From: Gracilibacter sp. BRH_c7a
GTDB lineage: Bacteria; Bacillota; Desulfitobacteriia; Desulfitobacteriales; Syntrophobotulaceae
NCBI GenBank assembly: GCA_001516055.1
Contig: LOEZ01000071.1
Location: forward strand, 1 to 64,000
Length of the DNA: 64,000 nt
Direction: 5' to 3'
In this document: positions 1-64,000 of the stretch, piece after piece
Numbering within the stretch: the stretch's first letter is position 1
Layout: each line of letters opens with the position of its first letter
The notes under the pieces: model-generated
What the model saw: the letters and a program-made list of their open reading frames with translations, nothing else
Database searches by the model: none
Told to the model about the DNA's origin: nothing
Position numbers and translations under genes: made by a program

Positions 1-5
1 CTATT

Positions 6-770
6 GTGGCTATAGCAAAAATTTCAAGCGTAAGTATGATAGGGAAGCTTTCTTCGTACTCAGGCGGTGATTTCCACTCGACTACGGTAAACATCAAAGA
101 GTTACTTTCAGGGAGAACATCTTTTAGGGAAGAAGTGTTTAGTGAAGAGCTGTACTTAAAGCCCTTTGAGTTTATGATTTTCGTACATGATGAAGAAGAG
201 GAGAATGAAGAAACCGAGAAAGCTGGGGTACTAATCGGAAGATTATTTAATGTTGATCGATGTAATGAGGATGAGTTCGATCCAATGGAAGTTTTTGACA
301 ATGTAGATCAATATACATATGAGATTTATGAAATGGCGGGCATGTATCATGGCGGAATCACAAGTGAAAATATTTTAGCAATTGATTCTTTCATAATATA
401 TCCGGAATTTAGAGGGAAAAACGTGGGAACTGCGGTAATTCATATTTTATCTGAAGTAATTGAGGCCCAATTTAATTTAAAGGCAGGCTGTTTAATTGTT
501 GTGCCAGAACCAGGTTATGATGTTGAGAGAGAAGCCAAACCCGATGAAGTGCAATATGAGAGCAATAAGAAAAGATGCGAGATATTTTGGAAAAAACTAG
601 GGTTTGAACGCTTAGAAGACAGTTCTTACTGGTATTTTAATTTAGACATGAAGATGTTAGTGAACGGCCAGAACCCAGCTGAAAACGAAGAGGAATCTTA
701 TCCTAAACTAGTGGCTGAGACTGCAACAATTTATGAATTTCGATCTAATTCAGATAATAACGAGCACTGA
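6..770 (+). CDS. GNAT-family N-acetyltransferase, possibly 5'-truncated by the window edge
   Basis: The central part contains the acetyl-CoA-binding signature of the GNAT fold: a beta strand (IDSFIIYPEF) followed by RGKNVGTAVIHIL, the R-x-x-x-x-G/A loop and helix that bind the CoA pyrophosphate. The segment WKKLGFERL near the C-terminus fits the usual last GNAT strand-helix. The substrate cannot be told. The frame opens with GTG at 6, but only five bases precede it, no ribosome binding site is visible and no stop closes the frame upstream, so the real start may lie outside the window. The acidic run around residues 60-70 (EEEENEETE) is unusual but not diagnostic. The gene is separated by about 200 bp from the next operon. 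Confidence 0.6.
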   Translation: MAIAKISSVSMIGKLSSYSGGDFHSTTVNIKELLSGRTSFREEVFSEELYLKPFEFMIFVHDEEEENEETEKAGVLIGRLFNVDRCNEDEFDPMEVFDNVDQYTYEIYEMAGMYHGGITSENILAIDSFIIYPEFRGKNVGTAVIHILSEVIEAQFNLKAGCLIVVPEPGYDVEREAKPDEVQYESNKKRCEIFWKKLGFERLEDSSYWYFNLDMKMLVNGQNPAENEEESYPKLVAETATIYEFRSNSDNNEH

Positions 771-974
771 AAGTGGGTTTCTTTTCTGGGGTAGAATATG
801 GGGCCCCCCAGCCATCGTATAAACCAGCGAATTTGTAAACTCTTATATGACTTTTAGGAGTGCGTAGTTGGTGGGAATGTGAAAAATAGAGGAATTCTGT
901 GTCCGTAATAGAAATGATTGTTAAGTGTAGGATTGAGTTGTGGGAAAGAAAATATCTTTCTTTGAGGTTGAATC

Positions 975-2144
975 ATGTTTATTTGGTTAACCGGCACAAA
1001 AGTTGTTTTATATTCGTGGTTTATAATTAGATTATTGGAAAAAACCCCGCTTAGCTTTCCGTTGATGGCAATTGCGCTTGCTATTTTAGCCAGTGGCTTT
1101 TGGCGAAGTTTTTACAGGTATTCAAACGCAAAAGTGAATATGATTACTTTGCTGCTGGATTTAATTTTGGCTGTCCTTATTTCTCTGTTTCCAAAAAGTG
1201 CCGGCTTCGATAAACTTTTTATGATTTACCTCATAGAAGGGACAGCTATATTACCGAAGCCTTTCTTCAGTATTTACGCTATTGTCGCAGCAACGGTCAG
1301 TGTAGGATCTTTTGCACTGTTTGAATTTAGGGAAACGGGTCAGATGGAATTACTGGGGATTGCCGAGATAATGCTGTACGGATTTGTTTTTATTCTGGTT
1401 CTAAGTGAAAGAAGACAAAGGGAACAAAGGCTAGCCTATGAAAAACTGACGAAAGAACTTGAATACGTTAACCTTCAACTGAACGAAAGTATGGTCTTGA
1501 GTGAAAAGTTAGCCTCCGAAGCTGAACGGCGACGAATCGCGGGCGAAATCCACGATAGCCTTGGCCATGATCTCACCGGCCTGATTTTGACTCTCGAAGC
1601 GGGTAAAAGACTGATGAACCATGATCCAAAAGTCGCAAAGGGCCATTGGGACAAAGCTCTTCAAGTTTCTCGAACAGCACTTAACTCAGTTAGGGAACTG
1701 GTTTCAGAAAAAAGGGAATCATATTTCGAATTCGAGTTTATTTCCCGTCTTAAAAAAATGGCCTGCGAGGTGCAGGATTTAACCGGTTTGCAGATAGAAA
1801 TTGATATGAAGCCCCAGGATCTGTGCTTATCAAGTAAAGAAAAGTTCAATTTGTATCGGATATTTCAGGAAGCCATCACCAATACCTTGCGTCACACCAA
1901 TGCTGACCGTGTGCAAATTTATATTTCAGGCAACAAGGAAACCGTGTCTTTTTCCTATGGCGATAATGGAGCCGGAACAAATAAGATTGAAGCGGGTAAC
2001 GGCTTAAAAGGTATGAAGAAAAGAATCGCTGAACTTGGCGGCGTCATTTCTTTTCATTCGCAGAGGGGAAAAGGTTTTAAAATTAACGGGCAAATAAGCA
2101 GACGGAGGGTAAGAAATGAAGAAGATAAAAATTCTGATTGCTGA
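975..2144 (+). CDS. NarL-type sensor histidine kinase (HisKA_3 / LiaS-DesK class)
   Basis: Membrane sensor kinase that autophosphorylates on histidine and passes phosphate to the overlapping response regulator. The first ~150 residues are hydrophobic with about five membrane segments and no large extracellular loop, so the signal is probably sensed in or near the membrane. A coiled region leads into the HisKA_3 box RRRIAGEIHDSLGHDL with the phosphoacceptor at His193. The ATPase domain shows the N-box (FQEAITNTLRHTNAD) and G-boxes (DNGAGTNK, GNGLKGMKKRIAELGG). The ATG follows a GAGG ribosome site about 8 bp away. The end overlaps the regulator gene by 29 bp, so the two are translationally coupled. 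The regulated process is unknown; the gene downstream is an obvious candidate target. Confidence 0.9.
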   Translation: MFIWLTGTKVVLYSWFIIRLLEKTPLSFPLMAIALAILASGFWRSFYRYSNAKVNMITLLLDLILAVLISLFPKSAGFDKLFMIYLIEGTAILPKPFFSIYAIVAATVSVGSFALFEFRETGQMELLGIAEIMLYGFVFILVLSERRQREQRLAYEKLTKELEYVNLQLNESMVLSEKLASEAERRRIAGEIHDSLGHDLTGLILTLEAGKRLMNHDPKVAKGHWDKALQVSRTALNSVRELVSEKRESYFEFEFISRLKKMACEVQDLTGLQIEIDMKPQDLCLSSKEKFNLYRIFQEAITNTLRHTNADRVQIYISGNKETVSFSYGDNGAGTNKIEAGNGLKGMKKRIAELGGVISFHSQRGKGFKINGQISRRRVRNEEDKNSDC

Positions 2145-2778
2145 TGACCAGCAGATTGTCTGCGAAGGCTTGAACACGATTTTGCAGTTTGAAGAGGATT
2201 TTGAAGTTGTAGGTGTTTGTCACAATGGGCAAGAGGCGTTGGATTTTTTTGAGCAAAATATTCCCGATATAGTCCTGATGGATGCACGTATGCCTGTGAT
2301 GAACGGCATTGTGGCTACCGGAGAAATCAGCAGGCTTTTTTTGGATACCAAGGTGCTGATTCTGACAACTTTCAACGAGGACATTCTGATTATCGAGGGA
2401 TTACAAAACGGTGCCAAAGGTTTCTTGCTTAAAGATATGCAGCCCGAGGAACTATGTAAGATCATCAGGGTTGTTCATGACGGTGGAATTTGCTTGCATC
2501 CTGATGTGGCCCAAAAAATTCTCGCCAAGATATCAGACCAGGATAAGAAGGCAGCAGCGGATAATCTGACTGAGATAGATATTTCGGGGCTTACCAACCG
2601 AGAGAAGGAAGTCTTAGGGTTGATCGGCAAGGGTTATTCCAATATTGAAATATCTTCTGCTCTTTTTATTGTCGAAGGTACTGTCAAAAATCATGTAAGC
2701 AGTCTGCTAGCCAAATTTGGGGCTAGGGACAGGACCCAATTGGCACTGCTTGCTCAAAAAATTCATGACTTAAGATAG
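2116..2778 (+). CDS. NarL/LuxR-family response regulator
   Basis: Two-domain transcription factor and partner of the kinase it overlaps. The receiver domain has the acidic pair D10-D11, the phosphoacceptor D56 in IVLMDARMP and the conserved Lys near 107 (LLKDMQPEEL). The C-terminal LuxR-type helix-turn-helix begins at LTNREKEVLGLIGKGYSN and continues with EGTVKNHVSSLLAK, the recognition helix. A strong GGAGG site lies 7 bp before the ATG. A 15-bp stem terminator follows, so the two-component pair forms its own transcript. Target genes are not evident. Confidence 0.93.
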   Translation: MKKIKILIADDQQIVCEGLNTILQFEEDFEVVGVCHNGQEALDFFEQNIPDIVLMDARMPVMNGIVATGEISRLFLDTKVLILTTFNEDILIIEGLQNGAKGFLLKDMQPEELCKIIRVVHDGGICLHPDVAQKILAKISDQDKKAAADNLTEIDISGLTNREKEVLGLIGKGYSNIEISSALFIVEGTVKNHVSSLLAKFGARDRTQLALLAQKIHDLR

Positions 2779-2810
2779 AGAAAACCATGCCTGGGGTATG
2801 ATGTGCAATG

Positions 2811-2849
2811 ACTCCCTCATCTTTATAGTATAAAGGTGAGGGAGTTTAT
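2811..2849 (+). terminator. Intrinsic terminator after the two-component pair
   Basis: Fifteen-base arms ACTCCCTCATCTTTA (2811-2825) and TAAAGGTGAGGGAGT (2831-2845) pair with one G-U, around a 5-base loop. Only a short TTTA follows, so termination may be incomplete; the downstream ATG lies just 18 bp further on. Confidence 0.7.
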
Positions 2850-2866
2850 AATTGTGGGAGGTTGAA

Positions 2867-4501
2867 ATGAAACATAAAAAAACAATCCTTGTCAGCGTGA
2901 TGTTGATTCTGGTTTTGGGTATTTCCGCGATTTTTACCGTATTTTATGTAAAAACACAAGTATCAGATTTGTTCCGGATGAACAAGGAACTTCAGGAAGA
3001 GGGCTATTATATGGCCGATTTTGAGTTCAAAATGATGGGAATGGCGTACTGGCTGGATCACGGCCATTACTACACTGCGTTGTCACGGCTGGGTAAACTG
3101 CACAAACAGTTAAAAACAAGAGAGGGATTAATCAAAGTGCCGGAATTTACCAACAAGCAAGATGAATTGGCTTTCTACTTAAATCTTCAAAACCCTAGAA
3201 CAGGGGCCTTTATGGATGATTCTTTTCCATATTGCACGTATAACGAACCTACTGAAAATATCTTAGCTCATCTTGATTCGCTCGTTAAAGAAACAGGACA
3301 ACCCTTACGCTTGAAGTATCCTTTGAAGTACTTGGATGAAATCAATACGCCTGAAAAGGTGGAAGTGTTTTTGGACGATGTATCCAATGTCGGCTGGATT
3401 GGTTCCAAGTTTCCGCAAACCACTTTTGTATTCGCCAGAAGCTTATTAAGTTATTACAACGGAGAAGGTGTTATGGAGGAAAACAATTTATATCATTTCT
3501 CTCCTGAATGGAAACAAGCTTTGCTTCTGTGGTTTTATGCCAATCAAGATCCGCAAACAGGGTTTTGGGGACCAAGATTAAGAACAAGCGGCCAATTGCT
3601 GAAAAAGGATTTAACCAACACTGCTTCCGTTATTAAGACATTCATTGACAGAAATGGCAATGACATTCACGCATCGTTTCCTTTACAATACAAGAAGGAG
3701 ATGTTCAGAACGGCTCTTGAGGTTTTGTCTGAACCCATGCCTGCTGATGAAGATTTGGATGAATGGCATGAGTGGTCGTTGAAAATGGGAAAAGGCACAG
3801 CCATGCTGACAAGATATTTATGGAAAGACGCATCTAAAGATGATAAATTAAAGGCGAAAGCATTGATTGAAGATTATGTAAAAAGCATCTTTGAAAAAAA
3901 TTATATTTCAGAGGAAGGAGCATTCAGCTATTATCCTAATTCAGACCACGCTACTTTAGACGGCACGGGCGGAACAATAAACCAGTTTACCGACTTTGGT
4001 TTTTTCTCAACTGAAAAGCAAAATAAATTATGGGGGAACTCTGAAGATAGTATAGTTAATCTTGGGGTACACAACGTTTCGGCCCTTACACAAAATGATC
4101 TCGAATGGATCACGAATCATCCTGAAATAAATTCTCTTCGTTTTTATGATACGATTCCAGACTTTGGCGATCTGACATCCGGGGTTTTCGCTGTTGCCTA
4201 TCCCCAAAGAACTCCGGTTCGGGATGTAATGGATTTCACTCCCAAAGTCCAGCATTGGCTGAATACCACTTCGCAAAGCATGGGAAATTGGGTCTCTAAA
4301 GAGGCAACGGTACAAAGTATGAACACCTTGGAAATAGAAGAAGTCCTTGTTTATGAAGAAGGAATTTCATTGAAAACTACAAATGAGTTTCTTCAAAAGA
4401 ATCACAGATTTGCAGTACTTGGTTTTGATGTTTTGCAGATTCCCAGATACAAAATCATCTTTGAGTTAATAATGGGATTCTGTGCGGGGGGTGTCGGGTA
4501 A
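2867..4501 (+). CDS. Unrecognised membrane-anchored protein
   Basis: I do not recognise this family. The start is set at ATG 2867 because GGGAGG lies 5 bp upstream; a TTG at 2852 in the same frame has no such site. Residues 5-27 form one hydrophobic segment (signal anchor), so the ~510-residue remainder is probably outside the cell. It is rich in Trp/Tyr/Phe and has repeated helical stretches with motifs such as LNLQNPRTGAFMDD and ANQDPQTGFWGPRLR, each followed by a helix. This pattern is reminiscent of alpha/alpha-toroid folds (inference only). It lies 88 bp after the two-component system and may be its target. The frame ends in an odd glycine-rich tail directly after a run of six G (4486-4491); a frameshift there would replace the C-terminus (see findings). 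Confidence 0.6.
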   Translation: MKHKKTILVSVMLILVLGISAIFTVFYVKTQVSDLFRMNKELQEEGYYMADFEFKMMGMAYWLDHGHYYTALSRLGKLHKQLKTREGLIKVPEFTNKQDELAFYLNLQNPRTGAFMDDSFPYCTYNEPTENILAHLDSLVKETGQPLRLKYPLKYLDEINTPEKVEVFLDDVSNVGWIGSKFPQTTFVFARSLLSYYNGEGVMEENNLYHFSPEWKQALLLWFYANQDPQTGFWGPRLRTSGQLLKKDLTNTASVIKTFIDRNGNDIHASFPLQYKKEMFRTALEVLSEPMPADEDLDEWHEWSLKMGKGTAMLTRYLWKDASKDDKLKAKALIEDYVKSIFEKNYISEEGAFSYYPNSDHATLDGTGGTINQFTDFGFFSTEKQNKLWGNSEDSIVNLGVHNVSALTQNDLEWITNHPEINSLRFYDTIPDFGDLTSGVFAVAYPQRTPVRDVMDFTPKVQHWLNTTSQSMGNWVSKEATVQSMNTLEIEEVLVYEEGISLKTTNEFLQKNHRFAVLGFDVLQIPRYKIIFELIMGFCAGGVG

Positions 4502-4672
4502 CTGGCATCTCTACCGTGACTCGGAAATCGGAAATCGAAAATATCGGAGTAGAAATTTATGGTATTATTTTCAAATTACATACAAAGGGAGGATTCGGGC
4601 CTTAATACAAAGTAAGGAGAAACCCAGCCATAAACACAAATCTGGGAAAAAATCAAATAAAAATATTATTGA

Positions 4673-4696
4673 ATGCAGGTTTCTTACAACCTGCAT
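4673..4696. repeat. Short perfect inverted repeat (hairpin)
   Basis: ATGCAGGT (4673-4680) and ACCTGCAT (4689-4696) form an 8-bp perfect stem with an 8-base loop in the 300-bp gap before the XRE gene. No T-run follows. It could be a weak terminator for the upstream gene; nothing else is seen in 4502-4672. Confidence 0.4.
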
Positions 4697-4710
4697 ATAT
4701 TATGAACAAC

Positions 4711-4778
4711 TATGGAAAGTTGACTTGACATGGTGTTGTTATGGTGATAACTTTATCATGTAAAGTATACTTTCCATA
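4711..4778 (+). promoter_or_regulatory. Candidate promoter and operator of the XRE-MBL operon
   Basis: A TTGACA -35 box sits at 4725-4730. A weak -10 (TAACTT, 4748-4753) lies 17 bp downstream. The promoter is flanked by perfect 10-bp inverted arms TATGGAAAGT (4711-4720) and ACTTTCCATA (4769-4778). Between them is a smaller dyad, TGATAA/TTATCA (about 4746-4759), over the -10. Autoregulation by the small XRE protein encoded 22 bp further on is an inference from position. Confidence 0.45.
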
Positions 4779-4800
4779 ACATGATGAAAGAAGTGTAACG

Positions 4801-5004
4801 GTGAAAAACAGATTAGAAGAGATTAGGAAGCAACGTTGTATCAAACAAGAAGAGTTGGCAACTGCTTTAGAAGTTTCTCGTCAAACCATAGGTTCATTAG
4901 AGAATGGTAGATATAATCCATCAATTACGTTGGCATTTAAAATTGCACGTTATTTTGATATGTCAATAGAAGAAATATTCATTTATGAGGAGGAAAAGGT
5001 ATGA
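4801..5004 (+). CDS. Small XRE/Cro-type transcriptional regulator (YgzD-like)
   Basis: A 67-residue protein that is almost only a helix-turn-helix: RLEEIRKQRCIKQEELATAL, then SRQTIGSLENGRYNPS, the XRE recognition helix. The ending YFDMSIEEIF is typical of the short YgzD/YozG-like regulators of Firmicutes. It starts with GTG and has only a weak ribosome site. Its stop overlaps the start of the MBL-fold gene by 4 bp (ATGA type), so the two are coupled. It probably controls its own operon through the inverted repeats upstream. Confidence 0.85.
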   Translation: MKNRLEEIRKQRCIKQEELATALEVSRQTIGSLENGRYNPSITLAFKIARYFDMSIEEIFIYEEEKV

Positions 5005-5777
5005 TAAATAAAACAGATATAACTTATGTAGCAAACGCAGGCGTGCTTCTAAGTTTTGATGGCAAGAAAATACTGATTGATGCTCTATGTGACTCAAGGT
5101 TGCCTATATATAAAAATACATCTGCAGACATATGTAATAAAATCATTAAGGGGATAGCACCTTATGATAATATCGACCTTATGTTAATAACGCACAACCA
5201 TGGAGACCATTTTGATGCAAAGATGATTGGTCGTTTTTTAGAGCAAAATTATGATACTCTTGTTATCTCTACAGATAGAGTAGTGTCAGAGCTGAGGAGC
5301 TGTATTTTCGACCCGAAGGACCCCAGATTAATTGAAGTAAACCCCCAACTTTATTGTGCAGAAAGAATTAGGATCAAAGGTATAGATATTCAAGCCATCT
5401 CTATGGCGCATGACGGTAAAGAATATTCAGATGTAAAAAATCTTGCTTTTCTTATTGAATATGGTAGAACCATATTGCATGTAGGTGACGCTGCACCTAC
5501 TAAAAATAATTATCAAGCCCTCAAGGGTGGACAATACAATATAGACTTACTTATTGCTAACTTCCCTTATGTTGGGCTGCCTGTGGCTAGACAAATAGTT
5601 AAGGATTATATTGACCCAGGAAAGATCGCTGTAGTACATTTACCAATCAAGGAACATGATAGGTTCAATTGGATACCTTCCACCAAAAAAAGTTACGAAC
5701 GTGTCAAAGAATCATTTTATCAAACAGAATTCCTTGAAGAAGTGGGCTTAACAATCAATATGCTCCTAGGTGCATAG
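5001..5777 (+). CDS. Metallo-beta-lactamase-fold hydrolase (UlaG-like)
   Basis: The metal-binding signature H65-x-H67-x-D69-H70 (THNHGDHFD) is intact. Later ligands are plausible at ILHVGDAAPT and VVHLPIKEHDRF. At 258 residues with no extra domains it resembles the UlaG / L-ascorbate-6-phosphate-lactonase-like branch of MBL-fold enzymes, whose substrates are diverse, so no substrate is assigned. It is cytoplasmic (no signal peptide) and translationally coupled to the XRE regulator. The ribosome site AGGAGG lies within the end of that gene. Confidence 0.8.
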   Translation: MINKTDITYVANAGVLLSFDGKKILIDALCDSRLPIYKNTSADICNKIIKGIAPYDNIDLMLITHNHGDHFDAKMIGRFLEQNYDTLVISTDRVVSELRSCIFDPKDPRLIEVNPQLYCAERIRIKGIDIQAISMAHDGKEYSDVKNLAFLIEYGRTILHVGDAAPTKNNYQALKGGQYNIDLLIANFPYVGLPVARQIVKDYIDPGKIAVVHLPIKEHDRFNWIPSTKKSYERVKESFYQTEFLEEVGLTINMLLGA

Positions 5778-5843
5778 ATAAACCTGATGAGATAAAGAAT
5801 AATAAATTGCAAGGTGTATTAATAAAAGGAAAAGAAGAAGGTA

Positions 5844-6437
5844 ATGACTATGTCATTTCAACCAATAGACCGTTCGTTTTTCCAACTGCCTACGTTAAGC
5901 TTAGCTCGTGCTTTGTTGGGGATGCTGCTTGTAAAGGAAACAGAGTTAGGTACAGCTTCAGGATGGATTGTGGAAACTGAAGCTTACATTGGGCCGGAAG
6001 ATCGGGCGGCACATAGTTATGGAAATAGAAGAACCAAAAGAAATGAAGTAATGTTTGGCCCCCCAGGCTATATCTATACTTATGTGATGCATACTCACTG
6101 CCTTATTAATGTAGTTAGTGGGGAAATAGGGCGTCCAGAGGCAGTATTAATTAGAGCTTTAGAACCGTGTTCTGGAGTCGATCTGATGTTTGAGCGTCGA
6201 GGAAAAGAAAAAAAGAAACAAGATTTAACAAATGGACCAGGAAAATTAACGAAGGCCCTAGGAATAGTGAAAGAAGATTATGGAAGAGCAATATTTGAGT
6301 CCCCGCTTTTCATTGCTGAAGGAAAAGAAATCGAATCTATAGCGGATGGTCCAAGAATAGGTATTGATAATAGCGGTGAAGCCAAAGACTACCCTTGGCG
6401 TTTCTGGCTGGAGGGTAATCGTTTTGTATCAAAATAG
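5844..6437 (+). CDS. DNA-3-methyladenine glycosylase (AAG/MPG family)
   Basis: Monofunctional base-excision-repair glycosylase that removes alkylated purines such as 3-methyladenine and hypoxanthine from DNA. The family core is clear: LARALLGMLLVKE, then IVETEAYIGPEDRAAHS, which carries the catalytic Glu, then RNEVMFGPPGYIYTYVMH and the substrate-pocket segment LTNGPGKLTKALGI. Length (197 aa) is normal for bacterial members. ATG 5844 is used; ATG 5850 is also possible, and AAGAAGG just upstream is the likely ribosome site. It is transcribed singly or with the MBL-fold gene 66 bp upstream. Confidence 0.93.
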   Translation: MTMSFQPIDRSFFQLPTLSLARALLGMLLVKETELGTASGWIVETEAYIGPEDRAAHSYGNRRTKRNEVMFGPPGYIYTYVMHTHCLINVVSGEIGRPEAVLIRALEPCSGVDLMFERRGKEKKKQDLTNGPGKLTKALGIVKEDYGRAIFESPLFIAEGKEIESIADGPRIGIDNSGEAKDYPWRFWLEGNRFVSK

Positions 6438-6519
6438 TACTTAAATTAATTGGTATTATTTTAACTATGCTATTATTAGGAGGGATACGCAAAAAAATAT
6501 ATCTTAAGGGGGAAGTTAA

Positions 6520-7476
6520 ATGGTCCTTGAAGAGATTAAAAGAATTTGTAGCTTGGGAACAGGTAGAATCGGTCCTGGTATAGCCCTGACATTTGCATTA
6601 GCTGGCTATCAGGTCCATATGTATGGTCGCTCTGATAATAGTATTAATCAAGCTTTTGATATAATAAACTATATACTTGAGAAATACAGGGAAAATAGTT
6701 TAGTTCAAAAAGCCGATATTCCAGAGATAATGGGACGGATAAGAGGTGTAACAACATTAGAAGAGGCGGCAGAAGGTGCTGATTTTGTTATCGAATCAAT
6801 CGTTGAAGACCTTACTATAAAGCAAGAGATTTTTGGGAAAATGGAAAGATTGTGCTCAAATAATACTATTTTTGCTTCTAGCACCTCTGGCTTAACTCCA
6901 ACAGCAATTGCCCAAAATCTAAAGCATAAAGACCGTTTTATAGTTGCTCATTTCTGGAACCCATCCCACCTCATTCCGCTCGTTGAGGTTGTTCCAGGGA
7001 AACATACTACTCAGAACACTACATATATTACGTCAAAAATATTAGACCTAATTGGGAAGAAGCCCGTAGTACTAGAGCAGGAGGCTTTGGGCTTTATTGG
7101 TAATCGTCTACAGTTTGCGATGCTTCGAGAGGCACTATATCTTATAGAATCCGGAATTGCTACGAAAGAAGCGATTGATACAACCATAAAATACGCTCTG
7201 GGTCGTCGATTGTCTACCACGGGTCCATTTGAGAGTGCTGACTTGAGCGGGTTGGATGTTATCTACAATATATCTTCTTATCTGTTTCAAGATCTATGCA
7301 ATAGTACAGAAGTTGCGCCTATTTTAAGAGAAAGTATTGACGAAGGAAAGCTTGGAGCCAAAACAGGCTCGGGGTTTTACGATTGGACGCAGAATTCGTT
7401 GTTTAAGATTAATAAACTTAGGGAAGAAGACCTTTTTGAATGGCTGAATAAAGATAAGAGGAAATATCTAGGATAA
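6520..7476 (+). CDS. 3-hydroxyacyl-CoA dehydrogenase family protein
   Basis: NAD-dependent oxidoreductase of the 3-hydroxyacyl/3-hydroxybutyryl-CoA dehydrogenase superfamily. The N-terminal Rossmann motif is ICSLGTGRIGPGIALTFALAGY. The catalytic-domain segments FIVAHFWNPSHLIPLVEV (catalytic His) and QEALGFIGNRLQFAMLREA follow, and the C-terminal 3HCDH domain ends in GKLGAKTGSGFYDW. It stands alone without thiolase, crotonase or acyl-CoA dehydrogenase genes, so butyrate/butanol metabolism is not supported here. Relatives of this single-gene type include L-carnitine and gulonate dehydrogenases, so the substrate is open. AAGGGGGA precedes the ATG by 7 bp. Confidence 0.82.
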   Translation: MVLEEIKRICSLGTGRIGPGIALTFALAGYQVHMYGRSDNSINQAFDIINYILEKYRENSLVQKADIPEIMGRIRGVTTLEEAAEGADFVIESIVEDLTIKQEIFGKMERLCSNNTIFASSTSGLTPTAIAQNLKHKDRFIVAHFWNPSHLIPLVEVVPGKHTTQNTTYITSKILDLIGKKPVVLEQEALGFIGNRLQFAMLREALYLIESGIATKEAIDTTIKYALGRRLSTTGPFESADLSGLDVIYNISSYLFQDLCNSTEVAPILRESIDEGKLGAKTGSGFYDWTQNSLFKINKLREEDLFEWLNKDKRKYLG

Positions 7477-7559
7477 AAGGTAAAAGACGTCGGAATTATG
7501 AGTTACTAATAAAGGAGGAGCTTTCGGTAAACAAGCTTATATCTAGGAGAACATTTATT

Positions 7560-8336
7560 ATGGGTGGGATAGGAATGGTATCATACCTGTACTTTGATCT
7601 CCATTCGATTGCTATAAAACAATATACGGTTACAATTAATAACCTGCCTAAAGATTTTGAGGGTTTTACAATTCTCCATTTAACGGATTTACACGCTAAA
7701 GAATATGGTTATGACCAAAATCGATTACTAGGTTTAATTAACAGTCAGAAATTTGATATGGTAGCACTCACCGGTGATTTTATCGATAAGAATAATATCA
7801 ATGGAGAACCGTTATTATCTTTAGTTAGAGGATTAATCTCCAAGCCCATTTTTTTTGTACCTGGAAACCATGAATGGTCGACAGAGTTTGGAATTAGAGC
7901 TTCTCTGGATAACTATGGTGTAAGAGTGCTGGAGAATAAGAAATATAAATATTCGAAAGGGAATTCTCATATTTGGATCACAGGTGTTGATGACCCTTAT
8001 CTTCGACGAGATAAGTTGGATGAAGCACTTTATGGTATAAGTGATTCTCAACCAAAGGTATTACTGGCTCATGCCCCTAATATTTTTCCATCAGCCGCTA
8101 AGCAAGATGTCGGATTGGTATTAGTTGGGCATACTCACGGTGGACAAGTAAGACTTCCTATAGTTGGTGCGATTGTTGCCCCGGGACAAGGACTTTTTCC
8201 AAAGTACGATTACGGTCTATTCACTTCTGGTTCTACAAAGATGATTATTAATGGAGGTTTAGGGGAAAGTGTTTTGCCGATAAGATTTTATAATAGACCG
8301 GAAATAGTTTTAGTAAAATTAGTTTCCTCGGGCTAG
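7560..8336 (+). CDS. Calcineurin-like metallophosphoesterase, YkuE type, with Tat-like leader
   Basis: All phosphoesterase motifs are present: DLHAK (after HLT), GDFID, GNHEW and GHTHGGQ, the set typical of YkuE/YaeI-type enzymes that bind a di-metal centre. B. subtilis YkuE is an established Tat-exported wall-associated phosphoesterase. The first usual start codon is ATG 7560 (TAGGAGA 9 bp upstream). The frame stays open upstream and encodes NKLISRRTFIMGGIG, a good twin-arginine motif, directly after an optimal AAAGGAGG (7511-7518). At the ideal spacing, however, the codon is GTA (7527-7529), not a normal start. Either translation begins at an unusual codon, or the Tat leader has been lost by a point change (see findings). 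Confidence 0.85.
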   Translation: MGGIGMVSYLYFDLHSIAIKQYTVTINNLPKDFEGFTILHLTDLHAKEYGYDQNRLLGLINSQKFDMVALTGDFIDKNNINGEPLLSLVRGLISKPIFFVPGNHEWSTEFGIRASLDNYGVRVLENKKYKYSKGNSHIWITGVDDPYLRRDKLDEALYGISDSQPKVLLAHAPNIFPSAAKQDVGLVLVGHTHGGQVRLPIVGAIVAPGQGLFPKYDYGLFTSGSTKMIINGGLGESVLPIRFYNRPEIVLVKLVSSG

Positions 8337-8368
8337 CCTTTTTTGTAATCATTCCACAAAAACAGGAG

Positions 8369-8461
8369 ATGGAAAGAGCATTGATATCGAAAATGAAGAA
8401 GAGGAAGAGTGTTATGATAATTGCAAATGAAGTAATTGAAAAAGTGTTGGAAAATGATTAG
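8369..8461 (+). CDS. Possible 30-aa upstream reading frame coupled to the HEAT-like gene
   Basis: A short frame (start MERALISKMKK, end EKVLEND) whose stop TAG ends 2 bp before the ATG of the next gene. That gene has no good ribosome site of its own, so coupling is conceivable. No clear Shine-Dalgarno serves ATG 8369; GAGGAAG lies before an internal ATG at 8414. It may be chance. Confidence 0.2.
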   Translation: MERALISKMKKRKSVMIIANEVIEKVLEND

Positions 8462-8463
8462 AT

Positions 8464-8997
8464 ATGAGCATAAAGCAGATAGTTTTTGAGCAACTGGAAA
8501 AGAAAGAGTTCGACAGCTTGCTAGAGTTGTTTGATCGCAATCCAAATATAGTGAGAAGATATGCAACAATGGCTACATATTATACTGATGATTCTTTGAG
8601 GGATACCGCATTAGAATTTTTCAGATTCCTTTCTGAGAAAAGAGCTGCTATAAAACCGGAATATTTTCGAGAAACGATTAGACGACATATATGGGGTATG
8701 AATGAAGAGGGGGGTAATATAGATTGGTCAGCCCCAGAGATTATCGGTATAATTATTGCTAGTGAGCCTGATATATTTGGGGAGTTTGCCTCTATTATGT
8801 TAACTGCGGCAATAGCTGAACCTATATTTCATAGAGGAATGTTTGCTGCAGTTAGAATGATTGGCTTAAAAAATAAAAATCTGATCGAATATTATTTACC
8901 AAAGTTGCAGACATTTATTGATGATAAGGATCCAGAATTAGCGCAATTAGCACAGACGGTTTTGGGGGAAATTGGCTATGGTGTCATAGATTTCTAA
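8464..8997 (+). CDS. HEAT-like repeat protein of the DVU0298 type
   Basis: A 177-residue all-helical cytoplasmic protein. The central stretch WGMNEEGGNIDWSAPEIIG is the most recognisable part: the pattern N-E-E-x-G-N-I-x-W-x-A-P-E is shared by the DVU0298-type HEAT-repeat proteins of anaerobes. It is flanked by helix pairs (RRYATMATYYTDDSLRD; LAQLAQTVLGEIGYG) typical of HEAT repeats. Function is unknown; such repeats usually mediate protein contacts. The start is ATG 8464, 2 bp after a short upstream frame. The next gene is a separate unit. Confidence 0.6.
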   Translation: MSIKQIVFEQLEKKEFDSLLELFDRNPNIVRRYATMATYYTDDSLRDTALEFFRFLSEKRAAIKPEYFRETIRRHIWGMNEEGGNIDWSAPEIIGIIIASEPDIFGEFASIMLTAAIAEPIFHRGMFAAVRMIGLKNKNLIEYYLPKLQTFIDDKDPELAQLAQTVLGEIGYGVIDF

Positions 8998-9090
8998 ACG
9001 AGTATTATCATGCCGGCGAATGATGTATAATCAGCTTAAAATATATTAGCAGAAAATTTATCGAGTTCTATAAATTCTAAGGAGAATTTG

Positions 9091-9996
9091 ATGGGCAGCA
9101 AAAAAGATGGATTAGTAAAATTGCTTAACGGCATTAAGTTTTTAGAAAAAAGATATGAAGTAATGCGAATTGTTGATCCGACCAAAAACAAAGTTTTATC
9201 TTATAATGATGATGGGGTTGTTGAAACAGACTTATCCTGTCATCACTTTTGGGCTAAAGATAAAGCCTGTGACAATTGTGTTTCGATGAAGGCCTACAAA
9301 GAAAATGATGTATTCATCAAACTTGAATATTGTAATGATAAGGTGTATATGGCTACGGCCATACCTGTCGTAATAAAGGATATAACAGTAGTTGTTGAGT
9401 TATTAAAAGATGTAACAAGAAATATGATTGTCGTAAACCAAGAAGACGGTGAAGTAGAGATTGATGTTCACGATATTATCAATAATACAAACAAGTTATT
9501 ACTTAAAGATCATTTAACGGGTGTCTTTAACCGTCGTTATATTGACGAGAGATTGCAAGTTGACATGATCAATAACACTATAAATAAAGAAACACTGTCA
9601 CTGATAATGGCAGATATCGACTTCTTTAAAAAGGTAAATGATACATATGGGCATTTAGCAGGTGATTATATTCTTAAAGAAGTTGCCAAGATTTTGGACG
9701 GTTGTATTCGAAGCGGTAAGGACTGGGTTGCCAGGTATGGGGGAGAAGAATTTTTAGTATGCTTGCCTAACACAAAGAAAGATATAGCAACTAAAATAGC
9801 TGAAAGAATGAGAACGAAGATACAAGATAAAGATTTTAAATATGAAGGGCAAAATATTAATATAACAACTAGTTTCGGTGTGTATTCCATTGTTTCGGAT
9901 AATGATTCAAACCTGGAGTCTTTGATAAATTTTGCCGATAAGAATCTATATAAAGCTAAACAAAGTGGAAGAAATCAAGTCATTTCTTCGGACTAA
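9091..9996 (+). CDS. Diguanylate cyclase with Cys/His-rich N-terminal sensor domain
   Basis: The C-terminal GGDEF domain (from DHLTGVFNRRYID) has the active-site motif RYGGEEF, so it should make c-di-GMP. The RxxD inhibitory site is absent (RSGKD, one residue out of register), so product feedback at that site is not expected. The ~130-residue N-terminal part is PAS-like (MRIVDP...VLSYNDDGVV) and carries a tight ligand cluster, C50-H51-H52 followed by C60-x2-C63, which could hold a metal or act as a redox switch (inference). It is cytoplasmic, with no membrane segment. AAGGAG 6 bp before ATG 9091 fixes this start over the in-frame TTG at 9088. Confidence 0.85.
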   Translation: MGSKKDGLVKLLNGIKFLEKRYEVMRIVDPTKNKVLSYNDDGVVETDLSCHHFWAKDKACDNCVSMKAYKENDVFIKLEYCNDKVYMATAIPVVIKDITVVVELLKDVTRNMIVVNQEDGEVEIDVHDIINNTNKLLLKDHLTGVFNRRYIDERLQVDMINNTINKETLSLIMADIDFFKKVNDTYGHLAGDYILKEVAKILDGCIRSGKDWVARYGGEEFLVCLPNTKKDIATKIAERMRTKIQDKDFKYEGQNINITTSFGVYSIVSDNDSNLESLINFADKNLYKAKQSGRNQVISSD

Positions 9997-10171
9997 TATT
10001 TTAATATTTTAAAATAAAGTGTTAATCAAAATAACATTCAATCATTTCGGTAAACAAAAAATAGCCCTTGTTATAATATATTAAAAGAAATATTTAGGAA
10101 GATAAAGGACTTAATAAAGTTTTAGAGAATAATTAAATAAAATATTTCACAAAGCCAGGGCGGGAATTATA

Positions 10172-11041
10172 ATGAAACGAGAATTAGAAAAAATTGGGAT
10201 AATGAAAAAACTGTTTTATTCCATGGTTATGATAGGAATGGTGATGGGGATTATTTTCCCCTACTTTGTTCAAGAATTTGTAATTCTTGAAGTGGATTTA
10301 ACTTTTCGTGTTGCATGTATTTTAGCTGGTATTATAGTTGGAATCCTAAACTATTTGTTGATAAGAGTAATATTAAAGAACCATCTCGCACCGATTATAT
10401 TGACGGCGAAAGAAATCGCTAATAGGAATTTTAACCTCGAGATTAAAGGCAAGCCATATAAATATGATATTCTCAGTGAACTATACGAGTCCATAATATC
10501 CATGGCTTCTTCTCTGAAAGAGACACATGAGAAATTAACTAACCAGGCGAAGATAGACTCCTTAACCAATTTGTATAATCGGACTTTTTTTAATGAAAGT
10601 TTTTCATCTTTATCTAATGAGGGATTCAGTGAACTCAAATTAGCATTATTATACTTAGATTTAGACAACTTTAAATATATTAATGATACATATGGTCACT
10701 CAGTTGGGGACAGGGCATTACAAATGGTTGCTGAAAGATTGCTCGATTGTGTTCGCGTAATGGACATCATTGTCAGAATGGGTGGAGATGAGTTTACAAT
10801 CGTCTTGCCAGGCATTAAGGATGAAACTTATATAAATATGGTAGCTCAACGTGTTCTTGAGAAAATTGGAGAGCCTATGAGTATATGTGGGCAGGAAATA
10901 ACTATTTCTGTTAGTATAGGAATAGGAATATACCCAAGTGATGGTAATGATATTTGCTCTCTTCTTAACAATGCGGATGCCGCGATGTACCATGCTAAGA
11001 AGAATAATAAGGGTTTTTCATTTTATAAGAATCTAAACTAA
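10172..11041 (+). CDS. Membrane diguanylate cyclase (HAMP-like + GGDEF)
   Basis: Two N-terminal membrane segments (residues ~13-32 and ~42-65) flank a very short extracytoplasmic loop. A HAMP-like linker (ILTAKEIANRNFNLEIKG) and a coiled segment lead to the GGDEF domain, which starts at DSLTNLYNRTFF. The catalytic motif RMGGDEF and the inhibitory site R-V-M-D five residues before it are both intact, so it should be an active, product-inhibited c-di-GMP synthase. The two cyclase genes are adjacent but separated by 175 bp of AT-rich sequence and have different N-termini. A terminator follows at 11106. Confidence 0.88.
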   Translation: MKRELEKIGIMKKLFYSMVMIGMVMGIIFPYFVQEFVILEVDLTFRVACILAGIIVGILNYLLIRVILKNHLAPIILTAKEIANRNFNLEIKGKPYKYDILSELYESIISMASSLKETHEKLTNQAKIDSLTNLYNRTFFNESFSSLSNEGFSELKLALLYLDLDNFKYINDTYGHSVGDRALQMVAERLLDCVRVMDIIVRMGGDEFTIVLPGIKDETYINMVAQRVLEKIGEPMSICGQEITISVSIGIGIYPSDGNDICSLLNNADAAMYHAKKNNKGFSFYKNLN

Positions 11042-11105
11042 GAATAAAACATAGATTGAATACAAAAAGAAGACAATTATAAATTAGTTAGTAAGTAGAA
11101 AAACT

Positions 11106-11142
11106 AAGCATCTTTTTTAATGACTAAAGATGCTTGGTTTTT
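11106..11142 (+). terminator. Intrinsic terminator after the second diguanylate cyclase
   Basis: Perfect 10-bp stem AAGCATCTTT / AAAGATGCTT (11106-11115, 11126-11135) followed by GGTTTTTT. Confidence 0.85.
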
Positions 11143-11237
11143 ATAAAATTAATGGAATTATAAAACTGACATAACCATTGTTGAACGAGGTTATAATAAA
11201 AAGAAATTATTAAAAAAAATTAAGGAGGTTTAAGAAA

Positions 11238-11372
11238 ATGGCTAAAAATAGAATGGAAAAAGGTATGAAAGAAGTCAAGAAAGGTGTCAATAAAATGTTT
11301 AACGAAGCTAAAGAAAGTGCGAATAAAGCAGCTGAATATGTAAAAGATAAAGCTCCAGATACCTTAAAGTAG
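11238..11372 (+). CDS. 44-aa lysine-rich amphipathic small protein
   Basis: A clear small gene: optimal AAGGAGG (11222-11228) 9 bp before ATG, 44 codons, TAG, then a strong terminator, and its own spacing from the terminator of the upstream gene. The product (start MAKNRMEKGMKEVKKG, end KDKAPDTLK) is highly charged, with Lys and Glu spaced as in a long amphipathic helix. It resembles in composition the small YtxH/CsbD-like stress proteins, but I cannot assign it to a family. It is a monocistronic unit between terminators, which suggests abundant, independently regulated expression. Confidence 0.8.
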   Translation: MAKNRMEKGMKEVKKGVNKMFNEAKESANKAAEYVKDKAPDTLK

Positions 11373-11399
11373 CGAGGATTTTACTTTTATCTCGCTTTA

Positions 11400-11446
11400 A
11401 GAGGAGTGCTCTATAAGAGTACTCCTCTGTTTATAGGTTTTTTTTA
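11400..11446 (+). terminator. Intrinsic terminator after the 44-aa gene
   Basis: AGAGGAGTGCTCT (11400-11412) pairs with AGAGTACTCCTCT (11416-11428) with one G-U pair and a 3-base loop; an 8-base T-run follows about 10 bases later. Confidence 0.75.
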
Positions 11447-11538
11447 ATTACTAAGGTATTATTCTTATCGGTTGAATAAATCTTCATAGTTGCTGATTAA
11501 TATTATATACATAAAAAACATATTAAAGGAGATAAGAT

Positions 11539-12204
11539 GTGGCGAAAGTAACATTTGATAATATTAAGCAAAATGATGAGATAAGGTCTTATCTGGAAAT
11601 GGGAGATCAATCTTTGGGGGTAATGGGGTTCACAGAACATTCATTTCAGCATGCTTTTAGAACAGCAAACATTGCTGCGAGAATTTTGGAAACTTTGGAA
11701 TTTAGCAAACGGGAAGTAGAATTAGCACGTATTGCAGGATATATGCATGATATTGGTAACATAATTAATCGAGATGACCATGCCCAGAGTGGAGGAATAA
11801 TGGCTTTTCAGATACTAAAAAACCTAGAAATGGATTCTCGTGAGATAGCAAGTGTAATCTCCGCTATAGGAAATCATGACGAGCACACCTCCTCGCCAGT
11901 TAATGCTATAGCAGCAGCAATCATTCTGGCCGATAAAAGTGATGTTCGACGGAGTAGAGTCAGGAACCGCGAGTTTGCGACTTTTGATATCCATGACAGG
12001 GTCAACTATGCTGTTAAGGATTCACGTATCAATATTAATACTGAGGAAAAAACCGCTGTGCTTAAGTTATCAATTGATACGTCAATATCATCAGTTATGG
12101 ATTACTTTGAAATATTCCTTTCTAGGATGCTTCTATGCCGGAGAGCAGCAGAATTTTTAGACTTACAATTTAAGCTTATAATTAATGACATGGGTTTGCT
12201 TTAA
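11539..12204 (+). CDS. HD-domain metal-dependent phosphohydrolase
   Basis: The HD superfamily ligands are visible in order: His in HSFQHAFRTANIAARI, the paired HD in GYMHDIGNIINRDDHAQSG, and a later Asp in AAIILADKSDVRRSR. Such proteins hydrolyse nucleotides or cyclic nucleotides; the single-domain 221-residue form has no diagnostic partner domain. Nearby diguanylate cyclases make nucleotide signalling a possibility only. Start GTG 11539 is chosen because AAGGAG lies 7 bp upstream; the overlapping ATG at 11537 is out of frame. It is probably monocistronic. Confidence 0.82.
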   Translation: MAKVTFDNIKQNDEIRSYLEMGDQSLGVMGFTEHSFQHAFRTANIAARILETLEFSKREVELARIAGYMHDIGNIINRDDHAQSGGIMAFQILKNLEMDSREIASVISAIGNHDEHTSSPVNAIAAAIILADKSDVRRSRVRNREFATFDIHDRVNYAVKDSRININTEEKTAVLKLSIDTSISSVMDYFEIFLSRMLLCRRAAEFLDLQFKLIINDMGLL

Positions 12205-12306
12205 GAAAAAGGTCAATCATCGCATAGCCGCAATAAAAATATAGAGGAAAAAAGCCTTCTTTGTCGTATAGTTATGATATAGAAAGAACATTCTAGGGAG
12301 GTTCCT

Positions 12307-13401
12307 ATGTCTATTGAATGGTTAAAAGACTGGGTGAACAGTATTGAAATATGGCAAGACATCGGAATAGCATTAGGAATATTTTTTGTTTTTCTTGTTT
12401 TCAGAAAAATCTTCACAAACTACGTTTACAAAATAATCTTAAGATTGACAAAGAAAATACCTCTGGATATTTTTACAAATATATTTCTGGCGTACGAAAA
12501 ACCTTTGAGATTCTTGTTTGTGGTAATTGGAATTTTTGTTGCTCTTTTATACTTGCCATTACATGATTATTATATAGTTAAAAGTTTTCGTACAATTGTC
12601 ATAATCTTAATAGGGTGGGGTCTTTATAATCTGGCCTCAATAAGATCAAACATATTTTCGACCATGACCGAGAGACTTAACATTGAAGTCGATGAGATTC
12701 TGTTACCATTTGTATCTAAGTTAATCCGGTTTTCTATTGTAATTGTAACGATAAGTATAATAGCCGGGGAGTGGGAATATAATGTGGGAGGATTTTTAGC
12801 AGGTTTAGGCTTAGGAGGATTAGCATTTGCTCTTGCTGCTAAAGATTCTCTTAGTAATTTCTTCGGGGGAATTGTTATTATTACGGAAAAACCCTTTTCT
12901 ATAGGAGATTGGATAAAAACTCCGAGCGTTGAAGGGGTGGTGGAGGATATAAGTTTTCGTAGTACAAGAGTTAGGACTTTCGCTCAAGCCTTAGTAACCG
13001 TTCCTAACGCGACCTTAGCAAATGAAGCAATTATTAATTGGACTAAAATGGGTAAACGACAAATTTCTTTTAACCTTGGGGTAATGTACTCAACGCCGAA
13101 AGAAAAGATTAAGACCTGTGTGGAGCGCATTGATCGTATGTTAAGAGAGCATGAAGAGATAGACCAAGAATTAATAATGGTTCGCTTTAATGAATTTAAT
13201 GATAGCAGTTTAGATCTTTTCTTGTATTTCTTCACCAAGACGACCTCATGGGTAGAGTACTTACAGGTGAAAGAAGACATAAACCTAAAAATTATGGATA
13301 TATTAGAACAAGAAAATGTCTCCGTTGCCTTCCCCAGCAGGACTATATATATGGAAAACAGTGGTGAGGGGTATAGGAATTTGTCTAAAGATATAGTATA
13401 G
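12307..13401 (+). CDS. MscS-family mechanosensitive channel
   Basis: Small-conductance mechanosensitive channel that releases solutes on hypo-osmotic shock. There are about four to five N-terminal membrane segments. The pore-lining TM3 region is Gly/Ala-rich (GGFLAGLGLGGLAFALAAKDSLSNFFGG), followed by the beta-domain signature FSIGDWIKTPSVEGVVEDISFRSTRVRTF and the alpha/beta C-terminal vestibule. Length (364 aa) is longer than E. coli MscS because of the additional N-terminal helices. GGGAGG 6 bp before ATG supports the start. A second, unrelated MscS lies at 28775. Confidence 0.93.
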   Translation: MSIEWLKDWVNSIEIWQDIGIALGIFFVFLVFRKIFTNYVYKIILRLTKKIPLDIFTNIFLAYEKPLRFLFVVIGIFVALLYLPLHDYYIVKSFRTIVIILIGWGLYNLASIRSNIFSTMTERLNIEVDEILLPFVSKLIRFSIVIVTISIIAGEWEYNVGGFLAGLGLGGLAFALAAKDSLSNFFGGIVIITEKPFSIGDWIKTPSVEGVVEDISFRSTRVRTFAQALVTVPNATLANEAIINWTKMGKRQISFNLGVMYSTPKEKIKTCVERIDRMLREHEEIDQELIMVRFNEFNDSSLDLFLYFFTKTTSWVEYLQVKEDINLKIMDILEQENVSVAFPSRTIYMENSGEGYRNLSKDIV

Positions 13402-13457
13402 TTGTTTTGAGAATTTTCAATAAATAGTTAATAAAAAACGATGAGGAGGGCATATAG

Positions 13458-13658
13458 GTGACAACAGTAGGACTAATTATATTCTATATTGGCTTCTTTG
13501 GATTCTTTATTGGACTAGGAGCAGCTATAAGAGGGAACCTTCAAATATTAAGAATCAATAATCGGAAGCAAGCCTTATTGTTGGTTTTACTTTCATTCGT
13601 TCTAGCTATCGTAGGCTCAATGATAATTGGGCCTGGGCCTGAGAATACGTTGCAATAA
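13458..13658 (+). CDS. Small two-helix membrane protein
   Basis: A 66-residue protein with two membrane segments (residues ~5-24 and ~38-56) joined by a basic loop (RINNRKQ). GAGGAGGG lies about 8 bp before the GTG start. The Gly-rich first helix and Pro/Gly tail (IGPGPENTLQ) are typical of small integral membrane proteins of unknown function. It is 56 bp downstream of the MscS gene and may be co-transcribed with it. Confidence 0.6.
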   Translation: MTTVGLIIFYIGFFGFFIGLGAAIRGNLQILRINNRKQALLLVLLSFVLAIVGSMIIGPGPENTLQ

Positions 13659-13706
13659 GAAAGTATAAGATTATTTGATCTTGAGAAATCAATAGGTGAA
13701 ACAGAT

Positions 13707-13731
13707 AATCCAGACTTTAAAAGTCTGGATT
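13707..13731 (+). terminator. Hairpin, probable terminator after the small membrane gene
   Basis: AATCCAGACTT / AAGTCTGGATT forms an 11-bp stem with a 3-base loop. The following TAATTCATAA is only weakly T-rich. Confidence 0.5.
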
Positions 13732-14098
13732 AATTCATAATATACGACGACAATAATTAGTAAGTGAAAATAATTAAACAAGGAGATTTTTAGATAAGAA
13801 AAAATAATTGTGAGTGGTTATTTTGGTTACACTATTAAGGCTAAAGCAATTAACTTGCTTCATTTTACCAAACTATGCTAATATGTTTAAATGATGCATA
13901 GTCTTTAGCAAGAGAAGTAAGTTTAAAAATACCACGAAGTGGTATACTTATATTTAGATACTTAGAACGGCTGGTAAACTAAAATGAATTGATTATAAAC
14001 ACTTTGGGCGTTGGTGTTTATGGTTATTTCTGCATTTGTTATGTGCGTTTTGGTATAGAATACAAAAAAATATTAGGAAAAAGAAGGAGGTCTGTTTT
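13732..14098 (+). promoter_or_regulatory. Hairpin-rich leader region upstream of RNase J
   Basis: About 370 bp without a gene. It holds three dyads: ACTATGC/GCATAGT (13872-13878, 13896-13902), the palindrome ATACCACgaaGTGGTAT (13929-13945) and ATAAACAC/GTGTTTAT (13995-14002, 14014-14021). No T-box (no TGGNACC consensus) or known riboswitch core is visible. RNase J genes are often autoregulated, so a structured leader is plausible but unproven. Confidence 0.35.
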
Positions 14099-15766
14099 TT
14101 GACCAAAGAGAACAAATTACAAATAATACCCCTAGGGGGCTTAGGGGAAATAGGAAAGAACATGACCGTGATACGGTATAATAATAAAATTATTATCGTT
14201 GATGCTGGTTTAGCTTTCCCTGATGAAGAGATGTTGGGGATTGATATAGTTCTTCCTGATTATTCTTATTTAATTGATAATCGAGATTTAATTGCTGGCG
14301 TCATCATTACTCATGGACACGAAGATCACATTGGGTCATTACCATATTTACTCAAGGATCTGGATGTACCCGTCTATGGGACGCGTCTATCAATTGGAAT
14401 GATACAGTCTAAGCTTCGAGAATCCAAAGTTTCTAACGCCACTCTAAACGTAGTTAAACCACGGGATACAATCAAACTAGGCGTTTTCCGCGTTGAGTTT
14501 ATTAACGGTAGTCATAGTATCCCAGGATCTGTCGGCTTAGCCATTCATACTCCATTAGGTACTATTGTTCACACTGGAGATTTTAAGTTGGATCATACGC
14601 CTGTTAGTGGCGAGATTCTAGATCTTCATAAATTCTCTGAACTGGGTGACAAGGGTGTCCTTTGTCTTCTGTCTGACAGTACGAATGTAGAACGTCCTGG
14701 TTTTACTGCTTCAGAACGTTTAGTCGGAGAAAATATCGATGAAGCATTTTTTAACGCTAAAGAAAGAATTATCTTTGCTTCTTTCGCATCGAACGTTAAT
14801 CGATTGCAACAAGCAGTCACTGCTGCAGTAAAATATAACCGGAAAGTTGCGGTAGTGGGAAGAAGTATGATTAATGTAGTGGGAATAGCTGAAGAGCTTG
14901 GATATTTGGATATTCCTGAAGGATGTCTGATAGAGGTCGAGAGAATTATGGATTTCCCAGGCGACCGTGTATGTATTCTTACTACAGGTAGTCAAGGGGA
15001 GCCAATGTCAGCCTTAAGTAGGATGGCAACAGGAGAACATCGCCAAATCTCTATCAATGAAGGAGATACCGTTATCGTTTCAGCTAGTCCTATACCCGGT
15101 AACGAAAAAGCTATAGCACGTAATATCGATCATCTTCTAAGATTAGGAGCTAAGGTTATCTATGAATCTGTTTCTGGAATGCATGTATCCGGGCATGCCA
15201 GTGAGGAAGAGCTTAAGCTGATGCTCAGTATGGTTAAACCGAAGTACTTCATTCCTGTTCACGGTGAATATAGAATGCTAGTTAAGCATGCTCAACTAGC
15301 ACAACTTGTCGGTGTAGAAAGAGATAATATCTTTATTGCTGAGAATGGCAGTGTTATTGAATTCACTCGTCACGGAGCAAAAATAGCAGAGAATGTACCG
15401 GCAGGCAGAGTCTTGATTGATGGACTGGGAATAGGGGATGTGGGTAATATAGTATTGCGTGATCGCAAACAATTATCACAAGATGGGATATTGATTGCGG
15501 TTGTTACCATAAGTCGGTCTAATGGGGCGATTATGGCAGGTCCCGATATTGTAACAAGAGGATTTGTCTATGTCCGCGATTCCGAAGAGATGATTCATGA
15601 AGTAAAGGATATGGTGAGAGAGACGCTCATGCGCTGTCAGGAAGAAGGTATCCATCAATGGGCTACCTTAAAAAACAGAATTAAAGATATGGTAAGCAAA
15701 CACCTTTATCAGAAAACTGGTCGGCGCCCGATGATTATCCCCATAATCCAGGAGATAAAAAATTAA
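14099..15766 (+). CDS. rnj: Ribonuclease J (beta-CASP metallo-beta-lactamase family)
   Basis: Dual 5'-exo/endoribonuclease of mRNA decay and rRNA maturation. The MBL part opens with LGGLGEIGKNMTVI and has the zinc motif ITHGHEDHIGSLPYLL. The beta-CASP domain shows SASPIPGNEKAI and the late His motifs SGHASEEELK and PVHGEYRML, and the C-terminal RNase J domain closes the protein. At 555 aa it has family-normal length. Start TTG 14099 is preferred because AAGGAGG lies 8 bp upstream and the protein then begins MTKENKLQIIPLGG; the frame is open further upstream but lacks a ribosome site. It is a single-gene unit ended by a strong terminator. The J1 versus J2 assignment is not possible from one copy. 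Confidence 0.95.
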   Translation: MTKENKLQIIPLGGLGEIGKNMTVIRYNNKIIIVDAGLAFPDEEMLGIDIVLPDYSYLIDNRDLIAGVIITHGHEDHIGSLPYLLKDLDVPVYGTRLSIGMIQSKLRESKVSNATLNVVKPRDTIKLGVFRVEFINGSHSIPGSVGLAIHTPLGTIVHTGDFKLDHTPVSGEILDLHKFSELGDKGVLCLLSDSTNVERPGFTASERLVGENIDEAFFNAKERIIFASFASNVNRLQQAVTAAVKYNRKVAVVGRSMINVVGIAEELGYLDIPEGCLIEVERIMDFPGDRVCILTTGSQGEPMSALSRMATGEHRQISINEGDTVIVSASPIPGNEKAIARNIDHLLRLGAKVIYESVSGMHVSGHASEEELKLMLSMVKPKYFIPVHGEYRMLVKHAQLAQLVGVERDNIFIAENGSVIEFTRHGAKIAENVPAGRVLIDGLGIGDVGNIVLRDRKQLSQDGILIAVVTISRSNGAIMAGPDIVTRGFVYVRDSEEMIHEVKDMVRETLMRCQEEGIHQWATLKNRIKDMVSKHLYQKTGRRPMIIPIIQEIKN

Positions 15767-15790
15767 AGCCCTTCGGGGCTTTAATTTTTT
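15761..15790. terminator. Bidirectional terminator between rnj and prfC
   Basis: AATTAAAGCCC / GGGCTTTAATT with a TTCG tetraloop, T-run on both strands. It overlaps the rnj stop codon and serves the convergent prfC gene as well. Confidence 0.92.
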
Positions 15791-15806
15791 ATGTGAATAT
15801 ATTGTT

Positions 15807-17399
15807 CTACTCACTAGAGGCTGTTTTAAACTTAATATCGGGATACTTCTCCTTTAACCTGTCTAAATAGTACTCACTCTCAAAGAGGACTACCAATCTA
15901 TCCTTTAGGTCTTTAACACACAGATTCTTTAAAGCTTTTAATTTAGAGATGTCTATTTTATTTTCGCTTTCTACCCAACGAGCCAACTGATAGGAAAGTG
16001 GATGAAGTTGAATTCTTGTACCATATTCATTTTCTAAACGGTGTGTTAGTACTTCGAACTGTAACTGTCCTACTACCCCTACAATCATATCCTCCAAACC
16101 ATCCGTAAAGGTCTTGAAAACTTGTACTGTACCTTCTTCGGCAAGTTGATGGATCCCTTTTTGGAATTGTTTATATTTGGAGACATCTAGATTCGTTATT
16201 CTGGCAAAATGCTCTGGGGAAAAATGCGGCAGTTTTTCAAATTCAAAAGAACCTTCTTGGCAGAGAGTGTCTCCTATCAGGAAGATTCCAGGGTCAAAGA
16301 GACCGACAACATCCCCGGGGTATGCTTCCTCCATAATATCGCGGTCCTGGGCAAGGAACTGCTGCGGTTGAGGGAGTTTGATCTTTTTGCCGGTACGGAC
16401 ATGAGTTACTGCCATCCCCCGCTCAAAACGACCTGAACACACTCGCAGAAACGCGATGCGATCACGATGAGCGGGATTCATGTTGGCCTGTACTTTGAAG
16501 ATGAAACCGGAGAAGTTAGGATTTTTGGGAGAAATTAAACCGACATTACTTTTCTGGGGTCTTGGTTCAGGAGCCATAATTAAAAATCTTTCTAAGAAGG
16601 ATTGGACCCCCAAATTGCTGAGAGCACTGCCAAAAAATATTGGAGATAAGTTGCCACTTTGAATCAATTCTTCATCATAGGGGTCACCCGCTATATCAAG
16701 TAAAGAAATATCTTCTTGCAGCTTTACATATAATTCCGGGTCTAACCGATCTTTAATCTTAGGATCTTCGATTCCTCGATGATCGGCACAAATGAACTCG
16801 GATTGTCCATCGGAGAATAACTCCATACAGTTTTTTTGGCGATCGTAAATCCCACAGAATTCTTTCCCCATACCTACGGGCCAGTTCATGGGATAGGAGT
16901 TAATTCCCAGAACATCTTCTATTTCCTTTAAGACATCTAGGGGGTCTTTACCGTAGCGATCAAGTTTATTGATAAAGGTAAAGATAGGAATGCCTCTCAT
17001 ACGGCAAACTTTAAATAATTTGATAGTTTGGGCTTCTACACCTTTAACAATATCTATCAACATAACAGCACTGTCCGCTGCGACTAAAGTCCGAAAAGTA
17101 TCTTCACTGAAATCCTGGTGCCCAGGAGTATCTAAAATATTAACATGAGTATCGTTATAGGTAAATTGCATAGCACTGGAAGTAACTGAGATGCCACGTT
17201 CTTTTTCAATCTGCATCCAATCAGAAGTTGCATACTTATTAGTTTTTCGGCCTTTTACAGTTCCAGCCAAACGAATAGCTCCTCCGAAAAGGAGTAATTT
17301 TTCGGTCATCGTAGTCTTACCAGCATCGGGATGAGAGATAATGGCGAAGGTTCTTCGTGGGTATACTTGTTTATTACTGCTTGACTCAATACTCTCCAT
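15807..17399 (-). CDS. prfC: Peptide chain release factor 3
   Basis: Translational GTPase that recycles RF1/RF2 from the ribosome. The G-domain shows AIISHPDAGKTTMTEKL (P-loop), KERGISVTSSAMQF (switch I), DTPGHQDFSEDT (G3) and FINKLDR (G4). Domains II and III follow, including the RF3-specific C-terminal part. Length is 530 aa from ATG at 17399, which has GAAAGGA 7 bp upstream; a TTG 11 codons earlier in the same frame lacks one. It is convergent with rnj and monocistronic. Confidence 0.95.
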   Translation of the reverse strand: MESIESSSNKQVYPRRTFAIISHPDAGKTTMTEKLLLFGGAIRLAGTVKGRKTNKYATSDWMQIEKERGISVTSSAMQFTYNDTHVNILDTPGHQDFSEDTFRTLVAADSAVMLIDIVKGVEAQTIKLFKVCRMRGIPIFTFINKLDRYGKDPLDVLKEIEDVLGINSYPMNWPVGMGKEFCGIYDRQKNCMELFSDGQSEFICADHRGIEDPKIKDRLDPELYVKLQEDISLLDIAGDPYDEELIQSGNLSPIFFGSALSNLGVQSFLERFLIMAPEPRPQKSNVGLISPKNPNFSGFIFKVQANMNPAHRDRIAFLRVCSGRFERGMAVTHVRTGKKIKLPQPQQFLAQDRDIMEEAYPGDVVGLFDPGIFLIGDTLCQEGSFEFEKLPHFSPEHFARITNLDVSKYKQFQKGIHQLAEEGTVQVFKTFTDGLEDMIVGVVGQLQFEVLTHRLENEYGTRIQLHPLSYQLARWVESENKIDISKLKALKNLCVKDLKDRLVVLFESEYYLDRLKEKYPDIKFKTASSE

Positions 17400-17545
17400 G
17401 TTTAGTCCTTTCGAGTGTTTATTCGTGTTCAAATCTTTACTAATATAACATAATATAACGATTTATTAAAATGAAACTATAGGAATTTTGCTTGTAGTAG
17501 GGAACCAACAAAAAATTATTAGCTAAGAATGTCTATAATTATGCT

Positions 17546-17574
17546 TTGCATTAATTGGATTATTGTGGTAAAAT
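17546..17574 (+). promoter_or_regulatory. Candidate sigma-A promoter upstream of the transglycosylase pair
   Basis: TTGCAT, 17-bp spacer, TAAAAT. If used, the transcript carries a leader of about 350 nt before the GTG at 17931, containing the dyads at 17673, 17748 and 17839. Confidence 0.45.
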
Positions 17575-17672
17575 CGATAATTGTGGAAAAATGATGAAAT
17601 GTATCGACGGACGAAATAAAATAGAATCTTTACAAAAACAGAAGCAATGTAATGATATTATCAGTAAACGAA

Positions 17673-17900
17673 GGTGCATAAAGCACCAATATCTATTAAT
17701 GACCAAACCATAAATATTTGGTAAAATTATCCTTATAGATAATAGGGCATAAACATATTCCAACGTCTATCGGTGGGATTAGATGAGGTAAACCCATCTG
17801 AAGCAGGATATGTTTATGGTTTACATATATTTTTAATTGTTTACAGAGAATTGGAATCGTATTTGGAATTGGAGATGAGAAATAGCTGGACTCTGTAAAC
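17673..17900 (+). promoter_or_regulatory. Structured 5' leader of the tandem lytic transglycosylase genes
   Basis: Three nested elements stand out. GGTGC/GCACC (17673-17687) is a small hairpin. CATAAACATATTCC (17748-17761) pairs with GGATATGTTTATG (17806-17818) and encloses AGATGAGG...CCCATCT, like a multi-helix junction. A perfect 10-bp pair GTTTACAGAG / CTCTGTAAAC lies at 17839-17848 and 17891-17900. I could not match it to the cores of the c-di-GMP, c-di-AMP, purine, TPP or glycine riboswitches. Confidence 0.4.
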
Positions 17901-17930
17901 TAAATTGTTGGATTTCTAAGGAGGAAAATA

Positions 17931-18590
17931 GTGATACCAAAAGAGAAGGGTAACAGTTATTTGGTTGTAGCCTTGGCTCTAATAATTGTTGCTACACAAG
18001 CCGTATTCTTGGGAACAGCAAGTTTCGCTGAAAGAAGGGAAAAGGAAAGTAAAACTGTACAAAGCTACTTGGAAACCATGGAATATGGGGACTACAGTAA
18101 AGATAACATTGATATATTAGCTAAGAAATATAATGTTGAACCAGAGTATCTTAATTATCTTGTAGAAGTAGAAAAAGAATTTGAACTTGAACCTTATGAA
18201 CTTATGGCATTAATTGCCCAAGAGTCTGAGTTTCGTTCTATTACGCACATGGATGGAGGATCATTATCTTATAATACCACCCAAATGAAATTGCCGACCG
18301 CAGAGACATCTCACATGGCAATCACCCAATATTATAATCTGGACATAGCTTATCCTACTCATGAATTATTAGCTGAGGATAAGTATTATGCTGCTCTGCT
18401 TGCTGGAGGATATCTTCGATATCTACATGATACTTATAAAGACAGGTACGAATCGTATACAGCCTATAGAATGGGAATTAGTGGAAGGATGGTTTTTTAT
18501 GATCAGAATGGCCATTTTAAGTCACCGTATGCACTAAAGATTGTTGAATTAACGAATTCCTTTTCTCGAGAGGGAATTCGTGTAAAATAG
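17931..18590 (+). CDS. Secreted/anchored lytic-transglycosylase-like protein (paralogue A)
   Basis: A 219-residue protein with an N-terminal signal anchor (SYLVVALALIIVATQAVFLG). After a short spacer it has an SLT-type goose-lysozyme-like domain: LMALIAQESEF with the catalytic Glu, then SYNTTQMKLPTAET (the Q-x-x-P-x-T-A motif) and LLAGGYLRYL. It should cleave the MurNAc-GlcNAc bond of peptidoglycan outside the membrane. The usual third motif A-Y-N-x-G reads A-Y-R-M-G here, unlike its neighbour. TAAGGAGG precedes the GTG start. A near-identical TAAGGAGGAAAAT context precedes paralogue B, so the pair arose by tandem duplication. Confidence 0.8.
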   Translation: MIPKEKGNSYLVVALALIIVATQAVFLGTASFAERREKESKTVQSYLETMEYGDYSKDNIDILAKKYNVEPEYLNYLVEVEKEFELEPYELMALIAQESEFRSITHMDGGSLSYNTTQMKLPTAETSHMAITQYYNLDIAYPTHELLAEDKYYAALLAGGYLRYLHDTYKDRYESYTAYRMGISGRMVFYDQNGHFKSPYALKIVELTNSFSREGIRVK

Positions 18591-18805
18591 TCCCTGGTTA
18601 GGATGGAAAATAGATAGTTATCTTATATTGATTCTATTATATGAAGGTTTTTTATCTGGAACATTCGCAGGAAAGGTTTAGAATAGCAAAATTTGGGAAA
18701 AATATAGTTAACTAATTACTATTGATTAAATCCCATTTTAATACTTGAGAAGAAGTACACTAAGTATTAGAAAATTGTTGGGATGAATCTAAGGAGGAAA
18801 ATTTC

Positions 18806-19600
18806 ATGTCACGCTGGAAGGACTGTAGCCGTCAATTGGGTATAGCCCTGGCAGCACTTATTATCGCAACCCAAATGGTGCTGTTTGGCATGGCTACTTA
18901 TGTCGAGGCCACGCAACTACCTGTTCAGGAACCGAGAGAAACTATAATCGCGACTATCGAGACTAATAATGAAGAAAATCTAGAGATTAATCATACTGAC
19001 TATAAAGATGACAGTGAAGAGTCCGTGGAAGTTCAAAAGACCGCGGAGCCTGTAAATACTCTGAAGATTATTCAAACAGAAGGCTACGAACAATTTGGCA
19101 AGGAAAAGCTGGATAAGTTAGCAGAAAAATATAATGCAGAACCTGAATATCTATACTTTATAGTTGAGGTAGAAAAGGCATTCAATCTAGAACCGTGCGA
19201 ATTACTTGCTCTTATTGCTCAGGAATCTGGTTTTAAACCCCAGACTCACATGGATGGAGGATCATTATCATATAGTACTACTCAAATGAAGCTGCCAACA
19301 GCAAAAACTGCTTATATGGCATTAACAGAATACTACAAGATTGATGTCCCCTATCCTACGCATGAACTCTTAAATGATGATAAGTACTATGCTACGATTT
19401 TGGCAGGCGGTTATCTTAGATATCTTCAGGATGTTTATCAAGATAAGTATGAATCTTATACCGCCTATAACTGGGGAATTGGTGGCAGAATGATATTTTA
19501 CAATCAAAATGGTCACTTCATGTCACCGTATGCTGTAAAAATAGCAACCCTTGTTGAATCTTTTGAACAATATGTTGGCGAAGATTATAATTTAAGCTAA
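18806..19600 (+). CDS. Secreted/anchored lytic-transglycosylase-like protein (paralogue B)
   Basis: Tandem paralogue of the preceding gene, with high similarity across the catalytic domain (both share MDGGSLSY-x-TTQMKLPTA and YPTHELL). The N-terminal signal anchor (LGIALAALIIATQMVLFGMA) is followed by a ~60-residue acidic linker absent from paralogue A. Catalytic Glu lies in LLALIAQESGF, and motif III is the canonical A-Y-N-W-G. AAGGAGG lies 9 bp before the ATG. The 215-bp gap holds no terminator, so both may share a transcript, which ends at 19661-19700. Role inferred: peptidoglycan remodelling, perhaps in sporulation or germination; not shown. Confidence 0.82.
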   Translation: MSRWKDCSRQLGIALAALIIATQMVLFGMATYVEATQLPVQEPRETIIATIETNNEENLEINHTDYKDDSEESVEVQKTAEPVNTLKIIQTEGYEQFGKEKLDKLAEKYNAEPEYLYFIVEVEKAFNLEPCELLALIAQESGFKPQTHMDGGSLSYSTTQMKLPTAKTAYMALTEYYKIDVPYPTHELLNDDKYYATILAGGYLRYLQDVYQDKYESYTAYNWGIGGRMIFYNQNGHFMSPYAVKIATLVESFEQYVGEDYNLS

Positions 19601-19660
19601 TAGATTACAGAAATCTCGGTAACTATACGGTATGTTGAGCTAGGCCATAAAAAGTACAAT

Positions 19661-19700
19661 AAAAAAGGATTCTCTTCCTTAAGGGAGAGAATCCTTTTTT
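19661..19700. terminator. Bidirectional intrinsic terminator
   Basis: AAAAAAGGATTCTCTTCC pairs with GGGAGAGAATCCTTTTTT (one G-U) around a TTAA loop. A-rich and T-rich flanks serve the transglycosylase genes and the convergent LapA-domain gene. Confidence 0.93.
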
Positions 19701-19713
19701 ATATTTAAGAGAA

Positions 19714-20109
19714 TCAATCGTCTTTCTTTTCTTGGCCTTCATTAATACAATCATCTGATGCGTGATCATTCTGTGGTTCTGTTTGATTGAGGGCTTCTAT
19801 TGTTTTGTTGTTTTCTGTGGAGGGTTTTCTTTTCTCAAATCTTTCACTAAATGCTTCTTTTTTTGAATTCACAATTCCTTTGTATTCTGATGCTTTATAA
19901 GATACGGTTGTAAACTTACGTTTCAAATCTTTCCACAGAGCAAGGAAAAAGATGATTGCTGCTCCTGCAAAAACAGATATGAAAATAACGACTACCAAGG
20001 GTATCTCTGAAGTCCAGCTAAAAAACACGATAGGGACCATACCCGAATTCTGCAATGCAAAAACAACTATTATTAAGGAGATGGCCAAGGATACCATAAT
20101 GAAAACCAT
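19714..20109 (-). CDS. LapA-domain (DUF1049) membrane protein
   Basis: Two membrane helices at the N-terminus, joined by the characteristic ALQN-x-x-x-V-x-x-x-F-x-W motif (FALQNSGMVPIVFFSW), are followed by WKDLKRK and a ~75-residue polar cytoplasmic tail ending in acidic residues. This is the lipopolysaccharide assembly protein A domain. In Gram-positive bacteria its role is unknown, so no function is claimed. ATG 20109 is chosen with GGGTGA upstream; an in-frame GTG at 20118 is the alternative. The gene is divergent from hyfB and convergent with the transglycosylase genes. Confidence 0.75.
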   Translation of the reverse strand: MVFIMVSLAISLIIVVFALQNSGMVPIVFFSWTSEIPLVVVIFISVFAGAAIIFFLALWKDLKRKFTTVSYKASEYKGIVNSKKEAFSERFEKRKPSTENNKTIEALNQTEPQNDHASDDCINEGQEKKDD

Positions 20110-20349
20110 GAAAATCACCCACTACTTTTTTAATGTATTTTCTACAAGGCAAAGTAAATTTCCTTTTTTTGAAAAGTTTCTTTTGATAAATCCATAATCA
20201 CAGTCTCAATTAGCGACTTATATGAAATTAAAAAGAAATGAGATAATTTGTATATTTCCAAACAATTAGAAGGAAATTGTAAAAATTTCTAGAAAGATAA
20301 GACATAATATATTTTTTTAAAAGAATTGACGTCTTAATAAAGGGATAAG

Positions 20350-20391
20350 CACCATCTTATATACACCTTGTAGCAGTCAATGGTGTTTTTT
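20350..20391 (+). promoter_or_regulatory. Possible attenuator hairpin before hyfB
   Basis: CACCAT (20350-20355) and ATGGTG (20380-20385) are followed by seven T, just upstream of GGAGG and the hyfB GTG. The stem is only 6 bp with a 24-base loop, so an attenuator is possible but weak. No sigma-54 (GG-N10-GC) promoter is visible in 20119-20410. Confidence 0.3.
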
Positions 20392-20410
20392 TAATGTCGG
20401 AGGCAAGCAA

Positions 20411-22387
20411 GTGATAACTTATAAATTATTTATTCTTTTATTTCTGCTTTATACCTTAGGGGCAGTATCACCATTTATTACCAGACATAATCGATGGATG
20501 GCCTTAAAGCTGGGATGTTTGTTTGGGGCAGGTGGCAGTCTGTTAGGATTGTGGATTGGCATAATAGGATTGACATCTGCCGGAGAAATTACCTTCAATA
20601 TAGCTAACATCTTGCCCGGAGTGAGTATAGGAATCGCTCTTGATAAATTAAGTGCTTTTTTTATGATAACTATCTCTCTAGTTGCCTTAGTAACATGTCT
20701 TTATTCTATTAAATATATGAAGATATATAGTAAAGAGAATCTAGCGTGGTGGAGTTTTTGTCTTAACCTCTTTATTTTAGCGATGATATTTGTTGTTACT
20801 GTGAATAATGCTTTAACTTTCCTATTCTTTTGGGAAGTGATGACAATTTCTTCTTATTTCCTTGTTACTTATAGTTTTCAACGGGAGTTTGTTCGCAAAG
20901 CTGGATTCATTTATATAGTGATGACTCATATAGGCACGGTATTTATAGCTACAGCATTTTTTCTGATGCTTAGCCCATCAGGAGATTGGAATTTTACATC
21001 CTTAGCAGAAATCGCTGGGACGTTACCGCCAGCTACTAAGAACCTTATTTTTATTTGTGCTTTGATGGGATTTGGCACAAAAGCAGGTGCCGTGCCCTTA
21101 CATATCTGGCTGCCAAGGGCACACCCGGCTGCTCCCACTCCAGTCTCGGCTATAATGAGTGGAGTAATGCTTAAGACTGCAATTTATGGACTGATCCGTC
21201 TCATTATCGATATCTTGGGTATAGGGCCAAGTTGGTGGGGCGGGCTGGTAGTAGTTGTAGGATTAGTTTCAGCACTTATAGGTGTTATCAGTGCCTTAAT
21301 GGAGCATGACTTAAAAAGGCTGTTGGCTTTTCATAGTGTCGAAAATATTGGCATAATACTCATGGGAATAGGAACCAGCCTGGTTTTTTATTCATGGAAT
21401 ATGAGTGTTCCTGCTGCTATTGCTCTGGCAGTAGGATTGTTTCATGTTTTAAATCACGCCATCTTTAAAAGTTTGTTGTTTTTATCCACAGCTTCTGTTT
21501 ACTATGCTACCGGGACTAAGGATATTGATCAATTAGGTGGATTAATTAAAAAGATGCCTTATACAGCAGTGCTATTTCTGATTGGAGCAATATCCATTTC
21601 AGCTATTCCACCGTTTAATGGTTTTGCTAGTGAGTATCAGCTCTATCTATCTATGCTTACGGTATCCTATCAGGATGTATCCGCAATATGGAGTGTCGGT
21701 GCAATTGTAACTTGTGCAGGCTTGGCTTTAACCGGAGCTTTGGCGGCAGCTTGTTTTGTAAAGGCATTCGGGATTTCTTTCCTGGCGTTGCCTAGGACAC
21801 AAAGGGCTGCTGAAGCACAAGAGGTTCCCAAGAGCATGATATATACCATAGCTCCCTTGGCGTTTCTATGTTTGTTATTAGGGATTTCTTCACCACAGGT
21901 CATGAATATTTTAACGGATATACCTCTTCAACTAGCCGGGGGCCCGCAAATTCCAGCTATTCAAACCTATAACCTTAACCTGTTTTTAGCACTGGGGATA
22001 ATAGTCATAGTATTGGTTGGATTAACAAAAATAATGGGCGGTCGCCCGGTGAGAAAAACTGAAACATGGTGTTGCGGAATAGAAATCAATTCAGCTATGG
22101 AATATACAGCTGCATCGTTTTCCCAGCCTATCCGCAGGGTATATCGACCGTTACTGAGACCACATCGTAGCGTAAAAAAGGAATTTTATAGTCTTCCTTT
22201 CTTTAAATATAAGATTATCTTTGAGGAAGAGGTTAGATCAGGACTTAAGGATTTCATCTATCAACCTTTAAGAGCAAATATTATTTACATCTCGAAAAAG
22301 TGGCAGATAATTCAAAGTGGCAATATAAACTTGTATTTGGTTTACATATTTCTAACATTAATAGCCTTGTTGATTTGGGCACATTGA
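20411..22387 (+). CDS. hyfB: Hydrogenase-4 component B: proton-translocating NuoL/M/N-type antiporter subunit
   Basis: Integral membrane subunit with about 16 helices. It contains the antiporter-like signatures NNALTFLFFWEVMTISSYFLV (with the conserved Glu of TM5), MGFGTKAGAVPLHIWLPRAHP (Lys in TM7) and HDLKRLLAFHSVENIGIILMG. The extended C-terminus (MEYTAASFSQPIRRVY) is typical of HyfB/HycC rather than NuoL. It conducts ions coupled to electron flow through HyfG/HyfI. GGAGG lies 7 bp before the GTG start. It is the first gene of a tight six-gene operon (hyfB-C-E-F-G-I); intergenic gaps are 0-14 bp. Confidence 0.93.
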   Translation: MITYKLFILLFLLYTLGAVSPFITRHNRWMALKLGCLFGAGGSLLGLWIGIIGLTSAGEITFNIANILPGVSIGIALDKLSAFFMITISLVALVTCLYSIKYMKIYSKENLAWWSFCLNLFILAMIFVVTVNNALTFLFFWEVMTISSYFLVTYSFQREFVRKAGFIYIVMTHIGTVFIATAFFLMLSPSGDWNFTSLAEIAGTLPPATKNLIFICALMGFGTKAGAVPLHIWLPRAHPAAPTPVSAIMSGVMLKTAIYGLIRLIIDILGIGPSWWGGLVVVVGLVSALIGVISALMEHDLKRLLAFHSVENIGIILMGIGTSLVFYSWNMSVPAAIALAVGLFHVLNHAIFKSLLFLSTASVYYATGTKDIDQLGGLIKKMPYTAVLFLIGAISISAIPPFNGFASEYQLYLSMLTVSYQDVSAIWSVGAIVTCAGLALTGALAAACFVKAFGISFLALPRTQRAAEAQEVPKSMIYTIAPLAFLCLLLGISSPQVMNILTDIPLQLAGGPQIPAIQTYNLNLFLALGIIVIVLVGLTKIMGGRPVRKTETWCCGIEINSAMEYTAASFSQPIRRVYRPLLRPHRSVKKEFYSLPFFKYKIIFEEEVRSGLKDFIYQPLRANIIYISKKWQIIQSGNINLYLVYIFLTLIALLIWAH

Positions 22388-22399
22388 GGGGTGATAGAG

Positions 22400-23293
22400 A
22401 TGAGAGAATTACTGATTACCGGGGGACAAGCTTTTATACTTCTTCTTATTTCTCCATTAATTCAGGGGATTATTAAAAAGGCTAAAGCTAGACTGCAACG
22501 TCGAAGAGGACCAAAGATTATTCAGCCTTATCATGATATTATCAAGTTAATGCGCAGAGAAGCGGTCTCTTCGGTAAACACCTCTTGGATCACTACGGTT
22601 GTTCCTTATATATATTTTAGTGCTTTTCTCATCGCTGCTAGTATTATCCCCGTATCCGGTCAAAAGGGACTGATGCTAGGTGATATAATAGTTTTTATAT
22701 ATTTATTCGCTCTTGCCAGGTTTTTTCTTGCCTTGGCAGCCCTGGAATCAGCTAGTGCTTTTGGAGGCATGGGCTCTAGCAGAGAGATGATGATAGCTTC
22801 TTTAGTTGAACCTGTTTTTGCCATTGCTCTATTTGGGATGGTTGCCTTATCCGGTTCTACCGACTTTAATGTAGTAGCAGGAGCAGGTCAGAATATCTCA
22901 GGAGTGTTGGCTTTCTTTGGCTTAATGGTCGTAACAGTTACTGAAACCGGACGAATACCAGCCGATAATCCTGACACCCATTTGGAGTTAACCATGGTAC
23001 ATGAAGGTATGCTCTTGGAGTATTCAGGCAGGCAGCTTGGATTACTTCACGCAGCAGCATGGTTAAAACAAACCATACTGCTTGTACTTCTCGTGCATCT
23101 ATTCTTACCAGCACAAGAGGGGTCGGGTTTATGGGTTATCTACCTATCGCTATTTGGGAAACTTACTATGCTTGGATTAATCCTGGCTTTGATTGAGAGT
23201 TTGACGGTTAAGATGAGGCTATTTAGACTTCCTCATTTGATGGCAAGCGGGGCTATATTTTGTTTGGCCTCTGTGCTAATTAACAATCTCTAA
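22400..23293 (+). CDS. hyfC: Hydrogenase-4 component C: NuoH/HycD-like membrane subunit
   Basis: The NuoH-family subunit that links the membrane arm to the catalytic module. About eight helices are present. The family motifs RRRGPKIIQPYHDIIKLMRRE, GMGSSREMMIASLVEP and GRIPADNPDTHLELTMVHE are all intact; the last contains the conserved acidic residues facing the quinone/ion channel region. Start ATG 22400 has AGGGG about 8 bp upstream; an in-frame GTG at 22391 is less well placed. Length 297 aa is normal for HyfC/HycD. Confidence 0.93.
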   Translation: MRELLITGGQAFILLLISPLIQGIIKKAKARLQRRRGPKIIQPYHDIIKLMRREAVSSVNTSWITTVVPYIYFSAFLIAASIIPVSGQKGLMLGDIIVFIYLFALARFFLALAALESASAFGGMGSSREMMIASLVEPVFAIALFGMVALSGSTDFNVVAGAGQNISGVLAFFGLMVVTVTETGRIPADNPDTHLELTMVHEGMLLEYSGRQLGLLHAAAWLKQTILLVLLVHLFLPAQEGSGLWVIYLSLFGKLTMLGLILALIESLTVKMRLFRLPHLMASGAIFCLASVLINNL

Positions 23294-23305
23294 GGAGAAG
23301 GCGTA

Positions 23306-23947
23306 ATGATAAACATTTTGGGAAATATTTTTCTAGTAACAGGGCTTCTTATGCTATCGGGCAGAAAGATGAAGACCGCCATTATTCTGCTTGCCATGCA
23401 GTCATTAAGTTTGAGTATGATTGCGTTTTTCTCCGGATATGCTCTGGGTGGATTAAATTGGCATATGTTTATCATAGGGTCCTTGACAATATTGGTAAAG
23501 GTGATTGCTCTTCCTGTTTTACTATATAGACTTGTTAACGAATTGAATCCGAATGAGCCCATTGGTTTATCTGTTAAATCACTCTTATCATTTTCTGTCG
23601 GAATTGTACTCGTGCTTTTTAGTTATAGCTACGTAGTTCCTGAATTTCTTAGTAGCATACATGTTGATAGCTATTTATTGTCAGCTGCCTTATCCTCTAT
23701 TTTACTTGGTTGCTTTTATATGATTAGCAGAAGCTGTGTTCTCGACCAAATAATCGGTATTATTCTTATGGAAAACGGATTATTTTTAAGTTCTTTAGCG
23801 ATTACTGGAGGGATGCCTTTAATAGTTGAATTAGGAATATTCTTTGATATTTTAGTTGGCGTTCTGGTAATGGTAGGGATAACTTATCAAATAAAAAATA
23901 GTTGTCAATCATTGGACATTAAGAATTTAAATAGGTTGAGGGGGTAG
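23306..23947 (+). CDS. hyfE: Hydrogenase-4 component E: NuoK-like membrane subunit
   Basis: A 213-residue protein with about six to seven helices. The segment LDQIIGIILMENGLFLSSLAI, with a conserved Glu inside a helix, matches the NuoK-like core found in HyfE. TAAGGAGAAGG precedes the ATG. It lies between hyfC and hyfF in the usual order (hyfD, a second antiporter subunit, is absent between C and E). Confidence 0.88.
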   Translation: MINILGNIFLVTGLLMLSGRKMKTAIILLAMQSLSLSMIAFFSGYALGGLNWHMFIIGSLTILVKVIALPVLLYRLVNELNPNEPIGLSVKSLLSFSVGIVLVLFSYSYVVPEFLSSIHVDSYLLSAALSSILLGCFYMISRSCVLDQIIGIILMENGLFLSSLAITGGMPLIVELGIFFDILVGVLVMVGITYQIKNSCQSLDIKNLNRLRG

Positions 23948-23951
23948 AAAA

Positions 23952-25424
23952 ATGCTGTATTTGTTACTTATTATTCCTTTATTTACGGCAGGGATTGCTT
24001 TTTTACCCCTAAGAGTTAAGCAATGGGAAAGGGTAAATATTATTGGAGCACTTTTGACGGGAGTGGTAGCTTTATACAGTGTTATTGATATCTTATATTT
24101 CCGCCAAACATTTGATGAGTATCGTTTCCTAATTATTGACGATCTTTCTGCAATATTCATTTTTATTATTGCTGTAGTTGGAACAATATGCTGTCTGTAT
24201 ACAGTTGAATATTTGAGGAAAGATGTGACTCGGGGTGAAGTGGAGGAGAGACGGACAGGGAGATTTTTTGGTCTTCTTCATCTTTTTATAGCTACCATGT
24301 ATTTAACTGTATTAGCAGATAATTTGGGAGTAATGTGGGTGGCGATTGAAGCCACCACTATAGTTTCAGCTTTGCTTGTAGGCTTTTATAGAAAGAAAGA
24401 GGGATTAGAGGCTGCTTGGAAGTATCTTATTATTTGTACAGTTGGGATAGCCTTCGCTATGTTAGGGATAATTTTAACAAATCATGCAGCCAGTTTAATT
24501 ACAGGTGCAGGAGGAGAGGTCTCTCTAAGCTGGCACATGTTGTATCCCGTTGCGGATAAACTTGACCCTTCACTGATGAAACTGGCCTTTATCTTTATTG
24601 TTGTAGGTTATGGAACGAAGGCAGGATTGTTTCCCCTGCATACCTGGCTGCCGGATGCTCATAGTCAAGCACCTTCTCCAGTCAGTGCCATCTTATCAGG
24701 AGTGTTACTAAACTGTGCTATATATGCACTTATTCGGTTCCACCAGTTGACTGTGTTGGCAACCAATAGTAATTATTCGGGACAGATTCTAATAGGTTTC
24801 GGCTTATTATCTATGGTTGGAGCTTTACCTTTTATCTTGGTACAGAAAGATATCAAACGTCTCTTAGCATATTCCAGCGTAGAACACGTAGGAATAATAA
24901 TTGTAGCTATAGGACTCGGTGGATTTTTAGGGTATATGGGAGCTTTGCTTCATCTTATCAATCATTCTCTGGGAAAGGCTACTTTATTTTTAAGCGCCGG
25001 TACTCTGGCACAAGAGTACCGAAGCAAGTATATGCATAAGATGCAGGGAATTGGCCAACTGCTTCCTATTACTGGAACAGTATTCTTAGTTGGCCTGTTT
25101 GCAATAGCAGGAGCACCTCCTTTTGGCTTGTTCTTCAGTGAGATGAGTATCGCCTCAAGGGGTTTCCAAGTTCACGGTTTTAGTCTAGGTATTATCTTTC
25201 TAATGGCAGTGGCTATAGTTTTTACAGGATTGATATATTTTGGAGGCAAGATGTATTTCAGTGATCTGCCGAATCGGTATCGACAAAAAGAACCGCTAAG
25301 TCTTAACCATATGCTAATAATTCTTCCTGTATGTTTTCTGGCCATGCAAGGAATATATATGCCAGAGGTTATCCAGAACATATTCATAGAAGTAGTTCAC
25401 TATCTTATCGGGGAGGTGGGCTAA
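23952..25424 (+). CDS. hyfF: Hydrogenase-4 component F: second NuoL/M/N-type antiporter subunit
   Basis: A 490-residue antiporter-like subunit with about 14 helices. It has the key segments NLGVMWVAIEATTIVSALLVGFYR (membrane Glu), GYGTKAGLFPLHTWLPDAHS (Lys, His) and KDIKRLLAYSSVEHVGII. Together with HyfB this gives the complex two potential ion-pumping modules. GAGGGGG sits just before the start, and the stop codon abuts the ATG of hyfG without a gap. Confidence 0.93.
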   Translation: MLYLLLIIPLFTAGIAFLPLRVKQWERVNIIGALLTGVVALYSVIDILYFRQTFDEYRFLIIDDLSAIFIFIIAVVGTICCLYTVEYLRKDVTRGEVEERRTGRFFGLLHLFIATMYLTVLADNLGVMWVAIEATTIVSALLVGFYRKKEGLEAAWKYLIICTVGIAFAMLGIILTNHAASLITGAGGEVSLSWHMLYPVADKLDPSLMKLAFIFIVVGYGTKAGLFPLHTWLPDAHSQAPSPVSAILSGVLLNCAIYALIRFHQLTVLATNSNYSGQILIGFGLLSMVGALPFILVQKDIKRLLAYSSVEHVGIIIVAIGLGGFLGYMGALLHLINHSLGKATLFLSAGTLAQEYRSKYMHKMQGIGQLLPITGTVFLVGLFAIAGAPPFGLFFSEMSIASRGFQVHGFSLGIIFLMAVAIVFTGLIYFGGKMYFSDLPNRYRQKEPLSLNHMLIILPVCFLAMQGIYMPEVIQNIFIEVVHYLIGEVG

Positions 25425-26999
25425 ATGTCACCACAGATATTTAGAGACAAGATAAAAAAACTGGAGTTTGGCCATACTTTGCGACTAGGACACATGGGAG
25501 AGCAGTATAGGATAAATATAGTTGTATCTGAAAATCAACTGCACGGACTATTGAAATTAATCCAGGAACATAGTGCATTTCTGCTTACCCTAGCAGGAGT
25601 CGATCTGAGATCTATAAAAGATAGCTTTGGCGTGCATATAGTATTTGCTATTCCCCAGGAAAAAACTATTATCGAAATAAGTATGCCAGTTGACTCAAAG
25701 TATCCAATTTATCCATCAATTACTCCCCTCTTTCCCTCAGCCCATTGGTTGGAAAGAGAAATAAAAGATATGTTTGGGATTACTCCTCGGGATCACCCTG
25801 ATTTACGAAGATTAGCTGTTCACCCGGATTGGCCGGCCGAAGTATTTCCTTTACGCAAGGATTTTCAACCAGGAAGTGAAGTGCCTCGAGTTCCCGGAGA
25901 AATAGAGTTTTGTCCTGTTGAAGGGGAAGGGATCTATCAAGTACCTGTAGGACCTATTCACGCAGGCATAATCGAACCTGGTCATTTTAGGTTTTATACT
26001 TTTGGAGAAGATGTAATCAACTTGCAGGCGCAGCTTTTTTATACTCATCGAGGGGTAGAGAAAGTAGCGGAAGGCAAAGATTATAAGGAAGTCTCTTTGA
26101 TTGCTGAAAGAGTTTGTGGAGTATGCTCCTGCTCTCATGTTGTAGCATATGCTCAGGCTATTGAGTCCTTGGCAGGAGTAGTTATCCCGACACGTGCCAA
26201 GTATAGTAGAACAATTCTGTTGGAGATGGAAAGATTATATAACCATATTGGAGATATAGGGAATATGTGCGCTGGGATAGGATTTGCTTTTGGTATCAGC
26301 AGAGGAGCTATCTTGAAGGAAAAAGTCATGCGCAAGAATAATCAATTAACAGGACATCGTTACTTACGAGGTACAGTAATCCCTGGCGGGGTTAAGAAAG
26401 ACTTAAAATTTACAGACTTTATTTCCTGGCTAAGTGAGATAGAAGAAGAATTAATGGGGCTTACCAATGTCATTTTGTCATCTGAAGGTTTATTGGAGAG
26501 AATGAAAACCACTGGAATCTTACCGTTGGAAGCTGCAGTGACGCTTGGAGCTGTTGGACCAGCTGCTCGTGCCTCAGGCTATGATCGAGATTTAAGAAGA
26601 GACTTGCCCTATGCAGCTTACGAAGAATTAGATTTTAGAATCCCTCTTCAAAAGGAGGGGGATGTATTTAGCCGCTTAGTCCAAAGGATAGAGGAAGTCA
26701 AGGAGACGTTTAAGATTCTGACTCAGGCAGTTACAGAAATGCCTCAAGGAGAATTAGTGACAAAGATTCCAGATTTAGCACCCTATCAATCTTCTTCAGG
26801 TTATACCGAATCGGCCAGAGGGGCAAATGTTCATTGGATTATGACTGGTGAAAACAACTCAATTTATCGTTACTCTGTTCGCTCTGCATCCCATTGTAAC
26901 TGGCCTGTTTTACCTCTTTGTGTGCCAGGCAATATAATACCTGATTTTCCATTAATTAATAAAAGTTTTGAATTGTGCTATGCATGTTTGGATCGCTAG
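25425..26999 (+). CDS. hyfG: Group-4 [NiFe]-hydrogenase large subunit (HyfG/HycE), fused 30-kDa + 49-kDa domains, no C-terminal extension
   Basis: Catalytic subunit of the membrane complex. Residues 1 to ~165 are the NuoC-like 30-kDa domain (HWLEREIKDMFGI, then HPDLRRLAVHPDWP). The remainder is the NuoD-like catalytic domain. Both NiFe-binding cysteine pairs are present: L1 RVCGVCSCSH (C231, C234) and L2 LCYACLDR (C518, C521), so an active [NiFe] centre is expected rather than a metal-free hydrogenase-related complex. Two oddities: the usual D-P-C of L2 reads E-L-C, and the protein stops at the very Arg after which HycE-type subunits are cut by their maturation protease. TAA of hyfF directly precedes the ATG; GGAGGTG is inside hyfF. 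Confidence 0.92.
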   Translation: MSPQIFRDKIKKLEFGHTLRLGHMGEQYRINIVVSENQLHGLLKLIQEHSAFLLTLAGVDLRSIKDSFGVHIVFAIPQEKTIIEISMPVDSKYPIYPSITPLFPSAHWLEREIKDMFGITPRDHPDLRRLAVHPDWPAEVFPLRKDFQPGSEVPRVPGEIEFCPVEGEGIYQVPVGPIHAGIIEPGHFRFYTFGEDVINLQAQLFYTHRGVEKVAEGKDYKEVSLIAERVCGVCSCSHVVAYAQAIESLAGVVIPTRAKYSRTILLEMERLYNHIGDIGNMCAGIGFAFGISRGAILKEKVMRKNNQLTGHRYLRGTVIPGGVKKDLKFTDFISWLSEIEEELMGLTNVILSSEGLLERMKTTGILPLEAAVTLGAVGPAARASGYDRDLRRDLPYAAYEELDFRIPLQKEGDVFSRLVQRIEEVKETFKILTQAVTEMPQGELVTKIPDLAPYQSSSGYTESARGANVHWIMTGENNSIYRYSVRSASHCNWPVLPLCVPGNIIPDFPLINKSFELCYACLDR

Positions 27000-27013
27000 G
27001 CGGGGGTGATTAA

Positions 27014-27571
27014 ATGTTTGAGATTTTTACAGGATTGGCTAAATCAAAGATAGTAACTGAAAGAGTTGGCAAAGGTAAGGATAGCTGTCCATCCCAGTTT
27101 GTTGAAACTATTGTTAGCCCTATCATAACACCTCCAACCTTGGGAGAATTAGGACAAAAACTTCATGACAAGGTCAAAAAAATATGCAGAGATTCTCTGC
27201 ATATCAGATATGTAGATGCTGGAGCCTGCAACGCCTGTGATTTTGAAATAAATGCGTTACCCAATCCCATCTATGATATTCAACAGTATGGGATAGACTT
27301 TGTTGCTTCTCCTCGTCATGCCGATATGCTTCTGATCACCGGAGTGGTAACCAGAAATTTAGAGGGGGCTCTTATGAAGACATATGAAGCTTGTCCCCAA
27401 CCCTGTCTTGTTGTAGCTGTGGGAGCATGTGCCTGCGGTGGAGGAATTTTTAAAGATTCCTATGCAGCAGGAGGAGGGGTAGATAAGTATTTGCCTGTCG
27501 ATGTTTATGTTCCTGGCTGCCCCCCAACGCCCGAGTTAATCTTAGAAGGTATTTTGAAAGCTATAGGTTAA
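27014..27571 (+). CDS. hyfI: Hydrogenase-4 small subunit (NuoB/HyfI-like, proximal 4Fe-4S)
   Basis: Electron-transfer subunit that binds the cluster next to the NiFe site. The four cysteine ligands are visible as DAGACNACDFEI (CxxC), GACACGGG and VPGCPPTPE. A ~65-residue N-terminal extension precedes the core (it begins MFEIFTGLAKSKIV) and contains one Cys but no ferredoxin motif. It loosely recalls the N-terminus of the polyferredoxin subunit HyfH, which is otherwise missing between hyfG and hyfI. GGGGGTGAT lies before the ATG. Its stop overlaps the stop of the convergent M15 peptidase gene (TTAA, 27568-27571). Confidence 0.92.
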   Translation: MFEIFTGLAKSKIVTERVGKGKDSCPSQFVETIVSPIITPPTLGELGQKLHDKVKKICRDSLHIRYVDAGACNACDFEINALPNPIYDIQQYGIDFVASPRHADMLLITGVVTRNLEGALMKTYEACPQPCLVVAVGACACGGGIFKDSYAAGGGVDKYLPVDVYVPGCPPTPELILEGILKAIG

Positions 27572-28521
27572 ATTTTTTCTTCTATTAGCCAGATATAACG
27601 CCATGCCTCTTGATTATTCTGCAACCCTTCATACCATGGGAGACCGGGAATAGGTTTACTTGAGAAGTAGCGCGCTTTCAGGATAATCTCCGGACGGTAC
27701 TCATAATGCATAATATCGAAATTACCCCATTTACCACCCCAAACAAAACCGTATTTCTCAAAGATGTGTACAATCTCTTGGGGATAAGAAGTTAGTCTTT
27801 TTTGTCCAGCTTCGCGGGTATTCCATCGCCAATAATCATTTTTATGGCTATTAAGGTCGATAGCGATCCCGAAGGCATGAGAACTTAGCCTACTGGTGCT
27901 TCCAATAAGGCGAAAGTTGAATGTGCCGCTGCTAGGAAAAGCAGCTCCATAAATCTTATAATTATTACGAGCTAAAGGCAGAAGTTCCTTCATAACTGAA
28001 TTTAGAGCCTGTGCTGCTTGATTATTGCGATTGAACTCCACGAACTTATAACCGATACTTACTTTGACAAGGTTGGATTGAATTCGCGTTTTGTTCGCAC
28101 CGTAAACCTCTTTCAAGAGCGAATAGTGTCTGACGCAACCTGGGTTATAGTGTGCAGGCAGAAGTTCGGATATTTTGTCTAAGGGATAGATCTGTTCCAG
28201 CATATCTTGCAAATCAGGGGTAGCGGACTTCTGTGCCTGATTTTTTGATTTGCCATCATCATAGAGCAGCTTCTTGCCTGATTTAAGGATAACATATACT
28301 TTACCCTCCTCGCTTTTCTCGATATCAATGATATATTCAGGGTAAGCCATCATTAGGCATAGGATATCTCTTTTCAGCATCGATTCATAAACAGGATCGG
28401 AGCTAGAAAATACAAGTTGTTCGTTTTGGGTCTGTATTATATAATATTTTATTTGCCAAAGTCCTCCAGTAAGAAGGAGAACAAATATCAGGCCTACGAT
28501 GACTTTCCATAATCTCATCAT
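27568..28521 (-). CDS. M15-family peptidoglycan peptidase (VanY/D-Ala-D-Ala carboxypeptidase-like)
   Basis: Zinc carboxy- or endopeptidase acting on wall peptides. A signal anchor (residues ~6-27) is followed by ~140 residues of unknown role and then the M15 domain with its ligands: SSHAFGIAIDLN (His and Asp) and KWGNFDIMHYEYRP (His). The spacing matches the Peptidase_M15_4 branch. GAAAGGAT lies before the ATG; ATG 28518 is equally possible. Tail-to-tail overlap of 3-4 bp with hyfI leaves no room for a terminator between the two convergent genes. Confidence 0.88.
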   Translation of the reverse strand: MMRLWKVIVGLIFVLLLTGGLWQIKYYIIQTQNEQLVFSSSDPVYESMLKRDILCLMMAYPEYIIDIEKSEEGKVYVILKSGKKLLYDDGKSKNQAQKSATPDLQDMLEQIYPLDKISELLPAHYNPGCVRHYSLLKEVYGANKTRIQSNLVKVSIGYKFVEFNRNNQAAQALNSVMKELLPLARNNYKIYGAAFPSSGTFNFRLIGSTSRLSSHAFGIAIDLNSHKNDYWRWNTREAGQKRLTSYPQEIVHIFEKYGFVWGGKWGNFDIMHYEYRPEIILKARYFSSKPIPGLPWYEGLQNNQEAWRYIWLIEEKI

Positions 28522-28774
28522 CTACATCCTTTCGGGAGTAGTAAATACCAGAAATAGCTTATGTTCCAATGTATGGAGGATATAACAAAAATATTAAACA
28601 ATTATAGAAAATAGCATAGTTAATTTATGCTCAACACCTCATTTTTAGAAGAATGTCTTGGTATGGAAATATGTATTATAGTAGAATAGTGGTAATATTA
28701 AGAATGTAAGTATAGTAAATAAAACGAAAAAGATTCATTGTTTGATATTAAATTCATGATGGTGAGGAGAAAAA

Positions 28775-29659
28775 ATGCCTGGAATTGATTTTAATGAAGT
28801 GTTTGATAGAATCGATATTATAGACTTTACAATGAAGGCAGCTGTTATTATAGGCATACTTGTCGCAACAGTTCTTTGTGCTAAATTAGCTAGGAAGTTT
28901 GTTCAAAACAATATCGATAAGGGAAGAATTGATGTTACTCAACTAAGTTTTATTAAACATTTTTTGACTGGAACTATATACTTTATTGGATTAACGCTAG
29001 TTATATTTCAGATAGGGTATCTCAAGAGCATAGCAGTATCTATCTTAGCCAGTTCGGGCATCTTGGCGATAATTATCGGATTTGCTTCCCAACAGACGTT
29101 TGCTAATTTAGTAAGCGGCTTATTTATATCTTTTTTTAAACCATTTAGGATTGGTGATAGGATACGGTTTATAGATAGAGATACAATGGGCATAGTAGAA
29201 GATATAACGCTAAGACATACCGTGATAAGGTCTTACGAGAATAAAAGGATAATCATTCCTAATAACGTGATAAACAATGAAATGATTGAAAATGCCAACA
29301 TTATTGAAGAAAAAACCTGTAATTATTTTAATATAGGAATAAGTTATGATTCGGATATCGACCAGGCAATCAATATCATTAAAGATGAAGCTCTATCTCA
29401 TAAAGATTTTTTTGATAATAGAACGAAGGAAGAAATTAAAAATGGCGAAGAACCAGTAGTAATTAAAGTAGTGAGTTTTGGAGATTCTTCCGTAAATCTA
29501 AAGGCTTGGGTATGGACGGGAGACCCTTTATCAGGATTCTTAATGATTTGTGATCTCAATAAAAGTGTTAAGGAACGTTTTGACCGAGAAGGTATCGAGA
29601 TACCGTTCCCCTACAGAACTATAGTGTTTAAGAATAAAGATGAAGAGAAGATTACCTAG
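28775..29659 (+). CDS. MscS-family mechanosensitive channel (second copy)
   Basis: Three membrane segments in the first ~110 residues are followed by the pore helix/beta-domain region SSGILAIIIGFASQQTFANLVSG and PFRIGDRIRF, then VEDITLRHTVIRSYENKRIIIPNN. This is the short E. coli MscS-like architecture (294 aa), only distantly similar to the channel at 12307. GAGGAG lies before the ATG. It is monocistronic and bounded by a terminator at 29697. Confidence 0.93.
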   Translation: MPGIDFNEVFDRIDIIDFTMKAAVIIGILVATVLCAKLARKFVQNNIDKGRIDVTQLSFIKHFLTGTIYFIGLTLVIFQIGYLKSIAVSILASSGILAIIIGFASQQTFANLVSGLFISFFKPFRIGDRIRFIDRDTMGIVEDITLRHTVIRSYENKRIIIPNNVINNEMIENANIIEEKTCNYFNIGISYDSDIDQAINIIKDEALSHKDFFDNRTKEEIKNGEEPVVIKVVSFGDSSVNLKAWVWTGDPLSGFLMICDLNKSVKERFDREGIEIPFPYRTIVFKNKDEEKIT

Positions 29660-29696
29660 ACCGGATTCATAGAATTTTATCATATCTATAAAGAAA

Positions 29697-29722
29697 TAAT
29701 GCCCGACTAATGTCGGGCATTA
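29697..29722. terminator. Intrinsic terminator between convergent genes
   Basis: TAATGCCCGAC / GTCGGGCATTA, 11-bp stem with a TAAT loop, followed by AATTTAAT; the opposite side is A/T-rich too, so it can act both ways. Confidence 0.85.
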
Positions 29723-29751
29723 AATTTAATGTAGTTAAAGAACGGATATAC

Positions 29752-31005
29752 TCAGTTGGCTAAATCAGAAGTAGAATTAATCTTCTCTCCTGGGGAGATA
29801 ACCCTTTCGACCAGAGAGACAAATTCAAGCATTTTATTATAATCATTTTCATCTAACAACTCGTCTTGACTTTGTAGAAAATTACGAAGAGCACTATCCA
29901 CATTTAACACGCGATAAGTCTGAGGACCTGACCCTACAGTTTCATCTATCCAGATAGGGGTGTAATAAACATTTTCAATAGATACATCATTATCAATCGG
30001 ATTAAACTTCAGGTCAATATCGGTAATTATCCCTCTGTTGGCAGATTTAGTTTGCTGATTAGAGAAAAAATTTCCTTGTGCATAGACAACAAGACCCTCG
30101 CGATCATGGCTGATATTATCTTTACTGACATTGATGAATTCGATGGGTTGGACCGCATGCACATGATTACCCGAGATAATATCAACCTCTGTATTTTCGA
30201 ATATCCAATTAGCCAGACTAACTTGCTGCTCTGATGGAGTATGAGAATATTCCTCTCCCCAATGTAGGGAAGCAACTATTAAATGACTACCGAGCTCTCT
30301 AGCTTTCTGGGCATCTAGAAGAATTTTATCCCTATTAATATAGTTGACGGCGAAGGGCTTATCTTGAGGTAGCTTAACACCGTTTGTCCCGTATGTATAG
30401 CTTAGGAAGGCGATCTTTAAACCTTTGACATCTGTGATAAGGATTTCCTTGCTCTCTTCTTCTGTCTTAAAAGTACCTGTATGTTTTAGCCCAGAGTTAT
30501 CAAGGAAATCGATCGTATTACAGAGGCCTGAGTAATGTCTGTCTAGAGAATGATTATTAGCGGTGGAAACAACGTCTACTCCTAATGTATCTTTTATAGC
30601 ATAAGCAAGTTGCTCAGGGGTATTAAAGGAAGGATAACCGCTATAAATTTTTTCCTTGCCAGCAAGGGCAGTTTCCAGATTTGCTAACGTCAGGTCGGCT
30701 TTGGAAGTATACTCTTTAATATCCTCAAAAGAAGGGCTGAAATCATAACCATCTGGTGTTTTTGCAGCCTCATATTGAGTAGGGTGGCACATGATATCTC
30801 CTAAGAAAGTGAGCTTTATATTAATTGATTCATTCGGTGATATCTCAGAACTGATTTCAGTTGGAGTGATGGAAGTAATGTCAGGAGTAGCAGGGCTAAT
30901 AGGTTCCTGGAGAGGAATCGTCAGTGGCGACAATTTCCAATAAATAACGAATAATAATATAGGAAAAGACAGGATAAGAAGAACTCTCTTTCGGTTTTTT
31001 GACAT
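29752..31005 (-). CDS. CapA-family metallophosphatase-like protein
   Basis: A signal anchor (RKRVLLILSFPILLFVIYW) is followed by a Pro/Ser/Thr-rich spacer and a PGA_cap domain. Its metal-binding motifs resemble calcineurin-like enzymes: TFLGDIMCH, NLETAL, STANNHSLDRH, ASLHWGEEYS and SGNHVHAVQPIE. CapA (PgsA) proteins take part in poly-gamma-glutamate capsule synthesis, but no capBC genes are near, so this is likely a stand-alone extracytoplasmic CapA-like protein of uncertain role. ATG 31005 has AAGGTGA 7 bp upstream; the frame is open 16 codons further but lacks a ribosome site. It lies 88 bp after a lipoprotein gene on the same strand. Confidence 0.85.
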   Translation of the reverse strand: MSKNRKRVLLILSFPILLFVIYWKLSPLTIPLQEPISPATPDITSITPTEISSEISPNESINIKLTFLGDIMCHPTQYEAAKTPDGYDFSPSFEDIKEYTSKADLTLANLETALAGKEKIYSGYPSFNTPEQLAYAIKDTLGVDVVSTANNHSLDRHYSGLCNTIDFLDNSGLKHTGTFKTEEESKEILITDVKGLKIAFLSYTYGTNGVKLPQDKPFAVNYINRDKILLDAQKARELGSHLIVASLHWGEEYSHTPSEQQVSLANWIFENTEVDIISGNHVHAVQPIEFINVSKDNISHDREGLVVYAQGNFFSNQQTKSANRGIITDIDLKFNPIDNDVSIENVYYTPIWIDETVGSGPQTYRVLNVDSALRNFLQSQDELLDENDYNKMLEFVSLVERVISPGEKINSTSDLAN

Positions 31006-31093
31006 CTTGAATCTCACCTTTAAACGCAATTTCAGTATGCTGAGTAAGCACATTTTGCAGTATACTTATTAAAAATATTAACTCAGCCAACAG

Positions 31094-31726
31094 CTACCTT
31101 ATTGTATATTCCTTTAAGAGGGATTCTATCTTTTCGTTGTTCTCCATCACGTATTCCGACTTGACCAGGCCTACATTTTTCTGGTAATACTGAAATGATG
31201 AATTACTACTATCCTTATAGGTTGTTTTGACAACCACACAATCCGTGAAAGTGCCTGCGGGAACTTGAACAGTACTATTTATACTGAATATCTCACAATC
31301 ATTACCGCCGCTTATCCAAGAGTTACCAACCTCAAGTGGGAGTTTAAGCAGGGTTCCATCAAAGTTAGGCGGACTATCTAATATATTGGTATTATCATAA
31401 GATTCATGCTCTCTATAATTATGGATAATGCTTTCGTCAGTTACTACATATCTATTAGCAGTTACTGTTCCTGAGCTTACCATAACTTGATAACTATTAT
31501 CTTTCTCGTATATTACTTCCTGGGTATAAGAGGCGAACTCATTGCCAATTCCTTCGTAAATCCATTTATTGCCCTCTCTAAGCGGCAGATATTCTGCTAT
31601 ACTCACTTTTGGTTCATCGGTTCCAGGTGCAGGATCAGGTTTGGGTGTGGGATCTTTGCACCCGGAGAGAATCATGGTAATAAGTAACAGGGAAAACATG
31701 ACCTTACCCACTAAAGTATATTTCAT
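31094..31726 (-). CDS. Lipoprotein of unknown function
   Basis: A type-II signal peptide with lipobox L-S-G-C (MILSGC) gives a lipid-anchored surface protein. A Pro-rich linker (PTPKPDPAPGTDEPK) is followed by a beta-rich domain that starts with EYLPLREGNKWIYEG and includes PLEVGNSW and VQVPAGTFTDCVVVKTTY. This pattern is common in uncharacterised bacterial surface lipoproteins. ATG 31726 has AAGGA 9 bp upstream; a TTG three codons earlier is less likely. It may be co-transcribed with the CapA-like gene. Confidence 0.75.
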   Translation of the reverse strand: MKYTLVGKVMFSLLLITMILSGCKDPTPKPDPAPGTDEPKVSIAEYLPLREGNKWIYEGIGNEFASYTQEVIYEKDNSYQVMVSSGTVTANRYVVTDESIIHNYREHESYDNTNILDSPPNFDGTLLKLPLEVGNSWISGGNDCEIFSINSTVQVPAGTFTDCVVVKTTYKDSSNSSFQYYQKNVGLVKSEYVMENNEKIESLLKEYTIR

Positions 31727-31938
31727 ATTAATCAATCCTTTCTAAATACATAAGGAATAAAGAATGCATAGTACTATATTAATAGACTTAAGAAATATCA
31801 AAATTCTAACGAGAAACAAAAAGAAAAGGTGATATAGTCACGACAAATAATATCATCTCCTTGAGTTTAGTATACCAAATTATTGTTATCTAATAATGCA
31901 TTATAATATATTTCAGAAGGTATCTCATATTAATATTC

Positions 31939-31977
31939 TTATCCGACAGGTTAACTTCAGTTATACCCGTCGGATAA
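31939..31977 (+). promoter_or_regulatory. Long dyad upstream of the export operon (candidate TetR operator)
   Basis: Perfect 9-bp arms TTATCCGAC (31939-31947) and GTCGGATAA (31969-31977) enclose a second, nearly perfect dyad, GGTTAAC/GTTATACC, around TTCA. It is not followed by a T-run and sits about 150 bp before the HlyD-like gene. It is the only strong dyad in the 390-bp gap and the likely operator for the TetR protein encoded at the operon's end (inference). Confidence 0.5.
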
Positions 31978-32125
31978 ATTTATCTTGAAATAACATGAAA
32001 CAATGATAAGATGTCACTAAAGGCATTAAAAAGTGACATGAATAACGGATTAGAGAATAGAAAGATTACTAAGATTATTAAGCGCACATATCTTAGCAGG
32101 GAAAAAGAGGAAAGGGGAATAGGGA

Positions 32126-33145
32126 ATGGACGTGAAAAGAAAGAAGCCTTTCGTAGCAGTTATCGTTCTGATAGTTCTTATATCAGGGTATTTCATCTGG
32201 GAGAGGTTTTTCACTGAAGATAATCTCACGGTGGAAGCCTCAGGGACGATTGAAGCTACGAATGTAGAACTGACTGCAAAAGTTCCAGGAACTATACAAA
32301 GTATTACTGTCAAAGCTGGAGATAAGATTAAGCAGGGAGACCTAGTTGCTGAAATATCTCGCAGTGATTTGGCTGCACAGAGGGAAAGAGATGCCCTTAA
32401 TGTGGCTATAGCCCAAAATAAGCTGGATGATTTGCTATCAGGTGCCCGTACTCAGAAGGTTAAAGAAGCACAGGCCAATGTCAATATCCGGCAGGCGTCT
32501 TATGATAAGTCTCAAAAAGATCTGGAAAGGGCCGAAGCTTTATTCGAAGAAGGAAGTCTGGCACTGACAGAACTGGAGGGTTACCAAAATAATAATACAA
32601 TAAACTTTAACCAGCTGGAGGCGGCTAAAGCTAGTCTCAGCCTTTTGCTGGCAGGCAGTACGGATAGCCAAGTTCAAGCGGCTCAAAATCAGGTAAAAAT
32701 GATGGAAGCCGTTTTAAAAGCTACCGATGCAGTATTAGAAGACCTTATAATTACTAGCCCGATTGACGGGACTATAGAGATCAAGAATTACGAAATAGGA
32801 GAATACGTAGTTTCAGGTGCTCCCCTGGCAACGGTTACTAATCTGGATAAAGTCTGGATTAATGTATATATCCCTACAGATGATATGCCATATGTCCAAA
32901 TTGGTGAAGATGCTGTGTTCACCGTTAGTGGTTCTGACAGGATATTTGAGGGAACGATTACTGAGATAGCGACCCGAGGAGAATTCACCCCCAAGACCAT
33001 TCAGACGAAGAAAGAAAGAACAAATATAGTGTATAAAGTAAAAGTCGAAGCGGAAAATTCTGAAGGGATTTTGAAACCCGGAATGCCTGGTGATGTTATA
33101 ATACCAAAAAAGATTAACTCTACCAGTGTGGATGATATCAGATGA
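32126..33145 (+). CDS. HlyD/YbhG-family membrane-fusion (efflux adaptor) protein
   Basis: One N-terminal membrane anchor (residues ~9-27) is followed by the first biotinyl-lipoyl half ([26 protein letters not shown]), a long alpha-hairpin coiled coil (~75-190), the second lipoyl half ([22 protein letters not shown]) and a beta-barrel domain. It resembles YbhG of the YbhGFSR drug/Na+ exporter. It would link the ABC permease to the outside of the membrane. It overlaps the next gene by 4 bp (ATGA). The ATG at 32126 follows a purine-rich AAAGGGGAATAGGG. Confidence 0.9.
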
Positions 33146-34053
33146 TAGTTGTAAAGGATATTGTCAAAAGGTTCAGCAATTTGTTAGCCGTCGACAGGGT
33201 TAGCTTAGAAGTTAAAAAGAGAGAAATATTTGGCTTGGTCGGTCCTGATGGAGCAGGAAAAACGACCCTCTTACGAGTTATCTGTGGCTTGCTTACTCCA
33301 GAAGAAGGGGAAGCTAAGGTTTTAGGATTCACTGTCGAAGAGCGGGAGAAAAGCAAAGAGTCTGAAGCCAGTAATTTTGGATATATGCCTCAACGTTTTA
33401 GCCTTTATGGTGACCTGACTGTGATGGAGAACCTGATCTTCTTCGGCTCTATGTACAGACTTAAGAAAACTGTGATTATTCAGAGGTCAGAAGAAATACT
33501 AAAACTTACGAACCTTATACAATTCAAAGATAGATTCGCTGATAATCTATCGGGTGGAATGAAACAAAAGCTAGCTTTGACATGTTCATTAGTGACACGA
33601 CCGAAGCTCTTGATTCTTGATGAACCGACCTACGGGGTCGATCCCGAATCACGTAAGGAATTCTGGAAGATTCTCTACCAATTAAACGGGGAGGGAATGA
33701 CTATTTTGGTGTCCACTCCCTATATGGATGAAGCAGAACTATGTACGAAGGTCGCTTTTATGAATGAGGGAAGGGTCACTGCCTTGGATACGCCGGTTGG
33801 CTTAAGGAAAAATTTTTCCTATCAGGTTTGGGAGGTAGTGTCAGACTCTAAAGAACCTAGTCTATTCGAAGGAATCAAAGGAGTCTGTGATTCTTCGCTC
33901 TATGGGGATAAATATCGGCTGATAATAGAAAGTGACACTGACGGAAAAACACTTATTAAGAATAAACTTAGTGCTGAAGGATATACCTTAAAAACTTTAC
34001 AAAGAATCATCCCGTCAATGGAAGATGTCTTTGTAATGATGGTAGGTGAGTAA
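33142..34053 (+). CDS. ABC transporter ATP-binding protein (YbhF N-half-like)
   Basis: Nucleotide-binding domain with Walker [14 protein letters not shown]-loop [13 protein letters not shown], signature [10 protein letters not shown], Walker [14 protein letters not shown] and a C-terminal accessory domain ending in [13 protein letters not shown]. It equals the first half of E. coli YbhF, whose two NBDs are fused; here they are separate genes. The switch-region His is replaced in [10 protein letters not shown] (T-P in place of the usual T-H), so hydrolysis at this site may be impaired. Start is coupled to the adaptor gene. Confidence 0.92.
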
Positions 34054-34059
34054 CATATT

Positions 34060-34986
34060 ATGGAGCATGTAATTACTACAGATAAATTAACCAAAAAATT
34101 CGGTAGCTTTACAGCAGTAGATAGAGTTTCGCTTAAAATAAAGCGTGGAGAGATTTTTGGGTTTTTAGGTCCTAATGGGGCAGGTAAATCAACGATGATT
34201 CGAATGCTCTGTGGAATCCTTGAACCGACATCAGGTTCAGCCTCAGTTATGGGATATGACCTCCACAGTGAAACCGAAAAGATTAAGAATAACATTGGAT
34301 ATATGTCCCAAAAATTTAGTCTTTATGATGATCTTACAGTCCAAGAGAATTTAAAATTTTATGCCGGTTTGTATAGTGTACCCAAAAAGGAATTACCGGA
34401 GAGGCTAAATGAAATGATTGTTATGGCTGATTTAAGAGGAAGAGAAAATGAGTTAGCAGCTAATCTTAGTGGTGGCTGGAAACAACGTTTGGCTCTGGGG
34501 TGTGCAATTATTTCTAAACCGCCCCTTATTTTTCTAGATGAACCCACTAGTGGAGTCAGTCCAACTAGTAGAAGAATGTTCTTCCAAATTATTAGAAAAA
34601 TGGTTCTCAAAGGAACGACGGTCATGGTAACTACTCATTTTATGGATGAAGCAGAACGCTGTCACAGGTTAGCGTTTATTTCAGGGGGGAAGCTCATGGC
34701 GGTAGATAGCCCAGATAATCTAAAACAGAGAAGTATTAGAGGTTGTATGGTAGAACTAGATTTACCTAAAGGGATACAAAGGATTGAAGAAATAGAAGAA
34801 TTACCCTATGTCAAGGAATGTACTATCCACGGGTCCCTTCTTCATGTTCTTCTTGTTAATCAAGAGAGCCTGCCTAAACTGCAGAATGTTCTGAGATGCA
34901 AGGCTCAAATAATAACACCTTCTCTGGAAGATGTCTTTGTTGCTTTGGCGAAGCAACAAAGGGCTGGATCTGAAAACTATTTATAA
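34060..34986 (+). CDS. ABC transporter ATP-binding protein (YbhF C-half-like)
   Basis: Second NBD, with Walker A GPNGAGKSTMIR, Q-loop MSQKFSLYDDLTV, signature LSGGWKQRLALG, Walker B LIFLDEPTSGVSP and the canonical switch His in VTTHFMDEAERC. With the preceding protein it would form an asymmetric NBD pair, one site with and one without the switch His. Six base pairs separate it from the first NBD gene. The C-terminal PSLEDVFVALAK motif is shared with drug-exporter NBDs. Confidence 0.92.
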   Translation: MEHVITTDKLTKKFGSFTAVDRVSLKIKRGEIFGFLGPNGAGKSTMIRMLCGILEPTSGSASVMGYDLHSETEKIKNNIGYMSQKFSLYDDLTVQENLKFYAGLYSVPKKELPERLNEMIVMADLRGRENELAANLSGGWKQRLALGCAIISKPPLIFLDEPTSGVSPTSRRMFFQIIRKMVLKGTTVMVTTHFMDEAERCHRLAFISGGKLMAVDSPDNLKQRSIRGCMVELDLPKGIQRIEEIEELPYVKECTIHGSLLHVLLVNQESLPKLQNVLRCKAQIITPSLEDVFVALAKQQRAGSENYL

Positions 34987-35005
34987 TTAATAAAGGGGGA
35001 TTAGA

Positions 35006-36121
35006 GTGGAAAGGATTAAAGCGGTCCTCTATAAGGAATTCTTACAGATGCGGCGAGATAAATTAACTATAGGGCTAGTTTTTATGATGCCGATGATTCA
35101 GCTTCTGCTCTTCGGCTTTGCCATTCAGACAGAAGTAAAACATATACCAACCGTAGTATTCGACCAATCAATCAGTGAAGAAAGCAGAGATATGCTTAAC
35201 TCGTTTACAGCTTCGGGATATTTCGATATCCATGACACGGTTAACAGTTACCAAGAAGTAAATGACATGATTGATAGTGGCAAGGCCAAGGTGGGGATTA
35301 TCTTTCCACCTGACTTTGCCAGGGAAATAGAAAGAGGAGGATCGGCCTCTGTCCAAGTTCTGGTGGACGCCAGTGATAACATGGTTGCCAACCAAGCCAT
35401 GGCCACGGCCAACTCTATCGGACTTCTCAAATCGCAGGAAGTTGTCGCTAAGAAACTACATATGGATATGAGTAATCCTCCTTATGATATTAGAGTTCGT
35501 GCTTGGTATAATCCAGATGGGATTACGGCCTTCTATATGGTACCTGGAATTTTGGGCATCATAGTGACTTTGTCAATGGTCATCATGACTTCTATGGCCC
35601 TGGTCAGGGAAAGGGAAAGGGGTACCCTGGAACAGCTTATCGTTACTCCTATTAAATCCTATGAATTAATGCTGGGGAAAATTATTCCGTATATCTTTCT
35701 TGGTTATATCCAGATTACTATAGCTCTACTGGTCGGGAGTCTCGTGTTTGGTGTACCTATCAGGGGTAGTTTAATTGAGTTGTATCTACTAACACTCTTC
35801 TTTATTACGGCTTCTTTGGGATTAGGGATTATGATATCTAACATTGCGAAGAATCAGATGCAGGCTTTCCAGATGTCATTTTTTGTTATGCTGCCCAGTA
35901 TTATGCTTTCGGGTTTTCTCTTTCCCAGAGATGGGATGCCTAAAATAATATACTATATTAGTAACGTGATTCCCTTAACTTATTATCTGGATATCATCAG
36001 AGGTATCGTTCTTAAAGGGATTGGTTTCCCTTATCTTGTAGGACAAGTGATGAGCTTGATAGTCTTCTCTATCCTGTTCCTGTCGATTAGTATCCTCAAA
36101 TTCCAAAAGAAAATAGTCTAG
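35006..36121 (+). CDS. ABC-2 type permease (YbhS/YbhR-like)
   Basis: Topology of ABC-2 drug exporters: one N-terminal helix (residues ~24-40), a ~130-residue extracytoplasmic domain and five C-terminal helices, with the family motif RERERGTLEQLIVTPI in the loop after the second. Only one permease gene is present, against two (ybhS, ybhR) in E. coli, so a homodimer is implied. Start GTG 35006 with AAGGGGGA upstream. The stop lies 4 bp from the TetR gene's ATG. Confidence 0.92.
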   Translation: MERIKAVLYKEFLQMRRDKLTIGLVFMMPMIQLLLFGFAIQTEVKHIPTVVFDQSISEESRDMLNSFTASGYFDIHDTVNSYQEVNDMIDSGKAKVGIIFPPDFAREIERGGSASVQVLVDASDNMVANQAMATANSIGLLKSQEVVAKKLHMDMSNPPYDIRVRAWYNPDGITAFYMVPGILGIIVTLSMVIMTSMALVRERERGTLEQLIVTPIKSYELMLGKIIPYIFLGYIQITIALLVGSLVFGVPIRGSLIELYLLTLFFITASLGLGIMISNIAKNQMQAFQMSFFVMLPSIMLSGFLFPRDGMPKIIYYISNVIPLTYYLDIIRGIVLKGIGFPYLVGQVMSLIVFSILFLSISILKFQKKIV

Positions 36122-36125
36122 GGGG

Positions 36126-36710
36126 ATGGAACAATTGGTTAAGACCAAAGAAAAAATAATTCTGGCTTGTGAACAATTAGCTATGAAAGATGGCCGTGGT
36201 TTTTATAATCTTTCTATGGAGGAATTGGCCCAGGTGGCAGGGGTAAGTAAAAGAACTATATATCGGTACTTTGGCAGCAAGGAAGAAGTGATTGAAGCTA
36301 CCGTGGTTCAAACAATGGATAAAATAGAACTTAAGAATTTAGAACTTTTTGCCTCTGGCACAAGTATCCAAGAGCTCATCACTGCCCTCCTTAAGAATGT
36401 CACGTATATGGTAAATCAGCAGGTTATTGAGGACCTAAGTACACATTATCCGTTTATCTGGCAAAAGATTGATAAGATTCGTCAGAGCAAGGTAGATTTG
36501 CTTATCAATCATTTGCTTTCCCAAAGTGAGATCAAAATGCGCTGGCGAGTCGATCCCAAGATATTTAAGGCTTCTCTACTTTCAGCAATGACCGTAGTCA
36601 TGACCCCAAGATTTGTGATGGAGAGCGGGATGTCCTTAGAAGAAGTAGGCCATGATTTCCTGAACATGTTTTTGTTTGGGGCTCTAGAACGTGTACATAA
36701 AGAAAATTAG
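36126..36710 (+). CDS. TetR/AcrR-family transcriptional regulator
   Basis: The N-terminal helix-turn-helix is typical: NLSMEELAQVAGVSKRTIYRYF, then GSKEEVIEA. The C-terminal helical domain would bind a ligand. As last gene of the export operon it is the likely local repressor. ATG 36126 has its GGGGG directly adjacent, too close for good initiation. The in-frame TTG at 36135 lies 8-9 bp after AGGGGG and fits better, giving a protein three residues shorter (starting at LVKTKEK). Confidence 0.9.
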   Translation: MEQLVKTKEKIILACEQLAMKDGRGFYNLSMEELAQVAGVSKRTIYRYFGSKEEVIEATVVQTMDKIELKNLELFASGTSIQELITALLKNVTYMVNQQVIEDLSTHYPFIWQKIDKIRQSKVDLLINHLLSQSEIKMRWRVDPKIFKASLLSAMTVVMTPRFVMESGMSLEEVGHDFLNMFLFGALERVHKEN

Positions 36711-36839
36711 CGGTGAAACTTATCTGAGATTAGTTTATAATAATATCTATTATTGCTAATCTATAAATTGCACTCTAAGGTATAGCAGTAAAATATAATG
36801 ATTAAACTTTAAAGGGAATAAAGAAAGGAACCAAAAAGC

Positions 36840-38027
36840 TTGGCTATAGATAGAAAGAGTTTATATTTTCTTTACGCAGCAACATTTTTTATTTTTATTA
36901 ATTTTAATATATCTCACACCATAACCCCTCTCTATATTATTGATGTAGGGGGAACAGAGTTTTTTTCCGGACTGCAAAGCACCCTCTATTTTTTGACTGC
37001 TGTTATTTTAAGATTTTATTTCGGACCGTTGGCCGATAGCAAAGGGAATAAACGGACTCTTTATATAGGTGCGATTGCTTTTGCAACGGCACCACTGTTA
37101 TTTATGTTAAGTGAAGAAATCTGGTACATAATTGTTGTGCGAATGTATCAGGCAATCGGATTAGCAGCTTACTTTTCTAGTGCTATATCCTTAGCCTCTG
37201 GACTGGCTCCTAGAGACCAGCTGGGGAGATATATAGGGTTTTACCGCTTAATAACAATGGGAACGTTAATAATTGGCCCTACATTTGCGATGAAAGTTAT
37301 CACTGCCTTCAATTACGAGGTATATCATATTTTAGGAATCATCATTGGAGCCTTTGCTATATTCTTTGTCTATTTTATTAAGGAACCACAAGTAACTGAT
37401 AAAGCTGAAGCCGGTATAGCAACTGCACCACCTGCCAACATGCTTACGTTATTAAAAGAAAGACAGCTTTCTCCCATCTATTTAAGTATTTTTGTTCTTT
37501 CTATAGGCTATGGATTAATTCTTACTTTTGTAGGCATTTTCGTCCAACGCTATGCTGCCGATATAAATCCAGGGATATTTTTTACCCTGTTTGGAGCAGG
37601 AAGTGTAGTGGCTAATTTGACGGTAGCATCTTTATCCGATAAAAAGGGCCGGGCTATTGTCGCTTATCCTTGTATGCTAATTATGGGCACGGGGATAGCC
37701 CTGTTGTTTCTTCTCCCGGTCTCTCATTATGTAATCTATTTAGGAAGTGTGCTGGCAGGGTTTGGATATGCGGGAAGCATGGCGGTACTAATCACCTGGA
37801 TAGTAGATATAATCACTCCCGCAAGACGCACTACGGCACTCGCTCTTCAGGATAGTTCTATAGATATAGGGATTGCCTCGGGATCGCTTTTCTACGGAAT
37901 AATTATTCCGATTCTAGGGTTACCTTTATCTTTTGGTTTAAGTGGAGTGGTTATAGCGATTTTCGCCTTGTGGAGGGTAACTGAAATTTTTAGACGAAAA
38001 AAGGAACCTCTTACAAGTATTGATTAA
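36840..38027 (+). CDS. Major facilitator superfamily transporter
   Basis: Twelve predicted helices in two six-helix halves. The MFS A-motif appears as GPLADSKGNKRTLYIG between TM2 and TM3, and again as ASLSDKKGRAIVAYP in the second half. The family looks like the drug:H+ antiporter type, with unknown substrate. It starts with TTG 36840; GAAAGGA lies 10 bp upstream. It is 130 bp from the TetR operon, with no terminator between them, so read-through is possible. Confidence 0.88.
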   Translation: MAIDRKSLYFLYAATFFIFINFNISHTITPLYIIDVGGTEFFSGLQSTLYFLTAVILRFYFGPLADSKGNKRTLYIGAIAFATAPLLFMLSEEIWYIIVVRMYQAIGLAAYFSSAISLASGLAPRDQLGRYIGFYRLITMGTLIIGPTFAMKVITAFNYEVYHILGIIIGAFAIFFVYFIKEPQVTDKAEAGIATAPPANMLTLLKERQLSPIYLSIFVLSIGYGLILTFVGIFVQRYAADINPGIFFTLFGAGSVVANLTVASLSDKKGRAIVAYPCMLIMGTGIALLFLLPVSHYVIYLGSVLAGFGYAGSMAVLITWIVDIITPARRTTALALQDSSIDIGIASGSLFYGIIIPILGLPLSFGLSGVVIAIFALWRVTEIFRRKKEPLTSID

Positions 38028-38077
38028 AGGCTTTAAAGGTTAAAGTAATTTCGATGAGCTTGGAGAGGGGAATTGTT

Positions 38078-38620
38078 ATGAGAGTGGCAGCTCTGGGAGA
38101 TTCAATTACTGAAGGGTATATGTGCTACCCTCAAGATGGTTGGGTAAATATTGTTGAAAGAGAACTTGGAATCGAGATATTTAACTTTGGAGTGTGCGGA
38201 GATCTTACCCGCAATATGCACAGGCGTTTACGGCAACAGGTTCTGAGTATAAATCCAAGCCATTGTATTATTCTAGGTGGAACTAATGATGCCTTCTATG
38301 ATATGTCACTCGACGATTATATTGAGAATATGAAGGTTATGATAGAGTGTTGCCAAGAAAATGATATTATACCAATTATCGGTGTTCCAACTCCCTGTTT
38401 GTCTTGCCCTGAAGAGTCTATACTTCAGGAATATCGGAGATGGCTAAAAGAATATGCTGTAAGCCATGTGATTTCTATTATAGATTTTCATGTGGGTCTG
38501 ACTGATACCATTTCTAGGATGGCGAAGAAAGAGTACTTATTGGATGAAGTACATCCGAATGTTAAAGGCTATCGGATAATGGCAGATGCTGCTAAAGATG
38601 TTTTAGGAAAATTTATATAG
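38078..38620 (+). CDS. SGNH/GDSL-family hydrolase
   Basis: The four SGNH blocks are present: block I LGDSITEG (catalytic Ser), the block II Gly region (NFGVCGD), block III GGTNDAF (Asn) and block V DEVHPNVKGY (Asp-x-x-His). Without a signal peptide it acts in the cytoplasm as an esterase/acylhydrolase of unknown substrate. ATG 38078 has GAGAGGGGA 6 bp upstream; an earlier in-frame ATG at 38054 lacks a ribosome site. A stem-loop follows 10 bp after the stop. Confidence 0.88.
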   Translation: MRVAALGDSITEGYMCYPQDGWVNIVERELGIEIFNFGVCGDLTRNMHRRLRQQVLSINPSHCIILGGTNDAFYDMSLDDYIENMKVMIECCQENDIIPIIGVPTPCLSCPEESILQEYRRWLKEYAVSHVISIIDFHVGLTDTISRMAKKEYLLDEVHPNVKGYRIMADAAKDVLGKFI

Positions 38621-38629
38621 AAAACAAAG

Positions 38630-38656
38630 GAGTCCGTACATTTTTAGTACGGACTC
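38630..38656. terminator. Hairpin terminator between SGNH hydrolase and kamA; copy 1 of a repeated stem
   Basis: GAGTCCGTAC / GTACGGACTC, 10-bp perfect stem with a 7-base loop. T-rich on the minus-strand side (CTTTGTTTTC), so it probably ends kamA and helps stop the forward gene. The same stem recurs at 61971-61995. Confidence 0.8.
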
Positions 38657-38702
38657 TGTATATTAAAAAGGAGATTTTAGAAGAAGATATTTATATATGG
38701 AA

Positions 38703-39992
38703 TCATTTATTAGTCTCCTGCAGTTGTAAGTCAGCACGTCTTTGATAGCGAAGATTCTCTTCGGGGACAAGACTGAGCTTTTCCCCTTTAAAGAGTTTTG
38801 CCAGACCAGCCTTACTGGAATACTTCTGCCTTTTGTGTAAGCTGTAGGAACGTTTAGGAGATATCTTAGTCGGTGAGGGTTCCTGATAAACACAGATAAT
38901 GCCTTCATAATTTCTTAGGACTACTTGATCATTAGATTGAGACAGCTGGTAGTTAGGCTGGAGAGGGATTTTTCCTCCACCACCGGGAGCGTCCACCACA
39001 AATGTAGGTACAGCCAGACCGGAAGTATGTCCCCTCAGCATCTCAATTATATGGATACCTGTATTAACAGAGGTTCGAAAATGTTCAATACCACGAGAAA
39101 GATCACACTGATACAGATAGTAAGGACGGACACGATTCTTAACCAGTTTATGCAATAATTCTTTCATTATGATCGAGCAATCATTTACCCCTTTGAGTAG
39201 GACAGACTGGTTTCCAAGTGGGATACCGCCATCTGCAAGAAGGGCTAGAGCCTGCTCGGCTTCTGGAGTTATTTCAACTGGATGGTTGAAGTGGGTATTT
39301 ACCCAGACTGGGTGATATTTGCTAATCATGCTAACTAATTCAGGGGTTATTCTTTGAGGCATAACGACTGGTGTTCTAGTCCCCAAACGGATAATCTCCA
39401 CATGGGGTATCTTTCTTAATGATGAAAGAACGAATTCTAACATACTGTCACTAAGTGCCAGGGCGTCTCCCCCTGAGACAACGACATCTCGGATTTCTTT
39501 ATGTGATGAGATATAGCTAATTGCTTTGAGGATGTCTTTTTTGCTTCTTTGACTATCGGTCGCACCCGCGAAACGGCGACGGGTGCAGTGGCGACAGTAC
39601 ATACCGCACTGATCAGTAACTAGTAAAAGCACTCTGTCCGGATAACGATGAGTCAACCCTGGTACAGGAGAATCGTCATCCTCGTGTAAAGGATCATCGG
39701 AATCTGCAGAGCATGATTGCAGTTCCATGATGGAAGGAATAGCTTGTTTACGTATAGGACAGTTCGGATTGTTCTGATCAATTAGAGAGAAATAGTAAGG
39801 GGTAATAGCCATCCGAAATTTTCGTAGACACTGGCGGATACCACTTTTTTCTGTAGAGTCAAGTTTCATTTTGAGTTCGAGTTGTTCTAAGGTACATATC
39901 CGATTAGCCATCTGCCAATGCCAATCATCCCAACCCGCGGGTCTTATTTCCTGCAGGCCTTCCTTGTGTAACTCCGATTTATGAGTATTCAT
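38703..39992 (-). CDS. kamA: Lysine 2,3-aminomutase (radical SAM, PLP)
   Basis: Interconverts L-lysine and L-beta-lysine. The radical-SAM cluster motif is CGMYCRHC. The PLP lysine lies in DAPGGGGKIPLQPNY, and the lysine-binding aspartates in YQCDLSRGIEHFRTSV and VVDAP, exactly as in clostridial KamA. Of the zinc ligands known in the C. subterminale enzyme, the one in GVNDC is kept, but the C-terminal C-x-C-x-x-C cluster is absent. ATG 39992 has AAGGAGG 7 bp upstream; the longer frame lacks one. No ablB acetyltransferase or lysine-fermentation (kamDE, kdd) genes are adjacent. Expression is predicted to be under the c-di-AMP riboswitch at 40112-40232. Confidence 0.93.
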   Translation of the reverse strand: MNTHKSELHKEGLQEIRPAGWDDWHWQMANRICTLEQLELKMKLDSTEKSGIRQCLRKFRMAITPYYFSLIDQNNPNCPIRKQAIPSIMELQSCSADSDDPLHEDDDSPVPGLTHRYPDRVLLLVTDQCGMYCRHCTRRRFAGATDSQRSKKDILKAISYISSHKEIRDVVVSGGDALALSDSMLEFVLSSLRKIPHVEIIRLGTRTPVVMPQRITPELVSMISKYHPVWVNTHFNHPVEITPEAEQALALLADGGIPLGNQSVLLKGVNDCSIIMKELLHKLVKNRVRPYYLYQCDLSRGIEHFRTSVNTGIHIIEMLRGHTSGLAVPTFVVDAPGGGGKIPLQPNYQLSQSNDQVVLRNYEGIICVYQEPSPTKISPKRSYSLHKRQKYSSKAGLAKLFKGEKLSLVPEENLRYQRRADLQLQETNK

Positions 39993-40018
39993 TTTTGTCC
40001 TCCTTAAATAAGTACAAT

Positions 40019-40048
40019 AAAAAATCACGCCATAAAAAGCCAGCGTGA
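40019..40048 (-). terminator. Riboswitch-controlled terminator upstream of kamA
   Basis: On the minus strand TCACGC / GCGTGA plus a G-U closes a loop, followed by six T. Its 5' half also pairs perfectly over 9 bp with the riboswitch 5' end (plus-strand 40037-40045 with 40223-40231), providing the antiterminator alternative. Confidence 0.75.
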
Positions 40049-40111
40049 GTGGTTAACCCTGTAAACAGAGCCAATCATCGTTAAGCATAAAACCTTAACG
40101 TGCCTTCTTTA

Positions 40112-40232
40112 AAGCGCTTACGAAGTTAGCTGACGGATTCGGACTAGAGAGGTAGCCCTACCGGCTATGCCGGATTCACCCCGAATTATTGGTTCCCCCG
40201 CTTTCACATACGTGAAACTCAGCGCTGGCTTG
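40112..40232 (-). promoter_or_regulatory. Cyclic-di-AMP riboswitch (ydaO/yuaA class) upstream of kamA
   Basis: Read on the minus strand, the conserved blocks of the class appear in order: GCGGGGGAACCAA, TTCGGGGTGAATCCGG, GGTAGGGCTACC, TCCGAATCCGTCAGCTAAC and TTCGTAAGCGCT. The 5' AGCGCT and 3' AGCGCT (self-complementary) close P1. Ligand binding stabilises P1, which frees the terminator stem at 40019-40048, so high c-di-AMP should switch kamA off, as for known ydaO riboswitches. A further hairpin (40079-40100) lies between aptamer and terminator. Confidence 0.93.
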
Positions 40233-40254
40233 TTCGATTAAATTGTTGGTATAT

Positions 40255-40283
40255 ATGATATCATATATTTGATGAAAAGTAAA
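40255..40283 (-). promoter_or_regulatory. Candidate promoter of the riboswitch-kamA transcript
   Basis: On the minus strand: TTTACT (40283-40278), 17-bp spacer, TATCAT (40260-40255). Transcription would start near 40248, about 16 nt before the aptamer. Confidence 0.5.
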
Positions 40284-40494
40284 CAAATCCTTTCTTTCAA
40301 GTTTTTGATATTTTGTGCGAGAAGTGTTAATCTATTCACTTACTAAGATAATTATGAAGAAATAACAGTAGATATGACAGCCAAAAAAAGGGAAGGACTG
40401 CTACGGGTGAAATAAATATTCTAACAAATGGGTTTGTAAGTATAGTATAATTTTCACTATCAACATTACTTGTATAAAGTTGGGAGTCTCTCAA

Positions 40495-42294
40495 GTGAAT
40501 AAGACTATCTCTTCTAAACAAAATATGGCTAATATTTTTAGATTCTTAAACAGCAAGGATTTCCGTCTCAAGATTTTCTTGGAAGGAATAATCGTAGGGC
40601 TGTGTGTGGGTGTAGTAATTTCAGCATTCCGCTTTCTCTTAGAGAAAGCGGAAAGATTTCGAGAATATAGCTATCTGCTCGCTCAAGAATATGGATTCTT
40701 CGAGATAGCGATTCGTTTTCTAACGCTGGCTATTTTAGCAATCGTTATTAATCAGATAATGGTAAGAGCTCCTCAGATATCCGGTAGTGGAATTGTGCAG
40801 GTCAAGGGTTCATTATTAGGACAAGTTAAGTCAAAATGGCTGAGAAACTTAGTTGGTAAATTTGTGGGAACAACATTAGTTATTGGGGCTGGACTTTCCG
40901 TAGGACGTCAAGGGCCTTCCGTTCAGATTGGAGCGTCTATAGGCCAGGGTGTGAGCAGGCTATTAGGAAGACTCAGGATGGAAGAAAAATATCTGGTTAC
41001 CAGTGGAGCTGCTGCAGGGTTAGCGGCAGCTTTTAATGCCCCGTTAGCTGGTGTAGTCTTTGCTCTAGAAGAGCTTCATAAGAATTTTTCTCCCGCTGTC
41101 TTGATGTCTGCCATGGGATCATCATTAGCGGCAGACTATGTGATGCGTCAGTTTTTTGGAAGTAAACCGATTATGGACTTCTCGGGGATTCCCGTCTTAC
41201 CTCAAAAATACTATATCTATTTAATCGGCTTGGGGATTGTCTGCGGCCTTGTAGGAGTTTTCTATAACAAGGCTTTGATTTCAAGCTTCAGAATATTTGA
41301 TAAGATAAGGAACAAAATCCCTGTTTTCTGGAAAGCAGGGATTCTTTTTATTCCTCTCTTTATAGCGGGAGTATTGGGATACCTTCTTCCTCAAGTTCTA
41401 GGGGGAGGAGAACAGCTTATAATATCTTTGAGCTCTCAAAACTATGCTTTTAAAGCGTTAGTAGTATTTGTTGTGGTGAAGTTCATTTTCACAATAATAA
41501 GTGCCGGTTCAGGTGCTCCTGGAGGATTATTTCTACCCATGCTCGTTATAGGAGCCTTGATAGGTAATATCTATGGAAATGTCTTGGGAATGTTATTTGA
41601 TATTAACTCAGAATTGATCTTTGATTTTGTCGTCTTTGCTATGGCAGCAGTATTCACTGCCGCTGTTAAGGCACCTGTAACAGGGAGTATTCTTATAACC
41701 GAGATGACAGGTTCCTTTGAACATTTGTTGCCGGTGATAATTGTATCTATGGTCGCCTACGTAGTGAGTGATATTCTAAGGACTAGGTCTATTTATGAAA
41801 ACATATATCAAATAACACTGGAGACGGCATCCTTGAATAGCCATAATTCAGCAAGCCTACTAAAAGATAATAATAAGCAAGCAGATGAAATCGAGCAAAA
41901 AACATGGGAACAATTAAAACAAGATACTTATAATATAGATACAGCTAAGCAAGAATTAACTTATAAACAAATCAAATATCAGGAAAAAGATAATATTATA
42001 ACAACAGTGAGGCCAGATGTGAACCTGGGAAAAAACAAGGGTCAAAAGATTGGTTCTAAGATTATCTTGGAAGAAGTAGTTCGGCTAAGCAGCCATATCG
42101 AAGGGAAAAGGATAAAGAGTATTGATTGGCCTGAGGGTAGTCTTCTTGTTAGTATTAGTCGCGGTGAAGAAGAAATAATTCCGCGGGGAAATACAAGGAT
42201 ATTTAATGGAGATTTTCTCTATGTTCTTATTGATCAAGGGCAAGAAAGGGAGTTCCGAAGTTTTATCTCAAGTTTATGTCAAGAAAATGATTAA
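40495..42294 (+). CDS. ClC-family chloride channel/antiporter with C-terminal RCK_C (TrkA_C) domain
   Basis: About 599 residues. The membrane domain carries the ClC anion-selectivity loops: ISGSGIVQV (GSGIP region), VGRQGPSVQIGASIGQG (GREGP region), AFNAPLAGVVFALEELHKNF and GSGAPGGLFLPML (GxFxP). The residue matching the gating glutamate E148 of E. coli ClcA is Gln139 here (codon CAA, 40909-40911), while the inner EE pair (LEEL) is kept. A ~70-residue charged linker leads to a TrkA_C domain (IILEEVVRLSSHIEGKRI...FLYVLIDQG). Start GTG 40495 has GGGAG 8 bp upstream; TTG 40480 is less likely. It is divergent from the c-di-AMP riboswitch/kamA unit. Confidence 0.92.
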   Translation: MNKTISSKQNMANIFRFLNSKDFRLKIFLEGIIVGLCVGVVISAFRFLLEKAERFREYSYLLAQEYGFFEIAIRFLTLAILAIVINQIMVRAPQISGSGIVQVKGSLLGQVKSKWLRNLVGKFVGTTLVIGAGLSVGRQGPSVQIGASIGQGVSRLLGRLRMEEKYLVTSGAAAGLAAAFNAPLAGVVFALEELHKNFSPAVLMSAMGSSLAADYVMRQFFGSKPIMDFSGIPVLPQKYYIYLIGLGIVCGLVGVFYNKALISSFRIFDKIRNKIPVFWKAGILFIPLFIAGVLGYLLPQVLGGGEQLIISLSSQNYAFKALVVFVVVKFIFTIISAGSGAPGGLFLPMLVIGALIGNIYGNVLGMLFDINSELIFDFVVFAMAAVFTAAVKAPVTGSILITEMTGSFEHLLPVIIVSMVAYVVSDILRTRSIYENIYQITLETASLNSHNSASLLKDNNKQADEIEQKTWEQLKQDTYNIDTAKQELTYKQIKYQEKDNIITTVRPDVNLGKNKGQKIGSKIILEEVVRLSSHIEGKRIKSIDWPEGSLLVSISRGEEEIIPRGNTRIFNGDFLYVLIDQGQEREFRSFISSLCQEND

Positions 42295-42348
42295 GTAAAT
42301 TAAGCTAAAAACTGAAAAAACTGTAATACCGAAGACTGCATATAGGTG

Positions 42349-42377
42349 TTGACGTAGTCAGTCCCAGCTATTATAAT
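42349..42377 (+). promoter_or_regulatory. Promoter of tRNA-Ser
   Basis: TTGACG (42349-42354), exact 17-bp spacer, consensus TATAAT (42372-42377). The tRNA begins about 44 bp downstream of the expected start site. Confidence 0.8.
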
Positions 42378-42427
42378 AACATTTGCGATTCAAAAAAATG
42401 ATATCTTATAAATACTGTTTTGAACAT

Positions 42428-42518
42428 GGAGAGATGGCTGAGTTGGTCGAAGGCGCTCGCCTGGAAAGCGGGTACATGGGTAACTGTGTCGTGGGTTCGA
42501 ATCCCACTCTCTCCGCCA
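42428..42518 (+). tRNA. tRNA-Ser (anticodon GGA)
   Basis: Acceptor arms GGAGAGA and TCTCTCC close a 91-nt class-II tRNA. The anticodon loop CTGGAAA gives GGA, the long variable arm (GCGGGTACATGGGTAACTGT region) is serine-like, and the T-arm is GTGGG-TTCGAAT-CCCAC. G73 and an encoded CCA end it. It sits just before the SRP RNA, as trnSL-Ser1 does in B. subtilis. Confidence 0.97.
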
Positions 42519-42532
42519 CTATCTAGTAAACT

Positions 42533-42556
42533 AAAGCCTCAAGACTCAGGCTTTTT
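42533..42556 (+). terminator. Terminator after tRNA-Ser
   Basis: AAAGCCT / AGGCTTT stem with an 8-base loop and a following T-run. Confidence 0.8.
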
Positions 42557-42606
42557 ATTTTACTCTTAAAGTACGGATCCAGTTTTCTTTATTTTTATGT
42601 TCATGG

Positions 42607-42612
42607 TATAAT
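42607..42612 (+). promoter_or_regulatory. -10 box of the SRP RNA promoter
   Basis: Perfect TATAAT 7 bp before the predicted 5' end; no good -35 hexamer is seen upstream. Confidence 0.6.
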
Positions 42613-42618
42613 AGGTTT

Positions 42619-42893
42619 GACCGTGCTAGACGGGGAGGTAGCGGTTCCTTGTAACCCGCAGTCCGCTATAGCGGGGTTTAATTCCTTTGATAAGGGTCGG
42701 GCAATCGGGGTCAGTCCGTGTTTTTGATGTGATGATTTTTTGGTCTTGCGCAACGGAACACTTCGAACCGTGTCAGATCCTGACGGAAGCAGCACTAAGG
42801 AGTTCGTTTTCGTGTGCCGCAAGGTTGCCGAGAATGAGCGTTGGTCCACGGGAAACGTCCGGGGGTTGCGATTCGATTCAAAGGTGCACGGTC
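42619..42893 (+). ncRNA. ffs: Signal recognition particle RNA (long scRNA type with Alu domain)
   Basis: About 275 nt. The 5' and 3' ends pair (GACCGTGC with GCACGGTC). The Alu-domain start GGGGAGGTAGCGGTTCC lies near the 5' end. The universal SRP helix-8 motif GGAAGCAGC is at 42785-42793 within TCAGATCCTGA...AGCACTAAGGA. The large form with Alu domain is typical of spore-forming Firmicutes. Location between tRNA-Ser and dnaX matches scr in B. subtilis. Short reading frames in it are not genes. Confidence 0.95.
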
Positions 42894-42903
42894 TTTATAA
42901 TAT

Positions 42904-42929
42904 AAGGTGGTTTCTCAACCATCTTTTTT
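42904..42929 (+). terminator. Terminator of the SRP RNA gene
   Basis: AAGGTGGTT / AACCATCTT stem with a TCTC-type loop and T6. It ends 27 bp before dnaX. Confidence 0.85.
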
Positions 42930-42956
42930 GGTATTCTTTTAGAGGGTGAAAAGAGA

Positions 42957-44567
42957 ATGGGATATTTAGCTTTATATCGGGAGTGGAGACCAAAAACTTT
43001 TAGTGACATAGTAGGCCAAGAACATGTTAAAACTAGCCTAGTTAACGCTCTTACTCATAATAAGGTAGCTCATGCTTACTTATTCAGTGGACCTCGTGGA
43101 ACAGGCAAAACAACAGCCGCCAAAATATTGGCTAAAGCTTTGAATTGCAGTAATGGAGAGGGTTCGGAACCGTGTAATAAGTGTGATTCTTGCCTGAATA
43201 TCGATCAGGGACATGCCTTAGATGTGCTGGAGATCGATGCTGCTTCTAATAGAGGGATAGATGAGATAAGAGACTTAAGAGAAAAAGTGAAGTTCACTTC
43301 CTCTGGTGGTAAGTTTAAGGTATACATAATCGATGAAGTGCATATGTTGACTACGGAAGCTTTTAATGCTCTTCTAAAAACGCTGGAGGAACCACCAGCC
43401 AGCGTTGTTTTTGTGTTGGCCACGACAGAAGCCCACAAAGTACCTTTAACTATCTTGTCGAGAGTACAACGTTTTGAATTCGAACGGATATCTATAGAAG
43501 GAATAGTTTCTAGACTTCAGGAAGTATGCAGAGATCTCGGGCGGGAAGTTGAAGAAAAGGCGATTCAAATTATTGCGGTGAAAGCTGAAGGCGGTATGAG
43601 AGATGCTCTTAGTATTTTAGATCAATGTCTGCTGAGGGAGGATACGGTTACTGCAGAACATGTATACCAAATTATCGGTATGGTAGGCGAAGCTTACAAT
43701 GTAGACCTTGTGGATACTATGCTGGAGGCTGACTATGGGAAAGCTTTAGCTAAGCTTGGAGAAGGAGTAGCTTTGGGGAGTGATCCCAGGCAGATAATCA
43801 GAGAGCTGCTTGATTACTTGCGCCAGGCTTTATTATACCTAGCAGGCAGGCAAGAACCATTACTTTCATCTGATTCTGCACAAAGGTTAAAAGAACAAAG
43901 TGAAAGAGCAGGGTTAAAAAGGCTGTTATCTTGGATTAATATTATCCTTAAAGGCGAAGGGGAACTTAAATATGCTTCTAACGCTCGTCTGGCGGCCGAG
44001 ATGATTCTGGTTCAGGCTCTATATGAGTTAGATTCCGATAGTCTGCCAGAAGCCAATCAAATATTCTCGGCACAAGCCAAAAAAACAAATTTGACATTTG
44101 ATGGTAAAGCAAAGGGTACAGAAGAAAGAGCAGAGAGTAGGCCAAAAAGCGAAATTAGTAATTCTACAGTAAGAGGTATAGCTGAAGGCGAAGACTTGTT
44201 TGGGAGAGTTACCGCTAAGTGGCTGGATATACTGGAGGATGTACGCAAGAAAAAAAAATCAACCCATGCGTTCTTGCTAGAAGGCAAACCAATGGGGATA
44301 AAAGAGGAATCGCTCCTTCTAGTTTTCAAAGAAGGATACTCATTTCATCGGGATAAATTTAACCAACCCGAGAATAAGGCTGTTGTGGAGGAAGTTCTAT
44401 TAAAGTCCTTAGGTCAAAAGTTATCACTAGAAAATCTTCTTGAGAATGAATTTGAGCTTCTTAATCAGGGGTCTAACCTAGATGGAGATAAAAAAAATAG
44501 TCAATGCATCCAACAAGCTGTGGAGCTATTTGGAGCTCAACTTGTACAAGTGAGAGAAGACAAGTAA
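42957..44567 (+). CDS. dnaX: DNA polymerase III subunit gamma/tau
   Basis: Clamp-loader ATPase. The AAA+ domain has Walker A GPRGTGKTTAAKILA, the four-cysteine zinc module (C at CSNGEG, then EPCNKCDSC), Walker B VYIIDEVHML and the sensor-1/SRC region TILSRVQRFEF. A lid domain and a ~180-residue variable C-terminal tail follow (tau-type; 536 aa is average for Clostridia). The ATG follows AGAGGGTGAAAAGAG. It is the first gene of the dnaX-ybaB-recR set. Confidence 0.96.
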   Translation: MGYLALYREWRPKTFSDIVGQEHVKTSLVNALTHNKVAHAYLFSGPRGTGKTTAAKILAKALNCSNGEGSEPCNKCDSCLNIDQGHALDVLEIDAASNRGIDEIRDLREKVKFTSSGGKFKVYIIDEVHMLTTEAFNALLKTLEEPPASVVFVLATTEAHKVPLTILSRVQRFEFERISIEGIVSRLQEVCRDLGREVEEKAIQIIAVKAEGGMRDALSILDQCLLREDTVTAEHVYQIIGMVGEAYNVDLVDTMLEADYGKALAKLGEGVALGSDPRQIIRELLDYLRQALLYLAGRQEPLLSSDSAQRLKEQSERAGLKRLLSWINIILKGEGELKYASNARLAAEMILVQALYELDSDSLPEANQIFSAQAKKTNLTFDGKAKGTEERAESRPKSEISNSTVRGIAEGEDLFGRVTAKWLDILEDVRKKKKSTHAFLLEGKPMGIKEESLLLVFKEGYSFHRDKFNQPENKAVVEEVLLKSLGQKLSLENLLENEFELLNQGSNLDGDKKNSQCIQQAVELFGAQLVQVREDK

Positions 44568-44619
44568 AATAAGCTTGAAATAAATTATTACAAAACATAT
44601 TGAAGGAGAGTGTTTTATT

Positions 44620-44955
44620 ATGTCGTTTAAACCCCCAGGTGGTATGGGTAATATGAATCAAATGCTTAAGCAGGCACAGAAAATGCAAGAAAATATGATG
44701 AAAACTAAAGAAGAGTTAGAGCTCAAGTCCGTTCAGGCTACAGCTGGTGGAGGGATGATTGAAGTAGTTGTTAATGGAAAGATGGAACTACTCGAACTGA
44801 AGATAAAACCTGAAGCTATTGATCCCGATGATCCGGAAATGTTGGAAGATATGGTAAAGGCTGCGATAAATCAGGGGCTGCGTAATGCTCAGGCTATGGT
44901 TGAGGAAGAAATGGCCAAGGTTACGGGTGGCTTTAATATTCCAGGGTTATTTTAG
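44620..44955 (+). CDS. YbaB/EbfC nucleoid-associated protein
   Basis: A 111-residue DNA-binding dimer. After a flexible Met/Gly-rich start, [21 protein letters not shown] begins the coiled core, and [25 protein letters not shown] is the family's beta sheet. Gene order dnaX-ybaB-recR is almost universal and supports a recombination/nucleoid role. GGAGAG lies 8 bp before the ATG. Confidence 0.95.
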
Positions 44956-45021
44956 CTAAAAATTGCTTGTTAGTTGATTATATCTGAAAATAATGTAAGA
45001 AAGATTTTAGGGCTTTAAGCG

Positions 45022-45618
45022 ATGGATTATTTATATTACCCACAAGCTTTGTCTGACTTAATTATTTCCTTCTCCCGATTACCTGGAGTGGGTCCAAAAA
45101 CAGCAGGAAGATTAGCTTTTTATCTACTTCAGCATTCCGATGATGCAGAGCAGTTAGCTAGAACAATTACTACAGCTCTTCGGGAGATTAGGCAATGTAC
45201 AGTATGCGGCAACTATACTGAGGCAGATCCTTGCAAGATTTGCGCCGGGGAACGCAGAGACAGGACTGTTCTTTGCATAGTGGAACAACCTCGCGATGTA
45301 GTTGCTCTGGAGAAAACCAGGGAGTTTAAAGGTATATATCATGTCTTACATGGAGTGCTATCTCCTATGGAAGGTATCGGACCGGAGCAATTGAATCTGG
45401 CTAACCTACTAAAACGTCTGGATAATGTTAAAGAAGTTATCATAGCTGTTAATCCGTCGGTAGAAGGAGAAGCTACGGCTTTGTATATAGCTAGAATTCT
45501 TAAACCTCTTGGAACAAAAGTAACCCGTATCGCTCATGGATTACCGGTAGGAGGAGATTTGGAATACGCAGATGAGGTGACTATCACCAGAGCACTGGAA
45601 GGCAGACGCCAACTCTAA
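45022..45618 (+). CDS. recR: Recombination mediator RecR
   Basis: A 198-residue protein of recombinational repair that works with RecO/RecF to load RecA. The helix-hairpin-helix (RLPGVGPKTAGRLAF) is followed by a four-cysteine zinc finger (CTVCGNYTEADPCKIC), a Toprim domain (LCIVEQPRDVVALEKT) and a Walker-B-like C-terminal segment (THGLPVGGD type: IAHGLPVGGDLEYAD). Length and order are standard. Confidence 0.96.
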   Translation: MDYLYYPQALSDLIISFSRLPGVGPKTAGRLAFYLLQHSDDAEQLARTITTALREIRQCTVCGNYTEADPCKICAGERRDRTVLCIVEQPRDVVALEKTREFKGIYHVLHGVLSPMEGIGPEQLNLANLLKRLDNVKEVIIAVNPSVEGEATALYIARILKPLGTKVTRIAHGLPVGGDLEYADEVTITRALEGRRQL

Positions 45619-45717
45619 TTAAAGAAATATACTTATTCTCAATATCAAAATTGTCATGGTTCTTTCTTGCAAACTTTCTGCATACAATGCAGTAAATGTT
45701 AGATGGAGGAATTTACC

Positions 45718-45972
45718 ATGACATTTGTTTTTTTAGGATTATTTATACTTCTTTTAACCTTAGTTGTGATAGGTTCGTTAAGAAAACCCAATAAACTGAT
45801 TAAGCTGAGCATTCATATTTTAGGAGGAGTCGTTGGATTATGGATGATAAATTTACTCCTGAGTGTTTTTAATCTGGAAGTACCAATTAATGTTTTCACT
45901 ATTTGTCTTGTAGCATTGTTAGGATTTCCGGGGGTTGTAGTCCTAACCGTATTACAGTTGATAGGAATATAA
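45718..45972 (+). CDS. bofA: BofA-family pro-sigma-K processing regulator
   Basis: Small membrane protein (84 aa from ATG 45718, GGAGGAA 8 bp upstream; an in-frame ATG at 45703 overlaps that ribosome site). It has about two to three helices and the C-terminal signature FTICLVALLGFPGVVVLTVLQL characteristic of BofA. BofA holds SpoIVFB inactive in the mother-cell forespore membrane in B. subtilis. Position after recR is the same as in Bacillus. It is evidence that the organism belongs to a spore-forming lineage. Confidence 0.88.
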   Translation: MTFVFLGLFILLLTLVVIGSLRKPNKLIKLSIHILGGVVGLWMINLLLSVFNLEVPINVFTICLVALLGFPGVVVLTVLQLIGI

Positions 45973-46080
45973 AACTAAACACTTGTCACCTTATAAATAA
46001 TTCGAAATAATACGTAAAACGATAAATTCTAACAAGAATTAGAATATATTAGCAACAAGACCTCTAGAAACGAATAGTGC

Positions 46081-46110
46081 TTGACGAAAAGAAGAGAGAA
46101 AGAGTATACT
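46081..46110 (+). promoter_or_regulatory. Strong sigma-A-type promoter in the bofA-nifJ gap
   Basis: TTGACG (46081-46086), 18-bp spacer, TATACT (46105-46110). Transcription should begin near 46117, directly before the hairpin at 46123. Confidence 0.65.
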
Positions 46111-46116
46111 GAGAAT

Positions 46117-46295
46117 TGTCCAGGGGAACTATTTAAGAAATAGTTCCCTAGGTTTGCGTACACCAAAATGACGGAAAATTCAGATAGTTCAGATAGTTTG
46201 GGATTGTCCAATCGCAAGCCAATAGGTTATTGGCGATTTATATAGCATGTCAAGTGCCTTTCAGCGAGGCACACAGGGTTACTCTCTGTCTTTTG
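46117..46295 (+). ncRNA. Candidate structured RNA or nifJ leader
   Basis: Downstream of the promoter lie four hairpins in ~180 nt: GGGAACTATTT/AAATAGTTCCC (46124-46134, 46138-46148), GCCAATA/TATTGGC (46218-46224, 46228-46234, extended by AATC/GATT), GTGCCT/AGGCAC (46254-46259, 46267-46272), and ACAGGG/CTCTGT (46273-46278, 46284-46289) followed by CTTTT. Size and ending fit a small RNA; a long nifJ leader is the alternative. I match it to no known family (a 6S RNA would need pairing ends). Confidence 0.4.
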
Positions 46296-46537
46296 CTTGT
46301 TATCTCTTATCCTACAAATAGATGTTATATACCCATTGTTCTCCATAAGACTTTAACCATCAGAAGAGGAGGTGGAGGAAGAGACTTATTTTCATAAATT
46401 GAATTTAAGTACGGGAGAGCATTTGTTAAAAATTTAACTAATCATTATAGGATAACGGATAATTATATACTTTGTATTCGGGATTATATGTGCTAGCTAT
46501 TATTATCAAATAAATTTTCTGGGGAGGAAAATAATCA
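46296..46537 (+). other. Gene-free stretch before nifJ
   Basis: The rest of the 565-bp gap holds an AT-rich region with a GGAGGTGGAGG purine run (46369-46379) and the nifJ ribosome site GGGGAGG (46520-46526). No coding frame and no clear second promoter are seen. Confidence 0.4.
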
Positions 46538-49500
46538 ATGGCAAAAATGAAAACTATGTCTGGAAACGAAGCCGCAGCTCATGCGTCTTACGCTTTTTCA
46601 GAAGTCGCTACCATCTTTCCAATCACCCCTTCATCCGACATGGCTGAATTGGTTGATGAATGGGCTGCTCATGGTAGGAAAAACATTTTCGGGCAGCAAA
46701 TGAAGGTTGTTGAAATGCAGTCAGAAGCTGGAGCGGCAGGTGCTGTTCACGGTTCACTACAAGCAGGGGCTTTGACCACTACTTATACTGCATCTCAAGG
46801 TCTATTGCTCATGATTCCTAACATGTATAAAATTGCAGGGGAACTTTTACCTTGCGTATTCCATGTTAGTGCTCGGGCCCTGGCTGCTCATGCACTATCC
46901 ATCTTTGGTGATCATCAAGATGTTATGTCTGTTCGTATGACTGGATTTTCAATGTTAAGTTCCGGAAGTGTTCAGGAAGCTATGGACTTAGCTTATATTG
47001 CTCATCTTAGTTCCATTAAAGCAAGAGTCCCATTCCTTCATTTCTTTGATGGCTTTAGAACATCCCATGAGATTCAGAAAATTAGTGTTCCTGAATATAG
47101 TGAAGTTGGAGAACTTCTTGATCAGGAAGCGTTAAAAAGATTCCGCGAGAGCGCATTAAGTCCAGAACGTCCAGTCTTAAGAGGTACTGCACAGAACCCT
47201 GATATTTACTTCCAAGGGAGAGAAGCTGCTAACAGTTTCTATAAGGCAGTACCCGCGATAGTTGAAGAATATATGGCCAAATATAAAGAACTTACTGGTC
47301 GTGAGTATAAACTCTTCCAATATTATGGTGCACCCGATGCTGAACGCGTTATCATTGCGATGGGTTCAGTTGCAGATACAATTACAGAAACGATTGATTA
47401 CCTTGCAGCTAAAGGTGAAAAAGTTGGTTTACTTCGTGTTCGCCTTTTCCGTCCATTTTCAACCGAACACTTTATTAAGGCCCTTCCTAATACTGTCAAG
47501 AAGATTGCAGTTCTTGAGCGCACCAAAGAACCTGGTTCTTTAGGTGAGCCACTCTATTTGGATATCGTTGATTGTTTCTACAAACAGGAAGTTAAACCTG
47601 TTATTGTTGGCGGTCGTTATGGTCTAGGTTCCAAGGATACTACTCCTTCTCAGATTCTAGCCGTATACGAAAACCTCAAAGCAGAAAAGCCTAAAAACGG
47701 TTTTACTATTGGTATCGTAGACGATGTAACCTTTACTTCATTGGAAGAAAAAGAATTTATTGATACAACTCCGGAAGGTACAATTAGCTGTCAGTTCTGG
47801 GGTCTGGGTGCAGACGGTACAGTTGGAGCTAACAAGCAAGCTATTAAGATTATTGGGGACCATACCAATAAATATGCTCAAGCTTACTTTGCCTATGACA
47901 GCAAGAAATCCGGTGGTGCTACCGTATCTCACTTGAGATTCGGGAAAGATCCTATTAAAGCACCTTATCTAGTAAATACAGCAGATTATGTAGCTTGTCA
48001 TAACCAAGCTTATGTTGATAAGTATAATCTCTTAAAAGGTCTTAAGCCAGGTGGAACCTTCGTCCTTAACTGCCAATGGACAGCTGAAGAACTTGATGAA
48101 ATGCTCCCAGATGCTCTCAAAAAAGCTATCTCGGACAAAAAAGCAAAATTCTATATCATAGACGCTGTCAAAATTGCTCGGGAGATTGGCTTAGGCGGCA
48201 GAATCAATATGATTATGCAGGCTGCTTTCTTTAAACTCGCTAATGTAATTCCTTTTGATGAAGCTATCGGCTATCTCAAAGAGTCCGTTGTTAAAGCATA
48301 CGGTAAAAAAGGACAAGAAATTGTTGACATGAATAATAAAGCGATTGATGCTGGCTGCGATGCATTAGTTAAAGTTGAAGTACCTGCTGCTTGGGCTAAT
48401 GCTGATGCCAAAAAAGGTATCTTCCTTGGAACAGATAAAGATCCAGCCTTTATCAAAGACGTTGTTCGCGTTATGGCAGCTCAAGAAGGAGATACCCTTC
48501 CAGTTAGTGCTTTTAAAGGTTACGAAGATGGAACTTTCCCTGCAGGGACCACTGCTTACGAAAAACGTGGTATTGCCGTAGTAGTTCCTGAATGGATTAA
48601 AGAAAATTGTACCCAATGTAATCAATGTTCTTATGTTTGCCCGCATAGCTGTATTAGACCGTTCCTTTATACTGAAGAGGAAGAAAAGAATGCTCCCGCT
48701 GGATTTGAGTCTGTTAAAGCAGTAGGTAAAGACTTTGCTGGACTTACCTATCGTCTCCAGGTCAGTCCACTGGACTGCACAGGATGCGGTAACTGCGTTG
48801 AGATTTGCCCATCCAAACAGAAGGCCCTTGTTCTCAAGGATGCAGCTGAACGCACTCCAGTTGAAGCACCTCTCTGGGATTATGCGTTAAACCTTTCCGA
48901 TAAAGATGATAGAATCGGAAATAAATATACTGTTAAGAACAGCCAGTTCATTCAACCTCTTGTTGAATTCAGTGGTGCCTGCCCAGGATGTGGAGAAACT
49001 GCTTATGTTAAGCTGCTCACCCAGTTGTTTGGTGATAGAATGATGATTGCCAATGCTACTGGATGTACTTCGATTTGGGGCGGAAGTGCACCGTCTGTAC
49101 CTTATACTGTTAACAAAGAAGGTAAAGGTCCTACATGGGCTAATTCCTTGTTTGAAGATAATGCTGAGTACGGTTACGGTATGTATCTTGGTGTACAACA
49201 AATGCGTAGCAGAGTTGCTGATGAAATGAAGGCAGCTTTGGCTCAGGATATTTCTGCTGAGCTCAAAGACGCTTTCGAGGAGTGGATTGCTGGCATGAAT
49301 GATGGAGATGCTTCCAAGGCTGCTACCAAGAAAGTACTAGCTGCCTTTGAGAAAGTAGATCCAAAATCTAATGACCTCCTCGCTAAGATTTGGGAAAAGA
49401 AAGAACATTTAGTTAAGAAATCTCAATGGATTGTCGGTGGAGACGGTTGGGCCTATGATATCGGTTACGGTGGACTAGACCATGTTCTAGCTTCCGGAGA

Positions 49501-50074
49501 CGATGTGAACATTCTTGTAGTTGACACTGAAGTATATTCAAACACGGGTGGTCAATCCTCTAAATCTACTCCACGGGCGGCTGTTGCTAAATTCCAAGCA
49601 GCGGGTAAAAAAATTCGTAAGAAAGACCTTGGAATGATGGCCATGAGCTACGGTTATGTCTATGTTGCACAGATCTCCATGGGTGCCAGCTTAACTCAGA
49701 CCATGAAAGCCATCCAAGAAGCAGAAGCCTATAAGGGACCATCCCTGATTATTGCTTATGCTCCATGTATCAATCATGGCATTAAGTCCGGTATGGCCAC
49801 AAGTATTATCCAGGCTAAGAAAGCCGTTGAGGCTGGTTACTGGCATATGTATCGTTTCAATCCTGATTTACAGGAGAAAGGCGAAAAACCTTTCAGCATG
49901 GATTCTAAAGAACCATCAGCTTCCTTCAGAGACTTTATTATGTCTGAAGTACGCTATACTTCCCTGCTCAATACCTTCCCGGATACAGCGGAAGAACTCT
50001 TCCAAGGAGCTGAGAAGTTTGCCGGTGAGCGCTACAAGTCTTACAAGCGTCTCGCAGATACGGATTGGAGCTAA
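46538..50074 (+). CDS. nifJ: Pyruvate:ferredoxin (flavodoxin) oxidoreductase, single-chain
   Basis: A 1178-residue homodimeric PFOR that oxidises pyruvate with CoA to acetyl-CoA, CO2 and reduced ferredoxin. Domains in order: the pyrimidine-binding N-terminal domain (NEAAAHASYAFSEVATIFPITPSS), the transketolase C-like domain II, the gamma/EKR domain, a 2x[4Fe-4S] ferredoxin domain (CTQCNQCSYVCPHSC and CTGCGNCVEICPSK), and the TPP-binding domain with CPGCGE, ATGCTSIWGG and GGDGWAYDIGYGG...NTGGQSSKST, which contains the third-cluster cysteines. A strong GGGGAGG and a codon use richer in C-ending codons than its neighbours suggest high expression. It interrupts the Bacillus-like order between bofA and csfB. 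Confidence 0.97.
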   Translation: MAKMKTMSGNEAAAHASYAFSEVATIFPITPSSDMAELVDEWAAHGRKNIFGQQMKVVEMQSEAGAAGAVHGSLQAGALTTTYTASQGLLLMIPNMYKIAGELLPCVFHVSARALAAHALSIFGDHQDVMSVRMTGFSMLSSGSVQEAMDLAYIAHLSSIKARVPFLHFFDGFRTSHEIQKISVPEYSEVGELLDQEALKRFRESALSPERPVLRGTAQNPDIYFQGREAANSFYKAVPAIVEEYMAKYKELTGREYKLFQYYGAPDAERVIIAMGSVADTITETIDYLAAKGEKVGLLRVRLFRPFSTEHFIKALPNTVKKIAVLERTKEPGSLGEPLYLDIVDCFYKQEVKPVIVGGRYGLGSKDTTPSQILAVYENLKAEKPKNGFTIGIVDDVTFTSLEEKEFIDTTPEGTISCQFWGLGADGTVGANKQAIKIIGDHTNKYAQAYFAYDSKKSGGATVSHLRFGKDPIKAPYLVNTADYVACHNQAYVDKYNLLKGLKPGGTFVLNCQWTAEELDEMLPDALKKAISDKKAKFYIIDAVKIAREIGLGGRINMIMQAAFFKLANVIPFDEAIGYLKESVVKAYGKKGQEIVDMNNKAIDAGCDALVKVEVPAAWANADAKKGIFLGTDKDPAFIKDVVRVMAAQEGDTLPVSAFKGYEDGTFPAGTTAYEKRGIAVVVPEWIKENCTQCNQCSYVCPHSCIRPFLYTEEEEKNAPAGFESVKAVGKDFAGLTYRLQVSPLDCTGCGNCVEICPSKQKALVLKDAAERTPVEAPLWDYALNLSDKDDRIGNKYTVKNSQFIQPLVEFSGACPGCGETAYVKLLTQLFGDRMMIANATGCTSIWGGSAPSVPYTVNKEGKGPTWANSLFEDNAEYGYGMYLGVQQMRSRVADEMKAALAQDISAELKDAFEEWIAGMNDGDASKAATKKVLAAFEKVDPKSNDLLAKIWEKKEHLVKKSQWIVGGDGWAYDIGYGGLDHVLASGDDVNILVVDTEVYSNTGGQSSKSTPRAAVAKFQAAGKKIRKKDLGMMAMSYGYVYVAQISMGASLTQTMKAIQEAEAYKGPSLIIAYAPCINHGIKSGMATSIIQAKKAVEAGYWHMYRFNPDLQEKGEKPFSMDSKEPSASFRDFIMSEVRYTSLLNTFPDTAEELFQGAEKFAGERYKSYKRLADTDWS

Positions 50075-50094
50075 GGTGAAATAAATATTTAGAG

Positions 50095-50123
50095 AAAGAG
50101 CGGGTTTATCCCGCTCTTTTTTT
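50095..50123 (+). terminator. Terminator of nifJ
   Basis: AAAGAGCGGG / CCCGCTCTTT with a 5-base loop, running directly into a T-run. Confidence 0.95.
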
Positions 50124-50156
50124 ATAGGCTGAGTGAAAGTTATGAAATTAGATATT

Positions 50157-51986
50157 CTATTTATTCTTTTTTATATATTCCAGATATATATCGGATAATT
50201 GCATCAGGTTTTTAATTTGTTGTTCTTCTTTGAGAAATAATTCTATGTTTTGCACAGCTTCATGGGTTTCAATATTCTGTCCGACTTTGTTTCCCGGTAT
50301 ATATAGGTAGCTGGAAGAAATATAAGTACCTTCAGGGTAGTAAAAACGGAATCCTAGAAGATTTCGGTCTTGATTTATTATATCCTGGCCGAATATAAGA
50401 TAATCATCCAGATATATCCCAAAAAGATTAGCAAGGGTTGGGAGAATATCTATCTGGCCTCCCACATTCTCAATTATTTTTGATTTCACTCCAGGAATTC
50501 TAATCACCAGAGGTACATTAAGAGCATCGAGATAGTCATGTTCTCTCCCTAAGATGGAAGTGAAAAAATCTTGATTGTCAGTTTCTTCATTCTTAGAAAT
50601 ACCAAAATGATCACCAAAAATCACTATCATAGAATTATCCCATAAGCCGGTATCTTTTAAATCATTAATAAATAAACCTAAAGCAAAATCCTCATAGTTA
50701 ATTGCTGTCAGATAATCACCAATGAATGTATTTTGCAAATCAGGTGCAAGGTCTAATTTCTTTTTAGATTCCGGAATCAGATAAGGATGATGTGAAGAAA
50801 GCGTAATTAGACTGGCATAGAACTTTTGATTTTGTTTTGCAAATTCTTGTAAGATAGGGACTGCTTTCTTGAATAGTATCTCGTCTGAAGATCCCCACCG
50901 TCCAACGGGATCTTCATTTTGATAAAAGGATTCATCAAAATAGCTATCAAAACCTAAACAAGGATAGAGATTATCCCTGCGCCAAAAAGTTGCAGTATTG
51001 GGGTGGAAAGTTACTGCCTTATACCCTTTGCTTTGGAGAAGACGTGGTAAAGAAGGGTATTTCACTCCTGTATATCCTGTGCTTATTGCCCCCCGTGGAC
51101 GAGGGTAGATAGAAGTATTAGTTACAAATTCAGCATCTGAAGTATTTCCCTGGCCTATTTGAGCATAGAAGTGTGGGAAATATAAACTTTCTTTGATTAT
51201 TTTATTTAAATTAGGAGTAATCTCCTGTCCATTAACAGATAACCCGACTACGAAGTTTTCTGTCGATTCTAGCTGGATAAGAATAAGATTCTTATCCTTA
51301 GCAGCGCCAAAGTATTTGGGCCATGAAACAGGATTGATTTGCTTTATTCGTTCAATATTTGCTTGGTGTAAAGCATCCAGAGGCAAATCTTCCGGAGCTT
51401 CTTTTCTTAAAGAGTGAAAGGCTTGATATAGCTGGGCATTCAAGATACCAACATCCTGAGCAAGAACCATGGGAATATCTTTAGGTTGATATACTTTATA
51501 ACTAACTAGAATTAATGCTAGAGCAGAACAACATATCACTAAGGTTTTCCGTTTATTTTTCCGTAAGTTTATACCCCGGCTTATATTAGGTAGCTTGAAA
51601 ATCTGTAAGAAAATGATAATCAGAAAGATATCAAGATAGAGGAATAAATAAGAGAAGGAAAATATGGCGATTACACTTTCTCCAATATCTTTTAGAAGAG
51701 GAGCTTGAGTGATTGCATGATAATCAAGGAAACGTCCAAAGTGATTATAATACATAACGGTACTGAGGAGATAAGTAGAAAGAAGGAAATCAACAACTAG
51801 AAATTTGCTTATTCCTCTTCGAGAAGATAATACGTCAGCCAGCCCAAAAACTACGATTAGAGAAGCTAACTCCAATAAAGCTGCAGGAAATTGATGAGTT
51901 AGTGAGAATATATGTGTCCTGACGACGAGTATTTTAATTAAGACAATAATAGTAAAGAGTTGGAGTCTTCCTGCCAGAAATCGCAT
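50157..51986 (-). CDS. LTA-synthase-family sulfatase-domain membrane protein
   Basis: Five N-terminal membrane helices (to residue ~165) are followed by an extracellular alkaline-phosphatase-fold domain. LtaS-type metal and catalytic residues are present: Glu in ILIQLESTENF, the catalytic Thr in GQGNTSDAEFV, IFGDHFGIS (Asp-His) and LSSHHPY. LtaS polymerises glycerol-phosphate from phosphatidylglycerol into lipoteichoic acid; related enzymes prime LTA or modify other glycans, so the exact product is uncertain. It is monocistronic, convergent with nifJ, with its ATG at 51986. Confidence 0.88.
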   Translation of the reverse strand: MRFLAGRLQLFTIIVLIKILVVRTHIFSLTHQFPAALLELASLIVVFGLADVLSSRRGISKFLVVDFLLSTYLLSTVMYYNHFGRFLDYHAITQAPLLKDIGESVIAIFSFSYLFLYLDIFLIIIFLQIFKLPNISRGINLRKNKRKTLVICCSALALILVSYKVYQPKDIPMVLAQDVGILNAQLYQAFHSLRKEAPEDLPLDALHQANIERIKQINPVSWPKYFGAAKDKNLILIQLESTENFVVGLSVNGQEITPNLNKIIKESLYFPHFYAQIGQGNTSDAEFVTNTSIYPRPRGAISTGYTGVKYPSLPRLLQSKGYKAVTFHPNTATFWRRDNLYPCLGFDSYFDESFYQNEDPVGRWGSSDEILFKKAVPILQEFAKQNQKFYASLITLSSHHPYLIPESKKKLDLAPDLQNTFIGDYLTAINYEDFALGLFINDLKDTGLWDNSMIVIFGDHFGISKNEETDNQDFFTSILGREHDYLDALNVPLVIRIPGVKSKIIENVGGQIDILPTLANLFGIYLDDYLIFGQDIINQDRNLLGFRFYYPEGTYISSSYLYIPGNKVGQNIETHEAVQNIELFLKEEQQIKNLMQLSDIYLEYIKKNK

Positions 51987-52176
51987 AGTGATAGCACCCT
52001 TTCAAAGATTAACTGAACAGCCTTTTTAATCCTATGAAGGGAGAAAAGTTGATATGAGTAAGAATGAAAGAATTTTGAGAAAGATACTAATAACCATTTC
52101 TTCAGGAAAGAATATACTGTAAGGGACTATTAACCTGTTAAATGTCAAACATAAGAGAATGAAGGAAGAATGTAAA

Positions 52177-52362
52177 ATGAATAACCTTTACCCTAAATGT
52201 TCTATCTGTGGTCAAACACCGGCAAAAGGATTACGCGATGGGTTCCGTTTAGCAAACAGATTTATCTGTTCAAGATGTGAAACACAGATTGTTGTTACGA
52301 ACATTGAAGCAGTAGAATATGAGCGGAATATTCAGAACATAAGGAAACTAATCTACAGTTAA
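52177..52362 (+). CDS. csfB: Gin/CsfB-type anti-sigma-G factor
   Basis: A 61-residue protein with two zinc cysteine pairs, CSICGQTPAKG and FICSRCETQIVVT, the signature of Gin (CsfB). In B. subtilis it inhibits sigma-G, and sigma-E, during early sporulation. ATG 52177 has AAGGAAG 8 bp upstream; the in-frame ATG at 52159 does not. It is followed 105 bp later by the yaaO-like gene, matching the B. subtilis csfB-xpaC-yaaN-yaaO region with xpaC and yaaN missing. Confidence 0.85.
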   Translation: MNNLYPKCSICGQTPAKGLRDGFRLANRFICSRCETQIVVTNIEAVEYERNIQNIRKLIYS

Positions 52363-52467
52363 GCAGTAAGTTGCATTATTGTACACTTTGTTTGTTAGGA
52401 TGAAAAATTAAGTAATATATGTTAAAATAAAACAACAATTATCCTCGCAATATCGTGATTGGAGAGT

Positions 52468-53889
52468 ATGGTGAGGTTACTAAATCGTAAGCTTAAAAGT
52501 TATCTCGAAAAGCAGATGTACTCCTTTCATACTCCTGGACATAAAGGAAGAACAGATTTATTTTCAGGATTTTCCTTCCCTGGGTTTGACCTTACTGAAC
52601 TGCCTGGATTGGATATGTTGCATAATCCACTGGGTATTATTGCAGAAGCTCAGAAGAGGGCGGCTAAAGTCTATGGAGCAGATGAAACGTTTTTTTTAGT
52701 AAATGGAGGAACTTCAGGAAATCAAGCAATTTTATTCTCTCTAATGTCGAATGTTTCAGGTAAGATTCGGATAGAAAGAAAGGCACACAGATCGGTAATC
52801 GGAGGTCTAATACTTTCCGGCTTAACTCCTGAATATATTTTTCCTCAGATTCACCCTGATTTCAATCTTCCCTTGGGATTAGACGAGAAGTGTTCACTAA
52901 CAAATATGCAGGATATAGGTGCTCTCCACTTGACCTATCCAAGCTACTATGGAACAACACCTGATCTTGAATATATTATTAAAAAAAGGGATGAGAGTTT
53001 CCCCTGCCTTCCAGTATTAGTAGACCAAGCGCATGGTTCGCATTTCTTAGGAAGAATGTTTCCTCAGGGAGCTTTGACTCTGGGGGCAGACGCCGTAATA
53101 CACAGCACACATAAGACCTTGGCGGCACTCACCCAGGCAGGGATGCTTCATGTTCAGGGGGAGAGGATAGACCGTTCGTCGTTACGTAAATCGCTGGAGA
53201 TATTACAAACTTCTAGCCCTAGTTATCTGTTGCTAGCTTCTTTGGACTCAGCGATGAATGATTTTGGACAGATGGATCCCTGGCAAGAATTATTTGAGGA
53301 AGTACAGCTTTTACATCAAAAATTAGAAGGTAAATTGAGAGTACTAACTCATAAAGATGCTGGAACGTATGGGATAAAAGAAGTAGATTGGACGAAGATA
53401 TTGGTTAATATCTCCAATATAAAAGTTACAACATCCCAAGCTGTAGAAATCTTACGCACAAAATACCGCATCGAACCTGAATTATGGGACAAAGAAAATA
53501 TCCTCTTCATGCTAGGAATAGGAAATAAGCCAGAGGATATTAGACACCTTGGTAAGGCACTGGAAGGCTTGGCCGTAGAATACAGTCTAGGGGATAGTGA
53601 TAACTCTCAACATCGGGGGTTACAAAGATTAGAACAGCTATCTCCCCCTATTATCCAGCTTACTCCAAGGGAAGCATGGCTTGGGCAGAAGAAACAAGTT
53701 AAAATCCACGAGTCATTAGGCTTGATTTCAGGAGAAACAATTTCTATTTATCCCCCTGGAATCCCATTAGTTGCTCTAGGAGAAGAGATTACTCCAGTTA
53801 TTATAGAGTATTTACAGCGAGCTGCTGAATATAATTGGCAGGGCTGGGAAGGTTTCGACAGAGGACAAATAATAGTTATGGATGTTTAA
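52468..53889 (+). CDS. PLP-dependent Orn/Lys/Arg decarboxylase-family protein (YaaO-like)
   Basis: Fold-type-I enzyme of the small Firmicute YaaO/SpeA group (about 474 aa). N-terminal SFHTPGHKGR, substrate/cofactor-loop VNGGTSGNQAILF, DQAHGSHFLG with the pyridine-nitrogen Asp, and the Schiff-base lysine in HSTHKTLAALTQAGML are all present. The C-terminal domain ends in EYNWQGWEGFDRGQIIVM. The substrate (Arg, Lys or Orn) cannot be read from sequence. ATG 52468 and GTG 52471 are both compatible with GGAGAG at 52461-52466. It directly precedes holB; tmk is not present. Confidence 0.88.
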   Translation: MVRLLNRKLKSYLEKQMYSFHTPGHKGRTDLFSGFSFPGFDLTELPGLDMLHNPLGIIAEAQKRAAKVYGADETFFLVNGGTSGNQAILFSLMSNVSGKIRIERKAHRSVIGGLILSGLTPEYIFPQIHPDFNLPLGLDEKCSLTNMQDIGALHLTYPSYYGTTPDLEYIIKKRDESFPCLPVLVDQAHGSHFLGRMFPQGALTLGADAVIHSTHKTLAALTQAGMLHVQGERIDRSSLRKSLEILQTSSPSYLLLASLDSAMNDFGQMDPWQELFEEVQLLHQKLEGKLRVLTHKDAGTYGIKEVDWTKILVNISNIKVTTSQAVEILRTKYRIEPELWDKENILFMLGIGNKPEDIRHLGKALEGLAVEYSLGDSDNSQHRGLQRLEQLSPPIIQLTPREAWLGQKKQVKIHESLGLISGETISIYPPGIPLVALGEEITPVIIEYLQRAAEYNWQGWEGFDRGQIIVMDV

Positions 53890-53903
53890 GGGGTAATAGA
53901 TAG

Positions 53904-54746
53904 ATGGACAATCTCTCTTTAGTAAGAAAAGCTGCAGCAGAGAATAAATTAGCACATTTCCTTTTGTTTCACGGAAGTGGAACTGAGGAAAGGCATAAAG
54001 CTGCTTTGGACTTAGCGTGTTTATTGAACTGTGAAGAGGTGAACAGTCCTTGTAGGGAGTGCTCTTCCTGTAAAAAGATAAGCTCAGGGAACCATCCAGA
54101 TGTTCATATCCTTAAACCTTTAAAAACCTCGGTGGGGATTGAACAGGTTATGCAGATGCAAGAAAAGATATATAGAAAACATTTTGAAGGTAAGTTTAGG
54201 ATATGTTTGATAGAAGAGGCCGATAAGCTAACTCTTCCAGCAGCAAATGCTCTGCTGAAAATTTCTGAAGATCCTCCTGATAATACCTTAATAATATTGA
54301 GCACATCTAATGGGGAAGGGATAATAAGTACCCTGCAGAGCCGTGCCCAAAGCGTATATTTTTCATTTCCGACTAGACAAGAATGGAAGTATGGTTCTGA
54401 ATCTTATGATTTGAGTGGTGGAGACCCAGATTTGGCCTGCAAAATTAACGACTTAGGGATAGAGAAAGTTAAGCAATCCTTGTCATCCTATCTGGAAGCT
54501 GTGAATGCAGCGGATTTTCTTAAAGTATATTCTCTCTTCCCTTTAGAGAAAGACGAAACGTTGATACTCATTCAAGCTCTAGCAGTGAATATTAGAGAGC
54601 AAGTTATAAGAAAAGAAGTATCCCCGCAACTTTTGCAGGAGATAGGGAGGACTGCCGAAGCGTTAAGGAAGCAAGCTAATCCCAGACTAGTTTTGGAAGT
54701 ATTAGCACTAAAACATATTGAAATGGGAGGAAGCAAAATTGGCTAA
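53904..54746 (+). CDS. holB: DNA polymerase III subunit delta'
   Basis: Clamp-loader component. The AAA+ fold is recognisable, but the P-loop is degenerate (FHGSGTEERHKAAL, no GKT), which is normal for delta'. The zinc module is intact (LNCEEVNSPCRECSSC), and IEEADKLTLPAANALLKISEDPP matches the Walker B/sensor segment. The C-terminal collar domain is short. It overlaps yaaT by 8 bp. Confidence 0.92.
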   Translation: MDNLSLVRKAAAENKLAHFLLFHGSGTEERHKAALDLACLLNCEEVNSPCRECSSCKKISSGNHPDVHILKPLKTSVGIEQVMQMQEKIYRKHFEGKFRICLIEEADKLTLPAANALLKISEDPPDNTLIILSTSNGEGIISTLQSRAQSVYFSFPTRQEWKYGSESYDLSGGDPDLACKINDLGIEKVKQSLSSYLEAVNAADFLKVYSLFPLEKDETLILIQALAVNIREQVIRKEVSPQLLQEIGRTAEALRKQANPRLVLEVLALKHIEMGGSKIG

Positions 54747-55479
54747 GGTAGTAGGCATTCGCTTTAAAAAAGCAGGTAAGATATATTATTTTCTCCCGGG
54801 CGGTTTGGATATCCTGCCAAATGACAATGTTATCGTAGAAACTGCTCGTGGGATGGAGTTCGGGAAAGTAGTCCTACCCTTGAGGGAAATTCCTTCAGAA
54901 GAGGTGGTATCTCCTTTGAAGGAAGTATTGCGTAAAGCTACACCTGAAGATGAACAACTTTATGATAATAACGAGATTAAGGAGAAAGAAGCGTTTAAAG
55001 TCTGCCTGAACAAAATAATTGCTCATAAGTTGCCGATGAAGCTTATAGACGTAGAATATACTTTTGATGGTAATAAAATTATATTTTCTTTTACAGCTGA
55101 AGGTCGGGTTGACTTTAGAGAGCTCGTCAAAGATTTAGCCGCTGTTTTTAGAACAAGGATAGAGCTAAGGCAAATCGGAGTACGAGATGAGGCTAAGATG
55201 TTAGGGGGGTTAGGCTCCTGTGGCAGGGAACTGTGTTGCGCCTCATTTCTTGGAGACTTTGAACCTGTTTCCATCAGAATGGCTAAAGACCAGAATCTTT
55301 CCCTTAATCCAACAAAGATATCTGGTATTTGTGGCAGATTGATGTGTTGTCTAAAATATGAAAATGGTTGTTACGAGTGCCAGAATACTTGCCCTAAGGA
55401 GAAGGATATCTTGGTCGAAGTCTTGGATGAAGACAGCCAAGAAGAACTAAGAAAACTCGTAGCAGAATCGGAGGAATAG
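54739..55479 (+). CDS. yaaT: PSP1-domain protein YaaT (RicT)
   Basis: Stage-0 sporulation protein; in B. subtilis it forms with YmcA and YlbF the Fe-S Ric complex that stimulates RNase Y-dependent RNA processing. The PSP1 domain contains the characteristic C-terminal cysteines LGSCGRELCCASF, GICGRLMCCLKYENGCYECQNTCP, candidate 4Fe-4S ligands. Start TTG 54739 is chosen because GGGAGGA lies 7 bp upstream, inside holB. The longer frame to 54718 has no ribosome site. Order holB-yaaT-yabA-rsmI is as in Bacillus. Confidence 0.93.
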   Translation: MAKVVGIRFKKAGKIYYFLPGGLDILPNDNVIVETARGMEFGKVVLPLREIPSEEVVSPLKEVLRKATPEDEQLYDNNEIKEKEAFKVCLNKIIAHKLPMKLIDVEYTFDGNKIIFSFTAEGRVDFRELVKDLAAVFRTRIELRQIGVRDEAKMLGGLGSCGRELCCASFLGDFEPVSIRMAKDQNLSLNPTKISGICGRLMCCLKYENGCYECQNTCPKEKDILVEVLDEDSQEELRKLVAESEE

Positions 55480-55481
55480 AG

Positions 55482-55790
55482 GTGGGCCAACTTTATCAGG
55501 CGATAACGGAAGTGGAAGAAAATATTAGTAGGCTATTGGGAGAAGTCAAGAGCTTAAGACAATATGTTGAGTATTTGGAAGAAGAGAATGTCAGCCTGAA
55601 AAGACAATTATGTGCAGTTTCTGAAGCAGATACAGAAAGAGTACAGAAGAACGCTGCCAGAATTCAGAAAGAAGCACATGAGAACCTAGAAAAGCTTTAT
55701 AGTGAAGGATTCCATATTTGTCACATTTATTTTGGAGAAAATCTAGAAGGCAGCTGTCTTTTCTGTAATGCCTTCTTAAGAAAAGATTGA
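55482..55790 (+). CDS. yabA: Replication initiation control protein YabA
   Basis: A 102-residue negative regulator of DnaA-dependent initiation that bridges DnaA and DnaN. An N-terminal leucine-zipper coiled coil (residues ~4-60: EENISRLLGEVKSLRQYVEY) leads to a C-terminal zinc-binding domain with FHICHIYFG and SCLFCNAFL. The GTG start has GGAGGA upstream. It overlaps the rsmI leader by a few bases. Confidence 0.9.
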   Translation: MGQLYQAITEVEENISRLLGEVKSLRQYVEYLEEENVSLKRQLCAVSEADTERVQKNAARIQKEAHENLEKLYSEGFHICHIYFGENLEGSCLFCNAFLRKD

Positions 55791-55804
55791 CCGGAGGGAT
55801 AGGC

Positions 55805-56665
55805 ATGCTCCATCAGGGAACTTTATTTGTATGCCCTACTCCTATAGGGAATCTGCAAGATATTACTTTACGGGTATTAGAAACGCTGAAGATGGTTGAT
55901 TTCATTGCAGCAGAAGATACAAGACACTCTCGGAAACTCCTAAACCATTATGATATTACAACCCCAACCTTAAGTTATCATGAACATAATGAAAGGAAAA
56001 GGATGGGGGAGCTTTTGGACGGACTCAAGCAAGGAAAGAATGTAGCTCTGGTCTCGGATGCCGGAATGCCTGGAATCTCTGACCCGGGTCATATTCTGAT
56101 TAAGAAGTGTCAGGAAGAAAATATTAAGGTAGATGTTTTGCCGGGACCCAATGCTGCCTTAACCGCGCTCGTTCTGTCCGGAATGCCGACGGAAAGTTTT
56201 GTATATTTAGGGTTTCTGCCTACAGGAAGATCAGAGCGGAGAAGGATTCTTGAGAAAGCGGCCTTTCTTACTCACACTTTAATTTTATATGAGGCACCTC
56301 ATAAGTTGATTAGAACCCTTCAAGACATTCAGGAAACCATGGGAGATCGAATAGTAGTAGTTACCCGGGAATTAACTAAAATTCATCAGAATGTTCATCG
56401 AGGAAAAGTGAGTCTACTGGTAGAAGAGTTTAAGACAACGCCTCCTAAGGGGGAGTGTTGTCTTATAATAGAAGCATATGAAGAAAGAATAGAGAGAGGA
56501 GAACCTTCTCTTTGGATTAAAGATATGAAGCAGATAATACTGGAAGGGAAAGATAATAAAGAAGCCATGAAAGTGGTAGCAAAAAAATATGGGATAAGCA
56601 AAAGAGATGTATACAGAGCATATCTCGATGAAGATGAAAGAGAAAATAAAAAAGAAGGTAAATAA
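55805..56665 (+). CDS. rsmI: 16S rRNA (cytidine-1402-2'-O)-methyltransferase
   Basis: SAM-dependent methyltransferase acting on C1402 of 16S rRNA. The tetrapyrrole-methylase fold is clear: FVCPTPIGNLQDITLRVLETL, AEDTRHSRKLLNHY, SDAGMPGISDPG and LPGPNAALTALVLSGM. ATG 55805 has GGAGGG 6 bp upstream; the frame is open to a TTG at 55787. The terminator at 56651 overlaps its last codons. Confidence 0.95.
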   Translation: MLHQGTLFVCPTPIGNLQDITLRVLETLKMVDFIAAEDTRHSRKLLNHYDITTPTLSYHEHNERKRMGELLDGLKQGKNVALVSDAGMPGISDPGHILIKKCQEENIKVDVLPGPNAALTALVLSGMPTESFVYLGFLPTGRSERRRILEKAAFLTHTLILYEAPHKLIRTLQDIQETMGDRIVVVTRELTKIHQNVHRGKVSLLVEEFKTTPPKGECCLIIEAYEERIERGEPSLWIKDMKQIILEGKDNKEAMKVVAKKYGISKRDVYRAYLDEDERENKKEGK

Positions 56666-56677
56666 TTTACCTTCTTT
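56651..56677. terminator. Bidirectional terminator between rsmI and abrB
   Basis: Perfect 12-bp stem AAAGAAGGTAAA / TTTACCTTCTTT with a 3-base loop that includes the rsmI stop codon; A-rich and T-rich sides suit both convergent genes. Confidence 0.85.
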
Positions 56678-56695
56678 GGGGATTGTTAAGTTGAA

Positions 56696-56965
56696 CTATA
56701 CAGCCTCAACTTCTGAAGCCGAAGCAATTCCACCCATAGCACCGGCACATGCTAGACAAACATTCTTACCGCGGAATATCTGGACATCGTCAGCACTTCC
56801 ACAGAAGACACACGCAGGTTCGTACTTCTTAAGTATAATCTTTTCTTGATCAACATATATCTCCAGAGCGTCTTTTTCATCAATACCGAGAGTTCTCCGA
56901 AGCTCGATTGGTAACACCACTCGACCAAGTTCATCTACTTTTCTTACAATACCTGTTGATTTCAC
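56696..56965 (-). CDS. abrB: AbrB-family transition-state regulator with C-terminal zinc-ribbon-like tail
   Basis: The N-terminal swapped-hairpin DNA-binding domain is nearly canonical (KSTGIVRKVDELGRVVLPIE, RRTLGI, then DALEIYVDQEKIILKKY). The remaining ~35 residues carry two cysteine pairs, ACVFCG and VCLACAG, unlike the B. subtilis AbrB multimerisation tail. GTG 56965 has GGAGGA 7 bp upstream and gives the expected MKSTGIV start; the longer frame is not supported. It is divergent from metG, as in Bacillus. It probably represses transition-state genes. Confidence 0.93.
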   Translation of the reverse strand: MKSTGIVRKVDELGRVVLPIELRRTLGIDEKDALEIYVDQEKIILKKYEPACVFCGSADDVQIFRGKNVCLACAGAMGGIASASEVEAV

Positions 56966-57144
56966 ATCTAATTCCTCCATTTCTACTGTAAATTCGACAT
57001 TTAGCAACCTAATCTTACCAATAGTCCCTAAAAAAGTCAATAGGATAAAAGTCCAGACTCTGGATAAATATAGAAAATATTACCAAATATTCTGATTGTT
57101 GATACCTCAAAATTTATGCCAATTAATTAAAGGAGATGTGCCTT

Positions 57145-59076
57145 ATGAAGTATTACATAACTACCCCTATCTATTATCCTAATTCGAGTCCTCATATTGG
57201 GACCGCTTATACAACCATTGCGGCAGACGCTATGGCACGTTTGCGGAGGATGAAAGGCGATGATGTCTACTTTCTCACCGGGACCGATGAAAATGCGCAA
57301 AAAATCATACGGACAGCAGAAAGTGCCGGGGTTGATCCCCATGTCTACGTCGATGATATCGTAAGTAGATTTAGAGAACTCTGGAGATTATTGAATATTT
57401 CTAACGATGATTTTATTCGGACAACAGAAGCTCGGCATGCTGAAGTAGTACAGTATATATTTAATAAACTTTATGAAAAAGGAGATATCTATAAGTCTGA
57501 ATACGAAGGCTGGTACTGTACACCTTGTGAGACTTTCTGGACAGAGAATAGACTTGTAGATGGTAAATGCCCAAATGAAGACTGTGCTAGAGAGGTAGAA
57601 CTGCTCAAAGAAGAGAGCTACTTCTTCAAAATGTCTAAGTATCAGGGCAAATTGCTACAGTATATTAATGATAATCCCGACTTTATCAAACCTTTATCCA
57701 GGCGAAATGAGATGATAAGATTCATTGAGGGCGGGCTGGAAGACCTATGTGTTTCTAGGACCACTTTTAATTGGGGGATTAAAGTCCCTTTCGATCCTAA
57801 ACATGTAGTCTATGTCTGGCTAGATGCCCTAATCAATTATATCTCGGCCTTAGGCTATCCTGATCATGAGAAGTTTAAAAAATATTGGCCGGCAGATGTT
57901 CATCTCATGGGTAAAGACATAGTACGCTTCCATTCTATCATCTGGCCTATAATTCTGATGGCTTTAGATGTACCTCTGCCGAAGATGGTCTTCGGCCATG
58001 GTTGGTTTCTTGGCAAAGAAGGTGGTAAAATATCCAAATCCCGTGGTAATGCTCAGGATTCCTTTGAACTAATTGCCAGATATGGGCCTGATCCAATTCG
58101 CTATTTCCTGCTGAGAGAGATGCAATATGGTTTAGACGGAACATATTCTGAAGATGATCTGGTAGAAAAACTAAATAGTGACCTTGCCAACGATCTAGGC
58201 AACTATGTTTCCAGATCATTGGCTATGGTAGTGAAGTATATAGATGGCAAGGTTCCAACCCCTGGCCAGGATACTGATCTGGAGAAAGAAATTAAAGAAT
58301 TAAGCTCTAAAGTTAAAGAAAGTGCAGAAGAGAAGATGTTAGCCTGTGATCCAGCATCAGCCTTAGAGTATGTATGGCAATTCGTAAACCGCTGTAATAA
58401 ATATGTTGATGAGACAGCCCCTTGGAATCTGGCTAAGGATCAGAATAATACTGAGAGACTCAATACAGTGCTCTATACTATGGTGGAATGTATCAGAATT
58501 CTTGGAATACTATGTGCACCATTTATGCCGGGAGTGCCGGAGAAGATTAGACCTCTGCTGGGAGGGATGGATTTCTTTAGTGATTGGGAAAAAGCTGATA
58601 GCTGGAATGTTATTCAACCAGGAACTATAGTAGATAAAGGGCAGCCAATTTTTCCAAGAATCGATTTGTCCCAATTTTCAGTAGAAGAAACCCCAGAAAA
58701 ACAGCCAGATAATACAGCTGAAATTAAGGAGATAAATATGGTTCCGATAAAAGACGAGATAACTTATGAGGATTTTGCTAAGATTGACTTAAGAATAGTT
58801 AAGATTCTTCAAGCAGAAAAAGTGGAGAAGGCAGACAAACTTCTTAAACTAGAGGTAGAGATGGCTGGAGAAAGTCGTACTGTAGTTGCTGGAATAGCTG
58901 GATATTATACTGCAGAAGAACTGATAGGGAAGAAAGTAGTTTTGGTAGCCAATCTTAAACCTGTTAAGTTGAGAGGGATAGTTTCTCAAGGAATGATTCT
59001 AGCTGCTTCTGATAGTGAAGGCTTAGAAGTGCTAGGAGTCGAGAAGGAAATCATAACAGGAGGCCAAGTTAAATGA
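57145..59076 (+). CDS. metG: Methionyl-tRNA synthetase (with C-terminal tRNA-binding domain)
   Basis: Class-I synthetase charging tRNA-Met. HIGH-type motif NSSPHIGTAYT, the CP domain zinc knuckle (CTPCETFW, then CPNEDC), the KMSKS loop as GGKISKSRGN, an anticodon-binding helical domain, and a C-terminal EMAP/Trbp111-type domain (DFAKIDLRIVKILQAEKVEKAD) for dimerisation and tRNA binding. ATG 57145 has AAGGAG 9 bp upstream; a second ATG at 57136 is too close to that site. It overlaps tatD by 4 bp. Confidence 0.97.
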   Translation: MKYYITTPIYYPNSSPHIGTAYTTIAADAMARLRRMKGDDVYFLTGTDENAQKIIRTAESAGVDPHVYVDDIVSRFRELWRLLNISNDDFIRTTEARHAEVVQYIFNKLYEKGDIYKSEYEGWYCTPCETFWTENRLVDGKCPNEDCAREVELLKEESYFFKMSKYQGKLLQYINDNPDFIKPLSRRNEMIRFIEGGLEDLCVSRTTFNWGIKVPFDPKHVVYVWLDALINYISALGYPDHEKFKKYWPADVHLMGKDIVRFHSIIWPIILMALDVPLPKMVFGHGWFLGKEGGKISKSRGNAQDSFELIARYGPDPIRYFLLREMQYGLDGTYSEDDLVEKLNSDLANDLGNYVSRSLAMVVKYIDGKVPTPGQDTDLEKEIKELSSKVKESAEEKMLACDPASALEYVWQFVNRCNKYVDETAPWNLAKDQNNTERLNTVLYTMVECIRILGILCAPFMPGVPEKIRPLLGGMDFFSDWEKADSWNVIQPGTIVDKGQPIFPRIDLSQFSVEETPEKQPDNTAEIKEINMVPIKDEITYEDFAKIDLRIVKILQAEKVEKADKLLKLEVEMAGESRTVVAGIAGYYTAEELIGKKVVLVANLKPVKLRGIVSQGMILAASDSEGLEVLGVEKEIITGGQVK

Positions 59077-59834
59077 TTTGGGATACTCATGCCCATCTCG
59101 ATGATAAGCAGTTTAAAATGGATAGAGATATCGTTCTCCAGAGGGCAAGGGATGCAGGGGTGCGTACTATTATCAATATAGGCCATTCAGAAGCCACCTC
59201 TCAGGAATCCGTAGAGCTTGCAACCAAATACACTTTCCTCTATGCGACTGTAGGGATACACCCCCATGATGCCAAGGATTGTAATGAAAAAACATGGATG
59301 CTTCTGGAAAGGTTAGCCCAAAACCCGAAAGTGGTAGCTTGGGGTGAGATAGGGTTAGATTATTATCGTGACCTGTCTCCTAGGGATGTGCAGCGTGAAG
59401 TATTTATCCAGCAATTAGAATTGGCGAAAGAGTCAGGATTACCAGTAGTCATTCATAACAGGGATGCGCATGGTGATGTTCTGAAAATTATTACAGAGAA
59501 CCCAACAGGAACAGGAGGGGTTTTTCACTCCTATTCCGGCTCCTGGGAGATGGCTAAAGTGTTACTGGATATGGGATATTATCTGTCATTTTCCGGGCCA
59601 TTGACGTATAAGAACGCTCGCCATACTGTCGAAGTAGCTGCCAAAATGCCGGAAGACAGATTTGTGGTTGAGACAGATTGTCCTTATTTAACCCCAGAAC
59701 CTTACCGTGGAAAACGTAACGAACCAGCTTATGTACGCGAAGTGGTAAACAAGTTAGCCGAAATCAGAGGAATATCATTTGAAAAAGCTGCTCAGCTTTC
59801 TACCGCAAATGCCAAGAAGCTGTTTAAAATTTAA
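59073..59834 (+). CDS. tatD: TatD-family metal-dependent DNase
   Basis: TIM-barrel hydrolase with all metal ligands visible: DTHAHLDD, GIHPHDAKD, GEIGLDYYRD, VIHNRDAHGD, FHSYSGS and ETDCPYLTPEPYRGKRN. Known members act as 3'-5' DNA exonucleases in repair and DNA degradation. The start is coupled to metG through ATGA; the order metG-tatD is conserved in Firmicutes (B. subtilis yabD). A terminator follows at 59856. Confidence 0.95.
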   Translation: MIWDTHAHLDDKQFKMDRDIVLQRARDAGVRTIINIGHSEATSQESVELATKYTFLYATVGIHPHDAKDCNEKTWMLLERLAQNPKVVAWGEIGLDYYRDLSPRDVQREVFIQQLELAKESGLPVVIHNRDAHGDVLKIITENPTGTGGVFHSYSGSWEMAKVLLDMGYYLSFSGPLTYKNARHTVEVAAKMPEDRFVVETDCPYLTPEPYRGKRNEPAYVREVVNKLAEIRGISFEKAAQLSTANAKKLFKI

Positions 59835-59855
59835 TATCGAAATTACTTTCAGATT

Positions 59856-59885
59856 CTTGCACTGTAAAAGGTGCAAGTTTTTTTT
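59856..59885 (+). terminator. Terminator of the metG-tatD unit
   Basis: CTTGCAC / GTGCAAG with an 8-base loop and eight T. Confidence 0.9.
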
Positions 59886-60146
59886 AATTAGGTACCTAAA
59901 AAAGTCAAAGCCTACGAATTATTTAGTGAACCTTAAATAATGACAAAGAAACTTTACCCCCACAGTAATAACAAAAGCTCTCTCATCAGCATCGGAAGAA
60001 GCACTAAGATACTGAAGAAGAACAAAAAAGTAATACAATTGTTGAAGTGTATAACGGACAAGTTATTACCATATAAAAATATTTCAACATTAGTTATAAT
60101 AGATTATAAAGTACTATTCTATATCCACGTAATTGGAGGTTTTCTC

Positions 60147-60860
60147 TTGTCCGGGCATAGACCAATAACGGAGAATTCAGTAGAAAAACGCTTAGAAGCC
60201 ATCATGAGAGGTGACCTTGAGGAACGCAACAAGCTGATTGCAGATTATATACCATTCATAATCAAGATGGTGTCCAAACAGTTAAACAGATATATCGAGA
60301 CTGAGAACTGTGACGAGTTCAGTATAGGATTAATCGCTTTCGATGAAGCTATCGATAAATATTGCAGTAGCAAAGGCGTTTTCCTGAAATTCGCTGAACT
60401 TGTCATTAGTAATCGGATTAAGGACGCCCTTCGAAAGAAGAACCAGGAACTAAGAGAAATCTCTTTTGAAGACTGTTCTGAAAACGTTCTTAAGCACCTA
60501 GATTCCGTTTATGTGAGAAGTGATGAGGACTCTATTAGTCTTCGAGAAGAAATTAAACAATACGAGAGTGAATTGTCCAAGTTCAAGATAACTCTTGAGG
60601 ACTTAGTCGAAGAAACCCCCAAACATAAAGATACCCGAGTAAATGCTATGATACTATCCGAACGTATCAGTGAGGATAAACCTCTAGTAGAGAAGATATA
60701 CTCAAAAAGAAGATTACCAATAAGTCAGATCGCTTTAAAGTTTAAGACAACTGCTAAGATAATTAAAAGAAGCCGAAAGTATATCATTTCCTTAGTAGTG
60801 ATATTCACAGGCGGCTTCATTCAACTTAAGTATTGGGTACGTAATTCCATAAAAGGGTGA
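60147..60860 (+). CDS. sigI: SigI-family RNA polymerase sigma factor
   Basis: Alternative sigma factor of the SigI class. Region 2 is recognisable in EERNKLIADYIPFIIKMVSKQL and DEFSIGLIAFDEAIDKYCSS, with FAELVISNRIKDALRKK; the C-terminal half has the SigI-type helix-turn-helix (LPISQIALKFKTTAKIIKRSRKYI). Start TTG 60147 is chosen because GGAGG lies 7 bp upstream and the protein then has the usual SigI length (237 aa); the frame is open to 59940 but that extension looks non-coding. It is followed 4 bp later by its anti-sigma factor. No convincing SigI-type promoter is seen upstream, though ACCCCC occurs at 59956-59961. Confidence 0.9.
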   Translation: MSGHRPITENSVEKRLEAIMRGDLEERNKLIADYIPFIIKMVSKQLNRYIETENCDEFSIGLIAFDEAIDKYCSSKGVFLKFAELVISNRIKDALRKKNQELREISFEDCSENVLKHLDSVYVRSDEDSISLREEIKQYESELSKFKITLEDLVEETPKHKDTRVNAMILSERISEDKPLVEKIYSKRRLPISQIALKFKTTAKIIKRSRKYIISLVVIFTGGFIQLKYWVRNSIKG

Positions 60861-60864
60861 AAAG

Positions 60865-61917
60865 ATGTATAAGGGTATAGTTTTAAAAGTAACAACTGAA
60901 TATGCAGTAGTGATTGCAGAAGATAACAGTTACTGTAAGATTGCCTTTAAAGAAGGTCTGATACCCGGTCAAAAAATCTACTTCTTCGAAGAGGATATAC
61001 TTATCTCTGTTGCTAAATATGAGCGTGAAGAAGGGTTTAAAAATTTCAGGAAGAAGGCAGTTGCCCTTTCTGTCATGGCTGCCTGTATCGTCTTTTTCAT
61101 TCTCTTTAATGGAGTTCCTGGTTTAGAATCAAAAGGCAGCAGTTACTTTGCCGTCGTTTCTGTGGATATCAATCCGAGTGTAGAATTGAGACTAAATGAA
61201 GGATGCTATGTCATAGGGGTAGAAACTCTTAACCAGGATGGAAAGAAAGTGGCGGGAGACTATCTGCTAGGGCTTACGGTGGATAAGGCGGTATCACAGA
61301 TAGTAAAAAAGGCCGAAGAGATGAATTATCTTAACTCAGAAAGTGATACTGTTCTAATGGCAACAGCTTTGAACAGTGTTGAAACCGGACGGATAGAGGA
61401 GTTAATGACCCAGTTAACAAATATACAGTTACCTGAGGAATACGGCTATCTGATTATCCCTATGGAAAGGGATGAAATAGAGAAAGCTAAAGAAAACAAA
61501 TTATCCTTAGGTAAATATGCGTTACTGGATCTAGCGGGAGAGAGCTTCCAGGCTTATGAGGTCCGTAATATGAAGGTCAAAGACCTTGTAACATCTAAAA
61601 CTATTAAAGAAAAGCTGCAAGAGAAGCAAGAGAAGAATCAAATTAAGAATAAGACTAAAAAAGTAGAAGATAAAAAAGTAGAAGATGAAAAAGTAGAAGA
61701 TGAAAAAGTAGAAGATAAAAAGGCAAAAGATAAAAACACTGCTAAAAATAACCCGGCAGAAAAAGTAACACTTCAAGGTCCATACCTAGAGAATAAGCAA
61801 GATAACGGGAAGCAAGATAGTATTAGACAGTTTATTACAGAGAAAGAGCCGCCAGGTCAAGGTAAGAATACGAATAAGGGAAAACCTAATAATGAGGAAT
61901 TAAAGATAAAACAGTGA
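60865..61917 (+). CDS. rsgI: RsgI-like transmembrane anti-sigma factor
   Basis: The N-terminal RsgI_N domain (MYKGIVLKVTTEYAVVIAEDN, residues 1-50) binds SigI in the cytoplasm. One membrane helix (residues ~69-88) follows, then the conserved extracytoplasmic segment SVDINPSVELRLNEGCYVIGV (the N-P-S-x-E-L site around which RsgI proteins are processed). The C-terminal ~130 residues are low-complexity Lys/Glu, with a tandem K-V-E-D-K/E repeat and no recognisable carbohydrate-binding module, so the sensed ligand is unknown. Short spacing to sigI indicates an operon. Confidence 0.88.
   Translation: MYKGIVLKVTTEYAVVIAEDNSYCKIAFKEGLIPGQKIYFFEEDILISVAKYEREEGFKNFRKKAVALSVMAACIVFFILFNGVPGLESKGSSYFAVVSVDINPSVELRLNEGCYVIGVETLNQDGKKVAGDYLLGLTVDKAVSQIVKKAEEMNYLNSESDTVLMATALNSVETGRIEELMTQLTNIQLPEEYGYLIIPMERDEIEKAKENKLSLGKYALLDLAGESFQAYEVRNMKVKDLVTSKTIKEKLQEKQEKNQIKNKTKKVEDKKVEDEKVEDEKVEDKKAKDKNTAKNNPAEKVTLQGPYLENKQDNGKQDSIRQFITEKEPPGQGKNTNKGKPNNEELKIKQ
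61660..61734 (+). repeat. 15-bp in-frame tandem repeat inside rsgI
   Basis: Five consecutive units of AAAGTAGAAGATRAA (61660, 61675, 61690, 61705, 61720; the last degenerate) encode K-V-E-D-K/E repeats. Units 2 and 3 are identical and units 1 and 4 identical, so the array is recent and could vary in length. Confidence 0.9.
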
Positions 61918-61970
61918 CCTCAAAATAATCTGTATTTTCTTACCCTAGAATTCTAAAAATATAGACAAAG

Positions 61971-61995
61971 AGTCCGTACACAAATTGTACGGACT
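61971..61995. terminator. Hairpin terminator between rsgI and the YgjP-like gene; copy 2 of a repeated stem
   Basis: AGTCCGTACA / TGTACGGACT, 10-bp stem with a 5-base loop, between convergent genes. The same stem, preceded by the same ACAAAG, occurs at 38630-38656. Confidence 0.8.
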
Positions 61996-62039
61996 TTATT
62001 ATCACACAGTAGATAAAATATTGTCTTAACAAAAATACA

Positions 62040-62762
62040 TCATGTCAGCAGTTCTCTACCGTTTAGAGTAAGCCATTTCTTCCATTTCTTATAATCGGGT
62101 AATGATTCCTCTACCATATTCCAAAAGTCCTTGGAATGGTTCATATGCCTTAAATGAGTTAGTTCATGAATAATAACATAAGCTGCTACCTGGTGAGGTG
62201 CCATTATTATTCTCCAGTTAAGATTAATATTTCCTTTGTTGGAACAACTACCCCATCTAGTTCTCTGATCCTTAATCTTCAATCTATTAAATGGAGTGTT
62301 AAGCATCCTGGAGTAATAATCGACTTGCTCGGGAAGGAGCTTCTGGGCTTGTCCTTTATACCATTCCTCAATTAAGTTCTTCACCATATGAGGTTTCTTC
62401 TCCGCAGTTAGATTAGGCGGGATATAGACAACGATTCGACTTCCCTTGAAAACAGCAAAATACTCTGGGGAGATGATTTCCTCAATTATTAAAGGATAAC
62501 TCCTTCCTCTATAAAGAAGTTTTTCCCCGGAGGTATAGTCTTTTGGTTTGATCTTCTGCGAAGTAGACATTTGTTTCTGGAGATTCTTAAGTACCCATTC
62601 TTTATTATCTTCCATAAAGTTTTTAGCGTATTCAAAGGTAAAACCGGTAGGAATGGCTACACTAACCCGGCTATTCTTGATAGAAATACTTACTCTCTTA
62701 GCTTTGCTACTCTTACGTAGTTCGTATTCAATTACTTTAGTACCGATGTGAAGATATTCCAT
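62040..62762 (-). CDS. YgjP/WLM-type zinc metallopeptidase-like protein (DUF45)
   Basis: A 240-residue cytoplasmic protein. Its active-site motif is YVIIHELTHLRHMNHSKDFW, with H-E-x-x-H and a downstream His/Asp, preceded by RTRWGSCSNKGNINLNWR, the most conserved part of the DUF45/YgjP family. The N-terminal half is a beta-rich domain. Related to SprT/M48-like gluzincins; a physiological substrate is not known. It starts with ATG 62762 and is monocistronic. Confidence 0.88.
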   Translation of the reverse strand: MEYLHIGTKVIEYELRKSSKAKRVSISIKNSRVSVAIPTGFTFEYAKNFMEDNKEWVLKNLQKQMSTSQKIKPKDYTSGEKLLYRGRSYPLIIEEIISPEYFAVFKGSRIVVYIPPNLTAEKKPHMVKNLIEEWYKGQAQKLLPEQVDYYSRMLNTPFNRLKIKDQRTRWGSCSNKGNINLNWRIIMAPHQVAAYVIIHELTHLRHMNHSKDFWNMVEESLPDYKKWKKWLTLNGRELLT

Positions 62763-63054
62763 AATTAAATCTCACTCGCTAATTCTTGAAGGTATTTATT
62801 ATCTATAACTTAATCCACATTGGTTAAGTTATAAAAAGGGTTAAGTTGTAAAAAAATATCTAGTAAATTATACTACACTCACAATTATTTTTATAGGGAA
62901 AATCTAGAGTTATTTAATACGCTCGCTTAAAAAAAATTTTAAAGGCTAGACTATAATTCTAAGAAACTTTTGCATTTACCTACTAAAAGTTAGTTATACC
63001 TTGCGACCCAAGGGTGATCTGAAATAAATGATCAGAAAGCTGAAGGAGATACTT
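62763..63054 (+). other. Gene-free stretch between the YgjP-like gene and pcm
   Basis: AT-rich divergent promoter region. TTAAGTTATAAAAAGGGTTAAGTTGTAAAAA (two copies of TTAAGTTRTAAAAA, near 62823-62851) is the only repeat seen; no reading frame or strong hairpin. Confidence 0.4.
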
Positions 63055-63699
63055 ATGGAGAAGTGGGAAGTATTAGCGGAAGAATTAGTGGATAAGTCTT
63101 TAGAACCAGAAGGAATTAAAGATACAAGAATTCTACAGGCAATCTCAAAGATCCCGAGACATCTCTTTGTACCTCAGGATTTAGAAGGATATGCCTATAA
63201 TGACTCTCCTTTGCCGATAGGAGGAGGGCAGACCATCTCTCAACCCTTCATTGTTGCTAGGATGACTGAACTTATGGACTTGAAGGATGGGGATAAGGTA
63301 TTAGAAATAGGAACCGGCTCCGGTTACCAGGCTGCTGTCCTTCATGTAATGGGGATGAAAGTCACAACTATTGAACGGATTGAGGATTTGGCGGTACAAG
63401 CAAGAAAAATATTTAAAAGATTATCATATGATATTCACAGTATTATAGATGACGGCAGAGAAGGCTATCTTTCTGATGCTCCATATAATGCGGTTATCGT
63501 TACAGCAGGAGCACTGGAAGTAGAAGGATCTTGGCTATCCCAAGTAGTTGATGGTGGGAAGATTGTGGTTCCGTTATATATTAAGGAAGGAGTAGAATGT
63601 TTGCTTGTACGGCAAAAGAGGGGGCAGACTTATGAAGACACTTGGTACGACTATTGCCGCTTTGTACCTTTACTTCCAGGGGTGATTAAGAAGGAATAA
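63055..63699 (+). CDS. pcm: Protein-L-isoaspartate O-methyltransferase
   Basis: Repair enzyme that methylates isoaspartyl residues in damaged proteins. SAM motif I is VLEIGTGSGYQAAVL. The family-specific segments PRHLFVPQDLEGYAYNDSPLPIGGGQTISQP and ERIEDLAVQARK, and the C-terminal FVPLLPGV, are all present. ATG 63055 has AAGGAG 6 bp upstream; ATG 63028 in the same frame has only a weaker AGGGTGA. Length 214 aa is normal. Confidence 0.94.
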   Translation: MEKWEVLAEELVDKSLEPEGIKDTRILQAISKIPRHLFVPQDLEGYAYNDSPLPIGGGQTISQPFIVARMTELMDLKDGDKVLEIGTGSGYQAAVLHVMGMKVTTIERIEDLAVQARKIFKRLSYDIHSIIDDGREGYLSDAPYNAVIVTAGALEVEGSWLSQVVDGGKIVVPLYIKEGVECLLVRQKRGQTYEDTWYDYCRFVPLLPGVIKKE

Positions 63700-63700
63700 T

Positions 63701-63733
63701 AAAAATCTATCCAGGAACTAAGGTTCCTGGATA
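63701..63733 (-). terminator. Terminator of the minus-strand gene at the window end
   Basis: Perfect 11-bp stem TATCCAGGAAC / GTTCCTGGATA with a 4-base loop; on the minus strand it is followed by GATTTTTATT, on the plus strand by no T-run. Confidence 0.75.
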
Positions 63734-63761
63734 ACACACTCTAAAGTGAATTGGAGTTAAA

Positions 63762-64000
63762 CTAATCCGAGAGAAGAGAATTCGTGAATTCGACTAGATT
63801 GTTTCTATAACGCTGCGGGACGAATTGGTTTTGCAAACGTTTATTCTTTCTTGATTCAATAGCTATATGTGTAAAATATTTAAGCCATAGATGCTGATAG
63901 AAAGATTCTGCTTCAGTGATAGAGAGCATATCAGGTTTTGTGAAGTCTGTAAGATACCATTCTTTTTTATTATATATTACTGCAGTAGCTCGTTTCTGGT
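63762..64000 (-). CDS. C-terminal end of a TIGR03915-type putative DNA repair protein (partial)
   Basis: The last 78 codons of a gene that continues beyond the window. The residues read LWLKYFTHIAIESRKN and KRLQNQFVPQRYRNNLVEF, matching the conserved end of the TIGR03915/DUF4130 family (pattern L-W-x-x-Y-F-x-x-I-A-I-x-x-R-x-N, then L-Q-x-Q-x-x-P-x-R-Y). That family usually lies beside a radical-SAM putative DNA-modification/repair gene, which may be outside this window. Frame fixed by the stop TAG at 63762-63764. Confidence 0.7.
   Translation of the reverse strand, partial: QKRATAVIYNKKEWYLTDFTKPDMLSITEAESFYQHLWLKYFTHIAIESRKNKRLQNQFVPQRYRNNLVEFTNSLLSD

Follow-up and report, generated by a model that had tools for sequence, protein, structure and literature searches.

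A predicted c-di-AMP OFF riboswitch in the leader of a clostridial lysine 2,3-aminomutase gene

The ydaO/yuaA class of c-di-AMP riboswitches (RF00379) is known from Nelson et al. 2013 (cited in PMC9337991), and the closest described counterpart of the locus reported here is in Dehalobacter sp. CF, where White et al. 2022 found tandem Na+/c-di-AMP riboswitches on ablA (PMC9337991). In vitro transcription of that leader showed that c-di-AMP promotes termination, making it an OFF switch, and N-epsilon-acetyl-beta-lysine was proposed as the osmolyte (PMC9337991). Operons of ablA and ablB for N-epsilon-acetyl-beta-lysine have been reported from methanogens, Chlorobium, and Bacillus (references 42 and 43 in PMC9337991), and low c-di-AMP is a signal of osmotic distress (PMC9337991). 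An initial annotation of our locus had presented the link between this riboswitch class and beta-lysine as new. Because White et al. 2022 had already shown a c-di-AMP riboswitch on ablA, with the same osmolyte conclusion (PMC9337991), that claim of novelty is not supported.

We analyzed a stretch of 64,000 nucleotides from Gracilibacter sp. BRH_c7a, referred to here as the window, whose genome (G000) is a 4.1 Mb assembly of 98 contigs, 95.8% complete with 3.1% contamination, and compared it with one other genome of the same genus (G059). We consider it highly likely that the window carries a transcriptional OFF riboswitch of the known c-di-AMP class on a lysine 2,3-aminomutase gene, through which low c-di-AMP would lead to a beta-lysine solute. 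The leader and its gene comprise the following parts:

40255-40283, minus strand: putative sigma-70 type promoter, TTTACT-17-TATCAT, with aligned hexamers and spacing in G059
40100-40234, minus strand: c-di-AMP (ydaO/yuaA) riboswitch aptamer, a full-length RF00379 match
40217-40231, minus strand: left-hand antiterminator strand, AAGCCAGCG-c-UGAGU, overlapping the P1 5' strand CGCU (40221-40224), from pairing analysis
40115-40118, minus strand: P1 3' strand AGCG, partner of CGCU in the bound state, from the Rfam alignment
40037-40050, minus strand: terminator 5' arm, ACUCACGCUGGCUU, able to pair with 40217-40231, from pairing analysis
40025-40048, minus strand: intrinsic terminator hairpin of 8 pairs, followed by TTTTTTATTG (U-tract), from terminator analysis
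39999-40005, minus strand: Shine-Dalgarno AAGGAGG, read from the sequence
38703-39992, minus strand: kamA/ablA, lysine 2,3-aminomutase, 429 aa, ATG at 39992, assigned by TIGR03820, alignment to 2a5h, and the Asp/Asp substrate motif

The complete aptamer that the initial annotation had recognized on the minus strand is borne out by a search of the whole window, in which 40100-40234 matched RF00379 over model positions 1-134 of 134 with 100.6 bits (E 1e-22; gathering score 38). A relaxed scan of 39900-40700 returned no other credible RNA family. For the promoter proposed together with the aptamer, the motif alone is at chance level, with 2 sites found versus 1.9 expected, but the aligned site in G059 reads TTTACA-17-TATTAT. 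An 18-nucleotide perfect AT-rich palindrome, ATATATGATATCATATAT, lies over the -10 box at 40255-40272 on the minus strand and is probably due to chance, since it is absent from G059.

The alternative pairing noticed earlier between the aptamer and the terminator is exact, and longer than had been described. Positions 40223-40231 and 40037-40045 form nine pairs, all Watson-Crick, and past one bulged base (40222) the helix extends by five more (UGAGU with ACUCA) to a total of 14. This one-bulge duplex of 40217-40231 with 40037-40050 is predicted at -23.0 kcal/mol, a value reached by 5 of 2000 dinucleotide-shuffled aptamers and 11 of 2000 shuffled arms. Because the CGCU of P1 lies within the left-hand antiterminator strand, the 14-bp helix and P1 are mutually exclusive, and the terminator (40048-40025) sits in the leader of the downstream gene, as befits an expression platform. 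By inspection, a wiring through the right shoulder of P1, as in Dehalobacter, would allow only four contiguous pairs here (AGCG with CGCU), and for this reason the left-shoulder wiring is preferred. For the ligand-free leader, the predicted minimum-energy fold is the antiterminated one, at -71.4 kcal/mol versus -67.3 kcal/mol for the best fold with P1 and the terminator formed, both energies omitting pseudoknot and ligand contributions. The gap of about 4 kcal/mol, which ligand could tip, is suggestive of switching and not proof of it.

We infer that this leader binds c-di-AMP and responds to it in the following way. When c-di-AMP is absent, the P1 5' strand and its flank would pair with the terminator 5' arm (14 bp, one bulge), permitting read-through into kamA; when c-di-AMP is bound, P1 would close, the terminator arm would be freed, and transcription would stop. 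This OFF logic, already anticipated in the initial annotation, appears well supported by the exclusive pairing, the modeled ligand-free fold, and the in vitro behavior of the Dehalobacter sp. CF leader. Since a low c-di-AMP level is a sign of osmotic distress, beta-lysine would be produced when the cell needs a solute.

Between the two genus members, the stretch from aptamer to terminator is nearly unchanged, including identical terminator and antiterminator strands, and the promoter, aptamer, and Shine-Dalgarno are also kept, while the sequence 5' of the promoter has diverged. More widely, CCAGCG in the aptamer 5' strand (P1) occurs together with CGCTGG in the terminator arm or region in four of the 38 leaders compared and in none of the other 34. 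The four are those of the window, G059, G042, and Heliorestis acidaminivorans, which are all the complete leaders of the window's KamA protein clade, so the shared pairing may represent a single evolutionary event. Taken alone, the Heliorestis pairing is not significant, being reached by 94 of 500 shuffles. We assigned the terminator arms manually for the window leader and the three leaders closest to it; the automatic terminator finder chose a wrong hairpin for the window leader and, in a few other leaders, a wrong hairpin or no hairpin at all.

The assignment of kamA to lysine 2,3-aminomutase also holds. The open reading frame at 38703-39992 scores 604.8 bits against TIGR03820 (AblA; curated cut-off 525.4), and the solved lysine 2,3-aminomutase 2a5h aligns with its product over 402 residues (580.7 bits), with the CxxxCxxC, QCDLS, and VVDAPGGGGK motifs retained. 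The homologues that we fetched split cleanly by two substrate positions into Asp/Asp (lysine type) and Lys/Asn (glutamate type), and the window protein has Asp/Asp (QCDLS, VVDAPGGGG), the equivalents of Asp293 and Asp330 being conserved. We take these two Asp to be the residues that hold the lysine side chain, and the PLP lysine and radical-SAM CxxxCxxC to be functional sites; all of them are present in the alignment to 2a5h. The C-terminal Cys cluster of 2a5h, which presumably binds structural zinc, is not retained. As a member of the wider KamA family, the protein also scores 490.9 bits with TIGR04368 and 246 bits with TIGR03821, and it might be asked whether it is EpmB (EF-P modification) or a glutamate 2,3-aminomutase instead of a free-lysine aminomutase. 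Those two scores, however, fall under their curated cut-offs (650 and 369.3), the protein is under the cut-offs of the glutamate, arginine, and EpmB models while over that of TIGR03820, and its substrate motif is Asp/Asp, not the Lys/Asn of glutamate-type enzymes, all of which makes such an identity extremely unlikely.

The proposal of a beta-lysine derivative as the regulated solute is sustained in that N-epsilon-acetyl-beta-lysine is a plausible end product and ablB occurs in the genome, but the acetyltransferase gene is not beside the window kamA, where a convergent, unrelated gene lies directly downstream. The one ablB detected in G000 directly follows a second AblA (735 bits) on another contig, in an operon at which we found no c-di-AMP aptamer:

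C61 of G000, 64421-66497: second ablAB operon, no riboswitch (loci L078, L079, L081)

A third paralog, on contig C53, is of the glutamate type (K/N motif), and no aptamer was found at that gene. G059 has the same gene set (solo kamA, ablAB, and a glutamate-type gene), so the set in G000 is not contamination. A second RF00379 copy in G000 (L002 1501-1690, minus strand, equivalent to C19 237294-237483) precedes a gene for an amino-acid ABC transporter substrate-binding protein (PF00497).

Phylogenetically, the window KamA belongs to a five-member clade with full support, in which every member has the aptamer (in one case cut off by the end of a contig), and the sister group is Desulfosporosinus-type AblA without it. 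In members of both groups ablB normally adjoins ablA, and both genus members, unlike nearly all relatives, are missing this neighbor. The second AblA clusters with proteins from Chlorobium and Desulfobulbaceae, apart from the other AblA of the order, which suggests that the second ablAB was acquired by lateral transfer. Most simply, the gene under riboswitch control would be the older ablA, from whose side ablB has been lost, and it may share the second operon's AblB; the likeliest product would be N-epsilon-acetyl-beta-lysine, with AblB supplied in trans from that other locus.

The loss of the adjacent ablB in both genus members and the seemingly foreign second AblA could also be read as signs that the aptamer is an intact-looking relic and kamA a decaying orphan after the second ablAB took over. 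We find this very unlikely, because G000 and G059 agree far more closely in the leader than 5' of the promoter, with terminator and antiterminator unchanged, and because the protein has intact catalytic motifs and is 88% identical in G059. An unlikely reading, if a less improbable one than decay, is that the riboswitch is real and kamA serves lysine catabolism (fermentation via beta-lysine) and not osmolyte synthesis. Such a role would agree with the lack of ablB beside the window kamA and with a second ablAB operon that already covers osmolyte synthesis, and this riboswitch-free operon could supply osmolyte regardless of the window switch. Other members of the window KamA's clade nevertheless adjoin ablB, one relative has the operon aptamer-dapB-ablA-ablB, c-di-AMP control suits osmoregulation, and the one other KamA-family gene class under c-di-AMP control in the order is that of the beta-glutamate enzyme glutamate 2,3-aminomutase. 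We therefore retain the osmolyte reading, with beta-lysine as probably a salt-protecting compound.

A supply of the ligand must also be considered. Essential glmM usually adjoins cdaA. In a search of 25 family genomes for diadenylate cyclase (PF02457), 21 had a match above the cut-off, and there was no match in the G000 or G059 assemblies, which also lack detectable glmM. As glmM is absent from the same two assemblies, the missing cyclase is likely a shared assembly gap, and we did not accept a genuine absence. The divergent neighbor of kamA (window 40480-42294, plus strand) encodes a ClC chloride transporter whose C terminus carries a TrkA_C (RCK_C) domain, and G059 has the same neighbor. Binding of c-di-AMP is frequent among RCK_C domains. 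For streptococcal EriC, however, no signal was obtained with the RCK_C domain in isolation (PMC5919688).

A survey of kamA leaders, as the initial annotation had suggested, shows that the window is not an isolated case, and the association of aptamer and lysine 2,3-aminomutase recurs in several clostridial lineages. Among 74 genomes of the order, the aptamer leads ten lysine-type genes in nine genomes; five of these ten genes, in genomes G052-G055, also have a Na+ aptamer ahead of the c-di-AMP aptamer, which is the published tandem arrangement. Outside the order, it lies before lysine-type genes in seven further named records, counting cases in which it leads an operon, with examples in Heliorestis, Desulforadius, Pelotomaculum, and others. 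Operon-leading aptamers stand before dapB-ablA-ablB (L041) and before a glutamate-type gene followed by ablA and ablB (L101). The presence of the aptamer requires at least five changes on the tree, and so it has been gained or lost repeatedly.

The same survey brought up the glutamate-type genes of the order, 19 of 51 of which have RF00379 in their leader. Divergent pairing with a GntR-TrkA_C protein is seen for 48 of the 51. Such a protein has the same architecture as BusR, which in streptococci is a repressor that binds c-di-AMP (PMC5919688). Wherever a genome of the order has both genes, they are paired in this way (48 of 48 genomes), and 18 of these genomes also have a c-di-AMP riboswitch in the leader. 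The pair in G000 is located as follows:

C53 of G000, 114297-114908, minus strand: GntR + TrkA_C (BusR-like) regulator (locus L076)
C53 of G000, 115436-116506, plus strand: glutamate 2,3-aminomutase-type gene (locus L076)

The promoters of most glutamate-type genes (e.g., L052, L061, L066-L074) contain the conserved, operator-like inverted repeat ACAAC-N17-GTTGT, a candidate binding site for the BusR-like protein, which is also found in one riboswitch-controlled ablA leader (L132, Pelotomaculum, upstream of 2483). The EAM promoters in the window's own genus lack the repeat, and a search of the window for the operator pattern gave one exact match, at 56435, and no match in the promoter of kamA. 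Many glutamate-type leaders have a terminator 5' arm that pairs with the aptamer strand near position 18, with bases that have changed yet still pair (e.g., UUCCCAAG with CUUGGGAA; UUUCCAAA with UUUGGGAA). Our literature search found no paper in which c-di-AMP riboswitches are connected with BusR or with the synthesis of beta-glutamate, the sole exception being a passing mention of eam under Na+ riboswitches.

These patterns may mean that beta-amino-acid solute synthesis by KamA-family enzymes is a general c-di-AMP output in this clostridial order, wired repeatedly and through two kinds of sensor. The sensors would be RNA switches on beta-lysine genes, in several lineages and with at least two antiterminator wirings, and on many beta-glutamate genes, together with a BusR-like repressor beside almost every glutamate 2,3-aminomutase gene. 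We regard the case for and against this joint reading as evenly balanced. If it is true, many beta-glutamate genes are controlled twice by one messenger, with a riboswitch and a BusR-like repressor on the same genes. The survey suggests a testable c-di-AMP-controlled beta-lysine/beta-glutamate regulon, and the link between the GntR-TrkA_C protein and glutamate-type genes may be worth more than the kamA leader finding.

Set beside the known systems, the window leader has all conserved blocks of the ydaO/yuaA class and matches its covariance model at full length. Known targets of the class are transporters or wall hydrolases, whereas the target here is a biosynthetic enzyme, a departure already published for Dehalobacter. 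With Dehalobacter sp. CF the window shares the aptamer class, the target enzyme, an intrinsic terminator 3' of the aptamer, the OFF logic (shown there in vitro), and the osmolyte reading. The two differ in that the Dehalobacter c-di-AMP aptamer lies after a Na+-I aptamer that has a separate terminator, while no Na+-I aptamer (RF03071) was found in the window leader or the G000 genome. In Dehalobacter, the terminator left arm pairs with nucleotides that include the right shoulder of P1, in contrast to the left shoulder here. In addition, ablB follows ablA in the Dehalobacter-like genomes G052-G055 but not at the window kamA. Relative to the ablAB operons, the window KamA is likewise an AblA equivalog, but the sole detected AblB is not adjacent, being encoded on another contig beside the second AblA. 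The window leader is a one-input counterpart of the Dehalobacter gate with different wiring, a further example and not a new kind of system. It is useful for comparing the ways in which one aptamer couples to a terminator, and it supports the published view that c-di-AMP governs the synthesis of solutes as well as the uptake of ions and solutes.
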